From Propioniciclava flava (GTDB lineage: Bacteria > Actinomycetota > Actinomycetes > Propionibacteriales > Propionibacteriaceae): a DNA stretch of 64,000 nt. Below, one piece after another: positions 1 through 64,000 of the stretch; the first letter of the stretch is position 1, and every line of letters starts with the position of its first letter. The notes beneath the pieces are model-generated. The model was not told the origin of the DNA. It did no database searches and saw nothing but the letters and a program-made list of their open reading frames with translations. A program made the translations under genes and the position numbers. The stretch is from assembly GCF_004126535.1 (NCBI RefSeq), contig NZ_PPCV01000001.1:434001-498000 (forward strand). The letters run 5' to 3'.

Positions 1-187
1 TCGAACGCTCGTTCTTTCCCGAGGGGAAATCCAGTACGGCGTCGGAGGTGCCATTATATCTCTCTCCGACGAGCAAGCCGAGTACGACGAAACCGTGGTC
101 AAAGCTCGCCCTCTCCTCCACGTCCTCCGCGACACACCCTTTCCCGAAGGACTAGATCCTGCGAACCCTACCGGAGAGGCACTCTGA
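1..187 (+). CDS. pabB: Chorismate-binding enzyme, C-terminal end (aminodeoxychorismate synthase component I, PabB-like); partial
   Basis: Only the last 61 codons are in the window; the gene starts to the left. The readable part holds the final motif of chorismate-using enzymes (YGVGGAIISLSDEQAEYDET, about residues 12-31 of the fragment), followed by a short helix and a stop. In this family (TrpE, PabB, MenF) the YGVGGAI form of this last strand is typical of PabB, which aminates chorismate to 4-amino-4-deoxychorismate with a glutaminase partner. The stop codon overlaps the start of the following PabC-like gene by one base (TGATG), so the two are translationally coupled, which supports PabB over anthranilate synthase. 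The glutaminase subunit or domain is not visible. Codon use is more A/T-rich at third positions than the core genes after 5230. Confidence 0.82.
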   Translation, partial: RTLVLSRGEIQYGVGGAIISLSDEQAEYDETVVKARPLLHVLRDTPFPEGLDPANPTGEAL

Positions 188-987
188 TGCCCGTCTGGAC
201 CTGGAACACCGAACGCGCCACATTCGACCCTGTAGAAAGTGCCGGGCCACTCCTACTGGCAGACTCCTGGTACTTGCGCGAAGGTCGGGTCAGGGCGCTA
301 CCCCGGCATCGGGCTCGGTTCGCTGCTGCCGCGCAACAGCTAGAACTGCCCAGTCCCGACGCACCGGAGATCTGGTCGCAGATCGTAGATCTGCTGCCCC
401 CTACCGGTGAGTGGTTTCCTCGAATCGAATTCGTGGGCGGAGCCCAGCCAACGTTAGGGATCCGGCCTCGCCCCGCCCCGGCACGCACACAGGAAATCAG
501 CGTATGGGTGCCAGCATTCCCCGACATCCGCCGGTCACCCCACTTCAAAGGCCCAGACATCGAACGGCTTGAAGATCTCCGCATGCACGCTCGGGACAAA
601 TTCGGATGCCAGGAAGTCCTCCTCCTTAGCCCAGATGGGTACGTCATCGAAGGTGCGACATCCAACATACTTTGGTGGGAGAACGGCAAGATCTGCGTGC
701 CCGACATCGACCTTGAGCCATTTTCTGGAATTACCACAACGTTGTTACAAGAGGAAGCGCGTTCATGTTCCCTTCCCGTGGAACACCGAAGAGCTGTGCC
801 CGACGACCTCAAGGACAAAGAAGTGTGGATGCTCAACGCCCTGCACGGAGTTCGCCGTGTCGCCCGATGGTCAGGATCGACAACGGCTCCGTCCACCCCG
901 CCGTCGTTCTGGACCTGGCGCGAGTGGCTGGATTCGCTCATGGTTAACGTCGCGGGAGGAAGGCAAACTCACGATGCCCTCGACTAG
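187..987 (+). CDS. pabC: Class IV aminotransferase-fold enzyme, aminodeoxychorismate lyase-like (PabC)
   Basis: A 266-residue PLP-dependent fold-type IV protein. Lys121 in HFKGPDIERL is the expected Schiff-base lysine, and EGATSNILWW (about 155-164) is the phosphate-cup motif common in actinobacterial PabC and branched-chain aminotransferase relatives. Family knowledge and the coupled upstream pabB point to the lyase reaction: 4-amino-4-deoxychorismate to 4-aminobenzoate plus pyruvate. A purine-rich GGAGAGG ends about nine bases before the ATG, whose first base is the last base of the upstream stop. The 3' end overlaps the next gene by 14 bases. The pair could feed folate, but the downstream hydroxylase and methyltransferase suggest a dedicated 4-aminobenzoate supply. 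A D-amino acid or branched-chain aminotransferase role is less likely. Confidence 0.8.
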   Translation: MPVWTWNTERATFDPVESAGPLLLADSWYLREGRVRALPRHRARFAAAAQQLELPSPDAPEIWSQIVDLLPPTGEWFPRIEFVGGAQPTLGIRPRPAPARTQEISVWVPAFPDIRRSPHFKGPDIERLEDLRMHARDKFGCQEVLLLSPDGYVIEGATSNILWWENGKICVPDIDLEPFSGITTTLLQEEARSCSLPVEHRRAVPDDLKDKEVWMLNALHGVRRVARWSGSTTAPSTPPSFWTWREWLDSLMVNVAGGRQTHDALD

Positions 988-2209
988 GAGTTCTTCTGCG
1001 CCTAAGAAACAACAGAGTGGCACCTCCCCGTTCCCTCGTCTTGACGCCGAACGGAAGACGCAAGTATGCATCATAGGAGCGGGGCCAGCCGGCCTCACGG
1101 TGCATCAAGCGATGGCACAGATCGGTGTAACGTCCGTCGTTATCGAGGCTCGATCACGACAGTATGTCCAGAACCGAGTCCGCGCAGGTCTAGTTGAGCC
1201 TGGGACTGTGCGCATACTAGACGATCTAGGCGTCGGTCAGAAGCTTCTTCGCGACGCAGCCTGTCACAAAGGCTTGCTGCTCCAACTCGACGACACTTCG
1301 GCACGGGTACCCTTCGGTGACATCACCGGCGAGCCAGTCTATATGTATCCCCAGCAACACATAGTCCGCGATCTCATTTCAGCCTCTGACCCGCAACGCA
1401 TTCTGTTCGATACGGAGGCAGTGAACGTCGAAACTGGTTCCTTAGATGCCGCAGTAACAGTCAACCATGCCGGACGACACTTCCGCGTGAAATGCGACTT
1501 CATTGTGGGCGCCGACGGTGCCCATGGAGCATCCAGACGCTCCCTACCCGACGAACGGAAGAAGTCCTACGAGCGAGATTATGGTATCGACTGGTTAGGC
1601 ATCCTTGCAGAAACCGCACCCCTCGCCGACGAACTTATATATTCTTGCTCGGCCCGCGGATTCGCGCTCCACAGCATGAGGGGCGAGTCCCAAAGTCGGC
1701 TCTACTTGCAGGTCCCCCGCGGGTCCAGTCCCTCGTGGACAGACGACCGGATCTGGCAGGAACTTGACTATCGTCTCTCTCCCGGAGCGGCTCGCATCCG
1801 TCGAGGAGACATCACTGAACGCACAGCGGTGAAACTCAAAGCGTTTCAGCTCGAGAACCCACAGTATCGAAGGCTCTTCCTGATCGGCGATGCTGCGCAT
1901 ACGGTACCTCCCAGCGCGGCAAAAGGGTTGAATCTAGCCGTTGAGGACGCGGCGTGCCTGGCACAGGCCTTGTGGGCTTGGTACCAGGACCACGAACGAG
2001 GTGGCCTCGATCGATACGCCTCCAAAGCCGCTCAAAGAGCCTGGCTGGCGCAGATGTTCTCCGCCGAGATGACCCGCCTGCTTCATGTGCTGCCAGGCGA
2101 CACACAGTTCGATACGAAAACGAGGACCGCCCGATGGCAGCGGATTGTCGACAACCCAATCGCTCTCAGAGATTTCGCCGATCACTACGTCGGCATCGCC
2201 CGAAGGTAA
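974..2209 (+). CDS. FAD-dependent aromatic hydroxylase, 4-hydroxybenzoate 3-monooxygenase (PobA) family
   Basis: A 411-residue class A flavoprotein monooxygenase. GAGPAG at 35-40 binds the FAD ADP moiety, a DG motif lies near 181, and GDAAHTVPP at 305-313 is the second FAD motif. Lined up by eye with PobA, the substrate pocket is kept: Tyr223 (Tyr201 in PobA), Ser234, Arg236 and Tyr244 (the carboxylate clamp Ser212/Arg214/Tyr222), Pro313, Asn320 and Tyr405 (Tyr385). This argues for a para-substituted benzoate substrate. With pabB and pabC upstream, 4-aminobenzoate giving 4-amino-3-hydroxybenzoate is the likely reaction; 4-hydroxybenzoate to protocatechuate is the classical alternative. The ATG at 974 follows a strong GGAGGAAGG about ten bases upstream. 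Earlier in-frame codons run through pabC and are not used. Confidence 0.85.
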   Translation: MPSTRSSSAPKKQQSGTSPFPRLDAERKTQVCIIGAGPAGLTVHQAMAQIGVTSVVIEARSRQYVQNRVRAGLVEPGTVRILDDLGVGQKLLRDAACHKGLLLQLDDTSARVPFGDITGEPVYMYPQQHIVRDLISASDPQRILFDTEAVNVETGSLDAAVTVNHAGRHFRVKCDFIVGADGAHGASRRSLPDERKKSYERDYGIDWLGILAETAPLADELIYSCSARGFALHSMRGESQSRLYLQVPRGSSPSWTDDRIWQELDYRLSPGAARIRRGDITERTAVKLKAFQLENPQYRRLFLIGDAAHTVPPSAAKGLNLAVEDAACLAQALWAWYQDHERGGLDRYASKAAQRAWLAQMFSAEMTRLLHVLPGDTQFDTKTRTARWQRIVDNPIALRDFADHYVGIARR

Positions 2210-2322
2210 CCGGCCCGCGTGGATGACCAGACTTCACGGCTACGGATACCAGACCGCTGTCGCGTTACCAGCAAACCAACTAACAAACGATCTGCGTCGT
2301 TGACGAACGGAGGAAGAACGCG

Positions 2323-2799
2323 ATGAAGAAGCCATTGCACGTGCTCACCCTTGCGGCGATCATCGCCCACCACGGGATCGAGGCGGCGGCGGGGATCGGG
2401 GTGCCTGGGGAGCCATACATTGGTCGGCGCCGTGCCACCTTCCTGTGGACGGCCGTCTTCGCCGGAAACGCGTATGCGCTCACTCGTAAAAGCAGAGAAC
2501 TCGGGCTCCTGACCGCATTCGCGAACGGTGCTTACCAGGCTCTCGCTCTACAGCACTATATTGACTGGCCGTGGAGGTTGCGTAAGGGAGTCCCGATTAT
2601 TCAGGAGGCCGAGGAACTCCCTGAACGCTGGTTACCTGCCTACAACACGGCACTCCTCGTGGCCACAGGGCTTTCGTCAGTAGCCTGCTTGCGAGAGCAG
2701 GGTCCTGGCGCCAGAAGGGCGCACCTCCTTGGACTGGTGACCTTGCCATGGCAACTTGCCTCGGCGAGACGTCATCAGCAGTGGCTCCAAGCCCAATGA
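2323..2799 (+). CDS. Small multi-pass membrane protein, function unknown
   Basis: A 158-residue protein I do not recognise. Four or five hydrophobic stretches (roughly residues 7-25, 38-54, 62-78, 104-122 and 130-145) alternate with basic loops, so it is probably an integral membrane protein. Conserved-looking polar residues inside or near the segments include His16-His17 with Glu20, and an HYIDWPW stretch near 78-84. A clear GGAGGAAG lies 8-12 bases before the ATG. It is 113 bases downstream of the PobA-like hydroxylase and in the same orientation. It could be an exporter accessory, a membrane-bound hydratase or isomerase, or simply a passenger. The HHGIE stretch recalls HXXEE-type membrane proteins but is too weak for an assignment. 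Confidence 0.7.
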   Translation: MKKPLHVLTLAAIIAHHGIEAAAGIGVPGEPYIGRRRATFLWTAVFAGNAYALTRKSRELGLLTAFANGAYQALALQHYIDWPWRLRKGVPIIQEAEELPERWLPAYNTALLVATGLSSVACLREQGPGARRAHLLGLVTLPWQLASARRHQQWLQAQ

Positions 2800-2900
2800 T
2801 CCGTCGCTTCCGTCCAACTCCTCGGCTCCGCTGCGACGTCGAACTTCATGTCTAGACTGGCGGGCCCCTTCCAACCCCTGTGAAGCCTGGCCGCCACTTT

Positions 2901-2932
2901 GCTGGGTTGCACCGCCAAGCAACGCCCCAGCA
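2901..2932 (+). terminator. Possible intrinsic terminator hairpin
   Basis: GCTGGGTTGC (2901-2910) can pair with GCAA (2919-2922) and CCCAGC (2926-2931) around an eight-base loop, with a three-base bulge on the 3' side. It lies in the 196-base gap after the small membrane protein and before the methyltransferase, and would separate two transcription units. There is no T-run, so it may only be an RNA structure. Nothing else was recognised in this gap. Confidence 0.35.
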
Positions 2933-2995
2933 CCCTAATCAGTTACAACCTAGTGTGTATTGCTTCGCCACTGGAACTCGGGTAGCGTGCGTCAC

Positions 2996-3793
2996 ATGAA
3001 GCCGGAGCAAGCAGACTCGCGCCACAACTACGCGTTTCGTGACAACGCGTCAGCGAGTCAGCGCCTTGATACGCTCGACGAGATGTTCGGGGAGTCGAGC
3101 CGAGAGTTCGTGTCAACGTACCCCAACCGAGGAACCAAGTTGGCCCTTGACTTAGGGTGTGGGCCAGGGCACACCACTCGGCTTCTCGCTGAGTCTCTCC
3201 GTGCCCAGAGGACTGTAGGCGTTGACCAATCAGAGGTTTATGTACAGAACGCGAGAGCAAGGTATCCAAATCTAGAGTTTCAGTCCCTGGATGTCACGCG
3301 CGAGATGCCTCTTCCGCCAGCGAACGTCATATACGCGCGCTTTCTCCTCAGCCACTTACCCGACCCGTTGGAGCAAGTCGTCCACTGGTCGAGGCATTTA
3401 GCGCGCGCCGGTGTGGCGCTACTTGAGGAAACTCAATCCATCGAGCCTCTGGACCAGGGCTCACGTCCTTACCTGGAGTTGCAGAAGTCATTGGTTGACC
3501 ACCATGGAGGGACGCTTTTCGTTGGGCCGGTTCTCGAGCAGTTGAGTGAAATTGCGGAGCTTGAGGTGTTCCACGATGAGATCCAGTCAGTCACGCCTCC
3601 CGGCCGCTTGGCGGGGCGGTCATTCTCGCTCAATTTGCAAGCGTGGTCGGATGACGCCTTTGTTCGGCAGCTGCATTCTCCGCGCGAACTCGACCGGCTA
3701 AAGGATAGAGTTCACGCCCTCACTAGCTACGGTGCGAGCCCCGTGGCGAGATGGAGTATCAGGCAGATCATGATTCGTAGGAGAATAAATTGA
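2996..3793 (+). CDS. Class I SAM-dependent methyltransferase
   Basis: A 265-residue protein with a Rossmann methyltransferase fold. Motif I is LALDLGCGPG (about 49-58), followed by an acidic end of strand 2 in GVDQSE. The N-terminal part (residues 1-45) is helical and probably caps the substrate. This fold is shared by O-, N- and C-methyltransferases, so the acceptor is not set by sequence; the hydroxylated aminobenzoate from the neighbouring hydroxylase is the obvious candidate. The ATG at 2996 was chosen over a TTG at 2960 because similarity begins after it; no strong ribosome site is seen before either. The 3' end overlaps the following gene by four bases (TTGA), which implies co-translation. 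Confidence 0.85.
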   Translation: MKPEQADSRHNYAFRDNASASQRLDTLDEMFGESSREFVSTYPNRGTKLALDLGCGPGHTTRLLAESLRAQRTVGVDQSEVYVQNARARYPNLEFQSLDVTREMPLPPANVIYARFLLSHLPDPLEQVVHWSRHLARAGVALLEETQSIEPLDQGSRPYLELQKSLVDHHGGTLFVGPVLEQLSEIAELEVFHDEIQSVTPPGRLAGRSFSLNLQAWSDDAFVRQLHSPRELDRLKDRVHALTSYGASPVARWSIRQIMIRRRIN

Positions 3794-4890
3794 CCCTAAG
3801 TGCACTGAGATTCGGCGCTTTCATATCACCCTTTCATCCGCTGGGAAGAAGCCCGACACTAGCGATGGCACGAGATCTTGACCTAGTCAGGCATCTGGAT
3901 GATCTTGGATTCGACGATGTGTGGATCGGGGAACACTACTCGGGCGGCTGGAGCATCATCAGTGCCCCGGAGATGTTCTTGGCGGCCGCCGCGAGCCAGA
4001 CAAAGCGAATAGGCCTTGGGACAGGTGTCGTAAGTTTGCCGTACCACCACCCATTCCAAGTAGCCAGCCGGATCGCTCAACTCGACCACCTCAGTCGCGG
4101 GCGCGCAATCCTTGGTCTCGGCGCCGGAGTAAGTAAAGCCGACGCGCAGATGCTAGGGATCGATCCGGAAACGCGCTGGCGGCGCATGGATGAAGGTATC
4201 GACGCCGTCAAGCGGCTTCTCAGCGGAGAGGAGCCCGTATCTGTGTCCACCGACTGGTTCTCTCTCGATCGGGCAGAGTTGCAGCTCCTCCCGCTACAAG
4301 CGAATATTGAGATCGCCGTGGCAAGCAACTACTCGGAGAACAGCATGCGTCTCGCTGGTCGCCACGGACTTAGTCTCCTCGCTCTCGGAGGGTTTCTCCC
4401 CGGAGGGCCGAAGGTTGACCTGGAACAACGATGGAGAATCGCAAAAGAGTCTGCGGCACAGCACAGCACCAACGTCTCCCGAGACGGTCTGAGCATTGTC
4501 CTGCCCGTCCACCTCGCGGAAACTCGCGATCAGGCGTTCCAAGATGTCCGTACAGGCGCCGAAAGTTGGCTGTTCGATTATTTCCACGACACTCTGGGCG
4601 CTCCGGTGCGTCAATCCACGCCACCAGGCCGTGAAGTCGAGGAACTTGTCGACCAAGGCGGCGCGATCATCGGCACACCGGAAGACTGCATCACCGCTAT
4701 TAAGACACTGTACAATCAGAGCGGAGGGTTTGGGCGATTCTTGACCGTGGTTCTTGATTGGACTACTCAAGCAAAACAGTGGGAAAGTTTCAATCTTATG
4801 GCAGAAGAAGTCGTCCCGCACTTCTCGCCTTCTTCGTTGGACTCATTGCGTCGAGGGCAGCTCCGTGCGGCGCCTGGGACCAACAGTTGA
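3790..4890 (+). CDS. LLM-class (luciferase-like) flavin-dependent oxidoreductase
   Basis: A 366-residue (beta/alpha)8 protein of the bacterial luciferase family. Family features are the N-terminal FGAFISPFHPLG strand, GFDDVWIGEHY (about 40-50), the IGLGTGVVSLPYHHPFQVA strand-turn (about 74-92), LDHLSRGRAILGLGAG, and a conserved RWRRMDEG. Members use FMNH2 or F420H2 for hydroxylation, epoxidation, Baeyer-Villiger or N-oxidation chemistry, and the cofactor cannot be told here. The start is TTG at 3790, overlapping the methyltransferase stop by four bases, so it is translationally coupled. It is the last gene of the plus-strand locus. It may carry out a second oxidation of the aromatic intermediate, for example at the amino group, but this is inference. 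Confidence 0.88.
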   Translation: MTLSALRFGAFISPFHPLGRSPTLAMARDLDLVRHLDDLGFDDVWIGEHYSGGWSIISAPEMFLAAAASQTKRIGLGTGVVSLPYHHPFQVASRIAQLDHLSRGRAILGLGAGVSKADAQMLGIDPETRWRRMDEGIDAVKRLLSGEEPVSVSTDWFSLDRAELQLLPLQANIEIAVASNYSENSMRLAGRHGLSLLALGGFLPGGPKVDLEQRWRIAKESAAQHSTNVSRDGLSIVLPVHLAETRDQAFQDVRTGAESWLFDYFHDTLGAPVRQSTPPGREVEELVDQGGAIIGTPEDCITAIKTLYNQSGGFGRFLTVVLDWTTQAKQWESFNLMAEEVVPHFSPSSLDSLRRGQLRAAPGTNS

Positions 4891-5172
4891 TCTACTAGGG
4901 TCTCGACTTTACCGAGCGAGTTTCCACTAGACCCCGTTGTTCCACGTGGATGAAGTTTATTTGGTTCCACAAGGCGGGTTGAGCCGGTGAGGCCAGACAC
5001 GCTTAAGCGCTGACCACCGCAGACTTCGGTTCAATTCTGGTATCAGCACGCATACTGCACTGATGTGTGGGTATGAGGTCCGATCGCGCCACATCAAGCG
5101 GTGCTCCGGCGTCTGCGAACCGAGGGACCTGATGAGTTCAGCAACTCCGAGGTGCCCGAAACGTGCAACGCC
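4891..5172. other. Intergenic stretch between the oxidoreductase and the cut ABC-F gene; no gene recognised
   Basis: About 280 bases with lower G+C than the core and stops in all frames at short spacing. A GGGTCT/AGACCC pair (about 4900-4935) could form a weak hairpin after the oxidoreductase gene, and a CCACGTGG palindrome lies near 4943-4950. A GGTTCAATTC near 5030 resembles a tRNA T-loop, but the flanks do not fold. No integrase, transposase fragment or clear direct repeat was recognised. Confidence 0.6.
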
Positions 5173-6678
5173 TCAGCCCACAGCCCCCAGTCGTAGTAGA
5201 CTGAAAGCGCAAACACTCGGCATACCGCCTAGATCCTGGCTCGGCTCATCCAGGATGAGAAGCTGAGGCGCTGGCTCCGCCAACAGCAGCACCGCCAAAA
5301 CGGCGCGGAACCGTTCACCACCCGACAACGACCCCACCTGCTGCTCCACGATCCGCCCCCGTAGGCCGAAGGCAGCCAGGCGATTGCGCAGGTCACGATC
5401 CTCCACGTGCGGCGCCCGCAGCGTCAGCGCGGTCAGCACGGTCTCCTCATCACTCAAGGGATCAAGCCGCTGGGGGACGTAGCCGACCCGGTCGGTGGTG
5501 AGCACCCCCGACGCGGTGAGTCGCGACGGTTCACCGCTGACCAACGATGCCAGCAGCGTCGTCTTGCCCACCCCGTTAGGGCCGACGATCGCCACACGCT
5601 CGGGTCCAGCGATGATGGGCCGTTGATGGGCCCCGTTCAACTCCGCCAGGCGGCGCCCCGAACCGACATGGGGGTCGGGCAGCACCAACGTCAGTTCCTC
5701 ACTCACGCGCACCCGGGACTGCGCCTCACTCAAGGCGGCCTCGGCGGCAGCCTCGCGTGCCGCCAGCGTCGATCGGTCACCGGCCTGCGCCTTCTCGGCG
5801 CGGTTTTGCCGATAGTCCATCACGACAGGAAGGACGCCTGACTCACGTTGCGCCTTCCCGTGACGCACCGAACGCGCTTGCCGGGTCTGAGCCTCGATGC
5901 GCTGGTGACGTTCGGTGCGGAGGCGTTGCTCGGCCGTCCGCACGGCTTGCCGAGCAGCCTGTTGCGTTTGCTCTTGGGCCTGGAGGAACGCGCTGTACCC
6001 CCCGCCGAACACGGTGAGGGCGCCGGAACTCAGTTCAGCCGTGGCATCCAGCGTGTCGAGCAGGGTGGTGTCATGGCTGGAGATGAGCAGGGTCCCCTTC
6101 CAGGAGGCGATCAGCCCCATCAGTCGGTGCCGGGCGTCCGCGTCGAGATTGTTGGTCGGCTCGTCCAGCACGACCACCGGAGTACGCGCCAATTCCAGCC
6201 CGACCAGGGCCGTCAGGATCGCCTCGCCACCCGAGAGCGTGCCAATCGGCCGCCGCAGGTCAGGGGCGGGCCCCAAGGTAGCGACGACGGCAGCCAGGCG
6301 CGCGGCCGCCCGATCAGGGGCGTCCCAGGCATCCCCGATGGCGTCGAAGTGTTGCGGATCAGGATCGCCCGCCTCGATGGCGTCCAGGGCGCGCAGGATG
6401 GGACCGACGCCGAGGAGGTCAGCCACCGACGCGGCGGTATCCAGCACAAGGTTCTGTGGCAGGTACCCCACGGGGGCGTCCGCGTGGATGGTGATGCTGC
6501 CTCGCGTGGGCGACAGTTCTCCCGCGATCAAGCGCAGCAACGTGGACTTGCCGACGCCGTTGGCGCCGATCAGCCCGGTACGACCACCACTGAAAGCGGC
6601 GGTCAAGGAATCGAGGACCGTGTCAGCGCCGGGGTAGGCGAAGCTCAGGTCGGATACAACGATGGCAGGGTAAGGCAA
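5173..6678 (-). CDS. ABC-F family ATPase (ribosome protection type), 3'-truncated at a sequence junction
   Basis: Two ABC domains without membrane segments. Domain 1: Walker A GANGVGKST (38-46), signature LSGGE (148-152), Walker B LDEPTNNLD (171-179) and switch SHD (201-203). A basic/coiled linker spans about 235-330. Domain 2: Walker A GPNGVGKTT (366-374), LSGGE (451-455) and LDEPSQDL (476-483). The sequence then changes to an unrelated 18-residue tail and stops, so the D-loop and histidine switch of domain 2 are missing. ABC-F proteins of this kind bind the ribosomal E site and protect against antibiotics or aid translation; this copy is probably inactive. The TTG at 6678 was chosen because GGGAG lies six bases before it and homology starts there; a GTG at 6729 is in frame but lies in the leader. 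Base composition is core-like. Confidence 0.85.
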   Translation of the reverse strand: MPYPAIVVSDLSFAYPGADTVLDSLTAAFSGGRTGLIGANGVGKSTLLRLIAGELSPTRGSITIHADAPVGYLPQNLVLDTAASVADLLGVGPILRALDAIEAGDPDPQHFDAIGDAWDAPDRAAARLAAVVATLGPAPDLRRPIGTLSGGEAILTALVGLELARTPVVVLDEPTNNLDADARHRLMGLIASWKGTLLISSHDTTLLDTLDATAELSSGALTVFGGGYSAFLQAQEQTQQAARQAVRTAEQRLRTERHQRIEAQTRQARSVRHGKAQRESGVLPVVMDYRQNRAEKAQAGDRSTLAAREAAAEAALSEAQSRVRVSEELTLVLPDPHVGSGRRLAELNGAHQRPIIAGPERVAIVGPNGVGKTTLLASLVSGEPSRLTASGVLTTDRVGYVPQRLDPLSDEETVLTALTLRAPHVEDRDLRNRLAAFGLRGRIVEQQVGSLSGGERFRAVLAVLLLAEPAPQLLILDEPSQDLGGMPSVCAFSLLRLGAVG

Positions 6679-6684
6679 AGGAAT

Positions 6685-6726
6685 CTCCCGACGTTCAGCG
6701 AAAAAGGGGATGCGCTGAACAACGAG
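6685..6726 (-). promoter_or_regulatory. Leader hairpin 3:4 masking the ABC-F ribosome-binding site
   Basis: On the minus strand GTTCAGCG (6720-6713) pairs perfectly with CGCTGAAC (6700-6693) around a loop containing CCCCTTTTT. The stem can extend outward past a U-U mismatch so that bases 6724-6726 and 6723 pair with 6687-6690. This covers most of the GGGAG (6689-6685) used by the TTG start. It is the expected off-state of a translational attenuator. Confidence 0.55.
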
Positions 6727-6731
6727 CACAG

Positions 6732-6766
6732 CTCGACGTCAGCGCGGGTTAGCGGCTGATGTCGAG
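6732..6766 (-). promoter_or_regulatory. Leader hairpin 1:2 overlapping the leader peptide
   Basis: CTCGACATCAGC (6766-6755), inside the leader peptide, pairs with GCTGACGTCGAG (6743-6732): 11 of 12 positions pair, with one A-C mismatch and an 11-base loop that includes the leader stop codon. The 3' arm with its preceding C (CGCTGA, 6744-6739) can instead pair with TCAGCG (6718-6713) of the next hairpin. The two pairings exclude each other, as in erm-type attenuators. Confidence 0.55.
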
Positions 6767-6775
6767 ATCTGTCAT
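6749..6775 (-). CDS. Putative 8-residue leader peptide (MTDLDISR) upstream of the ABC-F gene
   Basis: A tiny reading frame, ATG at 6775 to TAA at 6749, lies about 27 bases after the predicted transcription start. Its middle codons form arm 1 of the leader hairpin, so a ribosome stalled there would open that hairpin. Stalling leader peptides of this size precede erm and several ABC-F resistance genes. No strong ribosome-binding site is visible before it, which is the main weakness. Whether it is translated is unproven. Confidence 0.45.
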   Translation of the reverse strand: MTDLDISR

Positions 6776-6808
6776 CACGCGTCCGATCGTCGGGAATGGG
6801 ACGCCCTT

Positions 6809-6837
6809 AGTATGGCCCACACCGTGACCACTGCCAA
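6809..6837 (-). promoter_or_regulatory. Sigma70-like promoter for the ABC-F leader
   Basis: Read on the minus strand, TTGGCA (6837-6832) and CATACT (6814-6809) are separated by exactly 17 bases: five of six and four of six matches to the -35 and -10 consensus. It sits in the gap after the convergent-side end of hisS (same strand, stop at 6870) and points into the leader peptide and ABC-F gene. Transcription would start near 6802. Confidence 0.5.
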
Positions 6838-6869
6838 GCGCGCCCGGCGTGCCGTGGGGACCTACAGCG

Positions 6870-8198
6870 TCACGAAGCCGTGTAGCTGACCGTCGGATGC
6901 AGGTCGTCCGTGGGCGGCATCCAGGTGTCGGGGTCGGCATCGGCTTGATCGCCTGAACGGATGTCCTTGACCGAGGCCCCAAACCACACGTACGGAATGC
7001 CGCGGCGATCGGCATAGCGGATCTGGCGGCCGTACTTGTCAGCCTTCGGTGCCACCTCAGCCGGGATGCCGCGCGCCCGAAGACGGGCGGCAATGTCGAG
7101 GGAGGATGCACGCGTCTCCTCGGTGTCCACGGCCACGAGGACGCAGGTCGGGACCGACCGGGAAGCGGTGAACTCGCCCTTGCCAATCAGGGGCGCCAGG
7201 ATCCGGGACAGTCCGATCGAGATGCCGACGCCGGGCCAGGTGCGCTTGCCGTCGGTGGCCAGCGAGTCGTACCGGCCCCCCGAGCAGATCGATCCCAGGG
7301 AGGCGAAACCTTCCATTTCGGTCTCGTACACCGTGCCGGTGTAGTAATCCAGGCCGCGGGCGATCTTCAGGTCGGCGATGAGACGGCCCGGGACGACCGC
7401 GGATGCCGCCTCGACGACGGCAGCCAGCGCGTCGAGACCCTCGTCCAACAGCGGGTGGCTCACCCCCAGGGCCCGGACGCGGTCCACGAAGGACGTGTCG
7501 GCCGCCTGGATCGTGGCCAGGTCCAAGCAGGCTTGTGCCTGCTCAGGAGTCAGCCCCAGTTCATCGACGAGGAGACCAACCACCGCCGCGGGACCGATCT
7601 TGTCGAGCTTGTCGACCCGTTGCAGCACGGCAAGGTGATCCTCGACGCCCAATCCGCGATAGAACCCTTCGGCGAGGAGTCGGTTGTTCACGTGCATGAC
7701 CACCGGTGGCAGCCCAAATTGCGTGTGGAGCCGCTCGAAGACCTCCAGCATCACCAAGGCGACCTCGACGTCGTGGTGGGCTGCCAGCGTGTTCTCGCCG
7801 ACGATGTCGATGTCGGCTTGGACGAACTCCCGGTACCGGCCTTCTTGGGGGCGTTCGCCTCGCCAGACCTTCTGGATCTGATACCGCCGGAAGGGAAAGG
7901 CGAGGTGCCCTGCGTTCTCGGTGACATAGCGGGCGAAGGGCACCGTCAGATCGAAATGCAGCCCCAGTTGATCACCAGCACCGTCCTCGGCGTGGAGCCG
8001 ACGCACCACGTAGACCTCTTTGGTGATCTCACCCTTGCGGGTCAGGGAGTCCATCGTCTCCACCGCCCGGGTCTCGATGGGCGCGAAACCGTGCAACTCG
8101 AAGACCTCGCGCAGCATGTCTTGGACGGCCTGCTCGGCGAGGCGTCCGGCCGGGAGGAACTCCGGGAAGCCCGACAGTGGTTTGATGCGGATACTCAT
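6870..8198 (-). CDS. hisS: Histidyl-tRNA synthetase
   Basis: A 442-residue class II aminoacyl-tRNA synthetase that charges tRNA-His in the cytoplasm. Family motifs are present: FDLTVPFARYV (ATP site entry), the motif 2 region RRYQIQKVWRGERPQEGRYR, the histidine-specific LDYYTGTVYE, SGGRYDSL, and motif 3 PGVGISIGLSRI. A C-terminal anticodon-binding domain starts near residue 335. Length is normal, slightly long at the C terminus. The ATG at 8198 overlaps the stop of the upstream MBL-fold gene by four bases (ATGA), so the two are co-translated. Downstream lies the ABC-F leader. Confidence 0.97.
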   Translation of the reverse strand: MSIRIKPLSGFPEFLPAGRLAEQAVQDMLREVFELHGFAPIETRAVETMDSLTRKGEITKEVYVVRRLHAEDGAGDQLGLHFDLTVPFARYVTENAGHLAFPFRRYQIQKVWRGERPQEGRYREFVQADIDIVGENTLAAHHDVEVALVMLEVFERLHTQFGLPPVVMHVNNRLLAEGFYRGLGVEDHLAVLQRVDKLDKIGPAAVVGLLVDELGLTPEQAQACLDLATIQAADTSFVDRVRALGVSHPLLDEGLDALAAVVEAASAVVPGRLIADLKIARGLDYYTGTVYETEMEGFASLGSICSGGRYDSLATDGKRTWPGVGISIGLSRILAPLIGKGEFTASRSVPTCVLVAVDTEETRASSLDIAARLRARGIPAEVAPKADKYGRQIRYADRRGIPYVWFGASVKDIRSGDQADADPDTWMPPTDDLHPTVSYTAS

Positions 8199-8884
8199 GC
8201 CAGGTAGCCCTTGTCGAGATAGCGGTTCGTGGTGCGTTCGTGGCCCATCGTCGTGGTGGGTCCGTGGCCGGGCAGCAATGCGGCCGTATCCGGCAAGGCA
8301 AGCACCACATCGCGCAGGGTGGCCCGCATGGCGGCATCATCCCCGCCGGGCAGGTCAGTTCGACCGATGGATCCGGCGAACACCACGTCACCGGTGAAGA
8401 TCAGTTCGGTGAGTTCGGGAGCTTCCTCGAAGGGCTCGACCAGCGGCACCCGGAACAACACGCACCCGGGCCGATGCCCGGGGGCATGCTCAACGTGGAA
8501 GCTCGCCCCGGCGGCGGAGAGGGTCTCCCCACCATGAAGCAGACGCAAGTCGGCAGGCTCACGAACGTGAACCCCCAACTGCTCCACCATCTGCTGCATC
8601 TGCGGCCTGCCCGAGGTGGGGTCGGTCAGGAGCTCACGATCCAGCGCGTGTAGGTAGACCGGCACACCGAAGTGATCGGCCACGTCCGCGGCTTGCGCCA
8701 CATGGTCGATGTGCCCGTGCGTCAGCAGGACGGCCTCAACCGTGAGCCCTTGCTCGGTCACGACACGGTTGACCGACGCCAGTGCGTCCACGCCGGGATC
8801 GACTACGACGGCACGGCCTTCTGCGAAGCCGAAGATGTAGCAGTTGGCCTGCCACGGACCGGCGGGGAACGACGCGAGGAACAT
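8195..8884 (-). CDS. MBL-fold metal-dependent hydrolase (glyoxalase II-like)
   Basis: A 229-residue metallo-beta-lactamase-fold protein. The metal-binding THGHIDH motif is near residues 55-61, a second histidine lies in VEHAPGHRPGC, the bridging aspartate is in FTGDVVFAGSIGR, and the final histidine is in LLPGHGPTT. This pattern is the glyoxalase II/hydroxyacylglutathione hydrolase-like subgroup; in an actinobacterium the thiol cofactor would be mycothiol rather than glutathione, which is inference. The ATG at 8884 was chosen because the domain begins immediately with MFLASFPAG; earlier in-frame codons overlap the divergent DUF349 promoter region. The stop overlaps the hisS start, and this pairing is common in actinobacteria. 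Confidence 0.9.
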   Translation of the reverse strand: MFLASFPAGPWQANCYIFGFAEGRAVVVDPGVDALASVNRVVTEQGLTVEAVLLTHGHIDHVAQAADVADHFGVPVYLHALDRELLTDPTSGRPQMQQMVEQLGVHVREPADLRLLHGGETLSAAGASFHVEHAPGHRPGCVLFRVPLVEPFEEAPELTELIFTGDVVFAGSIGRTDLPGGDDAAMRATLRDVVLALPDTAALLPGHGPTTTMGHERTTNRYLDKGYLA

Positions 8885-8948
8885 GCTCTCCACCCTATCG
8901 GGATGGGCAGCGCACGAAGATCGGTCGTTTTCGGGCAAGATGGACGGC

Positions 8949-10193
8949 ATGAGTGACTCCGCAGGACCGGCGAGCTTCGGTCGCGTCGAGGAAGACGGCA
9001 CCGTCTACGTGACCACCAGCGACGGCGAACGCGTCGTCGGGCAGGTGCCCGATGTGAGCGCAGAGGAGGCGTTGGCCTTCTTCGTGCGCCGCTTCGAGGC
9101 GTTGGATCTGGAGATCACGTTGTTGGAGCAGCGGCTGGCCTCCGGCGCGTTGGCACCTGATGATGCGCGGCATTCCATCAAGACCCTGCGCGGCTCCGTC
9201 ACCGACGCGAACGCCGTCGGCGACCTTGCCTCCCTGGCAGCCCGGCTCGACGCCATGACTCCCAAGCTGGCCGAAGCATCCGAGGCTCGCAAGGCTGAGC
9301 GTGCCAAGCAGCATGAGGCCACGCGTCAGGCGAAGGAAGAGATGGTCGCCGAGGCGGAGAAGCTGGCGGGCGGCAACGACTGGCGCGGGGGCGTGAATCG
9401 CTTCCGTCAGTTGCTGGACGCATGGAAGGCCCTGCCCCGCATCGACCGTGCCACCGATGACGCGCTGTGGCACCGCTTCAGTTCCGCGCGAACCACCTAC
9501 ACCCGTCGGCGCAAGGCCCAGTTCGCCCAGCAGTCGGCGAAGTGGAATGACGCCAAGGCGATCAAGGAACAGATCATCGAGGAGGCCCGCGGGCTGGCCG
9601 ACTCCACCGAGTGGGGTCTCACGTCCGGCGCGTTCCGCGACCTCATGACGCAGTGGAAGGCGGCAGGCTCCGCCCAGCGCGACGCCGATGAGAAGCTGTG
9701 GGCCGAGTTCCGGGCCATCCAGGACCAGTTCTTCAATGCGCGGACGGCAGCCCAATCGGCTCAAGACGAGGAGTTCGGCGGCAACCTCGTGGCCAAGCAG
9801 GAGTTGCTGGCCAAGGCTGAAGCGGAGATCCTTCCCGTCACCGACCCCAACGTCGGCCGCTCGGCATACCGCGCTTTCCTGGAGCAGTACAACGCACTCG
9901 GCAAGGTTCCGCGCGACGCCATGCGGGGCCTCGACAATCGCCTGCGCACGCTGGAGAACGCCGTCAAGCAGGCCGAAGCTGAGGAGTGGAAGCGCACCGA
10001 CCCTGAGGCCCGGCACCGGGCAGAGGAGACGGTGGCGATGCTGAGCGCCGAGATCGGGAAGCTGCAGGAGAAGATCGCCAAGGCCGAAGCCCGCGGCGAT
10101 GCCAAGGCCGCCAAGCAGGCCGAGGACTCGATCGCCACCTACACCGTCTGGCTGGATCAGGCCAAGGCCACGCTGGCGGACTTCACGCGCTGA
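8949..10193 (+). CDS. DUF349 domain-containing protein
   Basis: A 414-residue, highly charged, mostly alpha-helical protein. Three or more DUF349 repeats are visible as W-x-x-A/G helical units: near NDWRGGVNRFRQLLDAWKA (about 140-158), TEWGLTSGAFRDLMTQWKAAG (about 215-235), and YRAFLEQYNALGKV near 310. Coiled-coil segments rich in Ala, Glu and Lys lie between them and at the C terminus (about 355-400). The family is common in actinobacteria, and its biochemical role is not established. The start at 8949 fits a divergent 64-base gap from the MBL gene. It is followed by a strong hairpin terminator, so it is probably a single-gene transcript. Confidence 0.92.
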   Translation: MSDSAGPASFGRVEEDGTVYVTTSDGERVVGQVPDVSAEEALAFFVRRFEALDLEITLLEQRLASGALAPDDARHSIKTLRGSVTDANAVGDLASLAARLDAMTPKLAEASEARKAERAKQHEATRQAKEEMVAEAEKLAGGNDWRGGVNRFRQLLDAWKALPRIDRATDDALWHRFSSARTTYTRRRKAQFAQQSAKWNDAKAIKEQIIEEARGLADSTEWGLTSGAFRDLMTQWKAAGSAQRDADEKLWAEFRAIQDQFFNARTAAQSAQDEEFGGNLVAKQELLAKAEAEILPVTDPNVGRSAYRAFLEQYNALGKVPRDAMRGLDNRLRTLENAVKQAEAEEWKRTDPEARHRAEETVAMLSAEIGKLQEKIAKAEARGDAKAAKQAEDSIATYTVWLDQAKATLADFTR

Positions 10194-10206
10194 CCACACC
10201 GGCACG

Positions 10207-10244
10207 ACGACTCGCCCCGCAGCCTCGCTGACGGGGCGAGTTGT
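10207..10244 (+). terminator. Hairpin terminator after the DUF349 gene
   Basis: ACTCGCCCCG (10210-10219) pairs perfectly with CGGGGCGAGT (10232-10241) around a 12-base loop, and the stem extends outward by about three pairs including a wobble. It starts 14 bases after the DUF349 stop. The T-run is short (TTGT), as is usual in high-G+C genomes. It may also serve the convergent relA gene. Confidence 0.75.
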
Positions 10245-10321
10245 GCGTCGGAGCCTCGCGCATCCGTGACGCGCACGGGTGGGGCGTGGTGGGAGGGCCT
10301 AGGGGCTACGCGGCCGCCCGC

Positions 10322-12610
10322 CTAGCCGGGCTTGACCCGACTGACCTCGTAGACGCCAGACACCCGTTGAAGACCGCGCAGCACCGTTTCCAGGTGGCGT
10401 GGGTCAGGGGTCTGGAAGGTCAACCGCATCGTGAAGACGTGATCCTTGGAGGCATTGGCCGACACGGACACGATGCTCATGTGCATCTCCGACAGCACAC
10501 GCGTCAGATCGTTCAACATCCCCGCCCGGTCGATGCCCTCCACCTGGACGGCGACCAGGAAGGCCGCGTCGGCCGTGGGCGCCCAGGAAACGGGAACGAT
10601 CCGTTCGGGCATCTGGCGCAGCGACGCAACGTTGGTGCAGTCGGTCCGGTGCACCGAGATGCCCTCTCCTCGCGTGACGAAGCCGATGATCGGATCCCCA
10701 GGGACGGGCATGCAGCACTTGGCCAGCTTGGTGTAGAGGTCCGGGTCGCCGTCAACCACGACGCCGGAGTGGTTCCGCGGCAGCTTGTGATGCGCGCCAC
10801 GGACCAGCAGCGCCTCGTCGATCAAGGACGCTTCGGCGGCGGCTTCGTCGCCACCGATGACGCTCACCAGTTGCGTGATGACCGCCTGGGCGCCGATGCT
10901 GCCCTCCCCCAGCGCCGCCCAGAGGCTCGGCACATCCGAGACGTGGAAGTGCTCGGTGAGGTGAGCCATCACCTCCGGGGTCAGCAGACGGGCCGCCAGG
11001 TGGCTGCGTCGCATCTGCTTGGCGAGGAGTTCCTTGCCTTGCTCAATCGCCTCATCGCGCCGCTCTCGGCTGAAGTACTGGCGGATCTTGGCGCGCGCCC
11101 GCGGTGTCTTGACGAAGTTGAGCCAGTCGCGGCTGGGGCCCGCATTCTGCGCCTTGGAGGTGATGATGTCGATGGACATCCCCATCTCCAGCGTCGAGTC
11201 CAGCGGCACCAGGCGGCCGTTGACCCGGGCCCCGATACATCGATGCCCGACCTCGGTGTGGATGGCGTAGGCGAAGTCCACGGGCGTCGAGCCAGCAGGC
11301 AAGGCGATGACGTCGCCCTTGGGGCTGAAGACGAACACCTCGTTCTTGGCGATCTCTTCGGTGAACGTGTCGAGGAACTCCCCCGAGTCCTCGGTTTCCT
11401 TTTGCCACTCCGAGATGGAGTGCACCCAGTTGATCTCGTCCCCGGCGCTCTTGCCCTCCTTGTAGCGCCAGTGCGCGGCAACGCCGTACTCCGCCTGCTT
11501 GTGCATTTCGTGCGTACGAATCTGCAGTTCGACCGGCTTACCGCCCGGGCCCAGCACCGTCGTATGCAGCGACTGGTACAGGTTGAACTTCGGCATGGCG
11601 ATGTAGTCCTTGAACCGCCCCGGCAGCGGCTTCCACCGCGCATGCAAGACGCCTAAGACGTCGTAGCACTCACGCTTGGTGTCCACCAGGACGCGCAGGC
11701 CGACCAAGTCGTAGATGTCGTAGAAATCGCGGCCCCGCACCATCATCTTTTGGTAGATGGAGTAGTAATGCTTGGGACGCCCGTACACCGTCGCCTTGAT
11801 CTTGTTCTCAGCCAGGTCTTGTTTGACTTGCTCGATCACCGTGGTGAGGTACTGGTCGCGCAGCGGGGCCCGGTCGGCGACCAGCTTGACGATCTCGGAG
11901 TAGATTTTCGGCTCGATGACCGAGAACGACAGATCCTCAAGTTCCCACTTGATCGCGTTCATGCCAAGGCGATGCGCCAACGGGGCATAAATCTCGAGGG
12001 TGTCCTTGGCGATCCGGATCTGCTTGTCTTGCCGCAGCGAACTGATCGTGCGCATGTTGTGGAGGCGGTCGGCCAGTTTGATGATCAGGACGCGGATGTC
12101 CCTGCTCATCGCGATCACCATCTTGCGGATCGTCTCGGCCTTCGCCGATTCGCCGTAGACCACCTTGTCGAGCTTGGTCACGCCATCGACCATGGTGGCG
12201 ATTTCCTCGCCGAAGTCGTGGGTCAGCTGCGCCAGCGTGTAGCCGGTGTCCTCCACCGTGTCGTGCAGCAGGGCTGCGCAAATGGTGGGCTCATTGAGCC
12301 CGAGACTGGCCAAGATGGTGGCCACGGCGAGGGGATGGGTGATGTAGGCGTCGCCGCTCTTGCGCAATTGACCGTCGTGGTATTGCTCAGACGTCCGATA
12401 GGCGCGCTCGATGAGTGCCGAGTCGACCTTCTGATGGTGGCGACGCATGGCAGCAAACAGCGGATCAAGCGCCGCGGCGCCCGAACTCTTCTGGCTTCCT
12501 AGCAGCGCGAGCATCCGGCGCATACTGCGCCGGGGCTGCTCGGGCACAACCGCGGCCAGTTGCCCCGGTACAGCATCGGCACCCGCTGGACGGCTCGTCG
12601 TGTCACTCAT
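10322..12610 (-). CDS. relA: Bifunctional (p)ppGpp synthetase/hydrolase (RelA/SpoT, Rsh)
   Basis: A 762-residue long RSH protein controlling the stringent response. The hydrolase domain carries the HD motif HDTVEDT (116-122) with an upstream HP and a downstream KLADRLHNMRT. The synthetase domain follows, with YQKMMVRGRDFYDIYDLVG, GRFKDYIAMPKFNLYQSLHT and ELQIRTHEMH. Then come a TGS domain (about 420-480, VFVFSPKGDVIALPAGSTP) and a C-terminal ACT domain (about 690-762). Both catalytic halves look intact, so it should make and degrade (p)ppGpp. It ends the minus-strand run yajC-secD-secF-apt-channel-relA. In many actinobacteria relA directly follows apt; here a channel gene lies between them. 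Confidence 0.97.
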   Translation of the reverse strand: MSDTTSRPAGADAVPGQLAAVVPEQPRRSMRRMLALLGSQKSSGAAALDPLFAAMRRHHQKVDSALIERAYRTSEQYHDGQLRKSGDAYITHPLAVATILASLGLNEPTICAALLHDTVEDTGYTLAQLTHDFGEEIATMVDGVTKLDKVVYGESAKAETIRKMVIAMSRDIRVLIIKLADRLHNMRTISSLRQDKQIRIAKDTLEIYAPLAHRLGMNAIKWELEDLSFSVIEPKIYSEIVKLVADRAPLRDQYLTTVIEQVKQDLAENKIKATVYGRPKHYYSIYQKMMVRGRDFYDIYDLVGLRVLVDTKRECYDVLGVLHARWKPLPGRFKDYIAMPKFNLYQSLHTTVLGPGGKPVELQIRTHEMHKQAEYGVAAHWRYKEGKSAGDEINWVHSISEWQKETEDSGEFLDTFTEEIAKNEVFVFSPKGDVIALPAGSTPVDFAYAIHTEVGHRCIGARVNGRLVPLDSTLEMGMSIDIITSKAQNAGPSRDWLNFVKTPRARAKIRQYFSRERRDEAIEQGKELLAKQMRRSHLAARLLTPEVMAHLTEHFHVSDVPSLWAALGEGSIGAQAVITQLVSVIGGDEAAAEASLIDEALLVRGAHHKLPRNHSGVVVDGDPDLYTKLAKCCMPVPGDPIIGFVTRGEGISVHRTDCTNVASLRQMPERIVPVSWAPTADAAFLVAVQVEGIDRAGMLNDLTRVLSEMHMSIVSVSANASKDHVFTMRLTFQTPDPRHLETVLRGLQRVSGVYEVSRVKPG

Positions 12611-12662
12611 CGAAGACCTCCCCTCGCGTGGGGTCGAGTGTAGCGCCGCTCAAGCGGCACCT

Positions 12663-13724
12663 TTACGAGGGTGTACGTTCCCGCTTCTTCACGCTGGGGC
12701 GAGCAACGACGAGTTCGTCGCCGGTCTTCAGCACGGCCACGCTCGGATCGAAGAAGTGGCGCAGCAGGCCGCCACGCACGACGCCCAAGACCCGCTCTCC
12801 GGCAATCTCTTGGGACCCCTTACCCACTTCGCTCGGGGCGACGAGGCGTTGCGCGATGTCGATGCCTTCGCCGTAGTTGAGGAGGTCTTCCATGGTGGCG
12901 CCGAGTTCGGGGCTGACGGCCGACAACCCGATGAGCCGACCCACGGCGTCCGAACTGGTGACGACACCGTCGGCCCCTGATTGACGCACGAGCGAGACGT
13001 TGTCGGCTTCCCGCACCGACACCACAAGATGGGCGTGCGGGTTGAGTTGCCGTGCGGTCAGGGTGGCCAAAATGGCCGTGTCGTCACGATTCACGGTCAC
13101 CACGATGTGCTTCGCCTTGGGTACCTCCGCGCGGCGCAGAAGATCGCGGGAGGTGCAGTCCCCCAGGAATGCCGCCAGACCGTGCCGGTTCGCGGCGTCC
13201 ACGGCAGCCTGGTTCGCGTCGACGACGACGATCCGATCAGCTTCGGCTCCGTTGCGCAGCAGCGTCGTGACGGCGCTGCGGCCCATCGTCCCGTAGCCGA
13301 GCAGCACGATGTGGTTCCGCATCTTCTTCCTCCAGCGAGCATCGATCAAAGCCCGTCGCCCCTCGTTGGCGAGGACCTCCAGCGTGGTGCCGACCAACAA
13401 GATCAAGAACGCGATCCTCAGTGGGGTCACCAGCAACGCGTTCAGCAGGCGTGCATGCTGGGAGACCGGAGTGATGTCTCCGTATCCCGTGGTGGTGACG
13501 GTGACGGTCGCGTAATAGATGGCGTCGATGAGGCTGACGCCATCATGGTTGACGTTGTCGGCATAGCTGGCACGATCCAGCCACACGATCAGCGAGTTGA
13601 CGGCGATAATCGCCAGCGCGAGGAGCGCACGCCGCGCCAGTTCCCGGACGGGATTCTTGGCAACGCGCGGCAGCCGCACCAGCGCTTGATAGCCCCACCC
13701 TGAGGTGGAGGAGCCCTCCGCCAT
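12663..13724 (-). CDS. Two-TM potassium channel with cytoplasmic RCK (TrkA-N) domain
   Basis: A 353-residue protein. TM1 lies near 31-48, the pore helix and selectivity filter at about 70-88 (TVTTTGYGDITP), and TM2 near 96-116. The RCK nucleotide-binding domain begins at about 135 with LLGYGTMGRSAV (GxGxxG) and the strand-end acid in VVVDANQ; a TrkA-C-like part may follow near 280. The layout is that of MthK-type channels gated by ligands on the RCK ring in the inner membrane. The ATG at 13724 starts two bases after the apt stop, so it is in the apt operon, and relA follows 52 bases later. Its place between apt and relA is unusual. Confidence 0.92.
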   Translation of the reverse strand: MAEGSSTSGWGYQALVRLPRVAKNPVRELARRALLALAIIAVNSLIVWLDRASYADNVNHDGVSLIDAIYYATVTVTTTGYGDITPVSQHARLLNALLVTPLRIAFLILLVGTTLEVLANEGRRALIDARWRKKMRNHIVLLGYGTMGRSAVTTLLRNGAEADRIVVVDANQAAVDAANRHGLAAFLGDCTSRDLLRRAEVPKAKHIVVTVNRDDTAILATLTARQLNPHAHLVVSVREADNVSLVRQSGADGVVTSSDAVGRLIGLSAVSPELGATMEDLLNYGEGIDIAQRLVAPSEVGKGSQEIAGERVLGVVRGGLLRHFFDPSVAVLKTGDELVVARPSVKKRERTPS

Positions 13725-13726
13725 GG

Positions 13727-14260
13727 TCAGACAGTCACCACGGCGGACAGCGTGTCGACTCCCGCACGGGCAAGGCGCTCGCGCCCACCCAGGAAGCCGA
13801 GTTCCATCAAGACCGCCACGTGCACCAGTTCGGCGCCCTGGCGCTTGATCAACTCGGCCGTGGCGCCGATCGTGCCGCCGGTGGCCAGCACATCATCGAT
13901 CACCATGACCCTTGCCCCCTGCCACAGCGCATCGCTGTGGATCGCCAGCGTCTCGTTGCCGTACTCCAGCGCGAAGCTCTGCTGATCCACCTTCCCGGGC
14001 AGCTTGCCTGGCTTGCGCACCGGGACGAACCCGGCACCCAGCTTGAGCGCCACCGGTGCGGCGAAAATGAAGCCGCGAGCCTCCATGCCCACCACCACAT
14101 CGATGGGCCCCGGAGCCAGGTCAGCCAACTCATCGATAGCCGCAGCGAAGCCATCGGCGTCCGCCAGCAGGGGGGTGATGTCCTTGAACACCACACCAGG
14201 CTTGGGCCAGTCCGGGACGTCTCGAATCAACTCGATGATGCGGTTCTGGTTGGCGTTCAT
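13727..14260 (-). CDS. apt: Adenine phosphoribosyltransferase
   Basis: A 177-residue type I phosphoribosyltransferase that salvages adenine with PRPP to AMP. The PRPP-binding motif VMVIDDVLATGGTIGAT is near 120-136, preceded by the flexible-loop region RKPGKLPGK (about 80-88) and the DVVVGMEARGFIFA strand. Length is normal for bacterial Apt. The ATG overlaps the secF stop by four bases (ATGA), so it is coupled to the secretion operon, a layout widely conserved in actinobacteria. AMP supply next to relA has suggested a nucleotide link, but that is only context. Confidence 0.97.
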   Translation of the reverse strand: MNANQNRIIELIRDVPDWPKPGVVFKDITPLLADADGFAAAIDELADLAPGPIDVVVGMEARGFIFAAPVALKLGAGFVPVRKPGKLPGKVDQQSFALEYGNETLAIHSDALWQGARVMVIDDVLATGGTIGATAELIKRQGAELVHVAVLMELGFLGGRERLARAGVDTLSAVVTV

Positions 14261-15411
14261 CGCCCATCCTTCTTACGGTCGGCGCGGGTACTGCGCTGTG
14301 GTTGGTGACGCGGCAGCGTGCTGCCGTCGACAGACCCGAACGTGGCGGGATCGACGACGGTGTGTGCCGCCGCGAGGAGCGGGGCTGAAGCCTCATGCTC
14401 GCCGGTGGTCGAGGTCGCATCCTCCGGTGCGGCAGTCGTAGAGGACCGCTCGATCCGGCGACGGTGGGCGACCAGTTCGGGTTCGCGTTCCCTCATCTGG
14501 ACATAGATCGGTGCGGCCAGGAACAGCGAACTGTAGGCGCCCGCAATCATGCCGACGAACAGGGCCAGACCCAGATCCTTCAGCGGCCCCGTCCCCAGGA
14601 CGAACACCCCCGCCATCAGCAGCGCGGCCACAGGCAGCACCCCGATGATCGTGGTGTTGATCGACCGCATCAGCACCTGGTTGATAGCCAAGTTGGACGC
14701 CGCCGCGAAGGTCCGCTTCTGCTTGGTGATGTCGCGCGTGTTCTCGCGTACCTTGTCGAAGACGACCACGGTGTCATACAGCGAGTAGCCCAAAATCGTG
14801 AGCATGCCGATGAGGGTGGCCGGCGTGAAGGCGAACTGCAGCAAGGCATAGACGCCCACGGTCAAGACGAGGTCGTGCAGCAGCGCGATGATGGCTGCGG
14901 CCGACATCTTCCAGTTGCGGAAGTAAACCCAGATCATCAAGGACACCAGCACCAGGAAGACCACGAGGGCAATCAGCCCCTTCTGGGTGATCTGTTGCCC
15001 CCAGGACGCGCCGATCAGGTTGTTCGTGACCTGCTGGCTGGGGACCCCGGCCTTGGCCGCAAGGGCTTCGGTGACGTGGTTGATTTCCTCGGCGGTCAGG
15101 GCGCGCACCTGAATGCGGACCTGGCTGTCCCCCACCGTGTTGGTCTTAATCTCGCCAAGGTCCGGCAGCCCCATACCCTGCACGGTCTCGCGATAGTCGT
15201 CTGCCGTGGTGGCGGTGACCTGCGTCGGGACGACGAACTCCGAACCCCCGGTGAAGTCGATCGACAGGTTCAGGCCCCGCACGGCGACGCCGAGGACGCA
15301 GATCGCGACGATCACCGCCGAGACGATGTACCAGCGTTTGGCGTTCTTGATGAAGTCGTAGCTGATCTCACCGGTGTAGAGCCGGTGGGCAAGCCCATGG
15401 TTCTTGCTCAT
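14257..15411 (-). CDS. secF: Protein translocase subunit SecF
   Basis: A 384-residue inner-membrane protein of the RND-like SecDF complex that uses proton motive force to pull secreted proteins across. TM1 is near 28-48, followed by the SecF signature LNLSIDFTGGSEF, a periplasmic P1-like domain to about 135, then five more TM helices with ILGYSLYDTVVVFDKVREN, the conserved SecF TM4-TM5 motif. The C-terminal 70 residues are a hydrophilic, low-complexity cytoplasmic tail, as in actinobacterial homologues. The ATG overlaps the secD stop by one base (TGATG), and the stop overlaps apt by four bases. Confidence 0.97.
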   Translation of the reverse strand: MSKNHGLAHRLYTGEISYDFIKNAKRWYIVSAVIVAICVLGVAVRGLNLSIDFTGGSEFVVPTQVTATTADDYRETVQGMGLPDLGEIKTNTVGDSQVRIQVRALTAEEINHVTEALAAKAGVPSQQVTNNLIGASWGQQITQKGLIALVVFLVLVSLMIWVYFRNWKMSAAAIIALLHDLVLTVGVYALLQFAFTPATLIGMLTILGYSLYDTVVVFDKVRENTRDITKQKRTFAAASNLAINQVLMRSINTTIIGVLPVAALLMAGVFVLGTGPLKDLGLALFVGMIAGAYSSLFLAAPIYVQMREREPELVAHRRRIERSSTTAAPEDATSTTGEHEASAPLLAAAHTVVDPATFGSVDGSTLPRHQPQRSTRADRKKDGR

Positions 15412-17105
15412 CAGGCCTCCTTCGGGGAACTCGCCCGGAGGCGACGAATCGGGGACCGTCGGGGGGCCGCGCCGAGGTGGGCTGCGTCGAAGCCGGAGAA
15501 CTTGCGGCCCTCACCGAAGTACTTTGTGCGTCCGAGCAGCGTCACCATGGGCTTGGTGAACCAGAACACGATCGCAATGTCGATGAGTGTGGTCAGCCCC
15601 AGGGTGAAGGCGAAGCCCTTCACTGACCCGATAGCCAACACGAACAGCACCGCGGCAGACAGCAAAGACACGGCGTCGGCGATCAAGATCGTCTTACGGG
15701 AGCCGATCCACCCGGTCTCGATGGCGGTACGCAGCGAGCGTCCGTCACGCACTTCGTCGCGGATGCGTTCGAAGTAGATGATGAAGGAGTCCGCCGTCAT
15801 GCCGATGGCGACGATCGCCCCGGCGATACCGGGAAGGTTCAACGCGAACCCCATCGATTGCCCCAGCAACACCATGAGCTGATAGGTGATCGTGGCGGCC
15901 AAGACCAGCGACGCCACCACCACGACGGCGAGTGCCCGGTAGTAGATCACGGAGTAGATCACGACCAACGCCAGGCCGATCAGGCCCGCGATGATGCCGG
16001 CCTGCAACTGCTCCCCACCCAGGGTCGCGGACACGTTGGAAACCTCAGACAGGTCGAAAGCCAACGGCAAGGAACCGTACTTCAACACGTTGGCCAGGTC
16101 GGTGGCGCTTTGCTGCGTGAAGCTACCCGAGATCTCCGCTCGCCCGCCGCTGATGGCAGTGGTGAGGCGGGGATAGGTCACGACCTTGCCGTCCAGCACG
16201 ATCGCGAACGTGTTCTGCGGCTCGCTCTTCTTCGCCAGCGCCCCCGTCACCTGCTCGAAGATCTTGCCGCCCACGTCGTTGAGTTGCAGTTGGACGATCC
16301 AGCTCAACTGATGCTGCGGCACTCCCGCATTGGCATCGGTGAGCATGTCGCCGTTGATGACCGCCGGGTACAGCAGGAACTTCGTCGTGCCCTCGCGGTT
16401 GCAGGTGATGAGCGGCTGGTCGGGAACGTCAGGGAACTCGTCCCCGCACGTGAAGGCCTCGAAGTCGGCTTGATCCCGAGCGGTCGGCGTCCACGCCAAC
16501 GCCTCATCGGTGGTCAGTTGCCGCCCAGGCGCCGTCGGACGTGGCGTGGGAGCGGCCGTGGGCAACCCTGCGGCCGGGCGCCGGTTGACGCTTTCGGTCG
16601 GGCTGGGCGCCGCCGTCGCAGTGGTCCCCGACGTCGGCTCGGCCGATGCCGGGGTAGACGGATCCGCCGACGAGCTCGGGGTGGCCGACGGGGTCGGCGT
16701 CGCCGTGGGCTGTGCGGTCACCTGCGCCGTCGCGTACACGGGACGGAAGTACAACTGCGCGGTCGTGCCGACCATCTCCTGCAACTGGGCGGGAGCGACG
16801 TTCGGGACGGAGACGGTGATCTGGTTGTTCCCGACCGTCGCCACCTCCGACTCGCCGACGCCGATCGCGTCGACGCGCTGCTGGATGATGGTGCGCGCCT
16901 GTTCCAGGCTTTCGGCGCTGACCCCGCCCTGCCCGGTCGCATTGCGGGCAGTCAAGGTAATCGTCGTGCCGCCGCGCAGATCCAAGCCAAGCTTGGGGCT
17001 CCAGCTACCCGACAGGGCCATGATCCCGAACAAGGCGGCGATCACGGCGAACAAGATGATCAAGGTGCGCAGCGGGTGCGACCTGTGTTGAGTGGTGGTG
17101 GCCAC
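15411..17105 (-). CDS. secD: Protein translocase subunit SecD
   Basis: A 564-residue RND-family membrane protein. TM1 lies near 13-33, followed by KLGLDLRGGTTITL, the SecD signature. The large periplasmic region contains an inserted low-complexity Pro/Ala/Thr/Ser-rich linker (about 140-205) typical of actinobacteria, then a second conserved half and five TM helices with IVAIGMTADSFIIYFERIRDE, the conserved TM4 motif with its functional Asp. It works with SecF and YajC at the SecYEG channel. It is followed immediately by secF and preceded by yajC after a 20-base gap, forming the expected yajC-secD-secF transcription order. Confidence 0.97.
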   Translation of the reverse strand: MATTTQHRSHPLRTLIILFAVIAALFGIMALSGSWSPKLGLDLRGGTTITLTARNATGQGGVSAESLEQARTIIQQRVDAIGVGESEVATVGNNQITVSVPNVAPAQLQEMVGTTAQLYFRPVYATAQVTAQPTATPTPSATPSSSADPSTPASAEPTSGTTATAAPSPTESVNRRPAAGLPTAAPTPRPTAPGRQLTTDEALAWTPTARDQADFEAFTCGDEFPDVPDQPLITCNREGTTKFLLYPAVINGDMLTDANAGVPQHQLSWIVQLQLNDVGGKIFEQVTGALAKKSEPQNTFAIVLDGKVVTYPRLTTAISGGRAEISGSFTQQSATDLANVLKYGSLPLAFDLSEVSNVSATLGGEQLQAGIIAGLIGLALVVIYSVIYYRALAVVVVASLVLAATITYQLMVLLGQSMGFALNLPGIAGAIVAIGMTADSFIIYFERIRDEVRDGRSLRTAIETGWIGSRKTILIADAVSLLSAAVLFVLAIGSVKGFAFTLGLTTLIDIAIVFWFTKPMVTLLGRTKYFGEGRKFSGFDAAHLGAAPRRSPIRRLRASSPKEA

Positions 17106-17125
17106 GTGCAGCGAACCCCGCCTAC

Positions 17126-17539
17126 TCAGTTCTTGGCTTCGGGCGTCTGAGCCTCAGGCGCGCTCTCCGACGGCGGGGCGACATCGAGAACGGGAGCGGC
17201 CTCCACGACGTCGACGACCGTGCCGTCGATCTCATCAGCCGGGGCATCGTCGTACTCGAACTCCTCTTCGGAGGGCTCGACCGCGCGGACGATGGCCTGC
17301 TTCAGCACGGTCATCTCCACACCGGGCGACACCTCGACGATGGCCTGCTTCTCGCCATTGTGGATGATGGTGCCGAAGACGCCGCTGCTGAGCATCACGC
17401 GCGATCCTTCGCCCAGGTTGTTCACCAGTTCCTGCTGTTGCTTCTGCTTCTTCTGCGCGGGGCGGATCAGCAGCAGCCAGAACGCGGCCACCATCAAGAC
17501 CACCATCACGAGGGTCGACATCAGGTTGCTGTCAGGCAT
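17126..17539 (-). CDS. yajC: Preprotein translocase subunit YajC
   Basis: A 137-residue single-pass membrane protein. An N-terminal TM helix (about 8-26, VMVVLMVAAFWLLLIRP) is followed by the basic QKKQKQQQ stretch and the conserved LGEGSRVMLSSGVFGTI segment of YajC. The C-terminal 50 residues are an acidic, Pro/Ala-rich extension beyond the usual ~100-residue length. YajC binds SecDF at the translocon. The gene heads the secD-secF-apt run and is 66 bases from the end of ruvB, so it may share transcripts from the ruv genes. Confidence 0.95.
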   Translation of the reverse strand: MPDSNLMSTLVMVVLMVAAFWLLLIRPAQKKQKQQQELVNNLGEGSRVMLSSGVFGTIIHNGEKQAIVEVSPGVEMTVLKQAIVRAVEPSEEEFEYDDAPADEIDGTVVDVVEAAPVLDVAPPSESAPEAQTPEAKN

Positions 17540-17605
17540 CTTTCACACTCTCAACTGGGGAACGGGAACACGGGGCCGGCCCCCGCCAAGGGGCAAGCCT
17601 ACCGG

Positions 17606-18649
17606 CTAGGCGTCCGGGTCCGTGAAAAGGTCAACTCGTGACGCGGGCACGGTCAAACCCAGGTGTGCCCAGGCCCGGCTGGTCGCCACGCGCCCACGAG
17701 GCGTGCGCATGAGGAACCCCTGGCGAATCAGGAACGGCTCCGCAACCTCTTCCACCGTTTCGACCTCCTCGCCGACGCTCATCGCCAACGTGCCCAGCCC
17801 CACTGGTCCGCCACCGAAACGCACGCACAGCGACTCCAAGACGGCGCGGTCGAGGCGGTCCAAGCCCAACTCGTCCACCTCGTACAGGTCCAACGCTGCT
17901 GAGGCGACAGGCGGGGTGATCCGTCCGGACGCGTGGATCAGCGCGTAATCGCGGACGCGGCGCAGCAGCCGGTTCGCGATCCGGGGCGTTCCTCGGCTCC
18001 GGCTGGCGATGACCTGTGCCGACGCATCGTCGAGGGCGACCTTCAGCAGCGACGCGGAGCGCTGGACGATCCGCACCAGGTCGGCGGCATCGTAGTAGTC
18101 GAGTTGTCCGGTGAACCCGAACCGATCGCGCAGCGGCCCGGGCAGCAAGCCTGCGCGCGTCGTCGCACCGACCAGGGTGAAGCGCGGGATCTCCAGCGGG
18201 ATCTCGGTGGCGCCGGGCCCCTTGCCGACGATGACATCGACGCGAAAGTCCTCCATCGCCAAATACAGCATCTCTTCGGCGGGTCGGCTCATGCGGTGAA
18301 TCTCGTCGAGAAAGAAGACCTCTCCCTCGGTGAGCCCCGACAAGATGGCGGCCAGGTCACCGGCGTGCTGGATGGCCGGGCCCGAACTGATCCGTAGCGG
18401 GACGCCCAACTCGTGAGCGATGATCATGGCCAACGTCGTCTTGCCCAACCCAGGCGGCCCCGACAACAGCACGTGATCGGGCACCGCACCGCGATGTTGG
18501 GCCGCAGCCAGCACCAGCCCCAGCTGTGCGCTCACCCGCGGCTGCCCACCGAACTCCTCCAGGCTCGGCGGGCGCAGAGCACCGTCGACGGCCTGCTCGT
18601 CGAGGTGCCCGTGCGGGTCGAGGGGGTCCTCGTCGTGTCGCGGCGTCAT
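17606..18649 (-). CDS. ruvB: Holliday junction branch migration ATPase RuvB
   Basis: A 347-residue AAA+ helicase motor. Walker A is [11 protein letters not shown] (about 63-73), Walker [12 protein letters not shown] (about 111-121), sensor GATTRAG and the arginine-finger region GPLRDRFGF follow; the C-terminal winged-helix DNA-binding domain ends near 335. RuvB hexamers pump DNA through a RuvA-held junction, and RuvC then cuts it. The ATG overlaps the ruvA stop by four bases. The whole ruvC-ruvA-ruvB set is read in one direction behind a LexA-type operator. Confidence 0.98.
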
Positions 18650-19257
18650 CGAGCCAGGCTCTGCAGTGCGGCGCGCATCAACTCACCGATACCCAGGGTG
18701 GGGTTCTCCTCGCGCAGGGGTGCGATGCCCTCAACGGCGGCGGCGGCGTCCTTGGCCGACCACCCCAGCGATTCCAGCCCGCTCGAGACCTGGTCGCGCC
18801 AGGCGTCCGCTCCGGATGCGGCCCCACCTGTGCCACCAAGATCGGGGACGGCGCCCAGCGCGTTGACCTTCTCTTTGAGTTCAATCACCATCTTCTGGGC
18901 CCCCTTGCGCCCAATGCCGGGCACCTTCGTCAAGGCGACGAGGTTCTCGCTCGAGATGGCGGCGCGCAGTTCGGCAGGCGGCAACACTGACACCACCGCC
19001 TGGGCGAGCTTGGGGCCGATGCCAGAAGCCGACTGCACGAGTTCGAAGGCGTCGCGCTCCTCCGGGTCGCTGAACCCGAACAAGGTGAGGGAATCCTGAC
19101 GCACCACCAAGGAGGTGGCCAACGTCGCCGTCTCCCCCACCCTCACGGAGGCGACGGTGGCGGGGGTGGCGAGGGCGCGGACGCCGAACCCACCCAGATC
19201 GATATCGACCCAGGTGCCGCCGACTTGGCTGACCGTGCCGGTGAGATGGGCGATCAC
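18646..19257 (-). CDS. ruvA: Holliday junction branch migration complex subunit RuvA
   Basis: A 203-residue protein in three parts: an N-terminal OB-fold ([13 protein letters not shown] onward), a double helix-hairpin-helix domain near 70-130 ([13 protein letters not shown] and [16 protein letters not shown]), and a small C-terminal domain (about 155-203) that contacts RuvB, joined by a Gly/Ala-rich linker. RuvA tetramers bind the four-way junction. The start is GTG at 19257, chosen because the OB fold begins at once and because it overlaps the ruvC stop by four bases (GTGA). Longer in-frame extensions lie within ruvC and have no homology. Confidence 0.97.
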
Positions 19258-19823
19258 GCGAGCTTCCTCCTGTTTGCGGCGCGTGCACGCGCCATGGCTT
19301 GAGCCTGGACCAGTTCGCGGCGCACCTGCGCCTGCTGGATCCGGGCGATGGCGGGGGCACGCCACAGATGACACACCGCCAGCGCGACCGCGTCCGCGGC
19401 ATCGGCAGGTTTGGGCGGAGCGTCGAGTTTGAGGATGCGCATGACCATCTGGCCCACTTGCGCCTTGTCGGCGCGCCCGCTGCCGGTGATGGCCGCCTTG
19501 ACCTCGCTGGGGGTGTGCTGGGCCACCTGCAACCCAGCACGAGTGCCGACCAGCAGCACCACGCCAGAGGCCTGTGCCGTGCCGATGATGGTGCTCACGT
19601 CGCGTCGGGCGAAGACCCGCTCCACGGCGATGGCGTCAGGGCGATATTCGGCGACGTACTGGACGAGGCTGCGTTCCAGCGCCGCCAACCGCTGCCCCGT
19701 TTCCGCGTCAGCGGGGGTACGCACCACATCGGCGAGCAGGAGCGCGGGCGGGCGCCCGGGATCCCCCTCGATCACGCCGACCCCACATCGGGTCAGGCCG
19801 GGGTCGATCCCGAGCACTCGCAT
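19254..19823 (-). CDS. ruvC: Crossover junction endodeoxyribonuclease RuvC
   Basis: A 189-residue RNase H-fold resolvase. The catalytic acids are visible: Asp in LGIDPG (residue 6), Glu in AVERVF (about 68), and the DAADAVALA pair near 140-146. The signature HTPSEVKAAITGSG is also present. It cleaves Holliday junctions symmetrically. The ATG at 19823 was chosen because an AAGGTGG ribosome site lies about six bases upstream; an in-frame GTG or ATG three codons earlier is possible. The C terminus is about 20 residues longer and more basic than E. coli RuvC. The gap to yebC contains a perfect LexA-type palindrome. Confidence 0.97.
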   Translation of the reverse strand: MRVLGIDPGLTRCGVGVIEGDPGRPPALLLADVVRTPADAETGQRLAALERSLVQYVAEYRPDAIAVERVFARRDVSTIIGTAQASGVVLLVGTRAGLQVAQHTPSEVKAAITGSGRADKAQVGQMVMRILKLDAPPKPADAADAVALAVCHLWRAPAIARIQQAQVRRELVQAQAMARARAANRRKLA

Positions 19824-19836
19824 GCGGCCCACCTTT

Positions 19837-19852
19837 CCGAACGTTTGTTCGG
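19837..19852 (-). promoter_or_regulatory. LexA (SOS) box before ruvCAB
   Basis: CCGAACGTTTGTTCGG is a palindrome containing GAAC-N4-GTTC (19839-19850), the exact actinobacterial/Gram-positive LexA operator core, flanked by symmetrical CG pairs. It lies in the 32-base gap between the yebC stop (19856) and the ruvC start, 14 bases before the ruvC ATG. LexA control of ruv genes is established in many bacteria, so SOS induction of ruvC-ruvA-ruvB is expected. Confidence 0.88.
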
Positions 19853-19855
19853 ATT

Positions 19856-20629
19856 CTAGGCGTCGCCCTCCAAGGCTTCGAGGATTTCGTCCGGCACGTC
19901 TTCGTTGCTGTAGACGTTTTGGACGTCTTCCACCTCTTCGATGGCGTCGATCAGCTTGAACAGCTTCTCGGCGGCCTCTTGGGAGTCAACGGCCTGCTCG
20001 TACTGCGGCCGGAACTCCACGTCGGCGGATTCATAGTCGAACCCTGCCGCCTGGACTGCCTTGCGCACCTCGACCAACTGGGCCGGATCGCTGACAATCT
20101 CGAAGGTGTCACCGGTGTCGTTGATGTCTTCCGGCTCGGCCTCCAAGGTGGCCTCCAGCAGGTCATCTTCGGTGACCTGCTTGCCCTCTTGCTTCTTGGC
20201 CACCACAACGACGCCCTTGCGGTCATAGATCCGGCTCACCGAGCCCACGTCGGCAACCGTGCCGCCGTTGCGCGTGATCGCCACCTTGACGTCGGACGCC
20301 GAACGGTTGCGGTTGTCGGTCAGCACCTCGATGAGGAGGGCGACGCCTGCAGCACCGTAGGCCTCGTACATGATCTCGGTGTAGTCGACGGCCTCGCCGC
20401 CGATACCCGAACCGCGCTTGACGGCGCGATCAATGTTGTCGTTGGGGACCGAGTTCTTCTTCGCCTTCTGGATGGCGTCGTACAGCGTCGGGTTCCCGCC
20501 GGGGTCACCGCCACCCACGCGCGCCGCGACCTCGATCTTCTTGATCAGGTTGGCGAACAGCTTGCCGCGCTTCGCATCAATGGCGGCCTTCTTGTGCTTG
20601 GTGGTGGCCCACTTGGAATGTCCGCTCAT
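19856..20629 (-). CDS. yebC: YebC/PmpR family protein (TACO1-like translation factor or DNA-binding regulator)
   Basis: A 257-residue protein of normal family length. It opens with the invariant [25 protein letters not shown] and [15 protein letters not shown] motifs, then the domain 2/3 region with [22 protein letters not shown]. Members were described as transcription regulators and more recently as helping ribosomes through proline-rich stretches. The gene lies between the his genes (priA stop is 71 bases upstream) and ruvC, a typical actinobacterial neighbourhood (yebC-ruvC-ruvA-ruvB). The acidic C terminus ([11 protein letters not shown]) is usual. Confidence 0.97.
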
Positions 20630-20700
20630 GGGTCTCCCTTCGCTCGATCTCGATTAGCTCCATCGGACAGCCTATCGCGCGTGCGAGCGCGCGACGGCAC

Positions 20701-21429
20701 TCAGCCCTGCGCGACGGCCAGCGCCTCGGGCAACGTGATGGAGCCGACGTACAGCGCGGTGCCGACGATCGCGCCGGTGACGCCCAGGGGCACGAGCTCG
20801 CGCAGGGCGCGCAAGTCATCAAGCGAAGAGATGCCGCCGGAGGCGATCACCTCGGCGTCCGTCCGGGTGGCTACATCACGCAGCAGGGACACGTTCGGGC
20901 CGGTGAGCATCCCGTCGGAGTTGACGTCGGTCACCACGAAGGTGCGGCACCCTGCCGCCGACAGGCGATCGACGGCCTCAGCCCAGTCTCCGCCTTCGCG
21001 GACCCAGCCGCGCGCGGCCAAACGCGTGCCACGCACGTCGATGGCGATGCCGATGAGGTCCCCGTGCTCAGCGATGACTTTCTCACACCAGGCCGGGTTC
21101 TCCAGCGCGGCGGTCCCGATGTTGACGCGGCGACAGCCGGTGGCCAACGCGCGCTCCAGCGACGCGTCGTCACGGATACCGCCCGACAGTTCGACGTTGA
21201 GGCTCATCTGCCCCACGATCTCGGCGATGACATCGGCGTTCGAGCCACGGCCAAACGCCGCGTCCAGATCCACCAGGTGGAGCCAACTCGCCCCGCCGTC
21301 TTGCCAGCGTTGGGCGGCCGCCAACGGATCACCAAAGGTCTTCTCGGACCCAGCCACGCCCTGGGTGAGCTGGACGGCTTGGCCGCCTTGAACGTCAACG
21401 GCAGGCAGCAGCGTCAGGGAATCAGTCAC
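20701..21429 (-). CDS. priA: Phosphoribosyl isomerase A (HisA/PriA), probable dual histidine/tryptophan enzyme
   Basis: A 242-residue (beta/alpha)8 barrel. The N-terminal catalytic Asp is in [13 protein letters not shown] (residue 10), the second acid lies in [15 protein letters not shown] (about 175), and phosphate sites are in ELSGGIRDD and [11 protein letters not shown]. PriA in actinobacteria isomerises both ProFAR (histidine) and PRA (tryptophan), since trpF is missing; no trpF is seen near trpC here, which fits. The start is GTG at 21429, where homology begins; it overlaps the upstream amidohydrolase stop by eight bases. It is the last gene of the hisDCBH run before yebC. Confidence 0.94.
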
Positions 21430-22609
21430 GGACGCAAACCCTAGCGTCGTGCAGGACCATCCCGTTGCCGATGACCACCTGCCGAGGTGGTGTCCGGACC
21501 AACGCGTCCATGGGGTTCTCGGCGTCCAGCAGCACCAGGTGAGCGGCTGCCCCTTCGACCAGGTCGTGGCCCGGGCGCCCCGCGAACCGCCCGGCACCGC
21601 TGGTGGCGGCCACCAGGATGCGCTGCAAATCTTCGTCGCGCACCACAGAGGAGGCACGCGCAAACTGCCAGGCGATGCGCAACGTGTCCCCGGTGCCATA
21701 GGGGCTCCACAGGTCGCGGATGCCGTCGGTGCCGAAGGCGAAGCCGACGCCGGCCGCGTCCAGTTCGCGCCAAGGCAGTTGCGGCAACCGCAGCGGGGCG
21801 ACCGTGGTGAACGTGATGCCCGCCTCGCCCATACGGGCCAGCAGTTCCGCGCGCCGGGAAGCGTCCACTTGGGCCAGCGCGAACCCGTGCGCGATGGTCA
21901 CCTTGTCCGTCAATCCCAGCCGTTCGGCCCGGTCGCAGATCAAGTCCAGTTCAAAGGCGCCCAACTCACCGGCGTCATGGAGATGGATGTCGAGCCCGCA
22001 GCCGCGCCGCTCCATGATCGCGAACAACCCGTCGAGTTGGCCGACCGGATCCCGGTCGATGCCCGCCGGATCCAGCCCGCCGATGTGCTGTGCCCCTGCG
22101 GCGGCGGCCTGATCGAGCAACTCCAACACTCCGCGGCGTCGCAGCACCCCATCTTGCGGGAAGGCGACGATCTCCATCTCGATGCCACCATCAAAGGAGG
22201 CGACCGCCTCCTTGACGACCTCGATGCCGCGCAGTCCCAAGCCGAGATCGACATCGACATGGCTACGCAGCAGCGTCGTGCCGTGGGACACCATCTCGGT
22301 GAGGACACGCGTGGTGATGTCCACGCCGGGAATGCCCAGTTCATCGCGCCGATCACGCTCGTGACGGATCCTGCCCTCGGTGGTGCCCTCGCCGCCGTAG
22401 GACTGCCACGGCAACCCCCACCAGGACTTGTCGACGTGCGCGTGCGCGTTCACCACCGACGGAAGAGCCAGCAGCCCGCCCCCATCCAGGTCGGTCGCGC
22501 TCCCGGTGGCCCGGTCTGCGGGCGGACGGATCACGGCGATGCGGCCCTGATCGAGGATCAGGTCGGCTAACGGCGCCCCCCACGGACGAACGGCACGGAC
22601 AGCGGTCAC
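21422..22609 (-). CDS. Amidohydrolase family protein, cytosine deaminase-like
   Basis: A 395-residue amidohydrolase. Metal-site motifs are NAHAHVDK (about 53-60, the HxH-DK form of cytosine/isoguanine deaminases), a histidine in [17 protein letters not shown] (about 210), IAHGFALAQ and [12 protein letters not shown]. The pattern matches CodA-like deaminases; substrates in this group include cytosine, isoguanine, other N-heterocycles and creatinine, so the true substrate is open. The gene lies between hisH and priA and overlaps priA by eight bases, so it is co-translated with a histidine gene, which is not a usual member of that operon. An ATG at 22609 is used; the gap to hisH is 45 bases. Confidence 0.88.
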
Positions 22610-22654
22610 GGCGAGGCACTCATCTTGTCAGCTTAGCCCGGGCACCGCGCCTGC

Positions 22655-23275
22655 TCAGCCCAAGCAGGCAACCCAGTTGCGCAGCACGCGAGCCCCAGCC
22701 TGACCGGACTTCTCAGGGTGGAACTGCGTGACGCTCAGCGCGCCCGACTCGACCGCCGCGACGAAGCGGTCCCCGCCGTGTTCCGCCCACGAGACCAGGG
22801 CACCTTCGGGCCAATCCGCGTCGTGTACGCCATAGCTGTGCACGAAGTAGAACCGCTCCCCGGCGACGCCCTCGAACAGGCGCGACCCCACTGGGGCATT
22901 CACGGTGTTCCACCCCATGTGCGGCAGCCGGGCGGCGTGCAGCAGTTCGACGCGCCCGGGAAGGACCCCGACGCCCGGCGTCACGATGCCGTGTTCCTCC
23001 CCCACCTCGAACATGATTTGCTCGCCAACACAGATGCCGAGGACCGGTCGATGGTCGGCCAAGCGCCGACGGATGATCGCCGGGCCATCGACAGCCTCAA
23101 GCCCCGCCATGCACGCCGCGAACGCTCCCACACCGGGGACGACGAGCCCGTCGGCCGCCGCGATCTCGTCGGCGTCCGCCGTGAGCACCACCCGCGCCCC
23201 GGTCGCGGCCAACGCGCGGGTGGCCGAGTGCAGGTTCCCCGAGCCGTAGTCGAGTACCGCGATCGTCGCGCTCAC
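22655..23275 (-). CDS. hisH: Imidazole glycerol phosphate synthase glutaminase subunit HisH
   Basis: A 206-residue class I glutamine amidotransferase that supplies ammonia to HisF. The start [12 protein letters not shown] and oxyanion VPGVGAF are typical. The nucleophile is Cys82 in [11 protein letters not shown], and the partner His/Glu lie in QFHPEKS near the C terminus. The nucleophile motif is slightly unusual: most HisH have GMQ where this has GEQ. The GTG at 23275 is the start; it overlaps the hisB stop by four bases (GTGA). HisF is not in this window. Confidence 0.96.
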
Positions 23276-23883
23276 AGGGCGCCCTTGGTCGAGGGGATCT
23301 GGTCGGCAATACGAGGATCGGGCTCCACGGCGGCGCGCAACGCTCGCGCGAGCGCCTTGAACTGCGCCTCGACGATGTGGTGCGGGTCGCGCCCCCGCAG
23401 GAGATCCAAGTGGACGCACAACCCCGCGTTCAGGGCCAGCGACTCCACGACGTGATACGTCATCGACCCGGCATAGGGCACCCCCGACCCGCCGATCAGC
23501 GCGTACACCTGCGCGTCGGGTTCGCCCTGACACACGGCGTAGGGACGCCCGGCCACATCGACGACGCACCGGGCTAGCGCCTCATCCAGCGGGACGACCG
23601 CGTCCCCGAAACGGCGGATGCCGCGCTTGTCACCCAGCGCCTCGCGCAAGGCCTGCCCGACGACGATCGCGGTGTCCTCCACGACATGGTGTCCGTCGAT
23701 GTGCACGTCGCCGTTGGCCCTCACGGTGAGGTCGATCAGGGAGTGCTTGCTCAGCGCCGTCAGCATGTGGTCGTAAAAGCCGACCCCGGTGGCGATGTCG
23801 GAGACGCCGGCGCCGTCCAGGTTCATCTCCACGGTGATCGTGGATTCGCTGGTGCTGCGCTCGATGCGTGCGGTGCGTGCCAT
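23272..23883 (-). CDS. hisB: Imidazoleglycerol-phosphate dehydratase
   Basis: A 203-residue manganese enzyme that dehydrates IGP to imidazole acetol phosphate. Metal-binding histidine motifs [14 protein letters not shown] and [14 protein letters not shown] (about 60-75), [15 protein letters not shown] near 170 and the [15 protein letters not shown] segment are all present. It is the single-function form, without the phosphatase domain seen in E. coli. ATG at 23883 overlaps the hisC stop by one base (TGATG); a GTG one codon earlier would give a four-base overlap and is equally possible. Confidence 0.97.
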
Positions 23884-24977
23884 CACTCCCCCATCCTCGG
23901 GGCGTCTACGCGCGCCAGCGCGGCGTAGAACGCTGCCATTTCATCCGGGGTCCCCGCGCTGACACGCAAGAATCCCTCCGGCCCGGTTTCGCGGACCAGC
24001 ACCCCTTGATCCAGCAACTGCTGCCACGCGGCGTGGCGGTCGGCCCATCGCCCGATCAGGACGAAGTTGGCATCCGAGTCGACCACCTCGAACCCTAGCT
24101 GCGGCCCCCGGCGGAGCAGTTCGTCGCGGGTGGCGCGCAGGTCGTCGACCCGCGCGAGCATCTCGTCGGCGTGCCGCAGCGCCACGGACGCCACGGCCTG
24201 GGTCTGCGCGGAGAGGTGATAGGGCAGCCGGACGATGCGGCAGGCGTCCACGATGGCCGGGGCCGCCGCCAGGTAGCCCAGGCGCCCCCCAGCGAAGGCG
24301 AAGGCCTTGCTCATGGTGCGGCTCACCACCAGGTTGCCGTGGTCGGCCAGCAGGGACAGTGCCGTCGCCTCCGGGTCGCGGGCGAACTCTTGGTAGGCCT
24401 CATCGACCACGACGATCGCGTCTGTGTTCGCCAGCACCTCGGCGATGACCGTCACCGGCGTGGTCGTGCCCGTGGGGTTGTTGGGCGTGGTGATCACGAC
24501 GACCGTCGGCTCCACGCGGGCGATCGCGAGCAGGATGTCGGACGCATCCAGCGTGTAATCCACCCGACGGGGTGCGGTGACGTACTCGGTGTGCGTGTTG
24601 CGCGCGTACTCGGGATACATCGAATACGTCGGCGTGAAGGTGAGCATCCGGCGTCCGGGGCCACCGAAGGCCCCCAGGACGTGCGTCATGACCTCGTTGG
24701 AACCGTTCGCTGCCCAGATGTTCGCGGGCCCCAGGCCGTGGCCAAGATAGTCGGCCAGCTGAGTGCGCAGCCGTAGGAACTCACGGTCGGGGTAGCGGTG
24801 GTAGACCCCCGAACTGATCGCCTGCGCCATGTCGGCCAGCATCGCCCCCGATGGCGGGTAGGGGTTCTCGTTCACGTTGAGGCAGACGGGAACGTCGAGT
24901 TGGGGAGCCCCGTAGGGCTCCTCGCCGACCAGTTCAGGGCGCAGCGGCAGGTCGGCCAGTGCGGGGTTCGCCTTCAC
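23883..24977 (-). CDS. hisC: Histidinol-phosphate aminotransferase
   Basis: A 364-residue fold-type I PLP aminotransferase. The Schiff-base lysine is in [17 protein letters not shown] (near residue 230), the substrate/PLP motifs [26 protein letters not shown] and [10 protein letters not shown] are present, and the tail holds [11 protein letters not shown]. It converts imidazole acetol phosphate to histidinol phosphate. It overlaps hisD by four bases at the start and hisB at the stop, so hisD-hisC-hisB-hisH form one tightly coupled unit. Confidence 0.97.
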
Positions 24978-26293
24978 CAGCGGTCCCCCTGCTCGCGCGC
25001 CGTCCGGACGGTGATGGCGGCGGCGTGCCCGGGCAGGCCTTCCTCGCGGGCGAACGTCACCACGGTGGGGCCGACCTCACGCAACGCCGCCTCGTCGTAG
25101 TCGATCAGGTGGACGGTCCGGCAAAAACTCCGGACGGTGAGCCCCGAGCTGTAGCGGGACGCGCCCGCCGTCGGCAGGACGTGCGTCGACCCTGCCGAGT
25201 AGTCACCCAGCGGCACCGGGGCCCACGGACCGATGAAGATCGCGCCGGCGTTCTTCACCCGATGCGCGACCGCGCGGGCGTCCCCCGTCTGCACTTCAAG
25301 GTGCTCGGCGCCGTAGGCGTCCACGACTTTGAGGCCCTGCTCCATGTCGTCAACCAGGACAATCGCCGACTGCGGGCCGGTCAGCGCCGTCTCGATGCGG
25401 TCGGTGTGATCCAACTCCGAAACCTGATCCGCCAGCAGCGCGTTGACGCGCTCGGCCAGATCCGGTGAATCGGTGACCAGCACCGAACCTGCCATTGGGT
25501 CGTGTTCGGCCTGACTGATCAAGTCAGCGGCAACGAAGGCCGGATCGGCCTGATCGTCGGCCAGCACGGCGATCTCCGTGGGGCCGGCCTCCGCGTCGAT
25601 GCCCACCACACCGCGCAGCAGCCGCTTGGCGGCCACCACGTAGATGTTGCCGGGCCCCGTCACCAGGTCGACCGGCGCGCACAGCCCTTCCACGCCGTAG
25701 GCGAACATGGCGATCGCCTGGGCGCCACCCACCGCGTACACCTCATCGACGCCCAGGAGGTGGCACAGCCCCAGGATCGAGGGGTGAGGCCAGCCACCGA
25801 ACGCCGCATTCGGCGGAGTCGCTACGGCAAGGCTTTCCACCCCAGCGACCTGGGCGGGAACGACGTTCATCAGCACGCTGGAGGACAGGGGCGCCAGACC
25901 GCCGGGCACGTAGAGACCGACGCGAGCAACCGGCGAAGTCTTGGTCTCGATCACCGCCCCCTCGGCGACCTCGACGCTGACGACCCCCGGGGTACCTTCC
26001 GCCTGCGCGACGGCACGCCGGCGCCGGATCGACTCCTCGAACGCGGCGCGCACCTGCGGGGCAAGCTCCTTGGCGCACTGAGCCAGGTACTCCACGGGCA
26101 CGCGGAACTGGCTGGGCACCACACCGTCGAAACGCTCAGCGAACTCGGCCAGCGCGTGCTCGCCACGCTCGGCGACGGCGTCGCAGATCGGCTTGACCGT
26201 CGCGAGGGCATGCTCGACGTCGAAGGCACCCCGCGGCACCACGGTGCGGTAGTCAGGGCTTGTTCCTCGGACATCGATCACACGTAGCTTCAC
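24974..26293 (-). CDS. hisD: Histidinol dehydrogenase
   Basis: A 439-residue zinc enzyme performing the last two oxidations to histidine. Signatures include [18 protein letters not shown] (about 126-143), [25 protein letters not shown], the [16 protein letters not shown] segment, [12 protein letters not shown], and [18 protein letters not shown] with its zinc-binding His. The ATG is at 26293, only 12 bases from the divergent DUF554 gene, so the his operon promoter must overlap the start of that gene or its own. No leader peptide rich in histidine was seen. Confidence 0.98.
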
Positions 26294-26305
26294 AGGGATG
26301 ATTGT

Positions 26306-27052
26306 ATGGGCGTCATGTTCATCGGGCTCGGCACGGTTGCGAACGTGGTCACCGTCGCCGCAGGGACGGGCCTGGGCGTGCTGCTGGGCGACCGGATCCC
26401 CGCGCGCACCCGTGACACTGTCACCGACGTTCTGGGGCTCATCACCATGGTGCTGGGCATCAGTTCAGCTCTGACCCTGTCCTCGCCCGCCATGAGCGAG
26501 GCGGCAGGGGCGGGCGCGCCCACCCTGATCGTGCTCGGCTCCCTGATCGTGGGGGCACTGGTCGGCTCTGCCCTGCGCATCGAGCAGCGCCTGGAGAACG
26601 GTGCGGAGCGGCTGCGTTCGCACTTTTCGACCACGGGCGAGGCTGGCACCTTCGTGTCGGCAGCCGTGACGCCCACCTTGCTGTTTTGCATCGGCCCCCT
26701 CACCATCTTGGGCTCGCTGTCGGATGGGATGGGCCATGGGGCTGAACAACTCCTCATCAAGGCAGCCCTCGACGGATTCGCGGCGATGGCCTTCGCGAGT
26801 TCCCTCGGCTGGGGCGTCCTGGTGTCTGCGGTCGCTGTCGGCATCGTGCAGGGCGGCCTGACCCTGGCCGGGTTCTGGCTAGGCAACCTGTTCAGCCTGG
26901 CGCAGATCGACGCCCTGAGCGCCACCGGTGGCGTGATCTTGATCGCACTTGGCCTCCGGCTCCTGAGAATCAAGGACATTCCCGTCGGCGATCTTCTTCC
27001 CGCGCTGATCGCCGCCCCTGTGCTCATGGCGGCCGTCACGGCCCTGCGGTGA
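26306..27052 (+). CDS. DUF554 family integral membrane protein
   Basis: A 248-residue protein with about seven hydrophobic segments. Family motifs include the opening [44 protein letters not shown], and [14 protein letters not shown] in the middle, followed by [23 protein letters not shown]554 proteins are predicted transporters or channels with no settled substrate. The ATG at 26306 is nearly back to back with hisD (12 bases). It is followed 21 bases later by the YbaK-type deacylase in the same direction, so the two probably form a small operon. Confidence 0.9.
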
Positions 27053-27073
27053 GGAACCAACGAAAGGACACCC

Positions 27074-27568
27074 ATGGCCAAGAAGAAGACACCGGCGGGG
27101 ACGCCTGCGCTTCAGGCGCTCATCGCCGCCGCGATCCCCTTCGAGCCGGTCGAGTACACCCATCACGACGACACCCATGACTTCGGTGCCGAAGCAGCCC
27201 GCGAGACAGGCATCGAACCGGAGCGCCTCTACAAGACCCTCATCGTGTCCGTGGGTCCGCATCAGCTCGCGGTGGGTGTCGTCCCCGTGTCAGGGCGCCT
27301 GGATCTGAAGAAGCTCGCCACGGCCCTCGGCGTCAAGAAGGCAGAGATGGCCGACCCGAAGGCGGCCGAGCGCAGTTCTGGCTACGTGCTCGGCGGGGTG
27401 TCTCCCCTCGGCCAACGCACCGCTTTGCCGACCGTCATCGACACCTCGGCGCAGAACTGGCCCACGATGTACGTTTCAGGGGGCAAGCGAGGATTGCAGA
27501 TCGGCATCGCTCCCGCCGACCTTGCGGCAGCGACCGGCGCCCACTTCGCCCCCATCGCCCACGCCTGA
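27074..27568 (+). CDS. ybaK: Cys-tRNA(Pro) deacylase, YbaK/EbsC family
   Basis: A 164-residue single-domain editing protein. The family pattern is clear: a short N-terminal helix, then GIEPERLYKTLIVSV, LDLKKLATALGVKKAEMADPKAAERSSGY split over about 75-105, and GGVSPLGQRTALPTVID with the conserved Gly-Val-Ser-Pro. It removes cysteine mis-charged onto tRNA-Pro in trans. A GAAAGGA ribosome site lies six bases before the ATG. It ends facing the minus-strand membrane gene. Confidence 0.95.
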   Translation: MAKKKTPAGTPALQALIAAAIPFEPVEYTHHDDTHDFGAEAARETGIEPERLYKTLIVSVGPHQLAVGVVPVSGRLDLKKLATALGVKKAEMADPKAAERSSGYVLGGVSPLGQRTALPTVIDTSAQNWPTMYVSGGKRGLQIGIAPADLAAATGAHFAPIAHA

Positions 27569-27637
27569 GCGCTCGCCCACGTCTGCGCGTTGGGCAAGCA
27601 ATCTGGTGAGCGCCGTTGCAGGGGCTTTCGGTGGGGC

Positions 27638-28231
27638 CTAGGCCGTCGGTGAGGATGCCTCGGAGAAGGCGTCGTCGCTGAGGGCATCGGCCTGCCCTCG
27701 CAAGCGGCGGCGCTGCCGAGGCGGCGCAGCCTCGGGGGACAGGTCAGGACCCAGGGATGCCGCGAACAAGGGCACGGCGATCGCGGCGAACACCCACAGT
27801 GCCAGCGCTGACGGTGTGGTGAGTTCCAGGGCCATCTTCACCGATTCCCCGGGTTGTGCCGAGGCCAGCCGCTGAGCGAACTGACCGGGCCCGATCAACT
27901 CACCCACCAGCCAGCATGTTCCGCCAGCCAGCAGGCTCAGCCCCGCGGTGATCACCGCAACGGGCCAGCCCAACTGACGCAGCAAAATCCAGCAGGCGAC
28001 CCCGATCGCCGCCCCACCCACGACGGCGATCACCGAGAACCAGAAGTTCGCCGAAAACGCCTCCGCAAGACTGTCGTCCCCGATCAGCGCGTGCCCGTCG
28101 GATTGCACGACGTAGCTCGGCAGGACGGCAAGGTTGGCCCACACCAGAGCGCAGACCACCCCGACGAGCGCGGCCAGCACCGCCATCGTCGCCGTCCGCA
28201 GCACGGCAGTCCGCAACCCCATGGTCTGCAT
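27638..28231 (-). CDS. Hypothetical four-TM membrane protein
   Basis: A 197-residue protein not assigned to a known function. Hydrophobic segments lie near 12-32, 66-85, 93-112 and 144-163; a loop between the first two has VLPSYVVQSDGHALIGDD, and the C-terminal 35 residues are hydrophilic and basic then acidic. The ATG at 28231 is one base after the dnaE stop, suggesting co-transcription with dnaE; a GTG at 28246 that overlaps dnaE is an alternative. Similar multi-pass proteins of unknown role often follow dnaE in actinobacteria, but I cannot name the family. Confidence 0.75.
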   Translation of the reverse strand: MQTMGLRTAVLRTATMAVLAALVGVVCALVWANLAVLPSYVVQSDGHALIGDDSLAEAFSANFWFSVIAVVGGAAIGVACWILLRQLGWPVAVITAGLSLLAGGTCWLVGELIGPGQFAQRLASAQPGESVKMALELTTPSALALWVFAAIAVPLFAASLGPDLSPEAAPPRQRRRLRGQADALSDDAFSEASSPTA

Positions 28232-28232
28232 G

Positions 28233-31200
28233 CTAGGCGCTGACACTCGACGGCCCCAAGAGCGCCTTCAGGTCCGCAACCAGGGAACCCGAGTGTTGCA
28301 CCCGCAGACGATCATCCAAGCGCCACAAGGTCGCCCGCTGCGGGCTGAGCAGGCGCAAGCGGACCTCCTGGGACCCGGGATGCTGCCGCAAGGTGAACTT
28401 CAACTGCTCTACCACCTCGGGGGTGCAGCGGGCTGTCGGCAACGAGATCGTCACCGGGCCCGCTTGAGAGGTGCTGACATCGGGGAAGGAGACATCCGAG
28501 GCGGTGAGTTCCACCGACTCGTCGCGTTCACGCAGGCGCCCGCGGATCCGCACCACCACGTCGGTCCCCAGCGACATCGCCACCGGCGCATACGCCTTGT
28601 TGAATACCATGACCTCGATAGCGGCTTCCAGATCCTCCACCGTCAAGATGGCCCAGATCTTGCCGTCCTTGGTCTGCTTGCGTTGGATGCCGGTGATCAT
28701 GCCGCAGATCGTGACCGTGCCCTCCTTGGGGCCGTCCTCTGCGCCCAGGTGAGCGATGCTCACGTCCCTGTTGGCGGCCAAAATGTGTTCCAGCCCCTGG
28801 AGCGGATGATCGCTGACATAGAGGCCGAGCATCTCTCGCTCGAAAGCCAGGCGGGTCATCTTCTCCCATTCGGGAAGCTCCGGCACTGGGGAGGCGGCCA
28901 ACGCGCCCGCCCCCGCGTCGTCGTCGCCGAAGAACTCGCCGAACAGGTCATCTTGACCGTTGGCCTGGTTGCGCTTGAGGTCAACGACCTCGTCCACCTT
29001 CTGCTCGAAGACCTCCATCAGGCCTCGGCGGGTGTGCCCCATCGAATCGAAGGCGCCCGCCTTGATCAGCGACTCGATGACCCGCTTGTTGCAGACCACC
29101 GCAGGAACCTGATCGAGGAAGCCATTGAAGTCCTTGGCGCGGCCATGCTCTTGACGCGCCTCCACGATCCCCCCAACGACGTTGTTGCCGACGTTGCGGA
29201 TCGCCCCCAGCCCGAAGCGGATGTCGGAGCCGACAGGGGTAAACCGTCCCTGGGATTCGTTCACGTCCGGTGGAAGGACGTGGATGCCCATGCGTCGACA
29301 CTCGGCCAGGTAGATGGCCGACTTGTCCTTGTCGTCACGGACCGACTCCAGCAGGGCAGCCATGTACTCGGCTGGATAGTGCGCCTTCAGGTAGGCCGTC
29401 CAGTAGGACACCACCCCGTAGGCGGCTGCGTGAGACTTGTTGAACCCGTACGCGGAGAACGGGACCATCGTCTCCCACAGGGCCGCGATGGCCTCGGAGG
29501 AATAGCCATTCGCCTTCATGCCGGGTTCGAAGTTCGCGAACTCGGCATCCAGCACGGACTTCTTCTTCTTGCCCATGGCCCGCCGGAGCAAGTCGGCGGC
29601 GCCCAGACTGTAGCCCGCCAACTCCTGAGCGATCTGCATGACCTGCTCTTGGTAGACCAGCAGGCCGTACGTCTCCCCCAGCAACTTCTCCAGCGCTTCG
29701 CTGAGTTCGGGGTGAATGTGCGTGACCGGCTGCTGGCCGTTCTTGCGCATGGCGTAGTTGACATGGGTGTTGGTACCCATCGGGCCGGGCCGGTACAGGG
29801 CACCGAGCGCGGTGATGTCGGCGAACTTGTCCGGACGCATGAGCCGGCACAAGGCCCGGTAGCCCGAACCATCGAACTGGAACACGCCCAGCGTGTCCCC
29901 GCGCGTCAACAAGTCGTAGGTGTCAGCATCGTCGGGTTTGCGGGCCAGCGCGTCCAGATCGAGATCCACCCCGGCGTTGATCTTCACGTTGCGCACCGCA
30001 TCGTCCAAAATGGTGAGGTTACGCAACCCCAGAAAGTCCATCTTGACCAGGCCCAATGTTTCGCACGTCGGGTAGTCGAACTGGGTGATGATCTGCCCGT
30101 CTTGTTCCCGCTTCATGACGGGAATGACGTCCATCAGGTTGCGGCTGGACATGATGACGCCAGCCGCGTGAACGCCCCACTGCCGCTTCAGCCCTTCGAT
30201 CCCGCGGGCGGTGTCGACGACCTGCCGCACCTCAGGCTCGGATTCGTAGAGTTCACGAAACTCGGTGCCTTCGCCGTAGCGGTCGTGCTCGGGGTTGAAC
30301 ACGTCGGCGATCGCGACGTCCTTGCCCTGCACGGGCGGGGTGTAGACCTTCGTGATCTGCTCACCCAGCGCGTACGGCTTTCCCAGGACGCGACCCGCGT
30401 CCTTGATCGCCTGCTTGGCCTTAATGGTGCCGTAGGTGACGATCTGGCAGACCTTGTCGTCGCCGTACTTCTCGGTGACGTACTTGATGACCTCGCCACG
30501 ACGACGCTCGTCGAAGTCGACGTCGAAGTCGGGCATCGAGGGGCGTTCTGGGTTCAGGAAGCGCTCGAAGATCAGGCCGTGGGGGTGCGGGTCGAGATCG
30601 GTGATCCGCATCGCGAACGCGCACATCGAACCGGCGCCCGACCCACGCCCGGGCCCCACCCGGATGCCGTTGTTCTTCGCCCACAAGATGTAGTCGGCCA
30701 CCACCAGGAAGTACCCGGCGTAGCCCTTGCCGATGATGATGCCTTCCTCGTACTCGGCTTGGCGGATCGCGTACTCGGGGACGCCATCGGGGAAGCGTTC
30801 GTGCAGGCCACGGTCGACCTCTTTGACGAACCAGGACTCTTCGGTTTCCCCTTCGGGCACCGGGAAGGCAGGCATGTAGATGCCTGTGCCCTCATCGAAC
30901 TCGGTGCTGCACCGCTCGGCGATCTCCAAGGTGTTGTCGCAGGCCTCGGGGAGATTGCTGAACAGTTGCCGCATCTCCGCGGGGCTCTTGAGGTAGTAGC
31001 CCGACCCGTCGAACTTGAACCGGCCAGGGGTGTCCTTGTTCGAACCGGCGCTCACGCACAAGAGGGTGTCGTGGTCCTCGGCGTCCTCGGCGTGCACGTA
31101 GTGCAGGTCGTTGGTTGCGACCAGCGGCAGGTCGAGTTGCTTGGCCAGCCGCAGCAGATCAGCCCGGACGCGGGTCTCGATGTCGAGGCCGTGATCCATC

Positions 31201-31763
31201 AACTCAACATAGAAGTTGCCCTTGCCGAAGATGTCACGGAACTCGGCCGCCGACTCCACCGCCTGCTCGTACTGGCCTAGCCGCAGGTAGGTCTGCACCT
31301 CACCAGAAGGGCATCCCGTGGTAGCGATGAGCCCCGGCGCGTAACGGTTCAGCAGTTCCCGGTCGGCGCGGGGCTTGTAGAAGAACCCCTCCAGCGACGA
31401 CAGCGAACTCAACCGGAACAGGTTGTGCATGCCCTCCTTGTTGGAGGCCCACATCGTCATGTGGGTGTAGGCGCCCTTGGACGCGACGTCATCGCCGGTA
31501 CCGTCGCCGAACTGGACGCGCTTGCGCTCGCTGCGGTGCGTCTTCGGCGTCAGATAGGACTCCAGGCCGATGATCGGCTTGACGGAACTCCCCTTGGCCG
31601 TGGCGTACCACTCGTGCGCGCCAAATAGGTTGCCGTGATCGGTGATCGCCAGGGCACGCATGCCCATCTGCTCACAGCTCTTGACCAGGTCTTTGAGACG
31701 TGCGGCACCGTCCAACATCGAGAACTCCGAGTGGCAGTGCAGGTGAACGAATTCGTCGCCCAT
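28233..31763 (-). CDS. dnaE: DNA polymerase III subunit alpha
   Basis: A 1176-residue replicative polymerase (DnaE1 type). The PHP domain opens with FVHLHCHSEFSMLDGAA. The palm motif carries the catalytic acids in PDFDVDFDERRR (about 405-416), with GPGRGSGAGS just before. Finger and thumb motifs TYGTIKAKQAIKDAGRV, GLVKMDFLGLRNL and YGFNKSHAAAYG follow; a tandem HhH region and an OB-fold domain (TICGMITGIQRKQTKDG, near 985-1005) are at the C-terminal side. Size and domain order are normal. The start at 31763 is divergent from the arginase-family gene. Confidence 0.98.
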   Translation of the reverse strand: MGDEFVHLHCHSEFSMLDGAARLKDLVKSCEQMGMRALAITDHGNLFGAHEWYATAKGSSVKPIIGLESYLTPKTHRSERKRVQFGDGTGDDVASKGAYTHMTMWASNKEGMHNLFRLSSLSSLEGFFYKPRADRELLNRYAPGLIATTGCPSGEVQTYLRLGQYEQAVESAAEFRDIFGKGNFYVELMDHGLDIETRVRADLLRLAKQLDLPLVATNDLHYVHAEDAEDHDTLLCVSAGSNKDTPGRFKFDGSGYYLKSPAEMRQLFSNLPEACDNTLEIAERCSTEFDEGTGIYMPAFPVPEGETEESWFVKEVDRGLHERFPDGVPEYAIRQAEYEEGIIIGKGYAGYFLVVADYILWAKNNGIRVGPGRGSGAGSMCAFAMRITDLDPHPHGLIFERFLNPERPSMPDFDVDFDERRRGEVIKYVTEKYGDDKVCQIVTYGTIKAKQAIKDAGRVLGKPYALGEQITKVYTPPVQGKDVAIADVFNPEHDRYGEGTEFRELYESEPEVRQVVDTARGIEGLKRQWGVHAAGVIMSSRNLMDVIPVMKREQDGQIITQFDYPTCETLGLVKMDFLGLRNLTILDDAVRNVKINAGVDLDLDALARKPDDADTYDLLTRGDTLGVFQFDGSGYRALCRLMRPDKFADITALGALYRPGPMGTNTHVNYAMRKNGQQPVTHIHPELSEALEKLLGETYGLLVYQEQVMQIAQELAGYSLGAADLLRRAMGKKKKSVLDAEFANFEPGMKANGYSSEAIAALWETMVPFSAYGFNKSHAAAYGVVSYWTAYLKAHYPAEYMAALLESVRDDKDKSAIYLAECRRMGIHVLPPDVNESQGRFTPVGSDIRFGLGAIRNVGNNVVGGIVEARQEHGRAKDFNGFLDQVPAVVCNKRVIESLIKAGAFDSMGHTRRGLMEVFEQKVDEVVDLKRNQANGQDDLFGEFFGDDDAGAGALAASPVPELPEWEKMTRLAFEREMLGLYVSDHPLQGLEHILAANRDVSIAHLGAEDGPKEGTVTICGMITGIQRKQTKDGKIWAILTVEDLEAAIEVMVFNKAYAPVAMSLGTDVVVRIRGRLRERDESVELTASDVSFPDVSTSQAGPVTISLPTARCTPEVVEQLKFTLRQHPGSQEVRLRLLSPQRATLWRLDDRLRVQHSGSLVADLKALLGPSSVSA

Positions 31764-31919
31764 AAGTGTGGTTCAACCTCCCAGGGGCCCAACCCTAGCC
31801 GGTGCTGGCGACAATCCCCGACGCAGTGCCGCGGTGCGTCGGGGCGCCTGCTTGCGTCCGCCTCCCGCGCAGCGAAGACTGCCCACGGATCACCTTCGAC
31901 GAGCGTCAGGAGCACCCCC

Positions 31920-32849
31920 ATGGACCTTTCCCTGATCGGCGCACCCACCGATGTCGGCGCCAGCGTTCCCGGTTGCAGGCTGGGCCCCGGTGGGCTCCGC
32001 ATCGCCGGGATCGGCACCGCGCTGGCCGCCCTGGGTCACGATGTCGAGGACGTCGGTGACCTCGTGGGCCCGCCCAACCCCCGGTTGAGCCCCGTCGATG
32101 GGTACCGGCATCTTCCCGAGGTCACCGCGTGGAACATCGCCGTGCGCGACGCCGTCGCCGACGCTTTGCATCGTGGTCGCCTGCCGATCCTGCTCGGGGG
32201 TGATCACAGCCTCGCGGTGGGCTCAATCTCGGCGGTGGCCCGGCACTGCCGCGCCGAAGGACGACGGCTGCTTGTGGTGTGGGTGGACGCCCACGCCGAC
32301 ATCAACACGGCCACCATGACGCCTTCGGGAAACATCCACGGCATGCCGGTTGCCTGTCTTCTCGGCTTCGGTCCCGAGATCCTGACCGGGCTCTCAGGGC
32401 AGGTTCCGGCCCTCACGCCGGCCGATGTGCATCAGGTCGGTTTGCGCCGCGTCGACGCGGGCGAGAAGCGCTTTCTCGTCGAGCAGGGTCTCAGCGTGTA
32501 CGACATGCGCTTCATCGACGAGGTGGGGATGCGCGAGGCCCTGCGTCGTGCTCTGGCCGACGTGGACGAGAACACCCACGTCCACCTGTCCCTCGACGTG
32601 GACTTCGTGGATCCGGCGGTCGCCCCCGGGGTCGGCACCCCGGTGGTCGGTGGGCCGACCTACCGCGAGGCGCAACTGTGCATGGAGATGATCGCTGACA
32701 CCGGGCGTCTGCGGTCCCTGGACGTGGTGGAAGTCAACCCTGCCTTGGATGTCCGCAACACCACCTCCACCCTGGCGGTGGATCTCGTCGAGAGCCTGTT
32801 CGGGAAATCCACCCTGCTCCGGATGACCCCGCACCCCAGCGCCACCTAG
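31920..32849 (+). CDS. Arginase/ureohydrolase family protein (probable arginase)
   Basis: A 309-residue binuclear manganese ureohydrolase. Metal ligands are in GGDHSLAVG (about 93-101), VWVDAHADINT (about 118-128) and SLDVDFVDPAVAPGVGTP (about 225-242). The N-terminal IGAPTDVGASVPGCRLGP and SGNIHGMPVACLLG are typical of arginase rather than agmatinase. It would hydrolyse arginine to ornithine and urea. The ATG at 31920 follows CAGGAG by six bases. Upstream in-frame codons overlap dnaE and are not used. Its TAG stop is shared palindromically with the converging DUF1697 gene. Confidence 0.9.
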   Translation: MDLSLIGAPTDVGASVPGCRLGPGGLRIAGIGTALAALGHDVEDVGDLVGPPNPRLSPVDGYRHLPEVTAWNIAVRDAVADALHRGRLPILLGGDHSLAVGSISAVARHCRAEGRRLLVVWVDAHADINTATMTPSGNIHGMPVACLLGFGPEILTGLSGQVPALTPADVHQVGLRRVDAGEKRFLVEQGLSVYDMRFIDEVGMREALRRALADVDENTHVHLSLDVDFVDPAVAPGVGTPVVGGPTYREAQLCMEMIADTGRLRSLDVVEVNPALDVRNTTSTLAVDLVESLFGKSTLLRMTPHPSAT

Positions 32850-33361
32850 GCGTGGGCGAGTTTGGTGGAGGTGGCCAGGTTGCGCACCGTGGTCACCAGC
32901 GGGACCAGAGCGCGAGACACTCCCGCCGCCAGTTTCGATGAGCCCTGCCCGCGTCCCAAGCGCAGGTAGGCGAACTCCCCCATGACGGCCACGTCCTCGC
33001 CGGGGACCGCCAGGGCGAGCAGTCGGGTGTGCGCGTCGTGATCGATGCGCCCCGAACAGAACGCGATGGCGACCGGCGAGGTGTCAGGGAACGGACACGC
33101 CTCCCCCGCGTGCAGCAGCGCCTCTTGCGTGAACACCACGGTGTCGACGCTGAACCCGAACGCGTCGGCCATGGCCGATTCGGCGACCGACTTCACGTGC
33201 GACGCCTCCCCTTCGCTGGAGACGAGCAGGTTCCCCCACGCCAGCAACGTGGCAGGGTTCTCCAGCCCTGCGGCGGTCATCACCTGGCGCAGCCGAGCCA
33301 TCGGCACGCGGCGATGCCCTCCGACGTTGACGCCGCGCAACAGCACCGCATACCTGGTCAT
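32846..33361 (-). CDS. DUF1697 domain-containing protein
   Basis: A 171-residue cytoplasmic protein of the DUF1697 family. The family opening YAVLLRGVNVGGHRRVPMARLR is followed by the AAGLENPATLLAWGNLLVSS segment (usually T-x-x-Q-S-GN-x-V-F) and a GRGQGSSKLA run near 145. No catalytic function is established for the family. It ends convergently onto the arginase gene: the CTAG at 32846-32849 carries both stops. It is 113 bases downstream of gltD on the same strand, with a large hairpin between. Confidence 0.88.
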   Translation of the reverse strand: MTRYAVLLRGVNVGGHRRVPMARLRQVMTAAGLENPATLLAWGNLLVSSEGEASHVKSVAESAMADAFGFSVDTVVFTQEALLHAGEACPFPDTSPVAIAFCSGRIDHDAHTRLLALAVPGEDVAVMGEFAYLRLGRGQGSSKLAAGVSRALVPLVTTVRNLATSTKLAHA

Positions 33362-33413
33362 CTCCCTGCCTTCCTCGGGGGTGAGTTCAGGCTCGGTGGT
33401 CGTCCCACGATGA

Positions 33414-33465
33414 AGGCGGGCGCCTCTCCGCAGACGTGACATCGTCTCGGGAGAAACGCCCGCCT
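33414..33465 (-). terminator. Large stem-loop after gltBD (probable terminator)
   Basis: AGGCGGGCG (33414-33422) pairs perfectly with CGCCCGCCT (33457-33465). Inside, CTCTCC/GGGAG (33424-33429 with 33450-33454) and AGAC/GTCT extend an interrupted stem. It lies nine bases after the gltD stop (33475) on the minus strand and has no T-run. It should end or strongly stabilise the gltB-gltD transcript before DUF1697. Confidence 0.65.
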
Positions 33466-33474
33466 CGCACCGGT

Positions 33475-34941
33475 CTAGACCACCAGCGGCCGGTCGGTCG
33501 GCTGGATGGGCTTGGGCAGGTTCGAGGAGCCTTGAAGGTAGGCGTCCACGCCGTTGGCCGCACTGCGGCCCTCCGCGATCGCCCACACGATCAGGGACTG
33601 GCCCCGGCCTGCGTCACCGGCCACGAACACCCCCGGCACCGTCGTTTGGAAGTCGGCACCCCGCACGATGTTGCCTCGTGCATCCAGATCCACACCCAGT
33701 TCAGCGACAACCCCGTCCTGCTGCGGCCCGACGAAGCCCATCGCCAGCAGCACCAGGTCGGCTGGGATCTCCCGCTCCGTTCCCGGGACGGGGGTGAGCT
33801 TGCCGTCGACGAACTCGACCTCGGTCAGGCGCAGTGCGGTCACCTGACCGTCGCGGCCCACGAACTCCGTGGTGGACACGGCGAACTCGCGATCGACCTC
33901 GCCCTCCTCGTGGCTCGTGCTGACCCGGAACAGCATCGGATAGGTCGGCCACGGCTGACCGGCCGGACGATCCTGCGGCGGTGCCGGCATGATCTCCAAC
34001 TGGGTGATCGACGCGGCGCCTTGACGCAGAGAGGTCCCGATGCAGTCAGACCCGGTATCGCCGCCGCCGATGACGACCACGTGCTTGCCGGTCGCGACGA
34101 TCTGATCCTCCACGGACTGCCCGACGGCGACACGGTTGGCCTGCGGCAGAAACTCCATCGCCTGATGGATGCCCGCCAGGTCACGGCCGGGCGCGGGAAG
34201 GTCACGCGGGACGGTCGAGCCGATCGCGAGCACCACGGCGTCGAACCGGTCGCGCAGTTGCGCTCCCGTGATGTCGACGCCGATAGTCGTGCGTGGTTTG
34301 AAGACGGTGCCCTCTTGGCGCATCTGCTTCAGCCGCCGGTTGAGGACCTTCTTCTCCATCTTGAACTCGGGGATCCCGAATCGGAGCAGCCCGCCGATGT
34401 CGTCGGCTCGCTCGTACACCACCACGGTGTGTCCGGCCCGGGTCAACTGCTGGGCGGCGGCCAGGCCCGAGGGCCCTGACCCCACGACGGCGACCGTCTT
34501 GTTGGTGTGCCACTCCGGGACGACCGGCACGACGCGGCGATCATCCCAGGCCTTGTCGGCGATCGCGACCTCGACGTTCTTGATCGTGACGGGTTCGCGG
34601 TTGATACCCACCACGCAGGCCGTCTCGCACGGAGCCGGGCACAGGCGCCCGGTGAACTCCGGGAAGTTGTTCGTGGCGTGCAGCCGGTCGGTGGCCGACC
34701 GCCATGCGTCCCGGTAGATGAGGTCGTTCCATTCCGGGATCAGGTTGCCCAGCGGGCAGCCCTGATGACAAAACGGGATCCCGCAGTCCATGCAGCGTGA
34801 CGCCTGCTGCCGAATGATCGGCAAGACGGCGCGCCCCGGGGAGCCCGGGTACACCTCGTCCCAGTCGGCGGCCCGGTCGGTGACCGGACGCCGCTCGGCG
34901 ACTTCGCGGGGAACCTTGATGAAGCCCCTGGGATCAGCCAT
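33475..34941 (-). CDS. gltD: Glutamate synthase (NADPH) small subunit
   Basis: A 488-residue FAD/NADPH protein. N-terminal cysteines that ligate iron-sulphur clusters are in [17 protein letters not shown] (about 50-66) and [12 protein letters not shown] (about 108-119). The FAD fold begins with [15 protein letters not shown] (about 151-165) and the NADPH fold with [12 protein letters not shown] (about 290). It passes electrons to GltB so that 2-oxoglutarate and glutamine become two glutamates. The start overlaps the gltB stop by eight bases. Length is normal. Confidence 0.98.
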
Positions 34942-37900
34942 GAGCGGCCTCCATCATCTTCTGAGTCGTGTCGTGTTCGTCCAGGCCGTCGGCGGCCGCT
35001 TGGTCGCGGGCGGCAATCACGCGTGCGTAGTCGCGTGGCAGCACCTTGGTGAAGCGTCCTGCCCAGGCGGCGGGGCCCTCATCGAGCAGAGACTGTGCCA
35101 CCGTCGAGCCGGTGGCTTCGGCGTGCTTGCGCAGCAGCGTGGCGATGCGGTCCACATCCGAATCGGTCAGCTCTGCCGCGTCGACCAACTCGGTGTTGAG
35201 ACGTGACCGGTCCAGATCCAAGATCCAAGCCAAGCCACCCGACATGCCCGCGGCCACGTTGCGGCCCGTGGGGCCCACGATGAGCGCTTCGCCGCCGGTC
35301 ATGTACTCCAGCGCGTGGTCGCCCACGCCCTCCACCACGGCGGAGGCACCCGAGTTGCGGACGCAGAAGCGCTCCCCCACCTGGCCGCGAATGAAGAGTT
35401 CGCCGGAGGTGGCGCCGTACCCGATGACGTTGCCCGCGATGATCTGTTCGGCTGGGACGAAGCGTGAGGCCTCATCCGGCCGCACGATCAGGCGTCCACC
35501 TGAGAGCCCCTTGCCGAAGTAGTCGTTGGTGTCGCCGATGAGCCGCAGCGTGACGCCCCGGGGAAGGAACGCCCCGAAGCTCTGTCCGCCCGTGCCGATC
35601 AGGGTCACGTCGATGGTGTCCTCGGGCAGTCCCTTGCCGAGCGTCGCCTTGGTGACGGCGTTGCCGAGCATGGTGCCCACCGTGCGATCCACGTTCGAAA
35701 CGCGTCCGGTGATCGTCACCGGCGTCCCGTCCGCGATGGCCGCAGCGGCCTGCTCGATCAACTGGTTGTCCAGCTTGGCGTCCAGGCCGTGGTCTTGCGT
35801 AGTGACGCAATGCAGGGCCGAGTCGGTCTCGATGCGGTGCAGGATCGGTCGAAGATCCAGGCCTTCGGCCTTCCAGTGCTCGACGGCCTCTTTTGTCTTG
35901 AGGACCTCGACGTGGCCGACGGCCTCCTCGATGCTGCGGAAGCCGAGTTGCGCCAGCAACTCACGCACCTCCGTGGCGATGAACTCGAAGAAGTTGACCA
36001 CGTAGTCGGCGTGGCCGGAGTACTTCTCCCGCAACTCCGGGTTCTGCGTCGCGACGCCGACCGGGCAGGTGTCGAGGTGACACACGCGCATCATGATGCA
36101 GCCGCTGACGACCAGCGGTGCGGTCGCAAAGCCGAACTCTTCTGCCCCCAGCAGCGCTCCGATCACGACGTCGCGGCCGGTCTTCAACTGGCCATCGACC
36201 TGGACGACGATCCGGTCGCGAAGGCCGTTCAGCAGCAGGGTCTGTTGCGTCTCGGCCAGGCCCAACTCCCACGGGCCCCCCGCATGCTTCAGCGAGGTCA
36301 GGGGTGCTGCCCCGGTGCCACCGTCGTGCCCGGAGATGAGCACCACATCGGCCTTGGCCTTGCTGACACCCGTCGCGACGGTCCCCACGCCGACCTCGGA
36401 GACCAGCTTCACGTGGATGCGGGCGACCGGGTTGGCGCACTTCAGGTCGTGGATGAGTTGCTTGAGGTCTTCGATCGAGTAGATGTCGTGGTGCGGCGGT
36501 GGGCTGATCAGCCCCACGCCCGGGGTGGAGTGGCGCGTCTTCGCCACCCACGGGTACACCTTCTGGCCTGGCAGCTGACCGCCCTCGCCGGGCTTGGCAC
36601 CTTGGGCCATCTTGATCTGGATGTCGTCGGCGTTGGTGAGGTAATCACTGGTCACCCCGAACCGGCCCGAGGCGACCTGCTTGATCGCCGAGCGCCGTGC
36701 CGGATCGTGCAACCGCTCGGGATCCTCGCCACCTTCACCGGTGTTCGACTTGCCGCCGAGGCGGTTCATGGCGATCGCCAGCGTCTCGTGGGCTTCTTGG
36801 CTGATGGACCCATAGCTCATGGCCCCGGTGGAGAAACGCTTCACGATGGCGCTGATCGGCTCGACCTCCTCCACGGGGATCGGGGTCCGGGAATCCAGGT
36901 CGAACTCCAGCAGCCCGCGCACCGTCATCAGGCGCCGCGACTGATCGTTCACCCGCGACGTGTACTGCTGGAAGATGTCGAACCGCTTTTGGCGCGTCGC
37001 ATGCTGCAACCGGAACACGGTCTCCGGATCGAACAGGTGCGGCGGCCCCTCGCGGCGCCACTTGTACTCCCCGCCCACGGCCAGGGTGCGGTGGGCCTGA
37101 GTGCGGCGATCGATCGGATACCCGACGTCGTGGCGTGCCTGGATCTCGCGTGCGATCTCGGGCAGGCCAATGCCCTCGACCCGGCTCGGGGTCCCGATGA
37201 AGTACTTCTCCACCAAGGCGGAGGAGAGCCCCAGGGCCTCGTAGATCTGCGCACCGGCGTAGGAGGCGATGGTGGAGACGCCCATCTTGGACATCACCTT
37301 CAGCACGCCCTTGCCCAGGGCCTTGCGGACGTTCTTGACGGCCGTCTCCGGGTCGACGGTGACGAACATCTCTCGCCGGGCCAGATCTTCGGCCGACTCG
37401 AACACCAGGTAGGGGTTCACGGCAGCCGCGCCGTAGCCGATGAGCAGCGCGACGTGGTGCACCTCGCGGACGTCCCCGGCCTCGACGATCAAACCGACCT
37501 GCGTTCGGGTCTTGTCGCGCACCAGGTGGTGGTGGACGGCCGCGGTCAACAGCAGCGACGGGATCGGCGCCATGTCGATGTTGCTGTGGCGATCGGACAA
37601 GATGATCGTCCGGCAGCCGCGGTCGATCGCCGCGCTGACTTCGGCGCAGATCTCCTCCAGTCGCCGTTCGAGTTCCTCGGGGCCGCCCAGCAGACGGTAG
37701 ACGCCGCGCACCACGTACGCCTCGTACTGGGGCTGACTGCCGTCGCGGTTGATCCGGACGAGCTTGGCCAGTTCGTCCGAATCCAGCACGGGGTAGCCGA
37801 TGACGATCTGGTGACACGACTGGGGCCCGGCCGAGAGGAGGTTCGCCTCGGGGCCGAACGACGCGCGCAACGATGTGACCAGTTCTTCGCGGATCGCGTC

Positions 37901-39457
37901 CAACGGCGGGTTGGTCACCTGGGCGAACAACTGGATGAAGTAGTCGAACAGGAGTCGCGGACGGTCCGACAAGACGGCCAGAGGGGTGTCCGAACCCATG
38001 GAACCGATCGGCTCGGCTCCGGTCTGCGCCATGGGTGCCACGATCATCTTCAGTTCTTCGTGGGTGAACCCGAAGACCTGCTGACGGCGCGTGACCGAGG
38101 CATGGCTGTGGACGACGTGCTGGCGTTCGGGCAGGTCGGAGAGTTCGAGGCGCTCGGCGATCCACTCGCCGTAGGGTTCGGCTGCGGCCAGCGTCGACTT
38201 GATCTCGTCGTCGTTGATGAGCCGGTGCTCGGCCAGATCGACCAACAGCATGCGGCCCGGCTGCAGGCGGCCCTTCTCGATGATCCGCTCGGGCTCGATC
38301 GGCAAGACGCCCGCCTCGGAGGCGAACACCACCAGGCCATCGTCGGTGACCCAGTAACGCCCCGGACGCAGTCCGTTGCGGTCGAGGGTGGCGCCGATCT
38401 GGGTGCCGTCGGTGAAGCACACCGAAGCGGGGCCGTCCCAAGGCTCCATGACAGAAGAGTGGAAGCTGTAGAAGTCCCGGCGGGCCGGATCCATGTCGGC
38501 GTTGTTCTCCCACGCCTCGGGGATCATCATCAGCACGGCGTGGGGCAGGGAACGCCCGCCCAGGTGCAGCAGTTCGAGCACCTCGTCAAACGAGGCGGAG
38601 TCGGATCCCTCGGGGTTGCAGATCGGGAACAGCCGGTTCAGGTCGCCGGGGATGAGGTCGGTGGCCAGCAGCGCTTCGCGGGCCCGCATCCAGTTGCGGT
38701 TGCCCTTGACCGTGTTGATCTCGCCGTTGTGGGCGAGCAGGCGGTAGGGGTGCGCGCGCTCCCACGAGGGGAAGGTGTTGGTGGAGAAGCGCGAGTGGAC
38801 CAACACCAGTGCGGAGGTGGTCCGCTCGTCGTTGAGGTCGTCGAACACCTCAGCCAGTTGCTGCGTGGTGAGCATGCCTTTGTAGACCAGGGTGCGAGCC
38901 GACAGGGACGCGAAGTAGATCCCCGCCTCGTGCTCGGCCCGCTTGCGCAGCGGGTAGACGGCACGGTCCAGGTCGATCCCTGCGGTGCCGCGGGGCCCGG
39001 TCACGAACAGTTGCTCGAAGTGCGGCATGACGGCCCGCGAAATGGGGCTCAGCGTCTCGTCGTGGGTGGGAACCGCACGCCACCCGATGACGCGCAGGCC
39101 CTCTTCGATCGCCAAGTATTCGAGCTGGCGCTTGGCCGCGGCGCGTGCCACTTCGTCTTGCGGGAGGAACGCGACGCCTGCGGCGTATTCGCCCACGGGG
39201 GGCAGGGAAAAGTCGACCGTGTCGCGGAAGAGGGCATCGGGGATCTGCAGGAGCATGCCCGCCCCATCCCCAGCGCGCTCATCGGCGCCGGTGGCCCCTC
39301 GATGGTCGAGGTTCTCCAAGGCGAGCACGCCTTGGGCGACGATCTCGTGGGTGGGCGTGCCGCTCAAGTGAGCGACGAACGCCACGCCACAGGCGTCGTG
39401 CTCGAAGTCGTGCCGGTACAGCCCCTCATCGGGGCGGTGCGGGAAAAGCTGATTCAT
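34934..39457 (-). CDS. gltB: Glutamate synthase large subunit
   Basis: A 1507-residue protein. A short propeptide precedes Cys23 (HDACGVAF), the class II glutaminase nucleophile. The central domain follows, then the FMN-binding synthase barrel ([54 protein letters not shown]) and the 3Fe-4S cluster cysteines in [15 protein letters not shown]. The C-terminal beta-helix has repeated Gly motifs. The ATG at 39457 was chosen because the propeptide and Cys are correctly spaced; longer in-frame codons run into the upstream region without homology. gltD follows with an eight-base overlap. The 169 bases before it probably hold the promoter. Confidence 0.97.
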
Positions 39458-39626
39458 CTGTGTCTCCGTTCCAGCGGGCTTTGTGGCAGCCGCCTGTGTG
39501 GACGACCTTCCTGGCCACACCGCATGGTGCGCAGCGACACAATAAGCCACGCGCGGAGCCGGTCCATAACCGGAGATTCCCTGCGTCCAGAATCCGGACG
39601 CGAGCCTCAGAGTACGGGTGTGGGAG

Positions 39627-40622
39627 TCAGCTCGTTCCCTCAGGCGACGCCGCCTCGCCCTCTCCCCGGACAGCCCCGGGCTCGGGGTCTCCCGGCGTAG
39701 CGGAGGTGCCCTCCCCACCTTCGTGCTCAGCCGTCGTGGCGGCGGCGTCGTCGGTGTCCGACGTGCTTTGCTCCACGTGCGCGGGCCCCCCGGTCCCGCG
39801 ACGCTCGACCCACGGCTCACGCCCGGGGCGCACTCGGGTCAGGACCAGGAACAGGACCAGCCCGGCGACGGCGATCAGCAGCGCGGTCACCTGGTTGGTG
39901 CGCAGCGGCCCGAAGTAATAGCTGAAGTCGGTGCGGATCCCTTCGATCCAGAACCGGCCCGACCCATACACCACCATGTAAAGGCAGAACAGCTTGCCCC
40001 ACCCCAGCTTGAAGCGGCGGTCCAGCCACAACAGCAACGCTGCGCCCACCAGGTTCCAGGTCATCTCGTAGAGGAACGTGGGTTGGAAGGTGGCGACGTC
40101 GCGGTACTCCGGGGGCCGGTGCGCCACATCGATCTCCAGCCCGAGCGGGCCGTTGTCGGGGCCGCCGAACAGTTCCTGGTTGAACCAGTTGCCCAGCCGC
40201 CCGATGCCTTGGGCCGCCAGCAGGCCGGGCGCCAGCGCGTCCGCAAACGACGTCAGCCGGGCCCCGGTGATCCGACACGCGATGATCGCGCCGATCGCCC
40301 CGCCCATGAGGGAGCCGAAGATCGCGATCCCGCCCTCCCAGATGAACAACGCACTGATCGGGTTGCGTCCGGGGGCGAAGTAGTCGTCCCAGTGCGTGAT
40401 CACGTGATAGATCCGCGCCCCGATGATGCCGGACGGGATCGCCCACAACACGATGGTCTCGAACGTCTCGGCCAGACCGCCGCGGGCCACCCAGCGCCGC
40501 GTCCCCAGCCACCACGCGAACGCGATCCCGCTGAGCAGGCACAACGCGTAGATGTGCAGGGTGAACGGTCCCAGCGTGAACTGGCTGATTGGCGGGCTGG
40601 GGATCGACGCGATCGGGTTCAT
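39627..40622 (-). CDS. lgt: Prolipoprotein diacylglyceryl transferase
   Basis: A 331-residue polytopic enzyme that puts diacylglycerol on the lipobox cysteine of lipoproteins. Seven hydrophobic segments are visible. Signature motifs include [11 protein letters not shown] with its conserved His, [14 protein letters not shown] (about 140-153, the Lgt signature) and [15 protein letters not shown] hydrophilic, acidic tail of about 65 residues follows the last TM segment, as in many actinobacteria. The ATG overlaps the trpA stop by one base (TGATG), so lgt is coupled to the trp genes, an arrangement known from actinobacteria. Confidence 0.97.
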
Positions 40623-41455
40623 CAGCGCCCCCGCACCCCGGCGGTCAGATCCCCCACGACCCGGCGCAGGGCCTTCGTGTCGTCGGGGGTTCCGGCGTCC
40701 TCGGCGTCCAGGAGTGCCTTCACCAAGGCAGAACCGACGATCACACCGTCGGCGAAGGTGCCCACTTCGCGCGCCTGGTCGCCGTTGCTGACGCCGAGCC
40801 CGACACCGATGAGGGTGTCGGGCGCCAGCGTGCGGATGCGCGCGACCAGTTCGGGCGCCGCAGAACTCGTGGTGGTGCGAATGCCGGTGACGCCCATGAT
40901 GGCCGTGGCGTACACCCACCCGCGGCAGGCCGCCGTCGTGCTGAGGATGCGCTCATCGGTCGAACTGGGGGCGACCAGGAAGATGCGATCCAGATCGTGC
41001 GCGTCGGAGGCAACCATCCATTCCTGGGCCTCATCGGGTGTCAGGTCGGGGGTGATCAAACCTGCACCGCCCGCGTTCGCGAAGTCGCGCGCGAAGGCGT
41101 CCACCCCATAGCGGTCGACCAGGCTCCAATACGTCATGCAGACCGCGGGCGTCCCGGTGGAGGCGACGGCTTCGACGGCAGCAAAGACGTCGCGAGTGCG
41201 GACGCCGCGACGCAGCGCAGTGGTGCCCGCCCGTTGGATCACGGGGCCGTCCAGCATGGGATCGGAGTAGGGCAGGCCGATCTCTACCAGGTCGACGCCC
41301 GGTGAGTCGCCGTCGGTACACAGCGCCTTCAAGGCGTTCAGCGAGGTCGGCACGTCGGGGTAGCCGACAGGAAGGTAGCCGACGAGTGCGGCGCGGCCCC
41401 GCTCCTTGGCGGCGAGGAAGGCGCGGCCTGAGTGTCCTGGGTTGGTGAACGTCAT
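40622..41455 (-). CDS. trpA: Tryptophan synthase alpha subunit
   Basis: A 277-residue barrel that cleaves indole-3-glycerol phosphate. The catalytic Glu is in DLVEIGLPYSDPMLDGPVIQ (near residue 56) and the Asp in the following loop (SDP). VYATAIMGVTG replaces the usual Y-x-x-S-x-x-G-V-T-G phosphate loop, and GVGLGVSNGDQA and DGVIVGSALVKAL are typical C-terminal phosphate sites. The start overlaps the trpB stop by one base, which fits the channelled alpha2beta2 complex. Confidence 0.97.
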   Translation of the reverse strand: MTFTNPGHSGRAFLAAKERGRAALVGYLPVGYPDVPTSLNALKALCTDGDSPGVDLVEIGLPYSDPMLDGPVIQRAGTTALRRGVRTRDVFAAVEAVASTGTPAVCMTYWSLVDRYGVDAFARDFANAGGAGLITPDLTPDEAQEWMVASDAHDLDRIFLVAPSSTDERILSTTAACRGWVYATAIMGVTGIRTTTSSAAPELVARIRTLAPDTLIGVGLGVSNGDQAREVGTFADGVIVGSALVKALLDAEDAGTPDDTKALRRVVGDLTAGVRGR

Positions 41456-42699
41456 CAGAAACCTCCCACCGTCTCATCGGGGGTTCCGTCGAAGCCGAAC
41501 CACTCCAAGGCCGTGCTGACGTCCTTGTCGCCGCGCCCCGAAAGGCAGACGCAGATCAGCGGTTCCAGGTCGGGCTGCTCCTCAGCTAACCGGCGCCCCA
41601 GCCGCAACGCCCCGGCAACCCCGTGCGCGGACTCGATCGCGGGCAAAATCCCCTCGGTCTTGGTGATGAGCTCGAACGCGTCCATGGCTTCGACGTCGGT
41701 GATGGGCTCGTAGTGGGCGCGCCCGGTGGAGGCGAGCCAGGCGTGTTCGGGGCCGACCCCGGGGTAGTCCAACCCTGCCGAAATGGAGTGGGACTCGATC
41801 GTCTGCCCGTCTTCGTCTTGGAGCACATAGGTGCGCATCCCGTGGAGGACGCCGACGCCCCCGCCGGTGATGGACGCCGCGTGACGCCCCGTGGCGATGC
41901 CGTCGCCCTCAGCCTCGAACCCGTACAGGCCCACGCCGGGATCGTCGATGAAGTCGGCGAACATGCCCATGGCGTTCGACCCACCGCCCACGCAGGCGGC
42001 GACCGCGTAGGGCAGTTCCCCATAGCGCTCAAGAATCTGGGCGCGCGCCTCAGTGGAGATGACCCGCTGGAACTCCCGGACCATCCGCGGGAAGGGTGCG
42101 GGGCCCGCGACGGTACCGATGAGGTAGTGCGTGGTGTCGACCGTGGAGACCCAGTGACGCATCGCCTCGTTCATCGCGTCTTTCAGGGTCGCCGAACCCG
42201 ACTCGACGGCGATGACCTCTGCCCCCAGCAACTGCATCCGGGCCACATTGAGGGCTTGACGGTCGGTGTCGACCTTGCCCATGTACACCCGACATTCCAG
42301 GCCCAGTAGGGCGGCGGCGGTGGCCGTGGCGACCCCGTGCTGGCCGGCCCCCGTCTCCGCGATGACGCGCGTCTTGCCCATGCGCTTGGTCAGGAGCGCT
42401 TGGCCCAGCACGTTGTTGATCTTGTGCGAGCCCGTGTGGTTCAGATCCTCGCGCTTGGCAACCAGGCGGGCTCGCCCCGCATGCTGCGACAGGCGCGGGA
42501 GGTCCGTCACCGGGGTCGGCCGCCCCGAGTAGTCCCGCCGCAAGGCGTCCAGTTCCGCGATGAAAGCGGGGTCGGCCATCGCCTCGTCGAAGGCGGCGTC
42601 CAGTTCGCTTAAGGCCTTGTGCAGGGCTTCGGGCACATACTGCCCCCCGAAGATCCCATAGTGGCCAGCCTTATCCGGTAGCCGTTGCGGTGCGCTCAC
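41455..42699 (-). CDS. trpB: Tryptophan synthase beta subunit
   Basis: A 414-residue fold-type II PLP enzyme that joins indole and serine. The PLP lysine lies in [16 protein letters not shown] (near 93), and [12 protein letters not shown] binds the PLP phosphate. The catalytic Glu is in [13 protein letters not shown]. Starts GTG at 42699; the homology ([15 protein letters not shown]) begins soon after, and earlier in-frame codons lie inside trpC. The gap from trpC is four bases. No regulatory attenuator is seen between the genes. Confidence 0.97.
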
Positions 42700-42703
42700 G
42701 CGA

Positions 42704-43504
42704 TCACTTCCCCTTCTGTGCGGCGGTACCCGCCGCGATGAACTGTGCCACGGCCCTGCGTGGATCGCCGTCCTTGACGAGGGCCTCCCCCACCAAGACT
42801 GCGTCCGCCCCAGCCGCCGCGACCCGCTCCACGTCGGCAACGCTGAGCAGCCCCGACTCGGCGACGCGGACGCGATCGGGCGGGATGAGCGCCGACAGCC
42901 TCTCAAACTGGGCGATGTCGACCTCGAGTGTGTGCAGGTTGCGGTTGTTGACGCCGATGAGGCGTGCCCCCAGGTCGACCGCGCGCCGGACCTCCTCGGC
43001 CGTATGTACCTCGACCAGGACGGTCAGCCCCAGGCTGGTCGCGAGCGCATACAGCCGTGCCAGGTCCGCGTCGCTCAATGCGGCGACGATCAGCAACACC
43101 AGGTCGGCGCCCGCCGCGCGGGTCTCCCACACCTGGTAATCGGTCACCACGAAGTCTTTGCGCAGGATGCCGACGTCGACCGCCGCGCGTACCGCTGCAA
43201 GGTCGGACAGGTCTCCTCCGAAGCGGCGACGCTCGGTCAGCACCGAGACGGCGCTGGCGCCGCCCGCAGCATAGGCTCGCGCGAGGGCTGCCGGGTCGGG
43301 GATGTCGGCCAACGCCCCCTTCGAGGGCGAACTCCGCTTGACCTCCGCGATCACCGAGAGCCCGGGGGCGCCCAGGGGCCCCAGCATGTCGCGGGGAGCG
43401 GGCATCGTCGCCACGATGGTCTGCAGTTCCGTCAGCCCCACCTGGGCCTGCCGCTCGGCGAGGTCCTCGCGCACCCCCACCACGATGTCGTCGAGGACAC
43501 CCAT
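42704..43504 (-). CDS. trpC: Indole-3-glycerol phosphate synthase
   Basis: A 266-residue (beta/alpha)8 enzyme closing the indole ring. Motifs are [15 protein letters not shown] (about 51-65, with the catalytic lysine), the second lysine in [16 protein letters not shown] (about 112-127), Glu in [24 protein letters not shown] and [11 protein letters not shown]. It is the single-function enzyme with no TrpF domain, which agrees with PriA serving as TrpF. Its start is five bases downstream of the stop of the small HGxxx membrane gene. Confidence 0.98.
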
Positions 43505-43509
43505 GTTGC

Positions 43510-43716
43510 CTACTCCGTTCCGTAACCCATCTTGTGCAGCGTCCCGCCGACGATCGGCGCGAGAATCAGCAGCGCGAACCCGACGAAGACCACTGTCCAG
43601 TTGATGTCCATGAAGAACCCGACGGTGCCGACAATGGAACCAAGAATCGCGATGACGGAACTAGCCCACCCCGCGGGGGACCTACCGTGATGGTACTTCT
43701 CCTGCGCGACCGTCAT
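43510..43716 (-). CDS. Small HGxxPAAW-type membrane protein of the trp operon
   Basis: A 68-residue protein. The N-terminal [12 protein letters not shown] stretch is the conserved H-G-x-(S/T)-P-A-x-W signature of a small actinobacterial family found next to trp genes. Two TM segments follow (about 19-37 and 40-58) and a short KMGYGTE tail. Its function is unknown. It overlaps the preceding TrpE-linked membrane gene by four bases and precedes trpC by five, so it is certainly expressed with them. Confidence 0.85.
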
Positions 43717-44291
43717 GTGAGTTCTCCTTCCCGCCCGGTGACATCAGCGCCCCGGTCGGCGTCGTTGGTCGTGGGGTCCTCCCCCGCATCCATAGCTTTC
43801 CAAGCCGCGAGTGGGTCTGTCATCTCCGACGCGCGTCGCGACGCCGGACGCCCCCGCCTGGGGGGTCGCCACATCAGCCACGCGGCGGCGACGCAGACCC
43901 CGACGCCAGCCACCCCGAAACCCACCGGCCACAGTGTCGAGACCGGCTCACTCATCACGCTGATGCCCACCTGGTTGGACGCGATCACGGCCTCTGCGAC
44001 AGGCAAGGGAGCACTCAGCCCGAGGATGGCCATGCCCAGACCCGCTGCAGCCGCAGCCCCAGCCATGACGCGCGTTCCGACGCGACCGAGCATGAGCGTC
44101 GCCAAGACTGCGGACAGCGCGACGCCCGGCAACGCGGCGGCCAGGCCGCCCGTCCCTGCCGCGCCGGAGATCTCGACATCGTTCAGTGTTCCGGTGATGC
44201 CTGTCGTGGTGGCCCGCCACCAACCCGCCTGCCCGACAGCCAAGCCCGCCACGGCGGCAGCAGAGACCACCAGGCGTGGGTCAATCCGCAT
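43713..44291 (-). CDS. Trp biosynthesis-associated membrane protein (TIGR02234 type)
   Basis: A 192-residue protein with four hydrophobic segments (about 8-24, 48-68, 78-96 and 118-141) and a hydrophilic tail containing DPLAAWKAMDAGEDPT, the hallmark of this actinobacterial family in which the tail reads W-x-x-x-D-x-G-x-D-P-T. Its role in tryptophan synthesis or transport is not established. It overlaps the trpE stop by 11 bases and the next gene by four. Confidence 0.88.
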   Translation of the reverse strand: MRIDPRLVVSAAAVAGLAVGQAGWWRATTTGITGTLNDVEISGAAGTGGLAAALPGVALSAVLATLMLGRVGTRVMAGAAAAAGLGMAILGLSAPLPVAEAVIASNQVGISVMSEPVSTLWPVGFGVAGVGVCVAAAWLMWRPPRRGRPASRRASEMTDPLAAWKAMDAGEDPTTNDADRGADVTGREGELT

Positions 44292-45795
44292 CGCTCAGCC
44301 GCCGGATGTCCGCCGCTACTGCGACGGCGCGCAGCGCCGCGGCCGCCTTGTTTCGCGACTCGAGATCCTCCGAGGCGGGCACGGAGTCAGCCACGATGCC
44401 CCCACCGGCCTGCACGTAGGCGCGTCCGTCTTTGAGCACGGCCGTGCGGATGGCGATCGCGACGTCGGAGTTGCCTGCGAAGTCGAAGTACCCCACGACT
44501 CCCCCATAGAGGCCTCGGCGTGAGGTCTCCAGGCGGTCGATGATCTCCATCGCACGGACCTTGGGGGCGCCCGACAAGGTGCCGGCGGGGAAGCAGGCCA
44601 GCGTGGCCTCCAGCGCGGTACGGCCAGGACTCAAGGTGCCCGTGACCGTCGATTCGAGATGCATGATGTGGCTGTAGCGGCGCACCTGCATGAACTCGAC
44701 CACGCTCACCGTCCCCGGGACGCAAACCCGCCCCAGATCGTTGCGCCCCAAGTCGACCAGCATGAGATGTTCGGCTCGCTCTTTGGGGTCGCTACGCAGG
44801 CGTGCCTCGTTCTCGGCGTCCTGTTGAGGCGTCGCTCCGCGTGGCTGGGACCCGGCAATCGGGTGGGTCAAGACGTGCTGGTCCGCGACCGTGACCAGCG
44901 CCTCAGGGCTGGAACCCACGATGCTCAGCCCCTCCAACCGCAGCAGGTATAGGTAGGGGCTGGGGTTACTGAGCCGCAGAACCCGATAGACGTCCAGCGC
45001 ATCGGTCTGTGAGGGGGTTTCGAAGCGCTGGCTGACGACGATCTGGAAGGCTTCCCCGGCCTTGATATCGTCGACGGCTTCCCGCACCGCCGCGGCGAAC
45101 TCCGGCTCGCTGCGCTGGCGGGTGACGTCGATGCTGTCCGGTTCGTGCGGCGGCAAGGCGAGCAGCGACTCGGCCGGTTCGGACAGCCGCGCCACCATGG
45201 CCTGCACCCGCGCGACGGCGTCGGCGTGGGCGGCCTCCAGCCGCTCGCTGCTGTCGTCGAAGTTGATGGCGTTCGCGATCAGCCACACCTGCCGAGTGTG
45301 GTGGTCGAGCACGGCCAGGTCAGAGGCCAGCATCATCACGAGTTCGGGGATGCCGAGATCGTCGGGGTTGGCGTCGGGCAGGTTCTCCAGGCGCCTGACC
45401 ACGTCGTAGCCCAAGTAGCCCACCATCCCCGAACTCAGCGGCGGCAGGTCGGGATCCAGCGGCGTGTGCAGGCGCTCCAAGGTCACCGCGAGCGCCTCCA
45501 GCGGATCCCCGCCCTCAGGAAGGCCCGCGAGTGGACGCCCGGCCCATCGGGCCTGCCCCTGGTCTTCATACAGCACGGCTGCGGAGTTGACGCCCACGAT
45601 CGAGTAGCGGGAGAAGACACCTGCCTCGGCCGATTCGAGCAGGAACGTGTTGTCTCGCTGACCGCACAGGCGGTGGTACAGCCCGATGGGGGTGAGGTCA
45701 TCGGCGAGCAGCCGCGTCCAGACGCTGATGACGCGACGACCCTCACTGGCGGCGGCCGCGAACCCGGCCAGGTCGGGGGTGATCGTGACGCTCAC
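44281..45795 (-). CDS. trpE: Anthranilate synthase component I
   Basis: A 504-residue chorismate-using enzyme. The N-terminal feedback site has [18 protein letters not shown] (LLES motif, about 47-64), which suggests inhibition by tryptophan. The catalytic half has [42 protein letters not shown] and [18 protein letters not shown]; the last strand reads [12 protein letters not shown], typical of TrpE rather than PabB. GTG at 45795 starts the protein and overlaps the hisI stop by four bases. TrpG and trpD are not in this window. Confidence 0.97.
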
Positions 45796-46145
45796 GCCTC
45801 CTCCTCCAGCAGAACGCGCGCATCGAAGCACGTCCGGTCGCCGGTATGGCAGGCCCCGCCCACCTGATCCACGCGCAGCAAGACCGTGTCTGCGTCACAG
45901 TCGAGTTGGACGCTGCGCACGTGCTGGGTGTGCCCGCTGGTGGCGCCCTTGATCCACAACTCGGATCGGGACCGCGACCAGTAGGTCGCCTCGCGGGTCG
46001 CGAGCGTGCGGGCGAGTGCTTCGTCGTTCATCCACGCCTGCATGAGCACCTCGCCTGTGGTGGCGTCCTGAACGACGGCGGCGACAAGCCCCGCCTCGTT
46101 GCGCTTGAGGGCTCCGGCGATCACCGGGTCGAGCGTGTGAGACAT
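45792..46145 (-). CDS. hisI: Phosphoribosyl-AMP cyclohydrolase
   Basis: A 117-residue HisI enzyme opening the purine ring of PR-AMP. Metal-site motifs are [15 protein letters not shown] (Asp and Cys ligands), [12 protein letters not shown] with its two cysteines, and the upstream [26 protein letters not shown] typical of the family (split at about 38-65). It is the single-domain form without HisE. The ATG at 46145 was chosen from the homology start. It is the first gene of the hisI-trpE-...-lgt run and lies away from the main his operon; hisF, its usual neighbour, is absent here. Confidence 0.96.
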
Positions 46146-46263
46146 GCCCGCCATTGTTCCACGGTGTCGCCCACGGGACTTCTCGGTTCCGTCGGGCGGG
46201 GTGGGAAGGCGATCGCCTGACGGGAGTTGCGCTCCCCCCATTGGGGCCGACTACGCTCGCTCT

Positions 46264-46896
46264 ATGGGATTCGCAAAGCTGGAACGGGCGGCCCTGTGCG
46301 CCGCGTTGGATGCCGTCGATCCGGGAGCACCAACGCTGTGCGAGGGATGGAACGCCCATGACCTCGCCGCGCATCTGTGGCTGCGGGAAAATGACCCCCT
46401 GTCGATGCCCGGCATGTTCCTACCAGCCCTCAGCGGCGTCACCCGTTCGCGCACCGAGCGGCTGTTGCGCCGCTGGGACTACCGCGAACTCGTGGACCGG
46501 ATCCGTCGTGGTCCGCTCCCGCCCTCCCTGTTTGCCCTGCCGGGTGTCGACGAACTCGCCAACACGGCGGAGTTCTTCATCCATGGCGAGGACGTACGCC
46601 GCGCCAACGGCGACGGCCCCCGGGTGACCACCCCGGCGTTCGAGAACCAGGTGGCGCGCAGCCTGGCCTCGATGGCGAAGCTGTTTCTGCGCGATGCCCC
46701 CAGTGGGATCGTGTTGGAGCGCAGCGACACCCACGAACGCCTGCGCGTCCTGCCCGGCGCCACGACCATCACGCTCGTCGGGGTCCCCTCGGAACTGTTG
46801 CTGTTCGCCTCGGGCCGCATGTCCGTGGCCGAGGTGCGGGCCATCGGCGACGAGGCCGATGTGGCCGAGTTGTACGCCCACCACCAAGGGATGTAG
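46264..46896 (+). CDS. TIGR03085 family metal-binding protein (DinB-like/maleylpyruvate isomerase fold)
   Basis: A 210-residue protein. The N-terminal four-helix DinB-like domain includes LCEGWNAHDLAAHLWLRE (about 24-41), with the first metal-binding His, and the second His in ANTAEFFIHGEDVRRANG (about 99-116). The C-terminal domain (about 125-205) resembles the SCP2/MDMPI-C type. Members are thought to be mycothiol-dependent isomerases or transferases, but this subfamily is uncharacterised. The ATG at 46264 is divergent from hisI across 118 bases, which must hold both promoters. A strong terminator follows. Confidence 0.88.
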   Translation: MGFAKLERAALCAALDAVDPGAPTLCEGWNAHDLAAHLWLRENDPLSMPGMFLPALSGVTRSRTERLLRRWDYRELVDRIRRGPLPPSLFALPGVDELANTAEFFIHGEDVRRANGDGPRVTTPAFENQVARSLASMAKLFLRDAPSGIVLERSDTHERLRVLPGATTITLVGVPSELLLFASGRMSVAEVRAIGDEADVAELYAHHQGM

Positions 46897-46941
46897 CGAA
46901 CCGCGGCCGTCCCCCGGTTCACCTGCCAGATAGGGACACCA

Positions 46942-46988
46942 ACAAACCAGCGACGCCGCCCCCGGCGGGAGCGGCGTCGCTGGTTTGT
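46942..46988. terminator. Strong bidirectional hairpin terminator
   Basis: Bases 46942-46959 and 46971-46988 form an 18-pair perfect stem (it begins ACAAACCAGCGACG on the left arm) around an 11-base CCCGGCGGG-type loop. The A-rich left base and T-rich right base (GGTTTGT) give U-runs on both strands. It sits between the converging TIGR03085 gene and the sugar kinase gene, and so can end both transcripts. Confidence 0.88.
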
Positions 46989-46997
46989 GTCCGTGCT

Positions 46998-48071
46998 TCA
47001 GCGCTGGACGCGGGCGTTGCCCTTCCACATGTCCCAGACCTGCTTCTCGTCCGCGGGCATGCCGTAGTCGTAGAGGGAGGTCGCGGCCAAGGCGCCGGTG
47101 GCCCAGCCGAACTGGGCGCACTTCTCGACGTTCCAACCCTGCAGGATGCCGTACAAGACGCCGCCCACCGACCCGTCGCCGCCACCGATGCGGTCCATGA
47201 CGTCGATGCCGCGCAGCGGGGCCAGGTAGAACTCGCCGTCGTTCCACAGCAGGATGCCCCACTGGTGTCGGTTGGCGCTTTCGACTTCGCGCAGCGACGT
47301 GCCGATCCAGTGCGCGTTCGGGTAGGCGTCCTTGATACGCCCGATCATGGCCTTGAAGTCTTCGATCTTGGCCTCGATGGAGTCGCCGCCCGCCTCCGGG
47401 CCCTCAATGCCGAGGCACAGCTGGAAGTCCTCTTCGTTGCCGTAGAGGATGTCGCAGTTCTCGGCGATCTCGTGGAAGGCTGCCGACAGTTCCTCTTCGC
47501 GGCCCTTCCAGAAGGTGGCGCGGTAGTTCAGATCCATCGCGACGGCAGTGCCGTGCGCCTTGGCGGCCTTGGCCAGCGCCACGCAGAACGCGGACGTGGA
47601 CGGGCTCAGCGCGGCAATCAAACCGGACAGGTGAAGGATCTTGACGCCCTCGTCGCCGAACAGGCGATCAAGATCGAACTGGTCCAACGCAAGATCCCGG
47701 CCGACCTCGCCAGCGCGGTCGTTCCACACACGCGGGGCCCGGCCACCAAACCCGGAGTCGGCGATGTTGAACTGGTGGCGGTACCCCCACGCGTCGCCCT
47801 GGGGGAAGTCCTTGCCCTCATAGGCCAGGTTCCGCTTGCGGAGGTCGGCTTTGATGAGCGTGGAGATCGGAGAGCCCTCAACGAACGCGGTAAGGACCTT
47901 GGCGGGCTCACCCAGGTAGGACACGACGGTCGCGACGTTCGTCTCGGCGCTGGTGGCCTGCAGGAAGAACCGGTCGCTGGTGTGGACGGGTGCCCGGTTC
48001 TCGGGGGTGATCCGCACCCCCATGGAGGTGGGAACGACCAGGGACCACTGAGCATCTTCGCGGAGTTCCAT
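46998..48071 (-). CDS. PfkB family sugar kinase, 2-keto-3-deoxygluconate kinase-like
   Basis: A 357-residue ribokinase-fold kinase. The N terminus (WSLVVPTSMGVRITPENR, about 9-26) is characteristic of a KDG kinase-like subgroup. The anion hole and catalytic Asp lie in DRIGGGDGSVGG (about 293-304), where most PfkB enzymes have GAGDAF; the catalytic Asp299 is kept. A lid strand with NVATVVSYLGEPAKV is normal. It should phosphorylate a keto-deoxy-sugar acid or similar hexose at the expense of ATP. The ATG at 48071 was chosen from the homology start. No uronate or aldolase gene is nearby, so the substrate is uncertain. Confidence 0.86.
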   Translation of the reverse strand: MELREDAQWSLVVPTSMGVRITPENRAPVHTSDRFFLQATSAETNVATVVSYLGEPAKVLTAFVEGSPISTLIKADLRKRNLAYEGKDFPQGDAWGYRHQFNIADSGFGGRAPRVWNDRAGEVGRDLALDQFDLDRLFGDEGVKILHLSGLIAALSPSTSAFCVALAKAAKAHGTAVAMDLNYRATFWKGREEELSAAFHEIAENCDILYGNEEDFQLCLGIEGPEAGGDSIEAKIEDFKAMIGRIKDAYPNAHWIGTSLREVESANRHQWGILLWNDGEFYLAPLRGIDVMDRIGGGDGSVGGVLYGILQGWNVEKCAQFGWATGALAATSLYDYGMPADEKQVWDMWKGNARVQR

Positions 48072-48093
48072 CAACGACCTTTCGACGGTTGCA

Positions 48094-48108
48094 GGCAACG
48101 GTGTTGCC
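48094..48108 (-). repeat. Short perfect hairpin between the VanZ-like and kinase genes
   Basis: GGCAAC (48094-48099) pairs with GTTGCC (48103-48108) around a three-base loop, four bases after the VanZ-like stop and 23 bases before the kinase ATG on the minus strand. It may weakly terminate the gat transcript or regulate the kinase; there is no T-run. Confidence 0.35.
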
Positions 48109-48111
48109 AGC

Positions 48112-48501
48112 TTAGGCCTCGGGCCCGGATCCCGTCTGCGTGTTGCCGTCGCCGTCCTGCAGGGTTGCCGTGCGCCACGTCCACCAGCCGACCGCGATCC
48201 CGACGGCGTCCGCGATCGCGTCGCCGATATCCCCGCTCCGGCCAGGGAGGAACAGCCCCTGGACGACCTCACTGACGACGAGTTGAACCACCATCAGCGC
48301 CATCACCAGCCGCAGATCGAACACCCGCAGCAGCGCCCACGTCGCCAGGGCGAAGATGATGATGTGGCCGATCTTGTCGACGAACGGGATCCCGTCCACA
48401 CCGACATCGGGCAGGCTGGGGGCATACAGCGCCCAGAACTGCACCCCGACGGTGATGACGACCAGCACCCAGTCGGCCAGCTTCCGCTGCTGCTCCCCCA
48501 T
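48112..48501 (-). CDS. VanZ-like family membrane protein
   Basis: A 129-residue protein with four predicted TM helices (about 9-25, 45-62, 67-84 and 90-108). VanZ-type signature residues are in PFVDKIGHIIIFALATWALL (VDK-x-x-H) and VVSEVVQGLFLPGRSGDIGD (E-x-x-Q, R-x-x-D). VanZ in enterococci gives low-level teicoplanin resistance, but most chromosomal relatives have no proven role. The start is two bases after the gatB stop, so it belongs to the gatCAB transcript. Confidence 0.85.
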   Translation of the reverse strand: MGEQQRKLADWVLVVITVGVQFWALYAPSLPDVGVDGIPFVDKIGHIIIFALATWALLRVFDLRLVMALMVVQLVVSEVVQGLFLPGRSGDIGDAIADAVGIAVGWWTWRTATLQDGDGNTQTGSGPEA

Positions 48502-48503
48502 CC

Positions 48504-49991
48504 TTAGGCCAACCGCTCCAAGATCAGCTCACGCACGCGGGCCGCGTCCGCCTGACCGCGCATCGCCTTCATGACGGCACCGATCAACGCTCCGGCAGCC
48601 TGAACCTTTCCGGCCCGGATCTTGTCGGCGACATCCGGCTGTGCGGCGATGACGGCATCGACGGCCTCCCCCAGCGCCCCGTCATCGGAGACCACAGCTA
48701 GCCCCCGAGAGGCGACGACCGCGTCCGGGTCGCCCTCTCCGGCGAGGACGCCCTCGAACACCGAACGAGCGAGCTTGTCAGTTAACGTCCCGGCATCCAC
48801 CAAAGCCTGGACGCGCGCCACCTGCGCCGGGGTGATGGGGAGGTCTGCCAGTTCAGCGTCTGTTTCGTTGGCACGGCGCGCCAATTCGCCCAGCCACCAC
48901 TTGCGCGCCGAGGACGCCGACGCTCCCGCGCCCACGGTGGCATCGATGAGATCCAGCGACCCAGACGTACCGACCACGTCGCGCATTTCCAGATCGGTGA
49001 AACCCCATTGCGTTTGCAGCCGGGCTCGGCGCTGGGCGGGCGGTTCGGGAAGGGTCGCCCGCAGTTCCTCGATCCAGGCGGCGCTGGGCGCAACCGGCAC
49101 CAGATCCGGCTCAGGGAAGTAGCGGTAGTCCTCGGCCTGTTCCTTCGAGCGGCCCGGGCTGGTCCAGCCCTGCTCGTTCCAGTGCCGGGTCTCCTGCGTC
49201 ACCGAGCCGCCCGCGCTCAGCAGGGCGCCCTGGCGACGGATCTCGTAACGCAGCGCATCCTCGACCGCACGCAGCGAGTTCACGTTCTTGGTCTCGGTGC
49301 GCTTGCCCAGTTCGGTCGCCCCCTTCGGAGCCAGCGAAATGTTGACGTCGCAGCGCAGGTTTCCGGCCTCCATCCGCGCATCGGAAACCCCCAGCGCCAC
49401 CATGAGGTCACGCAGGTGAGCCAGGTAAGCCCGGCCCACGTCAGGAGTGTGAGCGCCCAGGCCACCGATCGGCTTGGTCACGATCTCCATCAGCGGGGTC
49501 CCGGCCCGGTTGTAGTCCACCAGGCTGTAGTCGGCATCCTGGATGCGTCCGCTGGCCCCGGCGTGGGTGAGCTTGCCCGCATCCTCCTCCATGTGGACGC
49601 GTTCGATCTCAATGCCATAGGTCTGCCCGTCCACCAGCAGATCGACGTGCCCGTCAAAGCAGATGGGTTCGTCGTACTGCGAGGTCTGGAAGTCCTTGGT
49701 CATGTCGGGGTAGAAGTAGTTCTTGCGCGCGAACCGGCTCCACGGGGCGATGGAGCAGCCCAGCGCCAAACCGATCCGGATCGCCGACTCCACCGCGCGG
49801 CCATTAACGACCGGCAACGATCCCGGCAGCCCCAGGCAGACCGGGCACACCTTCGTGTTGGGCTCGCCCCCCGGAGAGTTGTCGCAGGCGCAAAACATCT
49901 TGGTGGCGGTGTTCAGTTCGACGTGCACCTCCAGCCCCAGCGTCGGATCGAAGCGGGCCAGCACCTCGTCGTAATCCATCAGCTCTGCCAT
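48504..49991 (-). CDS. gatB: Asp-tRNA(Asn)/Glu-tRNA(Gln) amidotransferase subunit B
   Basis: A 495-residue kinase-like subunit that activates the misacylated tRNA. The opening [17 protein letters not shown], the zinc-type cysteines in [11 protein letters not shown] and CACDN, the [18 protein letters not shown] motif and the basic YatY tail (about 350-495, helical, tRNA-binding) are present. The ATG at 49991 follows a strong AGGAGG eight bases upstream; a GTG three bases earlier is equally placed. It starts next to the gatA stop. With no glnS or asnS in the window, the role is as expected in actinobacteria. Confidence 0.97.
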
Positions 49992-49994
49992 CAC

Positions 49995-51512
49995 TCAGGC
50001 CTCCTGCGCCTGCGGCACCCAGCGTGCCGCGATCTGATCGGTGAGGACGCCGCCGTCACGCTCGGCCACGGCACGTTCCAGCGCTGCGCCCACGCGGTAG
50101 ACGCGGTCGTCGGCCAACGGCGGAGCCATGACCTGGAAGCCGACCGGCAGCCCATCTTCGGGGGCAAGACCCGCCGGGAAAGAACCGGACGCGTTGCCTG
50201 CCATGTTGGACGGGATCGTGCACAGATCCGACTTGTACATCGCCAGGGGATCATCGATGCGCTCCCCGATCCGGAACGCGGTCGTCGGCGTGGAGGGCGA
50301 GACGAGCACGTCCACCTGCGCGAACGCGGCGTCGAAGTCGTCGGCGATCAGCCGCCGGACCTTTTGAGCCGAGCCGTAGTAGGCGTCGTAGTAGCCCGAG
50401 CTCAGGGCATAGGTGCCCAAGATGATGCGGCGCTTCACTTCGGCGCCGAACCCCTCCTCACGGGTGAGCGCCATCACCTCTTCGGTGCCTCGCGAACCGT
50501 CGTCGCCCGCGCGCAGGCCATACCTCATGCCGTCGTAGCGGGCCAGGTTGGAGCTGACCTCACTGGGCATGATCAGGTAGTAGGCGCCCAGGGCATAGCT
50601 GAAGTGGGGGCAGGACACCTCGACGATCTCGGCGCCCGCCGCCCGCAGCAGGTCGAGTGCCTCGCCGAAGCGCTGCTCCACGCCGGGGGCGTAGCCTTCT
50701 CCGCCCAGTTCCGTGACCACCCCGATCTTCATGCCGGAGACGTCGCCGGAGCGGGCCGCCTCCACCACGGGCGGGACGGGGGCGTCGATGGAGGTCGAGT
50801 CGAGCGGGTCGTGTCCGGCAATCACCTCATGCAGCAAGGCGGCATCGAGCACGGTGCGGGCGCAGGGCCCGGGTTGATCCAGGCTGGAGGCCATGGCGAT
50901 GACGCCGAAGCGGGAGGTCCCGCCGTAGGTCGGCTTCACCCCGACCGTTCCCGTCACCGAGGCGGGCTGGCGAATGGAGCCGCCGGTGTCGGTGCCCATT
51001 GCCAGGGGTGCCTCGAACGCCGCCAGAGACGCCGAGGAGCCACCGCCGGACCCGCCGGGGATGCGCGCCAGATCCCACGGGTTGTGCGTGGGACCGAACG
51101 CGGAGTTCTCGGTGGAGGAACCCATCGCGAACTCGTCCAGGTTGGTCTTGCCGAGGATGACGATGCCCGCATCGATCAGGCGCTGCGTCACGGTGGCGCT
51201 ATAAGGCGGACGCCAGCCCTGCAGCATCCGCGACCCTGCCGTGGTGGGAAGGCCGGCCTGGGTGAACAGATCCTTCAGCGCAAGCGGGACGCCGGCGAGC
51301 GGGCCCATCGTCTCCCCTGCGTCCAGGCGGGCGTCGACCGCAGCCGCTTGAGCGAGAGCGCCCTCGGCGTCCACGTACAAGAACGCATGGACGGCGTCGT
51401 CGTTGCGGGCGATCTGATCCAAGAACGCTTGGGTCACCGCAACGGCGGTGAGTTCCCGGGCCGCAATCTTTCGCCCCAACTCGGCGGCGGTCAGGCGGAT
51501 CACGTCGGTCAT
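49995..51512 (-). CDS. gatA: Asp-tRNA(Asn)/Glu-tRNA(Gln) amidotransferase subunit A
   Basis: A 505-residue amidase-signature enzyme that releases ammonia from glutamine. The catalytic triad lies in [12 protein letters not shown] (Lys near 80), [12 protein letters not shown] (cis-Ser and Ser nucleophile, near 171-182), and [14 protein letters not shown] (about 146-160, Gly/Ser-rich motif). Length is normal. The ATG overlaps the gatC stop by four bases (ATGA). The order gatC-gatA-gatB is the usual operon. Confidence 0.98.
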
Positions 51513-51805
51513 GCTTCCTCCCCCAGGATGCGCGGCACACGGAAGCGGTCCTCTTCCACCGCGGGTGCCATCGCGAGCGCCTGCTCACGGGTAAGCCCAG
51601 GCCGCACCACATCGTCGCGGAACACGTTGGTCAGCGGCAGCGCATGCGTCATCGGGGTAACGTCCGCGTTCGCCACCTCCGAGACCGACGCGACGGCATC
51701 GAGGACGATGTCGAGTTGTGGCGCGATCGTGGCCAACTCCTCGGCGGATACGGTGATGCGGGCCAGCCCGGCGAGACGGGCGACCTCCTCAGTGGACAGA
51801 GCCAC
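51509..51805 (-). CDS. gatC: Asp-tRNA(Asn)/Glu-tRNA(Gln) amidotransferase subunit C
   Basis: A 98-residue belt subunit stabilising GatAB. The N-terminal [20 protein letters not shown] and the C-terminal FRVPRILG are typical of GatC. Two GTG codons compete: one at 51811 abuts a CAGGAG that would be its ribosome site with no spacing, while the GTG at 51805 lies five bases from it. The second is therefore preferred. It is the first gene of the operon and is divergent from the ACT-domain gene across about 177 bases. Confidence 0.93.
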
Positions 51806-51982
51806 GGACACTCCTGACGTGTGGATCGGTGACCCCGCCATCCTAGATGGCGTTCCGGCCTCCGCACCGTCGCGCCCGCCGACGCGCAGAACGCCCCTCG
51901 ACGCACCCTGCAGCGTTACGGGTCCGTGACGCGACCGCCGCGTCCCCTTGGAGGATGGGAGCGGGTCGGGTATCAAGGGACC

Positions 51983-52630
51983 ATGTACCTGTTGCGCGTC
52001 ATCCTGCCTGACCGCCCCGGCTCCCTGGGGACTGTCGCCTCGGCGCTCGGTGACGCCCAGGCCGACATCTCTTCGGTGGAGATCATCGAGAAGGGCGGCG
52101 GCCTGGTCATCGACGATTTCATGGTGGACCTCCCCGAAGGCGTCCGTCCCGACACCCTGGTGAGCGCGTGTGCCTCGCTCAGCGACGTCGAGGTGATGTG
52201 GGTCTCCTTCTATCCCGAGAACCGCAGCGTGACCGCCGATGTCGACGTCCTGGATGCGATGCTGGCCAGCCCGGACACCGCCGGTGAGGTACTGGCCGAC
52301 CTCTCGCCTGCCGCGTTCCATTCCTCGTGGGCGATGATCGTGGACACCTCCAGTGGCGGCGTCCATCACCGCACCCCGCTGGCACCCGGAGAAGGTCTCG
52401 CACGGGAACTGCTCGGGGATGTCGACACGGCTCACACCAGCGAGTTCCCCGCTGGGTTCTGCGATGGCTGGGGGGAACAGGTCACCGTGACGGCACCGCT
52501 GCGCGATGGTTGCGTCCTGGTGGTGGGGCGTTCCGGGCCGGAGTTCCGCGCGTCTGAGGTCGCCCGCCTGCGCCACTTGGCGATGCTGGCCAGTGACCGC
52601 GTCGCGTTGGCGCCCACCCCGCACGCCTGA
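51983..52630 (+). CDS. ACT domain-containing protein (predicted amino acid-binding regulator)
   Basis: A 215-residue protein. An N-terminal ACT domain (about 1-75) has LLRVILPDRPGSLGTVASAL and ISSVEIIEKGGGLVIDDFMVD, the usual ligand-binding loop and strand pattern. The rest (about 80-215) looks GAF-like, ending RLRHLAMLASDRVAL. It has no enzyme domain, so it may sense an amino acid. The ATG at 51983 starts exactly where the domain begins. It is alone on the plus strand between gatC and the small membrane/ligA genes. Confidence 0.85.
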   Translation: MYLLRVILPDRPGSLGTVASALGDAQADISSVEIIEKGGGLVIDDFMVDLPEGVRPDTLVSACASLSDVEVMWVSFYPENRSVTADVDVLDAMLASPDTAGEVLADLSPAAFHSSWAMIVDTSSGGVHHRTPLAPGEGLARELLGDVDTAHTSEFPAGFCDGWGEQVTVTAPLRDGCVLVVGRSGPEFRASEVARLRHLAMLASDRVALAPTPHA

Positions 52631-52739
52631 CCTGGCCGGTCGAGCACCCGATCCGAGGGTGCCTCCGGATCGCTCTGGTCTCTGGCCGCCGGCCTCACCG
52701 AGATGTCCGGACGCCGACGTGTGCCCGCCTCAGGCGAGG

Positions 52740-52946
52740 TCAGAAGCCGCGCAGTTGGAGGTAGGCGAAGTAGCCGAACAGCGTGACGACGATGAGAGCC
52801 ACCACGGCGGCGACGATCACCAGCTTCCACTGGCGTTGCTTGCTGCGCGTCGATGGGACGTCGGCTGGACCCCATTCGCCCACGACGGGCATGACGCGGG
52901 GCGACACGTCACCGTTCAAGTCCAGGTCGCTGTTGAGTCCCTCCAC
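52740..52946 (-). CDS. Small single-pass membrane protein
   Basis: A 68-residue protein with an acidic, hydrophilic N-terminal part, a basic SKQRQWK patch and one TM helix near the C terminus (about 43-63), ending LQLRGF. The GTG at 52946 was chosen because it follows GGTGGG and is ten bases past the ligA stop. It has the look of a tail-anchored protein. I do not recognise a family; similar small proteins follow ligA in some actinobacteria. Confidence 0.6.
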   Translation of the reverse strand: MEGLNSDLDLNGDVSPRVMPVVGEWGPADVPSTRSKQRQWKLVIVAAVVALIVVTLFGYFAYLQLRGF

Positions 52947-52956
52947 GCCCACCAGC

Positions 52957-55041
<2,085 letters not shown>

Positions 55042-55066
55042 CTACCGCGCGCCCCTGACGTTCCCG

Positions 55067-56035
55067 CTAGCGGGTGAGTTCCTCATCGAGACGGTCGGCG
55101 GTGGTGCGCAACGCGGTGAACAACGGGCCCACCTGATCGATCGGCCACGACTCCAGCCCGCACGACGGCGTGAGCACCACAGCGGCGGCGGTCACCTCAC
55201 TCAAGCCCAAGGGCCGTAGATCCCGCAGCACGCGCGCGGTGAGCGCGTCGGGATGCGGGGCCCGCGGCGTCCTCGCGTCGGCGCAGCCCAGCCATAGTTC
55301 CTTGCCCGCCTCCAGCAGCGGCCCCCAGCGGTCGAGGTCGGCGCGCGTCAGCAGTGCCGCATCAAGGGAAAGCGCGCGGAACCCGGCCCCGTGCTCCCCT
55401 ACCGCGACGCTGGGGTCGAGGCCGGGCGCACAGCAGTGCAGAACGTCGCCCTGAAGCCCGCTCAGCGCCCCCACGACCTCCTCTTTCTCGATGGCCGCGT
55501 AGCGGGCGTAGCCGCTCTCGGTGCGGATTCCGCCCTCCAACACGGCGGGCAGCGCCGGTTCGTCGACTTGGAGCGCGACCGTGACCGCGGGCAGGCGTCG
55601 CTCGATCTCCTCGCGTAGTTCGCCCACTCCGACCGCCAACGACTGGGCCAGGTCGCGGCGCGCCACGGCGTCCCCCACCACATGGCCACCGCGCGGAAGG
55701 AGGGTTGAGGCGGCCAGCGTCCAGGGCCCGGCCGCGGTGACCCGCAACGACCCGGTGAGACCTTGGGCGTTCTCCTCCAGCACATCGAGGTCATCGCGCA
55801 TGGTGGCGCGGGCCCGCCGCTGATCGACACCTGAGACGGCCGTGAACGACCACTCCCCGGCCAGCAGGGAGGCGCCGATGCCCTCCAGCATGCCCAGCGT
55901 GCGGCCGATCATGCCCGCCCACGGTCCCCGAGCGGGAAACTCGGGCAGCCACGGAAGGGAGGATGCCTCCAACGCGAATCGGACGCCCCCGGCGACGTCG
56001 GCTCCCGGCAAAGAACCCAGCCCGGAGGTGCGCAT
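55067..56035 (-). CDS. Cobalamin-independent methionine synthase-like protein (MetE C-terminal core)
   Basis: A 322-residue barrel related to the catalytic half of MetE. Zinc ligands are in VLHCCAPG (His and Cys, about 197-204) and TPSCGLESW (Cys, about 287-295), and VDEPALPAVLEGG holds a conserved acid. It lacks the N-terminal MetE half. Actinobacteria often carry such a short gene between mnmA and ligA; whether it uses methylcobalamin-type donors or another methyl donor is not known. The ATG at 56035 overlaps the mnmA stop by one base (TAATG). Confidence 0.87.
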   Translation of the reverse strand: MRTSGLGSLPGADVAGGVRFALEASSLPWLPEFPARGPWAGMIGRTLGMLEGIGASLLAGEWSFTAVSGVDQRRARATMRDDLDVLEENAQGLTGSLRVTAAGPWTLAASTLLPRGGHVVGDAVARRDLAQSLAVGVGELREEIERRLPAVTVALQVDEPALPAVLEGGIRTESGYARYAAIEKEEVVGALSGLQGDVLHCCAPGLDPSVAVGEHGAGFRALSLDAALLTRADLDRWGPLLEAGKELWLGCADARTPRAPHPDALTARVLRDLRPLGLSEVTAAAVVLTPSCGLESWPIDQVGPLFTALRTTADRLDEELTR

Positions 56036-57108
56036 TACCGGGCCGCCGCGATGGTGCTCGCACCGACGACGAGATCGCCGTCGTACGTCACCGCGGCCTG
56101 ACCGGGCGCAATCCCGTAGGCAGGCTCGTCGAGCGTCACGGTGATCGTGTCCGCGTCGGCGTCGATCGTGGCGGGCAGGGGCGCACCGTGAGCACGCACC
56201 TGGACCAGCCCGCGCCACTGGCCGAGGCGGGGCTTCGGCACGGCCCAGGTCGGGCGGATCCCGTCGATGCGCGTGATGGCCAACCCCTCCTGCGGGCCGA
56301 CGGTGACCGTGTTGGTGACCGGGGAGATCCCCAGCACATAGCGCGGCTGGCCGTCCTCGGCGGGCACCCCCAGGTGGAGGCCCCGGCGCTGCCCCACCGT
56401 GAACTGATGGTGCCCGCTGTGGAAGCCGACCACCCGCCCTGCGGTGTCCACGATGTCGCCTTCACGCTCCCCCAGCGCCCGGGACAAGAAGCCCGCCGTG
56501 TCCCCATCGGGGATGAAGCAGATGTCGTGGCTGTCCGGCTTGTGGGCCGTGCGTAGCCCCAACGCCTCAGCCTCGGCGCGCACGTCGGCTTTCACCGTCC
56601 CGTACAGCGGAAACAGGGAGCGTCGCAGTTGGGCGTGGGTGAGCACCCCCAGCACGTAGCTTTGATCCTTCGCGGCGTCGGCGGCGCGCCACAAACGCGC
56701 CTGCTCCCCTTCGCCGTCCAGCCGGGCGTAATGGCCTGTCGCGACCGCGTCGAAGCCGAGGGCCAGGCCGCGTTCCAGCACCGCAGAGAACTTGATCTTC
56801 TCGTTGCAACGCAGGCAAGGGTTCGGTGTCCGTCCGGCCGCATACTCGGCGACGAAGTCGTCCACGACGTCGGCGGCGAACCGTTCCGAAAGGTCCCACA
56901 CGTAGAAGGGGATGCCGAGGGTGTCGGCGACCCGGCGTGCGTCCAGGGAATCCTCCAGGGAGCAGCAACCGCGCGCCCCCGAGCGGTAGGCCTGCGGGTT
57001 GCGGTTGAGCGCCAGGTGAACGCCAACGACGTCGTGACCGTCGGCAACCATGCGCGCCGCCGCCACGGACGAGTCGACACCGCCCGACATCGCCACCAAG
57101 ACCCGCAT
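56035..57108 (-). CDS. mnmA: tRNA 2-thiouridylase MnmA
   Basis: A 357-residue enzyme thiolating U34 of Lys, Glu and Gln tRNAs. The PP-loop is [16 protein letters not shown] (about 5-20), the catalytic Cys is in [12 protein letters not shown] (about 100-111), and the partner Cys is in [10 protein letters not shown] (near 200). The C-terminal beta-barrel closes with [13 protein letters not shown]. The ATG at 57108 follows a strong GGAGGGG by three to five bases. It lies directly after the cysteine desulfurase gene, which can supply its sulphur. Confidence 0.97.
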
Positions 57109-57168
57109 TGCCCCTCCTGCCTCCACGGTCGAGCCGCTCGACCGGTCACCGAGTCTAGGCGGTCTCCC

Positions 57169-58299
57169 TCACCGCTTCGCGGCGGCCCGCGCCCGCACGA
57201 GGGCGTCGGGGAGGAGCACGAGGACCGCGTCCACGTCGGCGTCCGTGCTGGTCCACCCCAGCGAGAAGCGCAGGGACGCGGACGCCTCGGCTTCGCTACG
57301 CCCCATGGCGAGCAGCACCTCGCTGGGTTGGTGGACACCCGCGGTGCAGGCCGAACCGGTCGAGGCGTCCACGCCTGCCGCGTCCAGCATGAGGAGCAGA
57401 TCGTCGGCGCGCGTGCCCTCGAAGGTGGCGTTCACGATCGCCGGGCAGACAGCCTCGCCACCGTTGACGTGCACCCGCGGCAGCGCTTCCAGGCCAGCGA
57501 CCAGGCGCGCGCGCAGCACAGCCAGACGCTGCGATTCGTCGGCGCGGTGCGCCACCGTCTCGGCTGCCGCGGCAGCGAATCCCGCCGCGAGGGCGACGGG
57601 GACCGTGCCCGAGCGCAGCCGCCGCTCCTGCTCCCCGCCGCGCGAGACGGGGGCGAGGGGGGCATCGCGCCGAGCGATCAGCGCCCCGACGCCGACGGGT
57701 CCGCCGAGTTTGTGCGCACTGATGGTCATCGCGTCCAGGCCGGAGTCGGCAAAGGACACGTTCAGGTGCGGCAGCGCTTGCACCGCGTCGCTGTGCACCG
57801 ATGCACCCACGCGACGGGCGGCCTCGACGACCGACGCCAAGGGTTGGATCGTGCCCGTTTCGTTGTTGACCCACATCACCGACACCCAGGCTGTGTTGGG
57901 GGCCAGGCCCGCGAGCGAGGGCTCCGTCACGCGTCCGGTCGTATCGACGTGGAGGATGTGCGCGGCAGCCCCCAGCGCATGGGCGGCCGCAAGAACTGCA
58001 GGATGCTCCACCGCCGAAACGGCCACCTGGGGCCGTCCCCCACTGCGTCCTGCCGTCGCGCCGCCCAGCACCACCATGTTGTCGGCTTCCGTTCCGCCGC
58101 CGGTGAAGATGACCTCGCTCGGATGCGCATCCACCGCCTCGGCGAGTTGCTCGCGGGCGTCTTCCAAGAGGGCGTGCGCGGCGCGGCCGCTGGTGTGCTG
58201 CGAACTCGGGTTGCCGATCTGCGACCACGCCGACGTCATGGCGTGCAGCGCCGAGGGACGCAGCGGTGATGTCGCAGCGTGATCCAGATAGTGACGCAT
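57169..58299 (-). CDS. Cysteine desulfurase (NifS/IscS type)
   Basis: A 376-residue PLP enzyme taking sulphur from cysteine. The opening YLDHAATSPLRP, the metal-less PLP lysine in TISAHKLGGPVGVG (near 198), and the catalytic Cys in STGSACTAGVHQPSEV (near 320) define it. It is a IscS-like group I enzyme. Two tandem ATGs occur; the second, at 58299, is five bases from GGAGG and is preferred. The mnmA gene follows 60 bases on, so a sulphur-relay role for tRNA thiolation is likely, alongside Fe-S work. Confidence 0.95.
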   Translation of the reverse strand: MRHYLDHAATSPLRPSALHAMTSAWSQIGNPSSQHTSGRAAHALLEDAREQLAEAVDAHPSEVIFTGGGTEADNMVVLGGATAGRSGGRPQVAVSAVEHPAVLAAAHALGAAAHILHVDTTGRVTEPSLAGLAPNTAWVSVMWVNNETGTIQPLASVVEAARRVGASVHSDAVQALPHLNVSFADSGLDAMTISAHKLGGPVGVGALIARRDAPLAPVSRGGEQERRLRSGTVPVALAAGFAAAAAETVAHRADESQRLAVLRARLVAGLEALPRVHVNGGEAVCPAIVNATFEGTRADDLLLMLDAAGVDASTGSACTAGVHQPSEVLLAMGRSEAEASASLRFSLGWTSTDADVDAVLVLLPDALVRARAAAKR

Positions 58300-58413
58300 C
58301 ATGTCCTCCGGCGGCAGTCTAGGCGGCACGCGGTTCGGCAAGTGGAACCCCTCCCCGGCCTGAGGCAGAATGGGTCGCCGCCTCCCCTTACCGACGACGA
58401 AAGAGCGAACTCA

Positions 58414-60543
58414 GTGACCACGGCCCTGACACCACCGGTCGACTCCTCCCTTCTGGGTGCGCACGTCCACGAGGGTGGCACGAATTTCGCCTTGTGGGCG
58501 CCGCGTGCCACGCGCGTCGAGGTCGCTTTGGTGGACGCGGATCGCCAACAGACGAACCACGATCTCACCCGCCAGCCCGACGGCGTATGGATGGTGTTCC
58601 TGCCCGGCGTGGAGGCAGGGCAGCGCTACGGCTACCGCGTCCACGGCCCCTGGAGCCCGGTGACCGGCGAACGATTCAATCCGGCGAAGCTGCTGATCGA
58701 CCCGTACGCACGCGCCATCACGGGCGGCGTGGATTACGCGGGACCCATCAGCGACCACACCCCCGAATCGAACTACCTGCCTGATGCGCGCGACTCCTTC
58801 GCTTCGGTCCCCCTCAGCGTCGTCGTGGCCGACACCGAACCTCCCCGTCCGCTTCGCGCCGTGCCGAATCCCGAAGACCTGGTTGTCTATGAGACGCATC
58901 TGAAGGGGTTCACGCGGCTCCACCCCGCCGTACCCGAGCACTTGCGCGGCACCTATGCCGGGATGGCCTACCCCGCCGTGATCGACCATCTCACCGAGTT
59001 GGGCGTCACCGCCGTGGAGTTCCTCCCCCTGCACCAGTTTGTGTCCGAGCCGTTCGTGGCCAACAAGGGGCTGGTGAACTACTGGGGCTACAACACGCTC
59101 GGGTTCTTCGCGCCCCACGCCCCCTATTCCAGTTCGGGAACCCTCGGCGAACAGGTACGCGAGTTCAAGGAGATGGTGTCGGCGTTGCACGACGCGGGCA
59201 TCGCCGTGATCATGGATGTGGTCTACAACCACACCGCCGAGGGCGGCCATGATGGTCCGACGCTGAGCTTCCGGGGCATCGACCATGCCGGGTATTACCG
59301 GCTCACCTCCGACTTGCGCAACGACTACGACGTCACCGGATGCGGCAATGCGGTGGATACGTCCAAGGCGGGCGTGCTGGATCTGGTGCTGGATTCCCTG
59401 CGCTATTGGGTGACCGACATGGGCGTTGACGGCTTCCGGTTCGACCTGTGTACGACGCTGATCCGCGACAACCGTCACCATGTCGATCAGGACCACGCCT
59501 TCAAGCAGGCCCTGACGACCGATCCAGTGCTGGCCGACACCATCATGATCACCGAGCCCTGGGACCTGGGACCGTACGGCTACCAGCTCGGACGCTGGGG
59601 ACGCCCTTGGAGCGAGTGGAACGACCGCTTCCGCGGGTTCACGCGCGACTTCTGGCGGGGAGCAGTGTCCGGCGTGGAGGAGTTGGCCACACGGCTGGCG
59701 GGTTCCTCGGACATTTTCGATCATGAGGGCCGCCCCGCGACCAGTTCGCTCAACTTCATCACCGCCCACGATGGCTTCACGTTGCGGGACGTGGTCACCT
59801 ACGACCTGAAGCACAACGAGGCCAACGGCGAACGCAACCGCGACGGCGCCGACGACAACCGCTCGTGGAACCATGGCTTCGAGGGTGAGACCGCCGACCA
59901 GAAGATCAACGCGGCACGTCACCGCACCGTCCGCAACATGATGGCGACCCTGCTGCTGGCCACGGGCATACCGATGCTGACAGCAGGCGACGAGATGGGG
60001 CGCACCCAACTCGGCAACAACAACGCCTACTGCCAAGACTCCCCGATCTCGTGGGTGAACTGGACCCCCGACGACGCCTGGAGCGATCAGCTTGAGCTGA
60101 CCCGCACCCTGCTCGCCCTGCGCGCCGCGCACCCGGTGCTGCGAGCTCGTCGGTTCCGCTCCCGCGCCGAGGTGAGGGGCGAGGACGCGTTGGGCCTGGG
60201 CCGCACGGAGTCGGCCTGGTTCAACGAGAACGGCGGCGAGATGTCGATCGCCGATTGGCACGACGGCGATCGTCGCTGTCTTGGCATGTATCTCGCCGAT
60301 GCCCAGGAGGCATTCCTGGTCTTCTTCAACGCGGGGGGCGAGGTGGGCCTGACACTTCCGGGAGCCCCCTGGTCCAGCGGTTACTCCCTCGTGGCGCACA
60401 CCGGAGAGCCCGGCGAGTTCCCCCAGGACAGGTTCGAGCCGGGAGATGTCGTCGAGGTTCCCGCGCAGACCGTCGTGGTCTTGGCGGCAGACGTCTCTCA
60501 CAAGCGTCACACAACCCTGCCGAGCAGTGTGGGGGTGCAGTAG
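58414..60543 (+). CDS. glgX: Glycogen debranching enzyme GlgX
   Basis: A 709-residue GH13 isoamylase-type protein. The N-terminal CBM48-like domain (about 10-105) has GAHVHEGGTNFALWAPRAT. Catalytic residues in order are MDVVYNHTAEG (region I), the nucleophile Asp in GFRFDLCTTL, the acid Glu in MITEPWDLG, and Asp in FITAHDGFTLRDVV; GDEMGRTQ and NNNAYCQDSP are also typical. It removes short maltodextrin branches. The start is GTG at 58414, chosen where similarity begins. It heads glgX-glgE-maltokinase. Confidence 0.96.
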   Translation: MTTALTPPVDSSLLGAHVHEGGTNFALWAPRATRVEVALVDADRQQTNHDLTRQPDGVWMVFLPGVEAGQRYGYRVHGPWSPVTGERFNPAKLLIDPYARAITGGVDYAGPISDHTPESNYLPDARDSFASVPLSVVVADTEPPRPLRAVPNPEDLVVYETHLKGFTRLHPAVPEHLRGTYAGMAYPAVIDHLTELGVTAVEFLPLHQFVSEPFVANKGLVNYWGYNTLGFFAPHAPYSSSGTLGEQVREFKEMVSALHDAGIAVIMDVVYNHTAEGGHDGPTLSFRGIDHAGYYRLTSDLRNDYDVTGCGNAVDTSKAGVLDLVLDSLRYWVTDMGVDGFRFDLCTTLIRDNRHHVDQDHAFKQALTTDPVLADTIMITEPWDLGPYGYQLGRWGRPWSEWNDRFRGFTRDFWRGAVSGVEELATRLAGSSDIFDHEGRPATSSLNFITAHDGFTLRDVVTYDLKHNEANGERNRDGADDNRSWNHGFEGETADQKINAARHRTVRNMMATLLLATGIPMLTAGDEMGRTQLGNNNAYCQDSPISWVNWTPDDAWSDQLELTRTLLALRAAHPVLRARRFRSRAEVRGEDALGLGRTESAWFNENGGEMSIADWHDGDRRCLGMYLADAQEAFLVFFNAGGEVGLTLPGAPWSSGYSLVAHTGEPGEFPQDRFEPGDVVEVPAQTVVVLAADVSHKRHTTLPSSVGVQ

Positions 60544-60552
60544 CGTGGGCAC

Positions 60553-62688
60553 GTGACCTCGCGACGCAAGCCCCAGCCCCCGGCCGCAGCCCCGGCCAGC
60601 GCCACGCCTTCAACGCCTTCGGCGTCCCGACCGCGGCCCAGTGGCCGGTCTACTCGGGCCGCAGCCGAGCCGCCTCGCACCGCGGCGTCCGAGCCCGCTA
60701 TTGCGGTGGTGTTGGGCTCGATCCCGACCCCGCCGCGTGGCATCGGGCGGATCCCCGTGACCAAGGTGGAGCCGGTCATCGAGGGGGGTGCCTACGCCGC
60801 TAAGGCGGTCGTCGGCGAAGCCATCCCGATTCGGGCCAAGGTGTTTCGCGAGGGGCACGACGCCGTTAATGCCTCGGTCATCCTTACGGACCCCTCCGGG
60901 CAGCAGACCCGTCACGACATGGAGCCGCTGGAACCGCGCGGCCTGGATCCGTGGGAGGCGTGGGTTCGTCCCGACACGCAGGGCCTGTGGCACTTCCGTG
61001 TCGAGGGCTGGTCGGATCCGTGGGGGACGTGGCTCCATACGGCCCAGGCCAAGCTGCCGGTCGGCGTCGATGTCCCCCTGGTATGCCTGGAGGGTCGCGA
61101 CCTGCTGGAACGTACTGCCGCGAACGCCCTGGCGGCCGGCGACCCCGTCCAGGCCTCGATCCTGAGCGCAACCGCGCTGCTGCTGATCCCCGAACGACCT
61201 GCCGCCGACCTTCTCGATGTGGCCTCCGGCCACGGCCTCGCGACGGCCATGCGCGCCTACGGACCGCGTGAGCTGGTCTCGCCCACCGCCGACTTTCCCT
61301 TGTATGTCGATCGTCAGCGCGCGCTGTACGCGTCCTGGTACGAGTTCTTCCCGCGTTCCGAAGGCGCGCGCTACGACGCCGCCACCGACACCTGGACGTC
61401 TGGCACGTTCGAGACTGCTGCCCGTCGTCTGGACGCCATCGCCGCGATGGGCTTCAACGTCGTCTATCTCCCCCCCATCCACCCGGTGGGTCACGCCTTC
61501 AGGAAGGGTAAGAACAACACCCTGGACGCCCACCCGGACGATCCGGGCTCGCCGTGGGCCATCGGCAACGCCGACGGCGGACACGATGCGATCAACCCCG
61601 ACCTCGGCACCTTCGCGGACTTCGATGCCTTTGTCGCCCGCGCACACGAGTTGGGCTTGGAGATCGCCCTCGATTTCGCCTTGCAGGCGTCCCCGGATCA
61701 TCCCTGGGTCCGCGAGCACCCCGAGTGGTTCACCACGCGCCTGGATGGCAGCATCGCGTACGCGGAGAACCCGCCGAAGAAGTATCAAGACATCTATCCG
61801 ATCAACTTCGACAACGACCCCCAGGGCTTGTACAACGAGGTCCTGCGCATCTTGAAGTTGTGGATCAGCCATGGCATCTCGATCTTCCGCGTCGACAATC
61901 CCCACACCAAGCCGGTGCAGTTTTGGGCGTGGATCTTCGCCCAGCTTCGCCAGACGGACCCCGACGTGTTGTTCTTCGCCGAAGCGTTCACGACGCCGGA
62001 GATGATGCACACTCTCGGGAAGGTGGGCTTCCAGTCGAGCTACACCTACTTCACCTGGCGCGTGGACAAGCAGGAGATCCAGGAGTACATGGGCGAACTG
62101 TCGGGTGAGATGGCCAACTTCTACCGTCCCAACTTCTTCGTCAACACCCCCGACATCAACCCTTTCCACCTCCAGTCGGGCAACCCGGCGATCTTCGCGA
62201 TCCGGGCGATCCTGGCGGCGACGCTCTCGCCCGCATGGGGGGTCTACTCGGGGTTTGAGCTGTTCGAGCACGAGGCCTTGGCTCCTGGCCGCGAGGAGTA
62301 CCTCAACTCCGAGAAGTACGAGTATCGCCCCCGTGATTTCACCGCCGAGCCGAACCTCAACGTCCTCCTCGGCACCCTGAACGCGATCCGGGACGCGCAC
62401 CCGGCCTTGCAGCAGTTGCGTCAGATCCACTTCCACACTGCGCTCGACGATCAAGTGTTGGCCTACTCCAAGCGAGACGGTGAGGACTACGTGCTGTGCG
62501 TGGTGTCTCTCGACCCGGACAACGCTGTCGAGACCGAGGTCCATCTGGATCTGGAGGCGCTGGGTCGTGGCGATCAGGCGACGCTGCCGGTGAGGGACGA
62601 ACTGACCGGTGAGTCGTACGTGTGGGGGGCGAGCAACTTCGTCCGCTTGACGCCGTCGCGTCCGGCCCACGTCTTGTCGCTTGGCTGA
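60553..62688 (+). CDS. glgE: Alpha-1,4-glucan:maltose-1-phosphate maltosyltransferase GlgE
   Basis: A 711-residue GH13_3 enzyme adding maltose from maltose-1-phosphate onto glucan. After a 48-residue Ala/Pro/Arg-rich N-terminal extension comes domain N (about 55-170). The catalytic Asp is in IFRVDNPHTKPVQFW (near 440), the Glu in LFFAEAFTTPEMMH (near 475), and PDINPFHLQSG closes the active site. EWFTTRLDGSIAYAENPPKK is the GlgE-specific maltose-1-P region. It starts with GTG at 60553, nine bases after glgX. It works with the maltokinase downstream. Confidence 0.96.
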   Translation: MTSRRKPQPPAAAPASATPSTPSASRPRPSGRSTRAAAEPPRTAASEPAIAVVLGSIPTPPRGIGRIPVTKVEPVIEGGAYAAKAVVGEAIPIRAKVFREGHDAVNASVILTDPSGQQTRHDMEPLEPRGLDPWEAWVRPDTQGLWHFRVEGWSDPWGTWLHTAQAKLPVGVDVPLVCLEGRDLLERTAANALAAGDPVQASILSATALLLIPERPAADLLDVASGHGLATAMRAYGPRELVSPTADFPLYVDRQRALYASWYEFFPRSEGARYDAATDTWTSGTFETAARRLDAIAAMGFNVVYLPPIHPVGHAFRKGKNNTLDAHPDDPGSPWAIGNADGGHDAINPDLGTFADFDAFVARAHELGLEIALDFALQASPDHPWVREHPEWFTTRLDGSIAYAENPPKKYQDIYPINFDNDPQGLYNEVLRILKLWISHGISIFRVDNPHTKPVQFWAWIFAQLRQTDPDVLFFAEAFTTPEMMHTLGKVGFQSSYTYFTWRVDKQEIQEYMGELSGEMANFYRPNFFVNTPDINPFHLQSGNPAIFAIRAILAATLSPAWGVYSGFELFEHEALAPGREEYLNSEKYEYRPRDFTAEPNLNVLLGTLNAIRDAHPALQQLRQIHFHTALDDQVLAYSKRDGEDYVLCVVSLDPDNAVETEVHLDLEALGRGDQATLPVRDELTGESYVWGASNFVRLTPSRPAHVLSLG

Positions 62689-62713
62689 TCGACTCGGGCT
62701 GGAGGAGGTTCTC

Positions 62714-64000
62714 GTGACTCCGCTCATGCAGGCGTGGATGCGGCACCTGGAAACGGTGCGGTGGTTCGGCGGGAAGGGTGCCGGGGCCCACGTCACGGCC
62801 CTGACCCCTCTGGGCTGGTACACCCCCACCGACGCTGTTCCGGCCGTCCGCAGCGAGATCGCGACGCTCTCCTTCCCGGACGGGCACCAGGAGTTCTACC
62901 ACCTGCTCGTCGCCTACTACCCCGCGGACGCGAAGCCGCAGGGCACCGTCTTGGGCATCCTGGGCGGGGATCAGGTCGTGGATGCGACCACCGACCCCGA
63001 CGCGTTGTCCGCGTTCGTGGTGACTACGGCACCACAGTTCGCGCACCTTCCGGTGGGGGTGTGGCGCGGTGAACAGTCGAATACGACGCTGACGTTGGGC
63101 ACCACCCACCTGTACAAACTGTTTCGTCGGGTCGAGCCGGGCCCCAACCTCGACGCGGAGGTGCTGATCGCGCTGCGTGGGTTCCGCGCGCCCGCGGTGC
63201 TCTCGCGGCTGAAGGTGGTGTGGCCCGCTGGGGAGACCACCGATGCAGGCATGATCATCGAGCGTGTCGCCGACGCTACGGACGGCTGGGAGTTGGCTTG
63301 TGCTGCCTGCGCGGCGCAGGAGGACTTCAGCGACCGGGCGCGGGCCCTGGGTGAGGCGTTGGCTCAGGTGCACACCCGCCTCGCCGAGGCTTTCGGGACG
63401 CGCACCATCGCAGGCGACGCTGTCGCCGAGGAGATGCGGCGACGCCTCGCTACCTCCCTCGACGCCGCCGGGCAGCTTCTCCCGTATGCGGACGCCTTGG
63501 CCGCGGCCTTCGATGCGTTGCGCGGGCAAACGATCACCGCGCAGCGGATCCACGGGGATTTCCACCTGGGGCAAACCCTCTCCTCCCCTGCGGGCTGGAC
63601 CCTGATCGACTTCGAGGGCGAGCCTGCCAAGACGGCCGCCGAGCGGCGAGCGTTCGATTCTCCGTGGCGCGACGTGGCGGGCATGATCCGCTCGTTTGAC
63701 TATGCGCGCTCGGCACATAGCGATCCCACATCGCAGGCGGCGATCAGCTGGGCGGATACGGCCCGCGACGCCTTCTTGGCGGGCTACTGTGGTGACGCCC
63801 AGCCCCGATCAGATCTGCTGGCCGGCTACGTCGTCGACAAAGCCATCTACGAAGTGGTGTACGAAGTACGCAACCGGCCCGACTGGGTCGACATCCCGCT
63901 GCGCGCCATCGAGGCCGTCGGCGGGGTCGTCACCCCAGCACGGCCCCAATGGAATGGAGTGACCATGTCTCACGATTCGCACGGTGGCCTGCAGGGCTGG
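62714..64000 (+). CDS. mak: Maltokinase (Mak/Pep2); open to the window edge, possibly read into GlgB
   Basis: 429 codons with no stop before the window ends. It begins VRWFGGKGAG after GTG at 62714, typical of maltokinase. The kinase core shows HLYKLFRRVEPGPNLDAEV (about 133-151), the catalytic loop IHGDFHLGQTL (about 278-288) and the metal Asp in LIDFEGEP (about 295). It makes maltose-1-phosphate from maltose for GlgE. The last stretch reads PQWNGVTMSHDSHGGLQGW: an ATG at 63965 follows GGAG by five bases and looks like a GlgB start in the same frame. So either the maltokinase continues as a fusion or its stop lies beyond. Confidence 0.9.
   Translation, partial: MTPLMQAWMRHLETVRWFGGKGAGAHVTALTPLGWYTPTDAVPAVRSEIATLSFPDGHQEFYHLLVAYYPADAKPQGTVLGILGGDQVVDATTDPDALSAFVVTTAPQFAHLPVGVWRGEQSNTTLTLGTTHLYKLFRRVEPGPNLDAEVLIALRGFRAPAVLSRLKVVWPAGETTDAGMIIERVADATDGWELACAACAAQEDFSDRARALGEALAQVHTRLAEAFGTRTIAGDAVAEEMRRRLATSLDAAGQLLPYADALAAAFDALRGQTITAQRIHGDFHLGQTLSSPAGWTLIDFEGEPAKTAAERRAFDSPWRDVAGMIRSFDYARSAHSDPTSQAAISWADTARDAFLAGYCGDAQPRSDLLAGYVVDKAIYEVVYEVRNRPDWVDIPLRAIEAVGGVVTPARPQWNGVTMSHDSHGGLQGW

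What the first reader, a model, noticed from the sequence alone, without database searches (positions are those of the whole stretch)
6676..6837. Candidate ribosome-stalling translational attenuator controlling an ABC-F gene
A promoter (TTGGCA-17-CATACT), an 8-codon leader peptide MTDLDISR, and four pairing arms: arm 1 (6766-6755, inside the leader) with arm 2 (6743-6732), and arm 3 (6720-6713) with arm 4 (6700-6693, stem extending over the GGGAG at 6689-6685). CGCTGA of arm 2 can pair instead with TCAGCG of arm 3, freeing the ribosome site. This is the classic erm-type 1:2/3:4 versus 2:3 design, which several ABC-F resistance genes also use. The leader sequence is not one I know. It would be a drug- or stress-sensing switch, now attached to a truncated gene.
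Basis: partly seen in the sequence, partly recalled or inferred. Interest (0 to 1): 0.78.

Follow-up and report, generated by a model that had tools for sequence, protein, structure and literature searches.

The report
Translational attenuator before split ABC-F gene
A short leader reading frame and a foldable RNA sit before a ribosome-protection-type (ABC-F) gene and probably switch the gene on when an antibiotic stalls ribosomes on the leader; relatives of this switch occur before many related genes, but here the gene itself has been cut in two by an inserted mobile element.

Summary
In detail: promoter, leader ORF MTDLDISR*, four arms and SD are where stated. Comparison with 125 upstream regions of ABC-F relatives supports a conserved leader attenuator. 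With starts chosen by SD alone, the CGC-TGA stop is in frame at 34 of 42 qualifying loci (expected 14). Arms 2:3 and 3:4 covary over 50 loci. Arm 1:2 is strong in the window but poorly supported elsewhere. An unexpected further helix is supported as strongly as 2:3: the leader's early codons are complementary to the gene's own ribosome-binding site ('1:4'). Own pairs beat swapped pairs in long-leader (n=66, none dropped) and short-leader (n=47) loci; three controls are near null. Four of 97 spacers hold a T-run, so control looks translational. Best model: a ribosome stalled at the leader start frees the SD; one finishing the leader, or none, leaves it hidden. Equilibrium folding does not show this cleanly, and in the window alone 1:4 is marginal. 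Closest known: uORFs of Streptomyces are5sc/tiaA/lmrC and clostridial cplR. The gene is not simply truncated: a 34.65-kb integrated element appears to split it. New variant of a known kind; function untested.

The parts
6809..6837 (-). promoter: TTGGCA (6837-6832), 17 nt, CATACT (6814-6809); start of transcription expected near 6802
   Evidence: read directly; -10 to leader start 39 nt, and 39-44 nt in 32 of the 40 best-scoring loci listed (of 95 scored)
6787..6802 (-). 5' box GUCCCAUUCCCGACGA at the expected mRNA start, similar in many relatives; role unknown; in the window its UUCCCGAC can pair with the SD region
   Evidence: motif search over up to 85 nt upstream of leaders; folds
6749..6775 (-). 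leader ORF MTDLDISR*
   Evidence: read directly; nearest relative L002 has MTDLDTSR*; frame test over relatives 34 of 42
6755..6766 (-). arm 1 (leader codons 4-7); pairs with arm 2, or with arm 4 plus SD
6732..6745 (-). arm 2 including GCGCUGA (6745-6739); pairs with arm 1 or arm 3
6712..6720 (-). arm 3; pairs with arm 4 or arm 2
6693..6700 (-). arm 4; pairs with arm 3, or with the leader
6685..6699 (-). main ribosome-binding region (arm 4 + GGGAG 6689-6685) complementary to leader 6767-6755 ('1:4', duplex -17.3 kcal/mol, pairs reach 6686)
   Evidence: window duplex; family-level swap tests; in the window alone 11 of 200 leader shuffles are as good and swap rank is 0.122
5249..6678 (-). 5' piece of the ABC-F gene from TTG 6678; homology ends at the second Walker B motif
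   Evidence: 67% identity to intact L002 (536 aa)
5173..5248 (-). unrelated in-frame tail and stop contributed by the inserted sequence; border 8-mer TGAGCCGA at 5248-5241

Best explanation
It is a translational attenuator of an ARE-type ABC-F gene. Supported by sequence comparison: a translated-looking leader ORF near the 5' end; an SD that can be hidden either by a local hairpin (3:4 with an anti-SD) or by a long-range helix with the leader ORF itself (1:4); and an alternative 2:3 helix whose arm 2 lies at or just after the leader stop codon. Inferred: with no drug, ribosomes run through the leader to its stop, cover arm 2, and 3:4 forms; naked RNA is also closed (1:2+3:4 or 1:4+2:3). A ribosome held at the leader start by a drug that blocks the first peptide bonds (lincosamide, streptogramin A or pleuromutilin type, by analogy with Streptomyces) covers the leader arm but not arm 2, so 2:3 stays, 3:4 and 1:4 cannot form, and the ABC-F SD is exposed. 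The leader's amino-acid sequence would then matter little. In this genome the output gene is split by an integrated element, so the switch probably no longer yields a working protein.
For: ABC-F relatives at E <= 1e-60 in 103 of 198 family genomes. Of 125 upstream regions read, 109 distinct loci have a leader by my rules. Frame test with start chosen by SD only: 34 of 42 in frame, binomial P 3e-10. Covariation over 50 loci: 2:3 86.2% of cells paired, 11 cells changed on both sides, 0 of 500 shuffles; 3:4 77.4%, 20 cells, 0 of 500. Swap tests: leader:RBS 0 of 5000 for 66 class-A candidates with none dropped (z -7.8) and for 109 loci of both classes (z -12.5), and for 47 class-B loci (z -8.3); 2:3 (z -8.2) and spacer:SD (z -5.0) also 0 of 5000 on all 66. 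Controls on thinned sets (43 and 36 loci), leader:ORF, leader:spacer and upstream:RBS, gave z between -1.6 and 0.7. In a clade of 10 short-leader loci (of 12 grouped) the leader:SD helix shows 5 two-sided cells, 1 of 500 shuffles. T-runs of 4 in 3 of 50 and 1 of 47 spacers. Streptomyces uORFs before ABC-F genes stall at the start codon with LSAP drugs and not erythromycin (PMC12421871, passages).
Against: No experiment. Equilibrium folding does not give a clean ON state: masking the leader start raised SD exposure by about 0.05 (long leaders) and 0.10 (short leaders) in one scheme and not at all in another; in the window SD exposure went from 0.18 to 0.06 or 0.22 depending on the footprint assumed, and the 3:4 fold stays slightly favoured (-32.6 against -30.6) with the leader start masked. 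A fixed-register pairing scan was null: the register varies among loci. For the window itself 1:4 is marginal, and its leader has a weak SD (3-nt match). For 3:4 the count of pairs with two-sided changes is ordinary (217 of 500 shuffles) and the version slid by +3 comes near (55.4% paired, 17 two-sided cells); for the clade of 10 it is 71 of 500. The 15 tiaA-type loci that I could read showed no leader:RBS signal (own -23.6, swapped -23.9, 2124 of 3000; a second window 2964 of 3000; five or six main starts there look wrong).
Confidence: 0.68

Rival explanations
1. Classic erm-type attenuator: 1:2 and 3:4 in the uninduced RNA, 2:3 when a ribosome stalls part-way along the leader because of its nascent peptide.
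For: 1:2 and 3:4 form the MFE of the window; 1:2 region reached by 2 of 1000 shuffles; 2:3 and 3:4 covary.
Against: 1:2 is weakly supported across relatives (179 of 2000 and 61 of 2000 swaps reach it); leader peptides differ greatly in sequence and length and are often three codons, which does not suit a peptide-specific stall; the leader:RBS helix, not part of this design, is supported as well as 2:3.
Confidence: 0.17
2. Transcription attenuator: stalling on the leader prevents a terminator, as mapped for lmrC and proposed for are5sc.
For: Described for lmrC with terminator mutations and RT-PCR (PMC8546547, passages).
Against: T-runs of 4 or more in only 3 of 50 long-leader and 1 of 47 short-leader spacers; the window's T5 lies in the 3:4 loop, not after a stem. 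Rho-dependent termination was not tested.
Confidence: 0.1
3. Decayed or chance structure: the element no longer does anything because the gene is broken.
For: The gene appears split; the window's branch is longer than its sister's (0.46 against 0.24; the window row includes the unrelated tail, which may add to this).
Against: Leader, arms and SD are intact and match family constraints; the fold beats all 200 shuffles. Loss of output does not make the element unreal.
Confidence: 0.05

Closest known systems
Streptomyces coelicolor are5sc and tiaA 5' UTRs (uORFs MLV, MRS, MVGDDDISG; PMC12421871, passages seen)
   Same: ABC-F gene, short uORF near the 5' end; translation fusions induced; toeprint stall at the uORF start codon. 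Loci with MLV* and MAGDDDISG* leaders turned up among my relatives. For tiaA the paper found the transcription fusion constitutive and only the translation fusion induced.
   Different: The paper models terminator/antiterminator switches; the loci that I counted rarely have T-runs and pair the leader with the SD. In three Streptomyces/Saccharopolyspora relatives (L033 MRI*, L037 MLI*, L038 MLV*) the leader's best complement lies about 120-140 nt before the gene, not at its RBS.
Clostridioides difficile cplR leader (PMC10201436, passages seen)
   Same: Three-codon uORF; main SD sequestered; translational attenuation shown to suffice.
   Different: There the SD sits in an intrinsic terminator hairpin with a poly-U tract; none seen in the window.
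Streptomyces lincolnensis lmrC (PMC8546547, passages seen)
   Same: LSAP-sensing uORF before an ARE5 ABC-F; loss of the uORF start gives strong constitutive expression, as expected if finishing the leader represses.
   Different: Acts through a mapped transcription terminator.
erm and cat-86 type translational attenuators (recalled)
   Same: Leader stall frees a sequestered SD; erm has four arms, cat has the anti-SD arm within or next to the leader.
   Different: Macrolide or chloramphenicol stalls part-way along a specific peptide; here the pairing covers the leader start region and peptides vary.

Membership tests
uORF-controlled ARE ABC-F gene | downstream gene is an ABC-F protein | tested here: met
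   two ABC ATPase stretches (Pfam); best NCBIfam NF000355 ribosomal protection-like ABC-F but 242.6 bits against a cut-off of 380. Of six intact relatives L004 309, L010 328 and L038 335 are below it, L032 393 above, L002 and L115 gave no family at E <= 1e-90
uORF-controlled ARE ABC-F gene | short translated leader upstream | tested here: met
   sequence evidence only: frame test 34 of 42, promoter-leader spacing
uORF-controlled ARE ABC-F gene | drug-dependent ribosome stalling and induction | not testable with these tools
   needs toeprinting and reporters
erm-type four-arm attenuator | 3:4 hides the SD and 2:3 is an alternative | tested here: met
   covariation; spacer:SD swap test 0 of 5000
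erm-type four-arm attenuator | 1:2 pairing conserved | tested here: inconclusive
   179 of 2000 (20 leaders of up to 8 codons) and 61 of 2000 (30 longer leaders) swaps reach the observed mean
erm-type four-arm attenuator | peptide-specific stall inside the leader | not testable with these tools
   peptide diversity argues against
intrinsic-terminator transcription attenuator | stem followed by U-tract before the gene | tested here: not met
   4 of 97 spacers hold a run of 4 T; the window's lies in a loop
any Rfam 15 family | match at gathering score | tested here: not met
   0 matches in the whole window

The most novel reading that the evidence does not exclude
A lineage-wide class of start-stall sensors in which the leader ORF is itself the antisense strand of the resistance-type gene's ribosome-binding site: leader and RBS co-evolve locus by locus, the peptide is irrelevant, and any drug that freezes initiating ribosomes exposes the SD without a terminator.
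Probability: 0.45. Interest if true: 0.6.

Novelty: new variant of a known kind. Interest (0 to 1): 0.48.

Why it matters
In the papers that I saw, ABC-F resistance genes are described mainly with terminator-based attenuators. A terminator-less design in which the leader codes for its own anti-RBS arm would explain why three-codon and thirteen-codon leaders with unrelated peptides do the same job, and gives a sequence signature (leader:RBS complementarity) for finding drug-inducible resistance-type genes. It also makes a clear prediction: induction at the translation level by start-stalling drugs.

Tried and rejected
Rfam scan: nothing. Gap-free fixed-register pairing scan of leader against RBS: null for the registers -14 to +11 tried; kept as a result against a rigid helix. 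Virtual-ribosome folding scans: weak or no effect. In one search I forced a wrong 2:3 register (off by one); one search replaces it. In one search the 1:4 register forced (6768-6764 with 6683-6687) is not the one of the best duplex (6767-6755 with 6699-6686), so its -46.9 is for one register only. Alignment A4 of a second clade (7 loci) was not counted because the SD columns were out of register. Extension to tiaA-type leaders: pattern found in 1 of 396 phylum genomes and a shorter pattern in 63 of 246 genomes of one genus (not checked for an ABC-F gene beyond the loci below); of 28 loci given to the script (26 from these searches plus L032 and L043) 15 could be read, and they showed no signal, although L032 and L043 alone are reached by 23 and 46 of 1000 shuffles. 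RNA model R1 in 57 family genomes: 15 with a match at E <= 0.01; in the own genome one hit at 6.6e-5, which is in the seed, the rest above 0.1; the hit L222 shows no ABC-F among its listed ORFs by eye and I take it as chance. WhiB7-type AT block: 0 of 7 A/T upstream of -35 in the window; over 89 promoter-like loci the mean is 0.37 against 0.33 background, so no general enrichment. Paper searches: six; no paper held the words Propionibacteriaceae, ABC-F and leader together, which is only a word search of that library.

Selection told: 66 class-A candidates (6-18 codons, 65-140 nt before the gene) were listed; for 15 loci I named the leader by hand in the script (one of them set to none). Sixteen were then dropped by eye because the wrong ORF was picked, the leader was really short, or the arm motifs were missing or irregular, leaving 50. 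One search repeats the swap tests with all 66, and gives the 16 dropped alone (leader:RBS z -2.3, 66 of 5000). Class B (47) was picked by rule; a few of its members are doubtful ORFs (for example L016, L018, L038, L131, L188). The tree holds only the 51 loci whose whole gene was fetched.

Full report
What is there. The 143-nt RNA folds better than all 200 shuffles (z -3.3). Taken apart, the 1:2 region is matched by 2 of 1000 shuffles and the 3:4 region by 16 of 1000. No Rfam family matches.

The gene. The downstream ORF is an ABC-F protein. Its best NCBIfam model is the ribosomal protection-like ABC-F family, below the curated cut-off; of six intact relatives one is above, three below, and two gave nothing at E <= 1e-90. 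Its nearest relative is L002 (67% identity, 536 aa, same genus). In a tree of the 51 loci with a whole gene, the window and L002 sit in a clade of 33 rows (100/99), 26 of which are among my 50 long-leader loci, apart from a clade with Streptomyces, Micromonospora, Nocardia, Gordonia and short-leader loci (midpoint root, no outgroup).

Leaders in relatives. A family-wide search found a match at E <= 1e-60 in 103 of 198 genomes. I collected 125 upstream regions. Leaders fall into two kinds: mostly 6-13 codons in the long-leader loci (for example MTDLDTSR*, MLIFERLAASITR*, MYADSSSAATQR*, MTDLIGTAPLR*) and three or four codons (MKL*, MTD*, MDL*, MSN*, MLV*). By my rules 109 distinct loci of 125 have one, but three-codon ORFs are common by chance, so I tested translation otherwise. 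Choosing the start only by SD strength, the first CG(C/T)T(G/A)A downstream is in frame at 34 of the 42 loci that qualify (binomial P 3e-10). In the 50 long-leader loci 36 end in CGC and 47 stop with TGA. The -10 lies 39-44 nt before the leader start in 32 of the 40 best-scoring loci listed.

On a MAFFT alignment of 50 long-leader loci the 2:3 helix has 86.2% of cells paired and 11 cells changed on both sides (0 of 500 shuffles), and falls to 19-46% when slid by one to three columns. The 3:4 helix has 77.4% and 20 cells (0 of 500), though its count of pairs with two-sided changes is not special (217 of 500) and the version slid by +3 comes near it (55.4%, 17 cells). RNAalifold on my own alignment of the same loci picked the 2:3 helix. 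Swap tests, in which each locus's arm is paired with another locus's partner, agree for 2:3 and for spacer:SD (0 of 5000 on all 66 candidates). Arm 1:2 is not clearly supported (179 of 2000 and 61 of 2000).

The unexpected helix. I had meant leader:SD as a negative control; it gave a signal about as strong as 2:3 (both 0 of 2000). A two-dimensional swap map shows in both classes an antidiagonal between leader positions about +2 to +20 and the region -26 to -4 before the gene (z down to -6.7). With leader -6..+26 and RBS -28..+4 the own pairing beats all 5000 permutations: long leaders n=50 z -7.9, thinned to 33 z -6.2; short leaders n=47 z -8.3, thinned to 29 z -6.7. Leader against coding sequence, leader against spacer and upstream against RBS are near null on thinned sets (long/short z 0.2/0.7, -0.5/-0.9, -1.0/-1.6). 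With nothing dropped, 66 loci give z -7.8 (2:3 gives -8.2), and 109 loci of both classes z -12.5. In ten short-leader loci of one clade the stop-codon side of the leader pairs with the SD with A-U, G-C, C-G and G-U types at one pair (5 two-sided cells, 1 of 500 shuffles; pairs with two-sided changes 71 of 500). One striking example: L008 pairs the leader start region with the gene's start region in 19 base pairs. The register varies among loci, and a fixed-register scan was null. For the window alone the helix is only marginal (11 of 200 shuffles; swap rank 0.122), although its duplex energy, -17.3, matches that of 1:2.

How it would work. Arms 1 and 3 both carry UCAGC and arms 2 and 4 both carry GCUGA, so 1:2+3:4 and 1:4+2:3 are alternative closed forms. 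In the window they fold to -53.6 and, in the one register forced, -46.9. A ribosome ending the leader covers arm 2, leaving 3:4. A ribosome frozen at the leader start covers arm 1, which removes 1:2 and 1:4 and leaves arm 2 free to take arm 3; the SD is then exposed. [quoted passage not shown] The drug class here is inferred from those cases only. Equilibrium folding does not reproduce a clean ON state, so co-transcriptional order or other effects would have to matter, or the model is incomplete.

Transcription or translation. Runs of four T occur in 3 of 50 and 1 of 47 spacers, so an intrinsic terminator is not a shared feature. This differs from lmrC, are5sc and cplR as described. In three relatives (Streptomyces L033 and L038, Saccharopolyspora L037) the leader's best complement lies about 120-140 nt upstream of the gene and not at the RBS, while in Gordonia L035 and Nocardia L036 it lies at the RBS (24 and 20 of 1000 shuffles as good). 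For tiaA-type loci the RBS test was negative.

The broken gene. The homology stops at the second Walker B motif. A 61-aa frame on the same contig and strand matches the missing C-terminal part of L002 at 64%, and the two borders share the 8-mer TGAGCCGA at the matching codons, 34,652 bp apart; that word alone is weak evidence, since it occurs 5 times in the window and other 8-mers are shared too. Between the borders are a large serine recombinase next to one of them, a TrwC relaxase, transposase-like ORFs (by eye), and a chorismate-using synthase with an aminotransferase, FAD and luciferase-like monooxygenases, methyltransferases and an MFS exporter. G+C in window 1-5240 is 0.588 against 0.674 beyond the border. 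I described the pieces apart and did not join them.

Verdict. A real, conserved attenuator; new variant of a known kind. What is shown is comparative; drug response and the order of folding are inferred.

Noticed in passing
window 1-5248 and G000:C11:404589-439248 (L224, L225): A 34.65-kb integrated element with a large serine recombinase, TrwC relaxase and a chorismate-derived biosynthetic gene set appears to split the ABC-F gene at its Walker B codons; TGAGCCGA at both borders.
   Followed up: partly
window 6802-6787 and upstream of leaders in many relatives: Conserved box close to GUCCYRUUSCCGACGA at the expected mRNA 5' end, before the leader SD, also in family f2 and Nocardia L036 and, by eye, Streptomyces L038; no explanation.
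   Followed up: no
L011-L015, L017, L147, L156, L166 upstream of -35: AT-rich block (GGAAAA-like in some) just before the -35 in several relatives, resembling WhiB7/WblC promoters (name recalled); absent from the window, and not enriched over all loci.
   Followed up: partly
L124 upstream of ABC-F: The SD hairpin looks duplicated in tandem, giving two SD/start-like sites after one leader.
   Followed up: no
L196 and L204 upstream of leader: What looks like a tRNA-Asn gene (by eye, no tRNA scan run) lies a few dozen nt before the MKL* leader.
   Followed up: no
L031 (Ancrocorticia populi): An Actinomycetaceae ABC-F with leader MLIYDLLDAPTAR* nests among f1-family loci in the tree, suggesting gene transfer together with its leader.
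   Followed up: no
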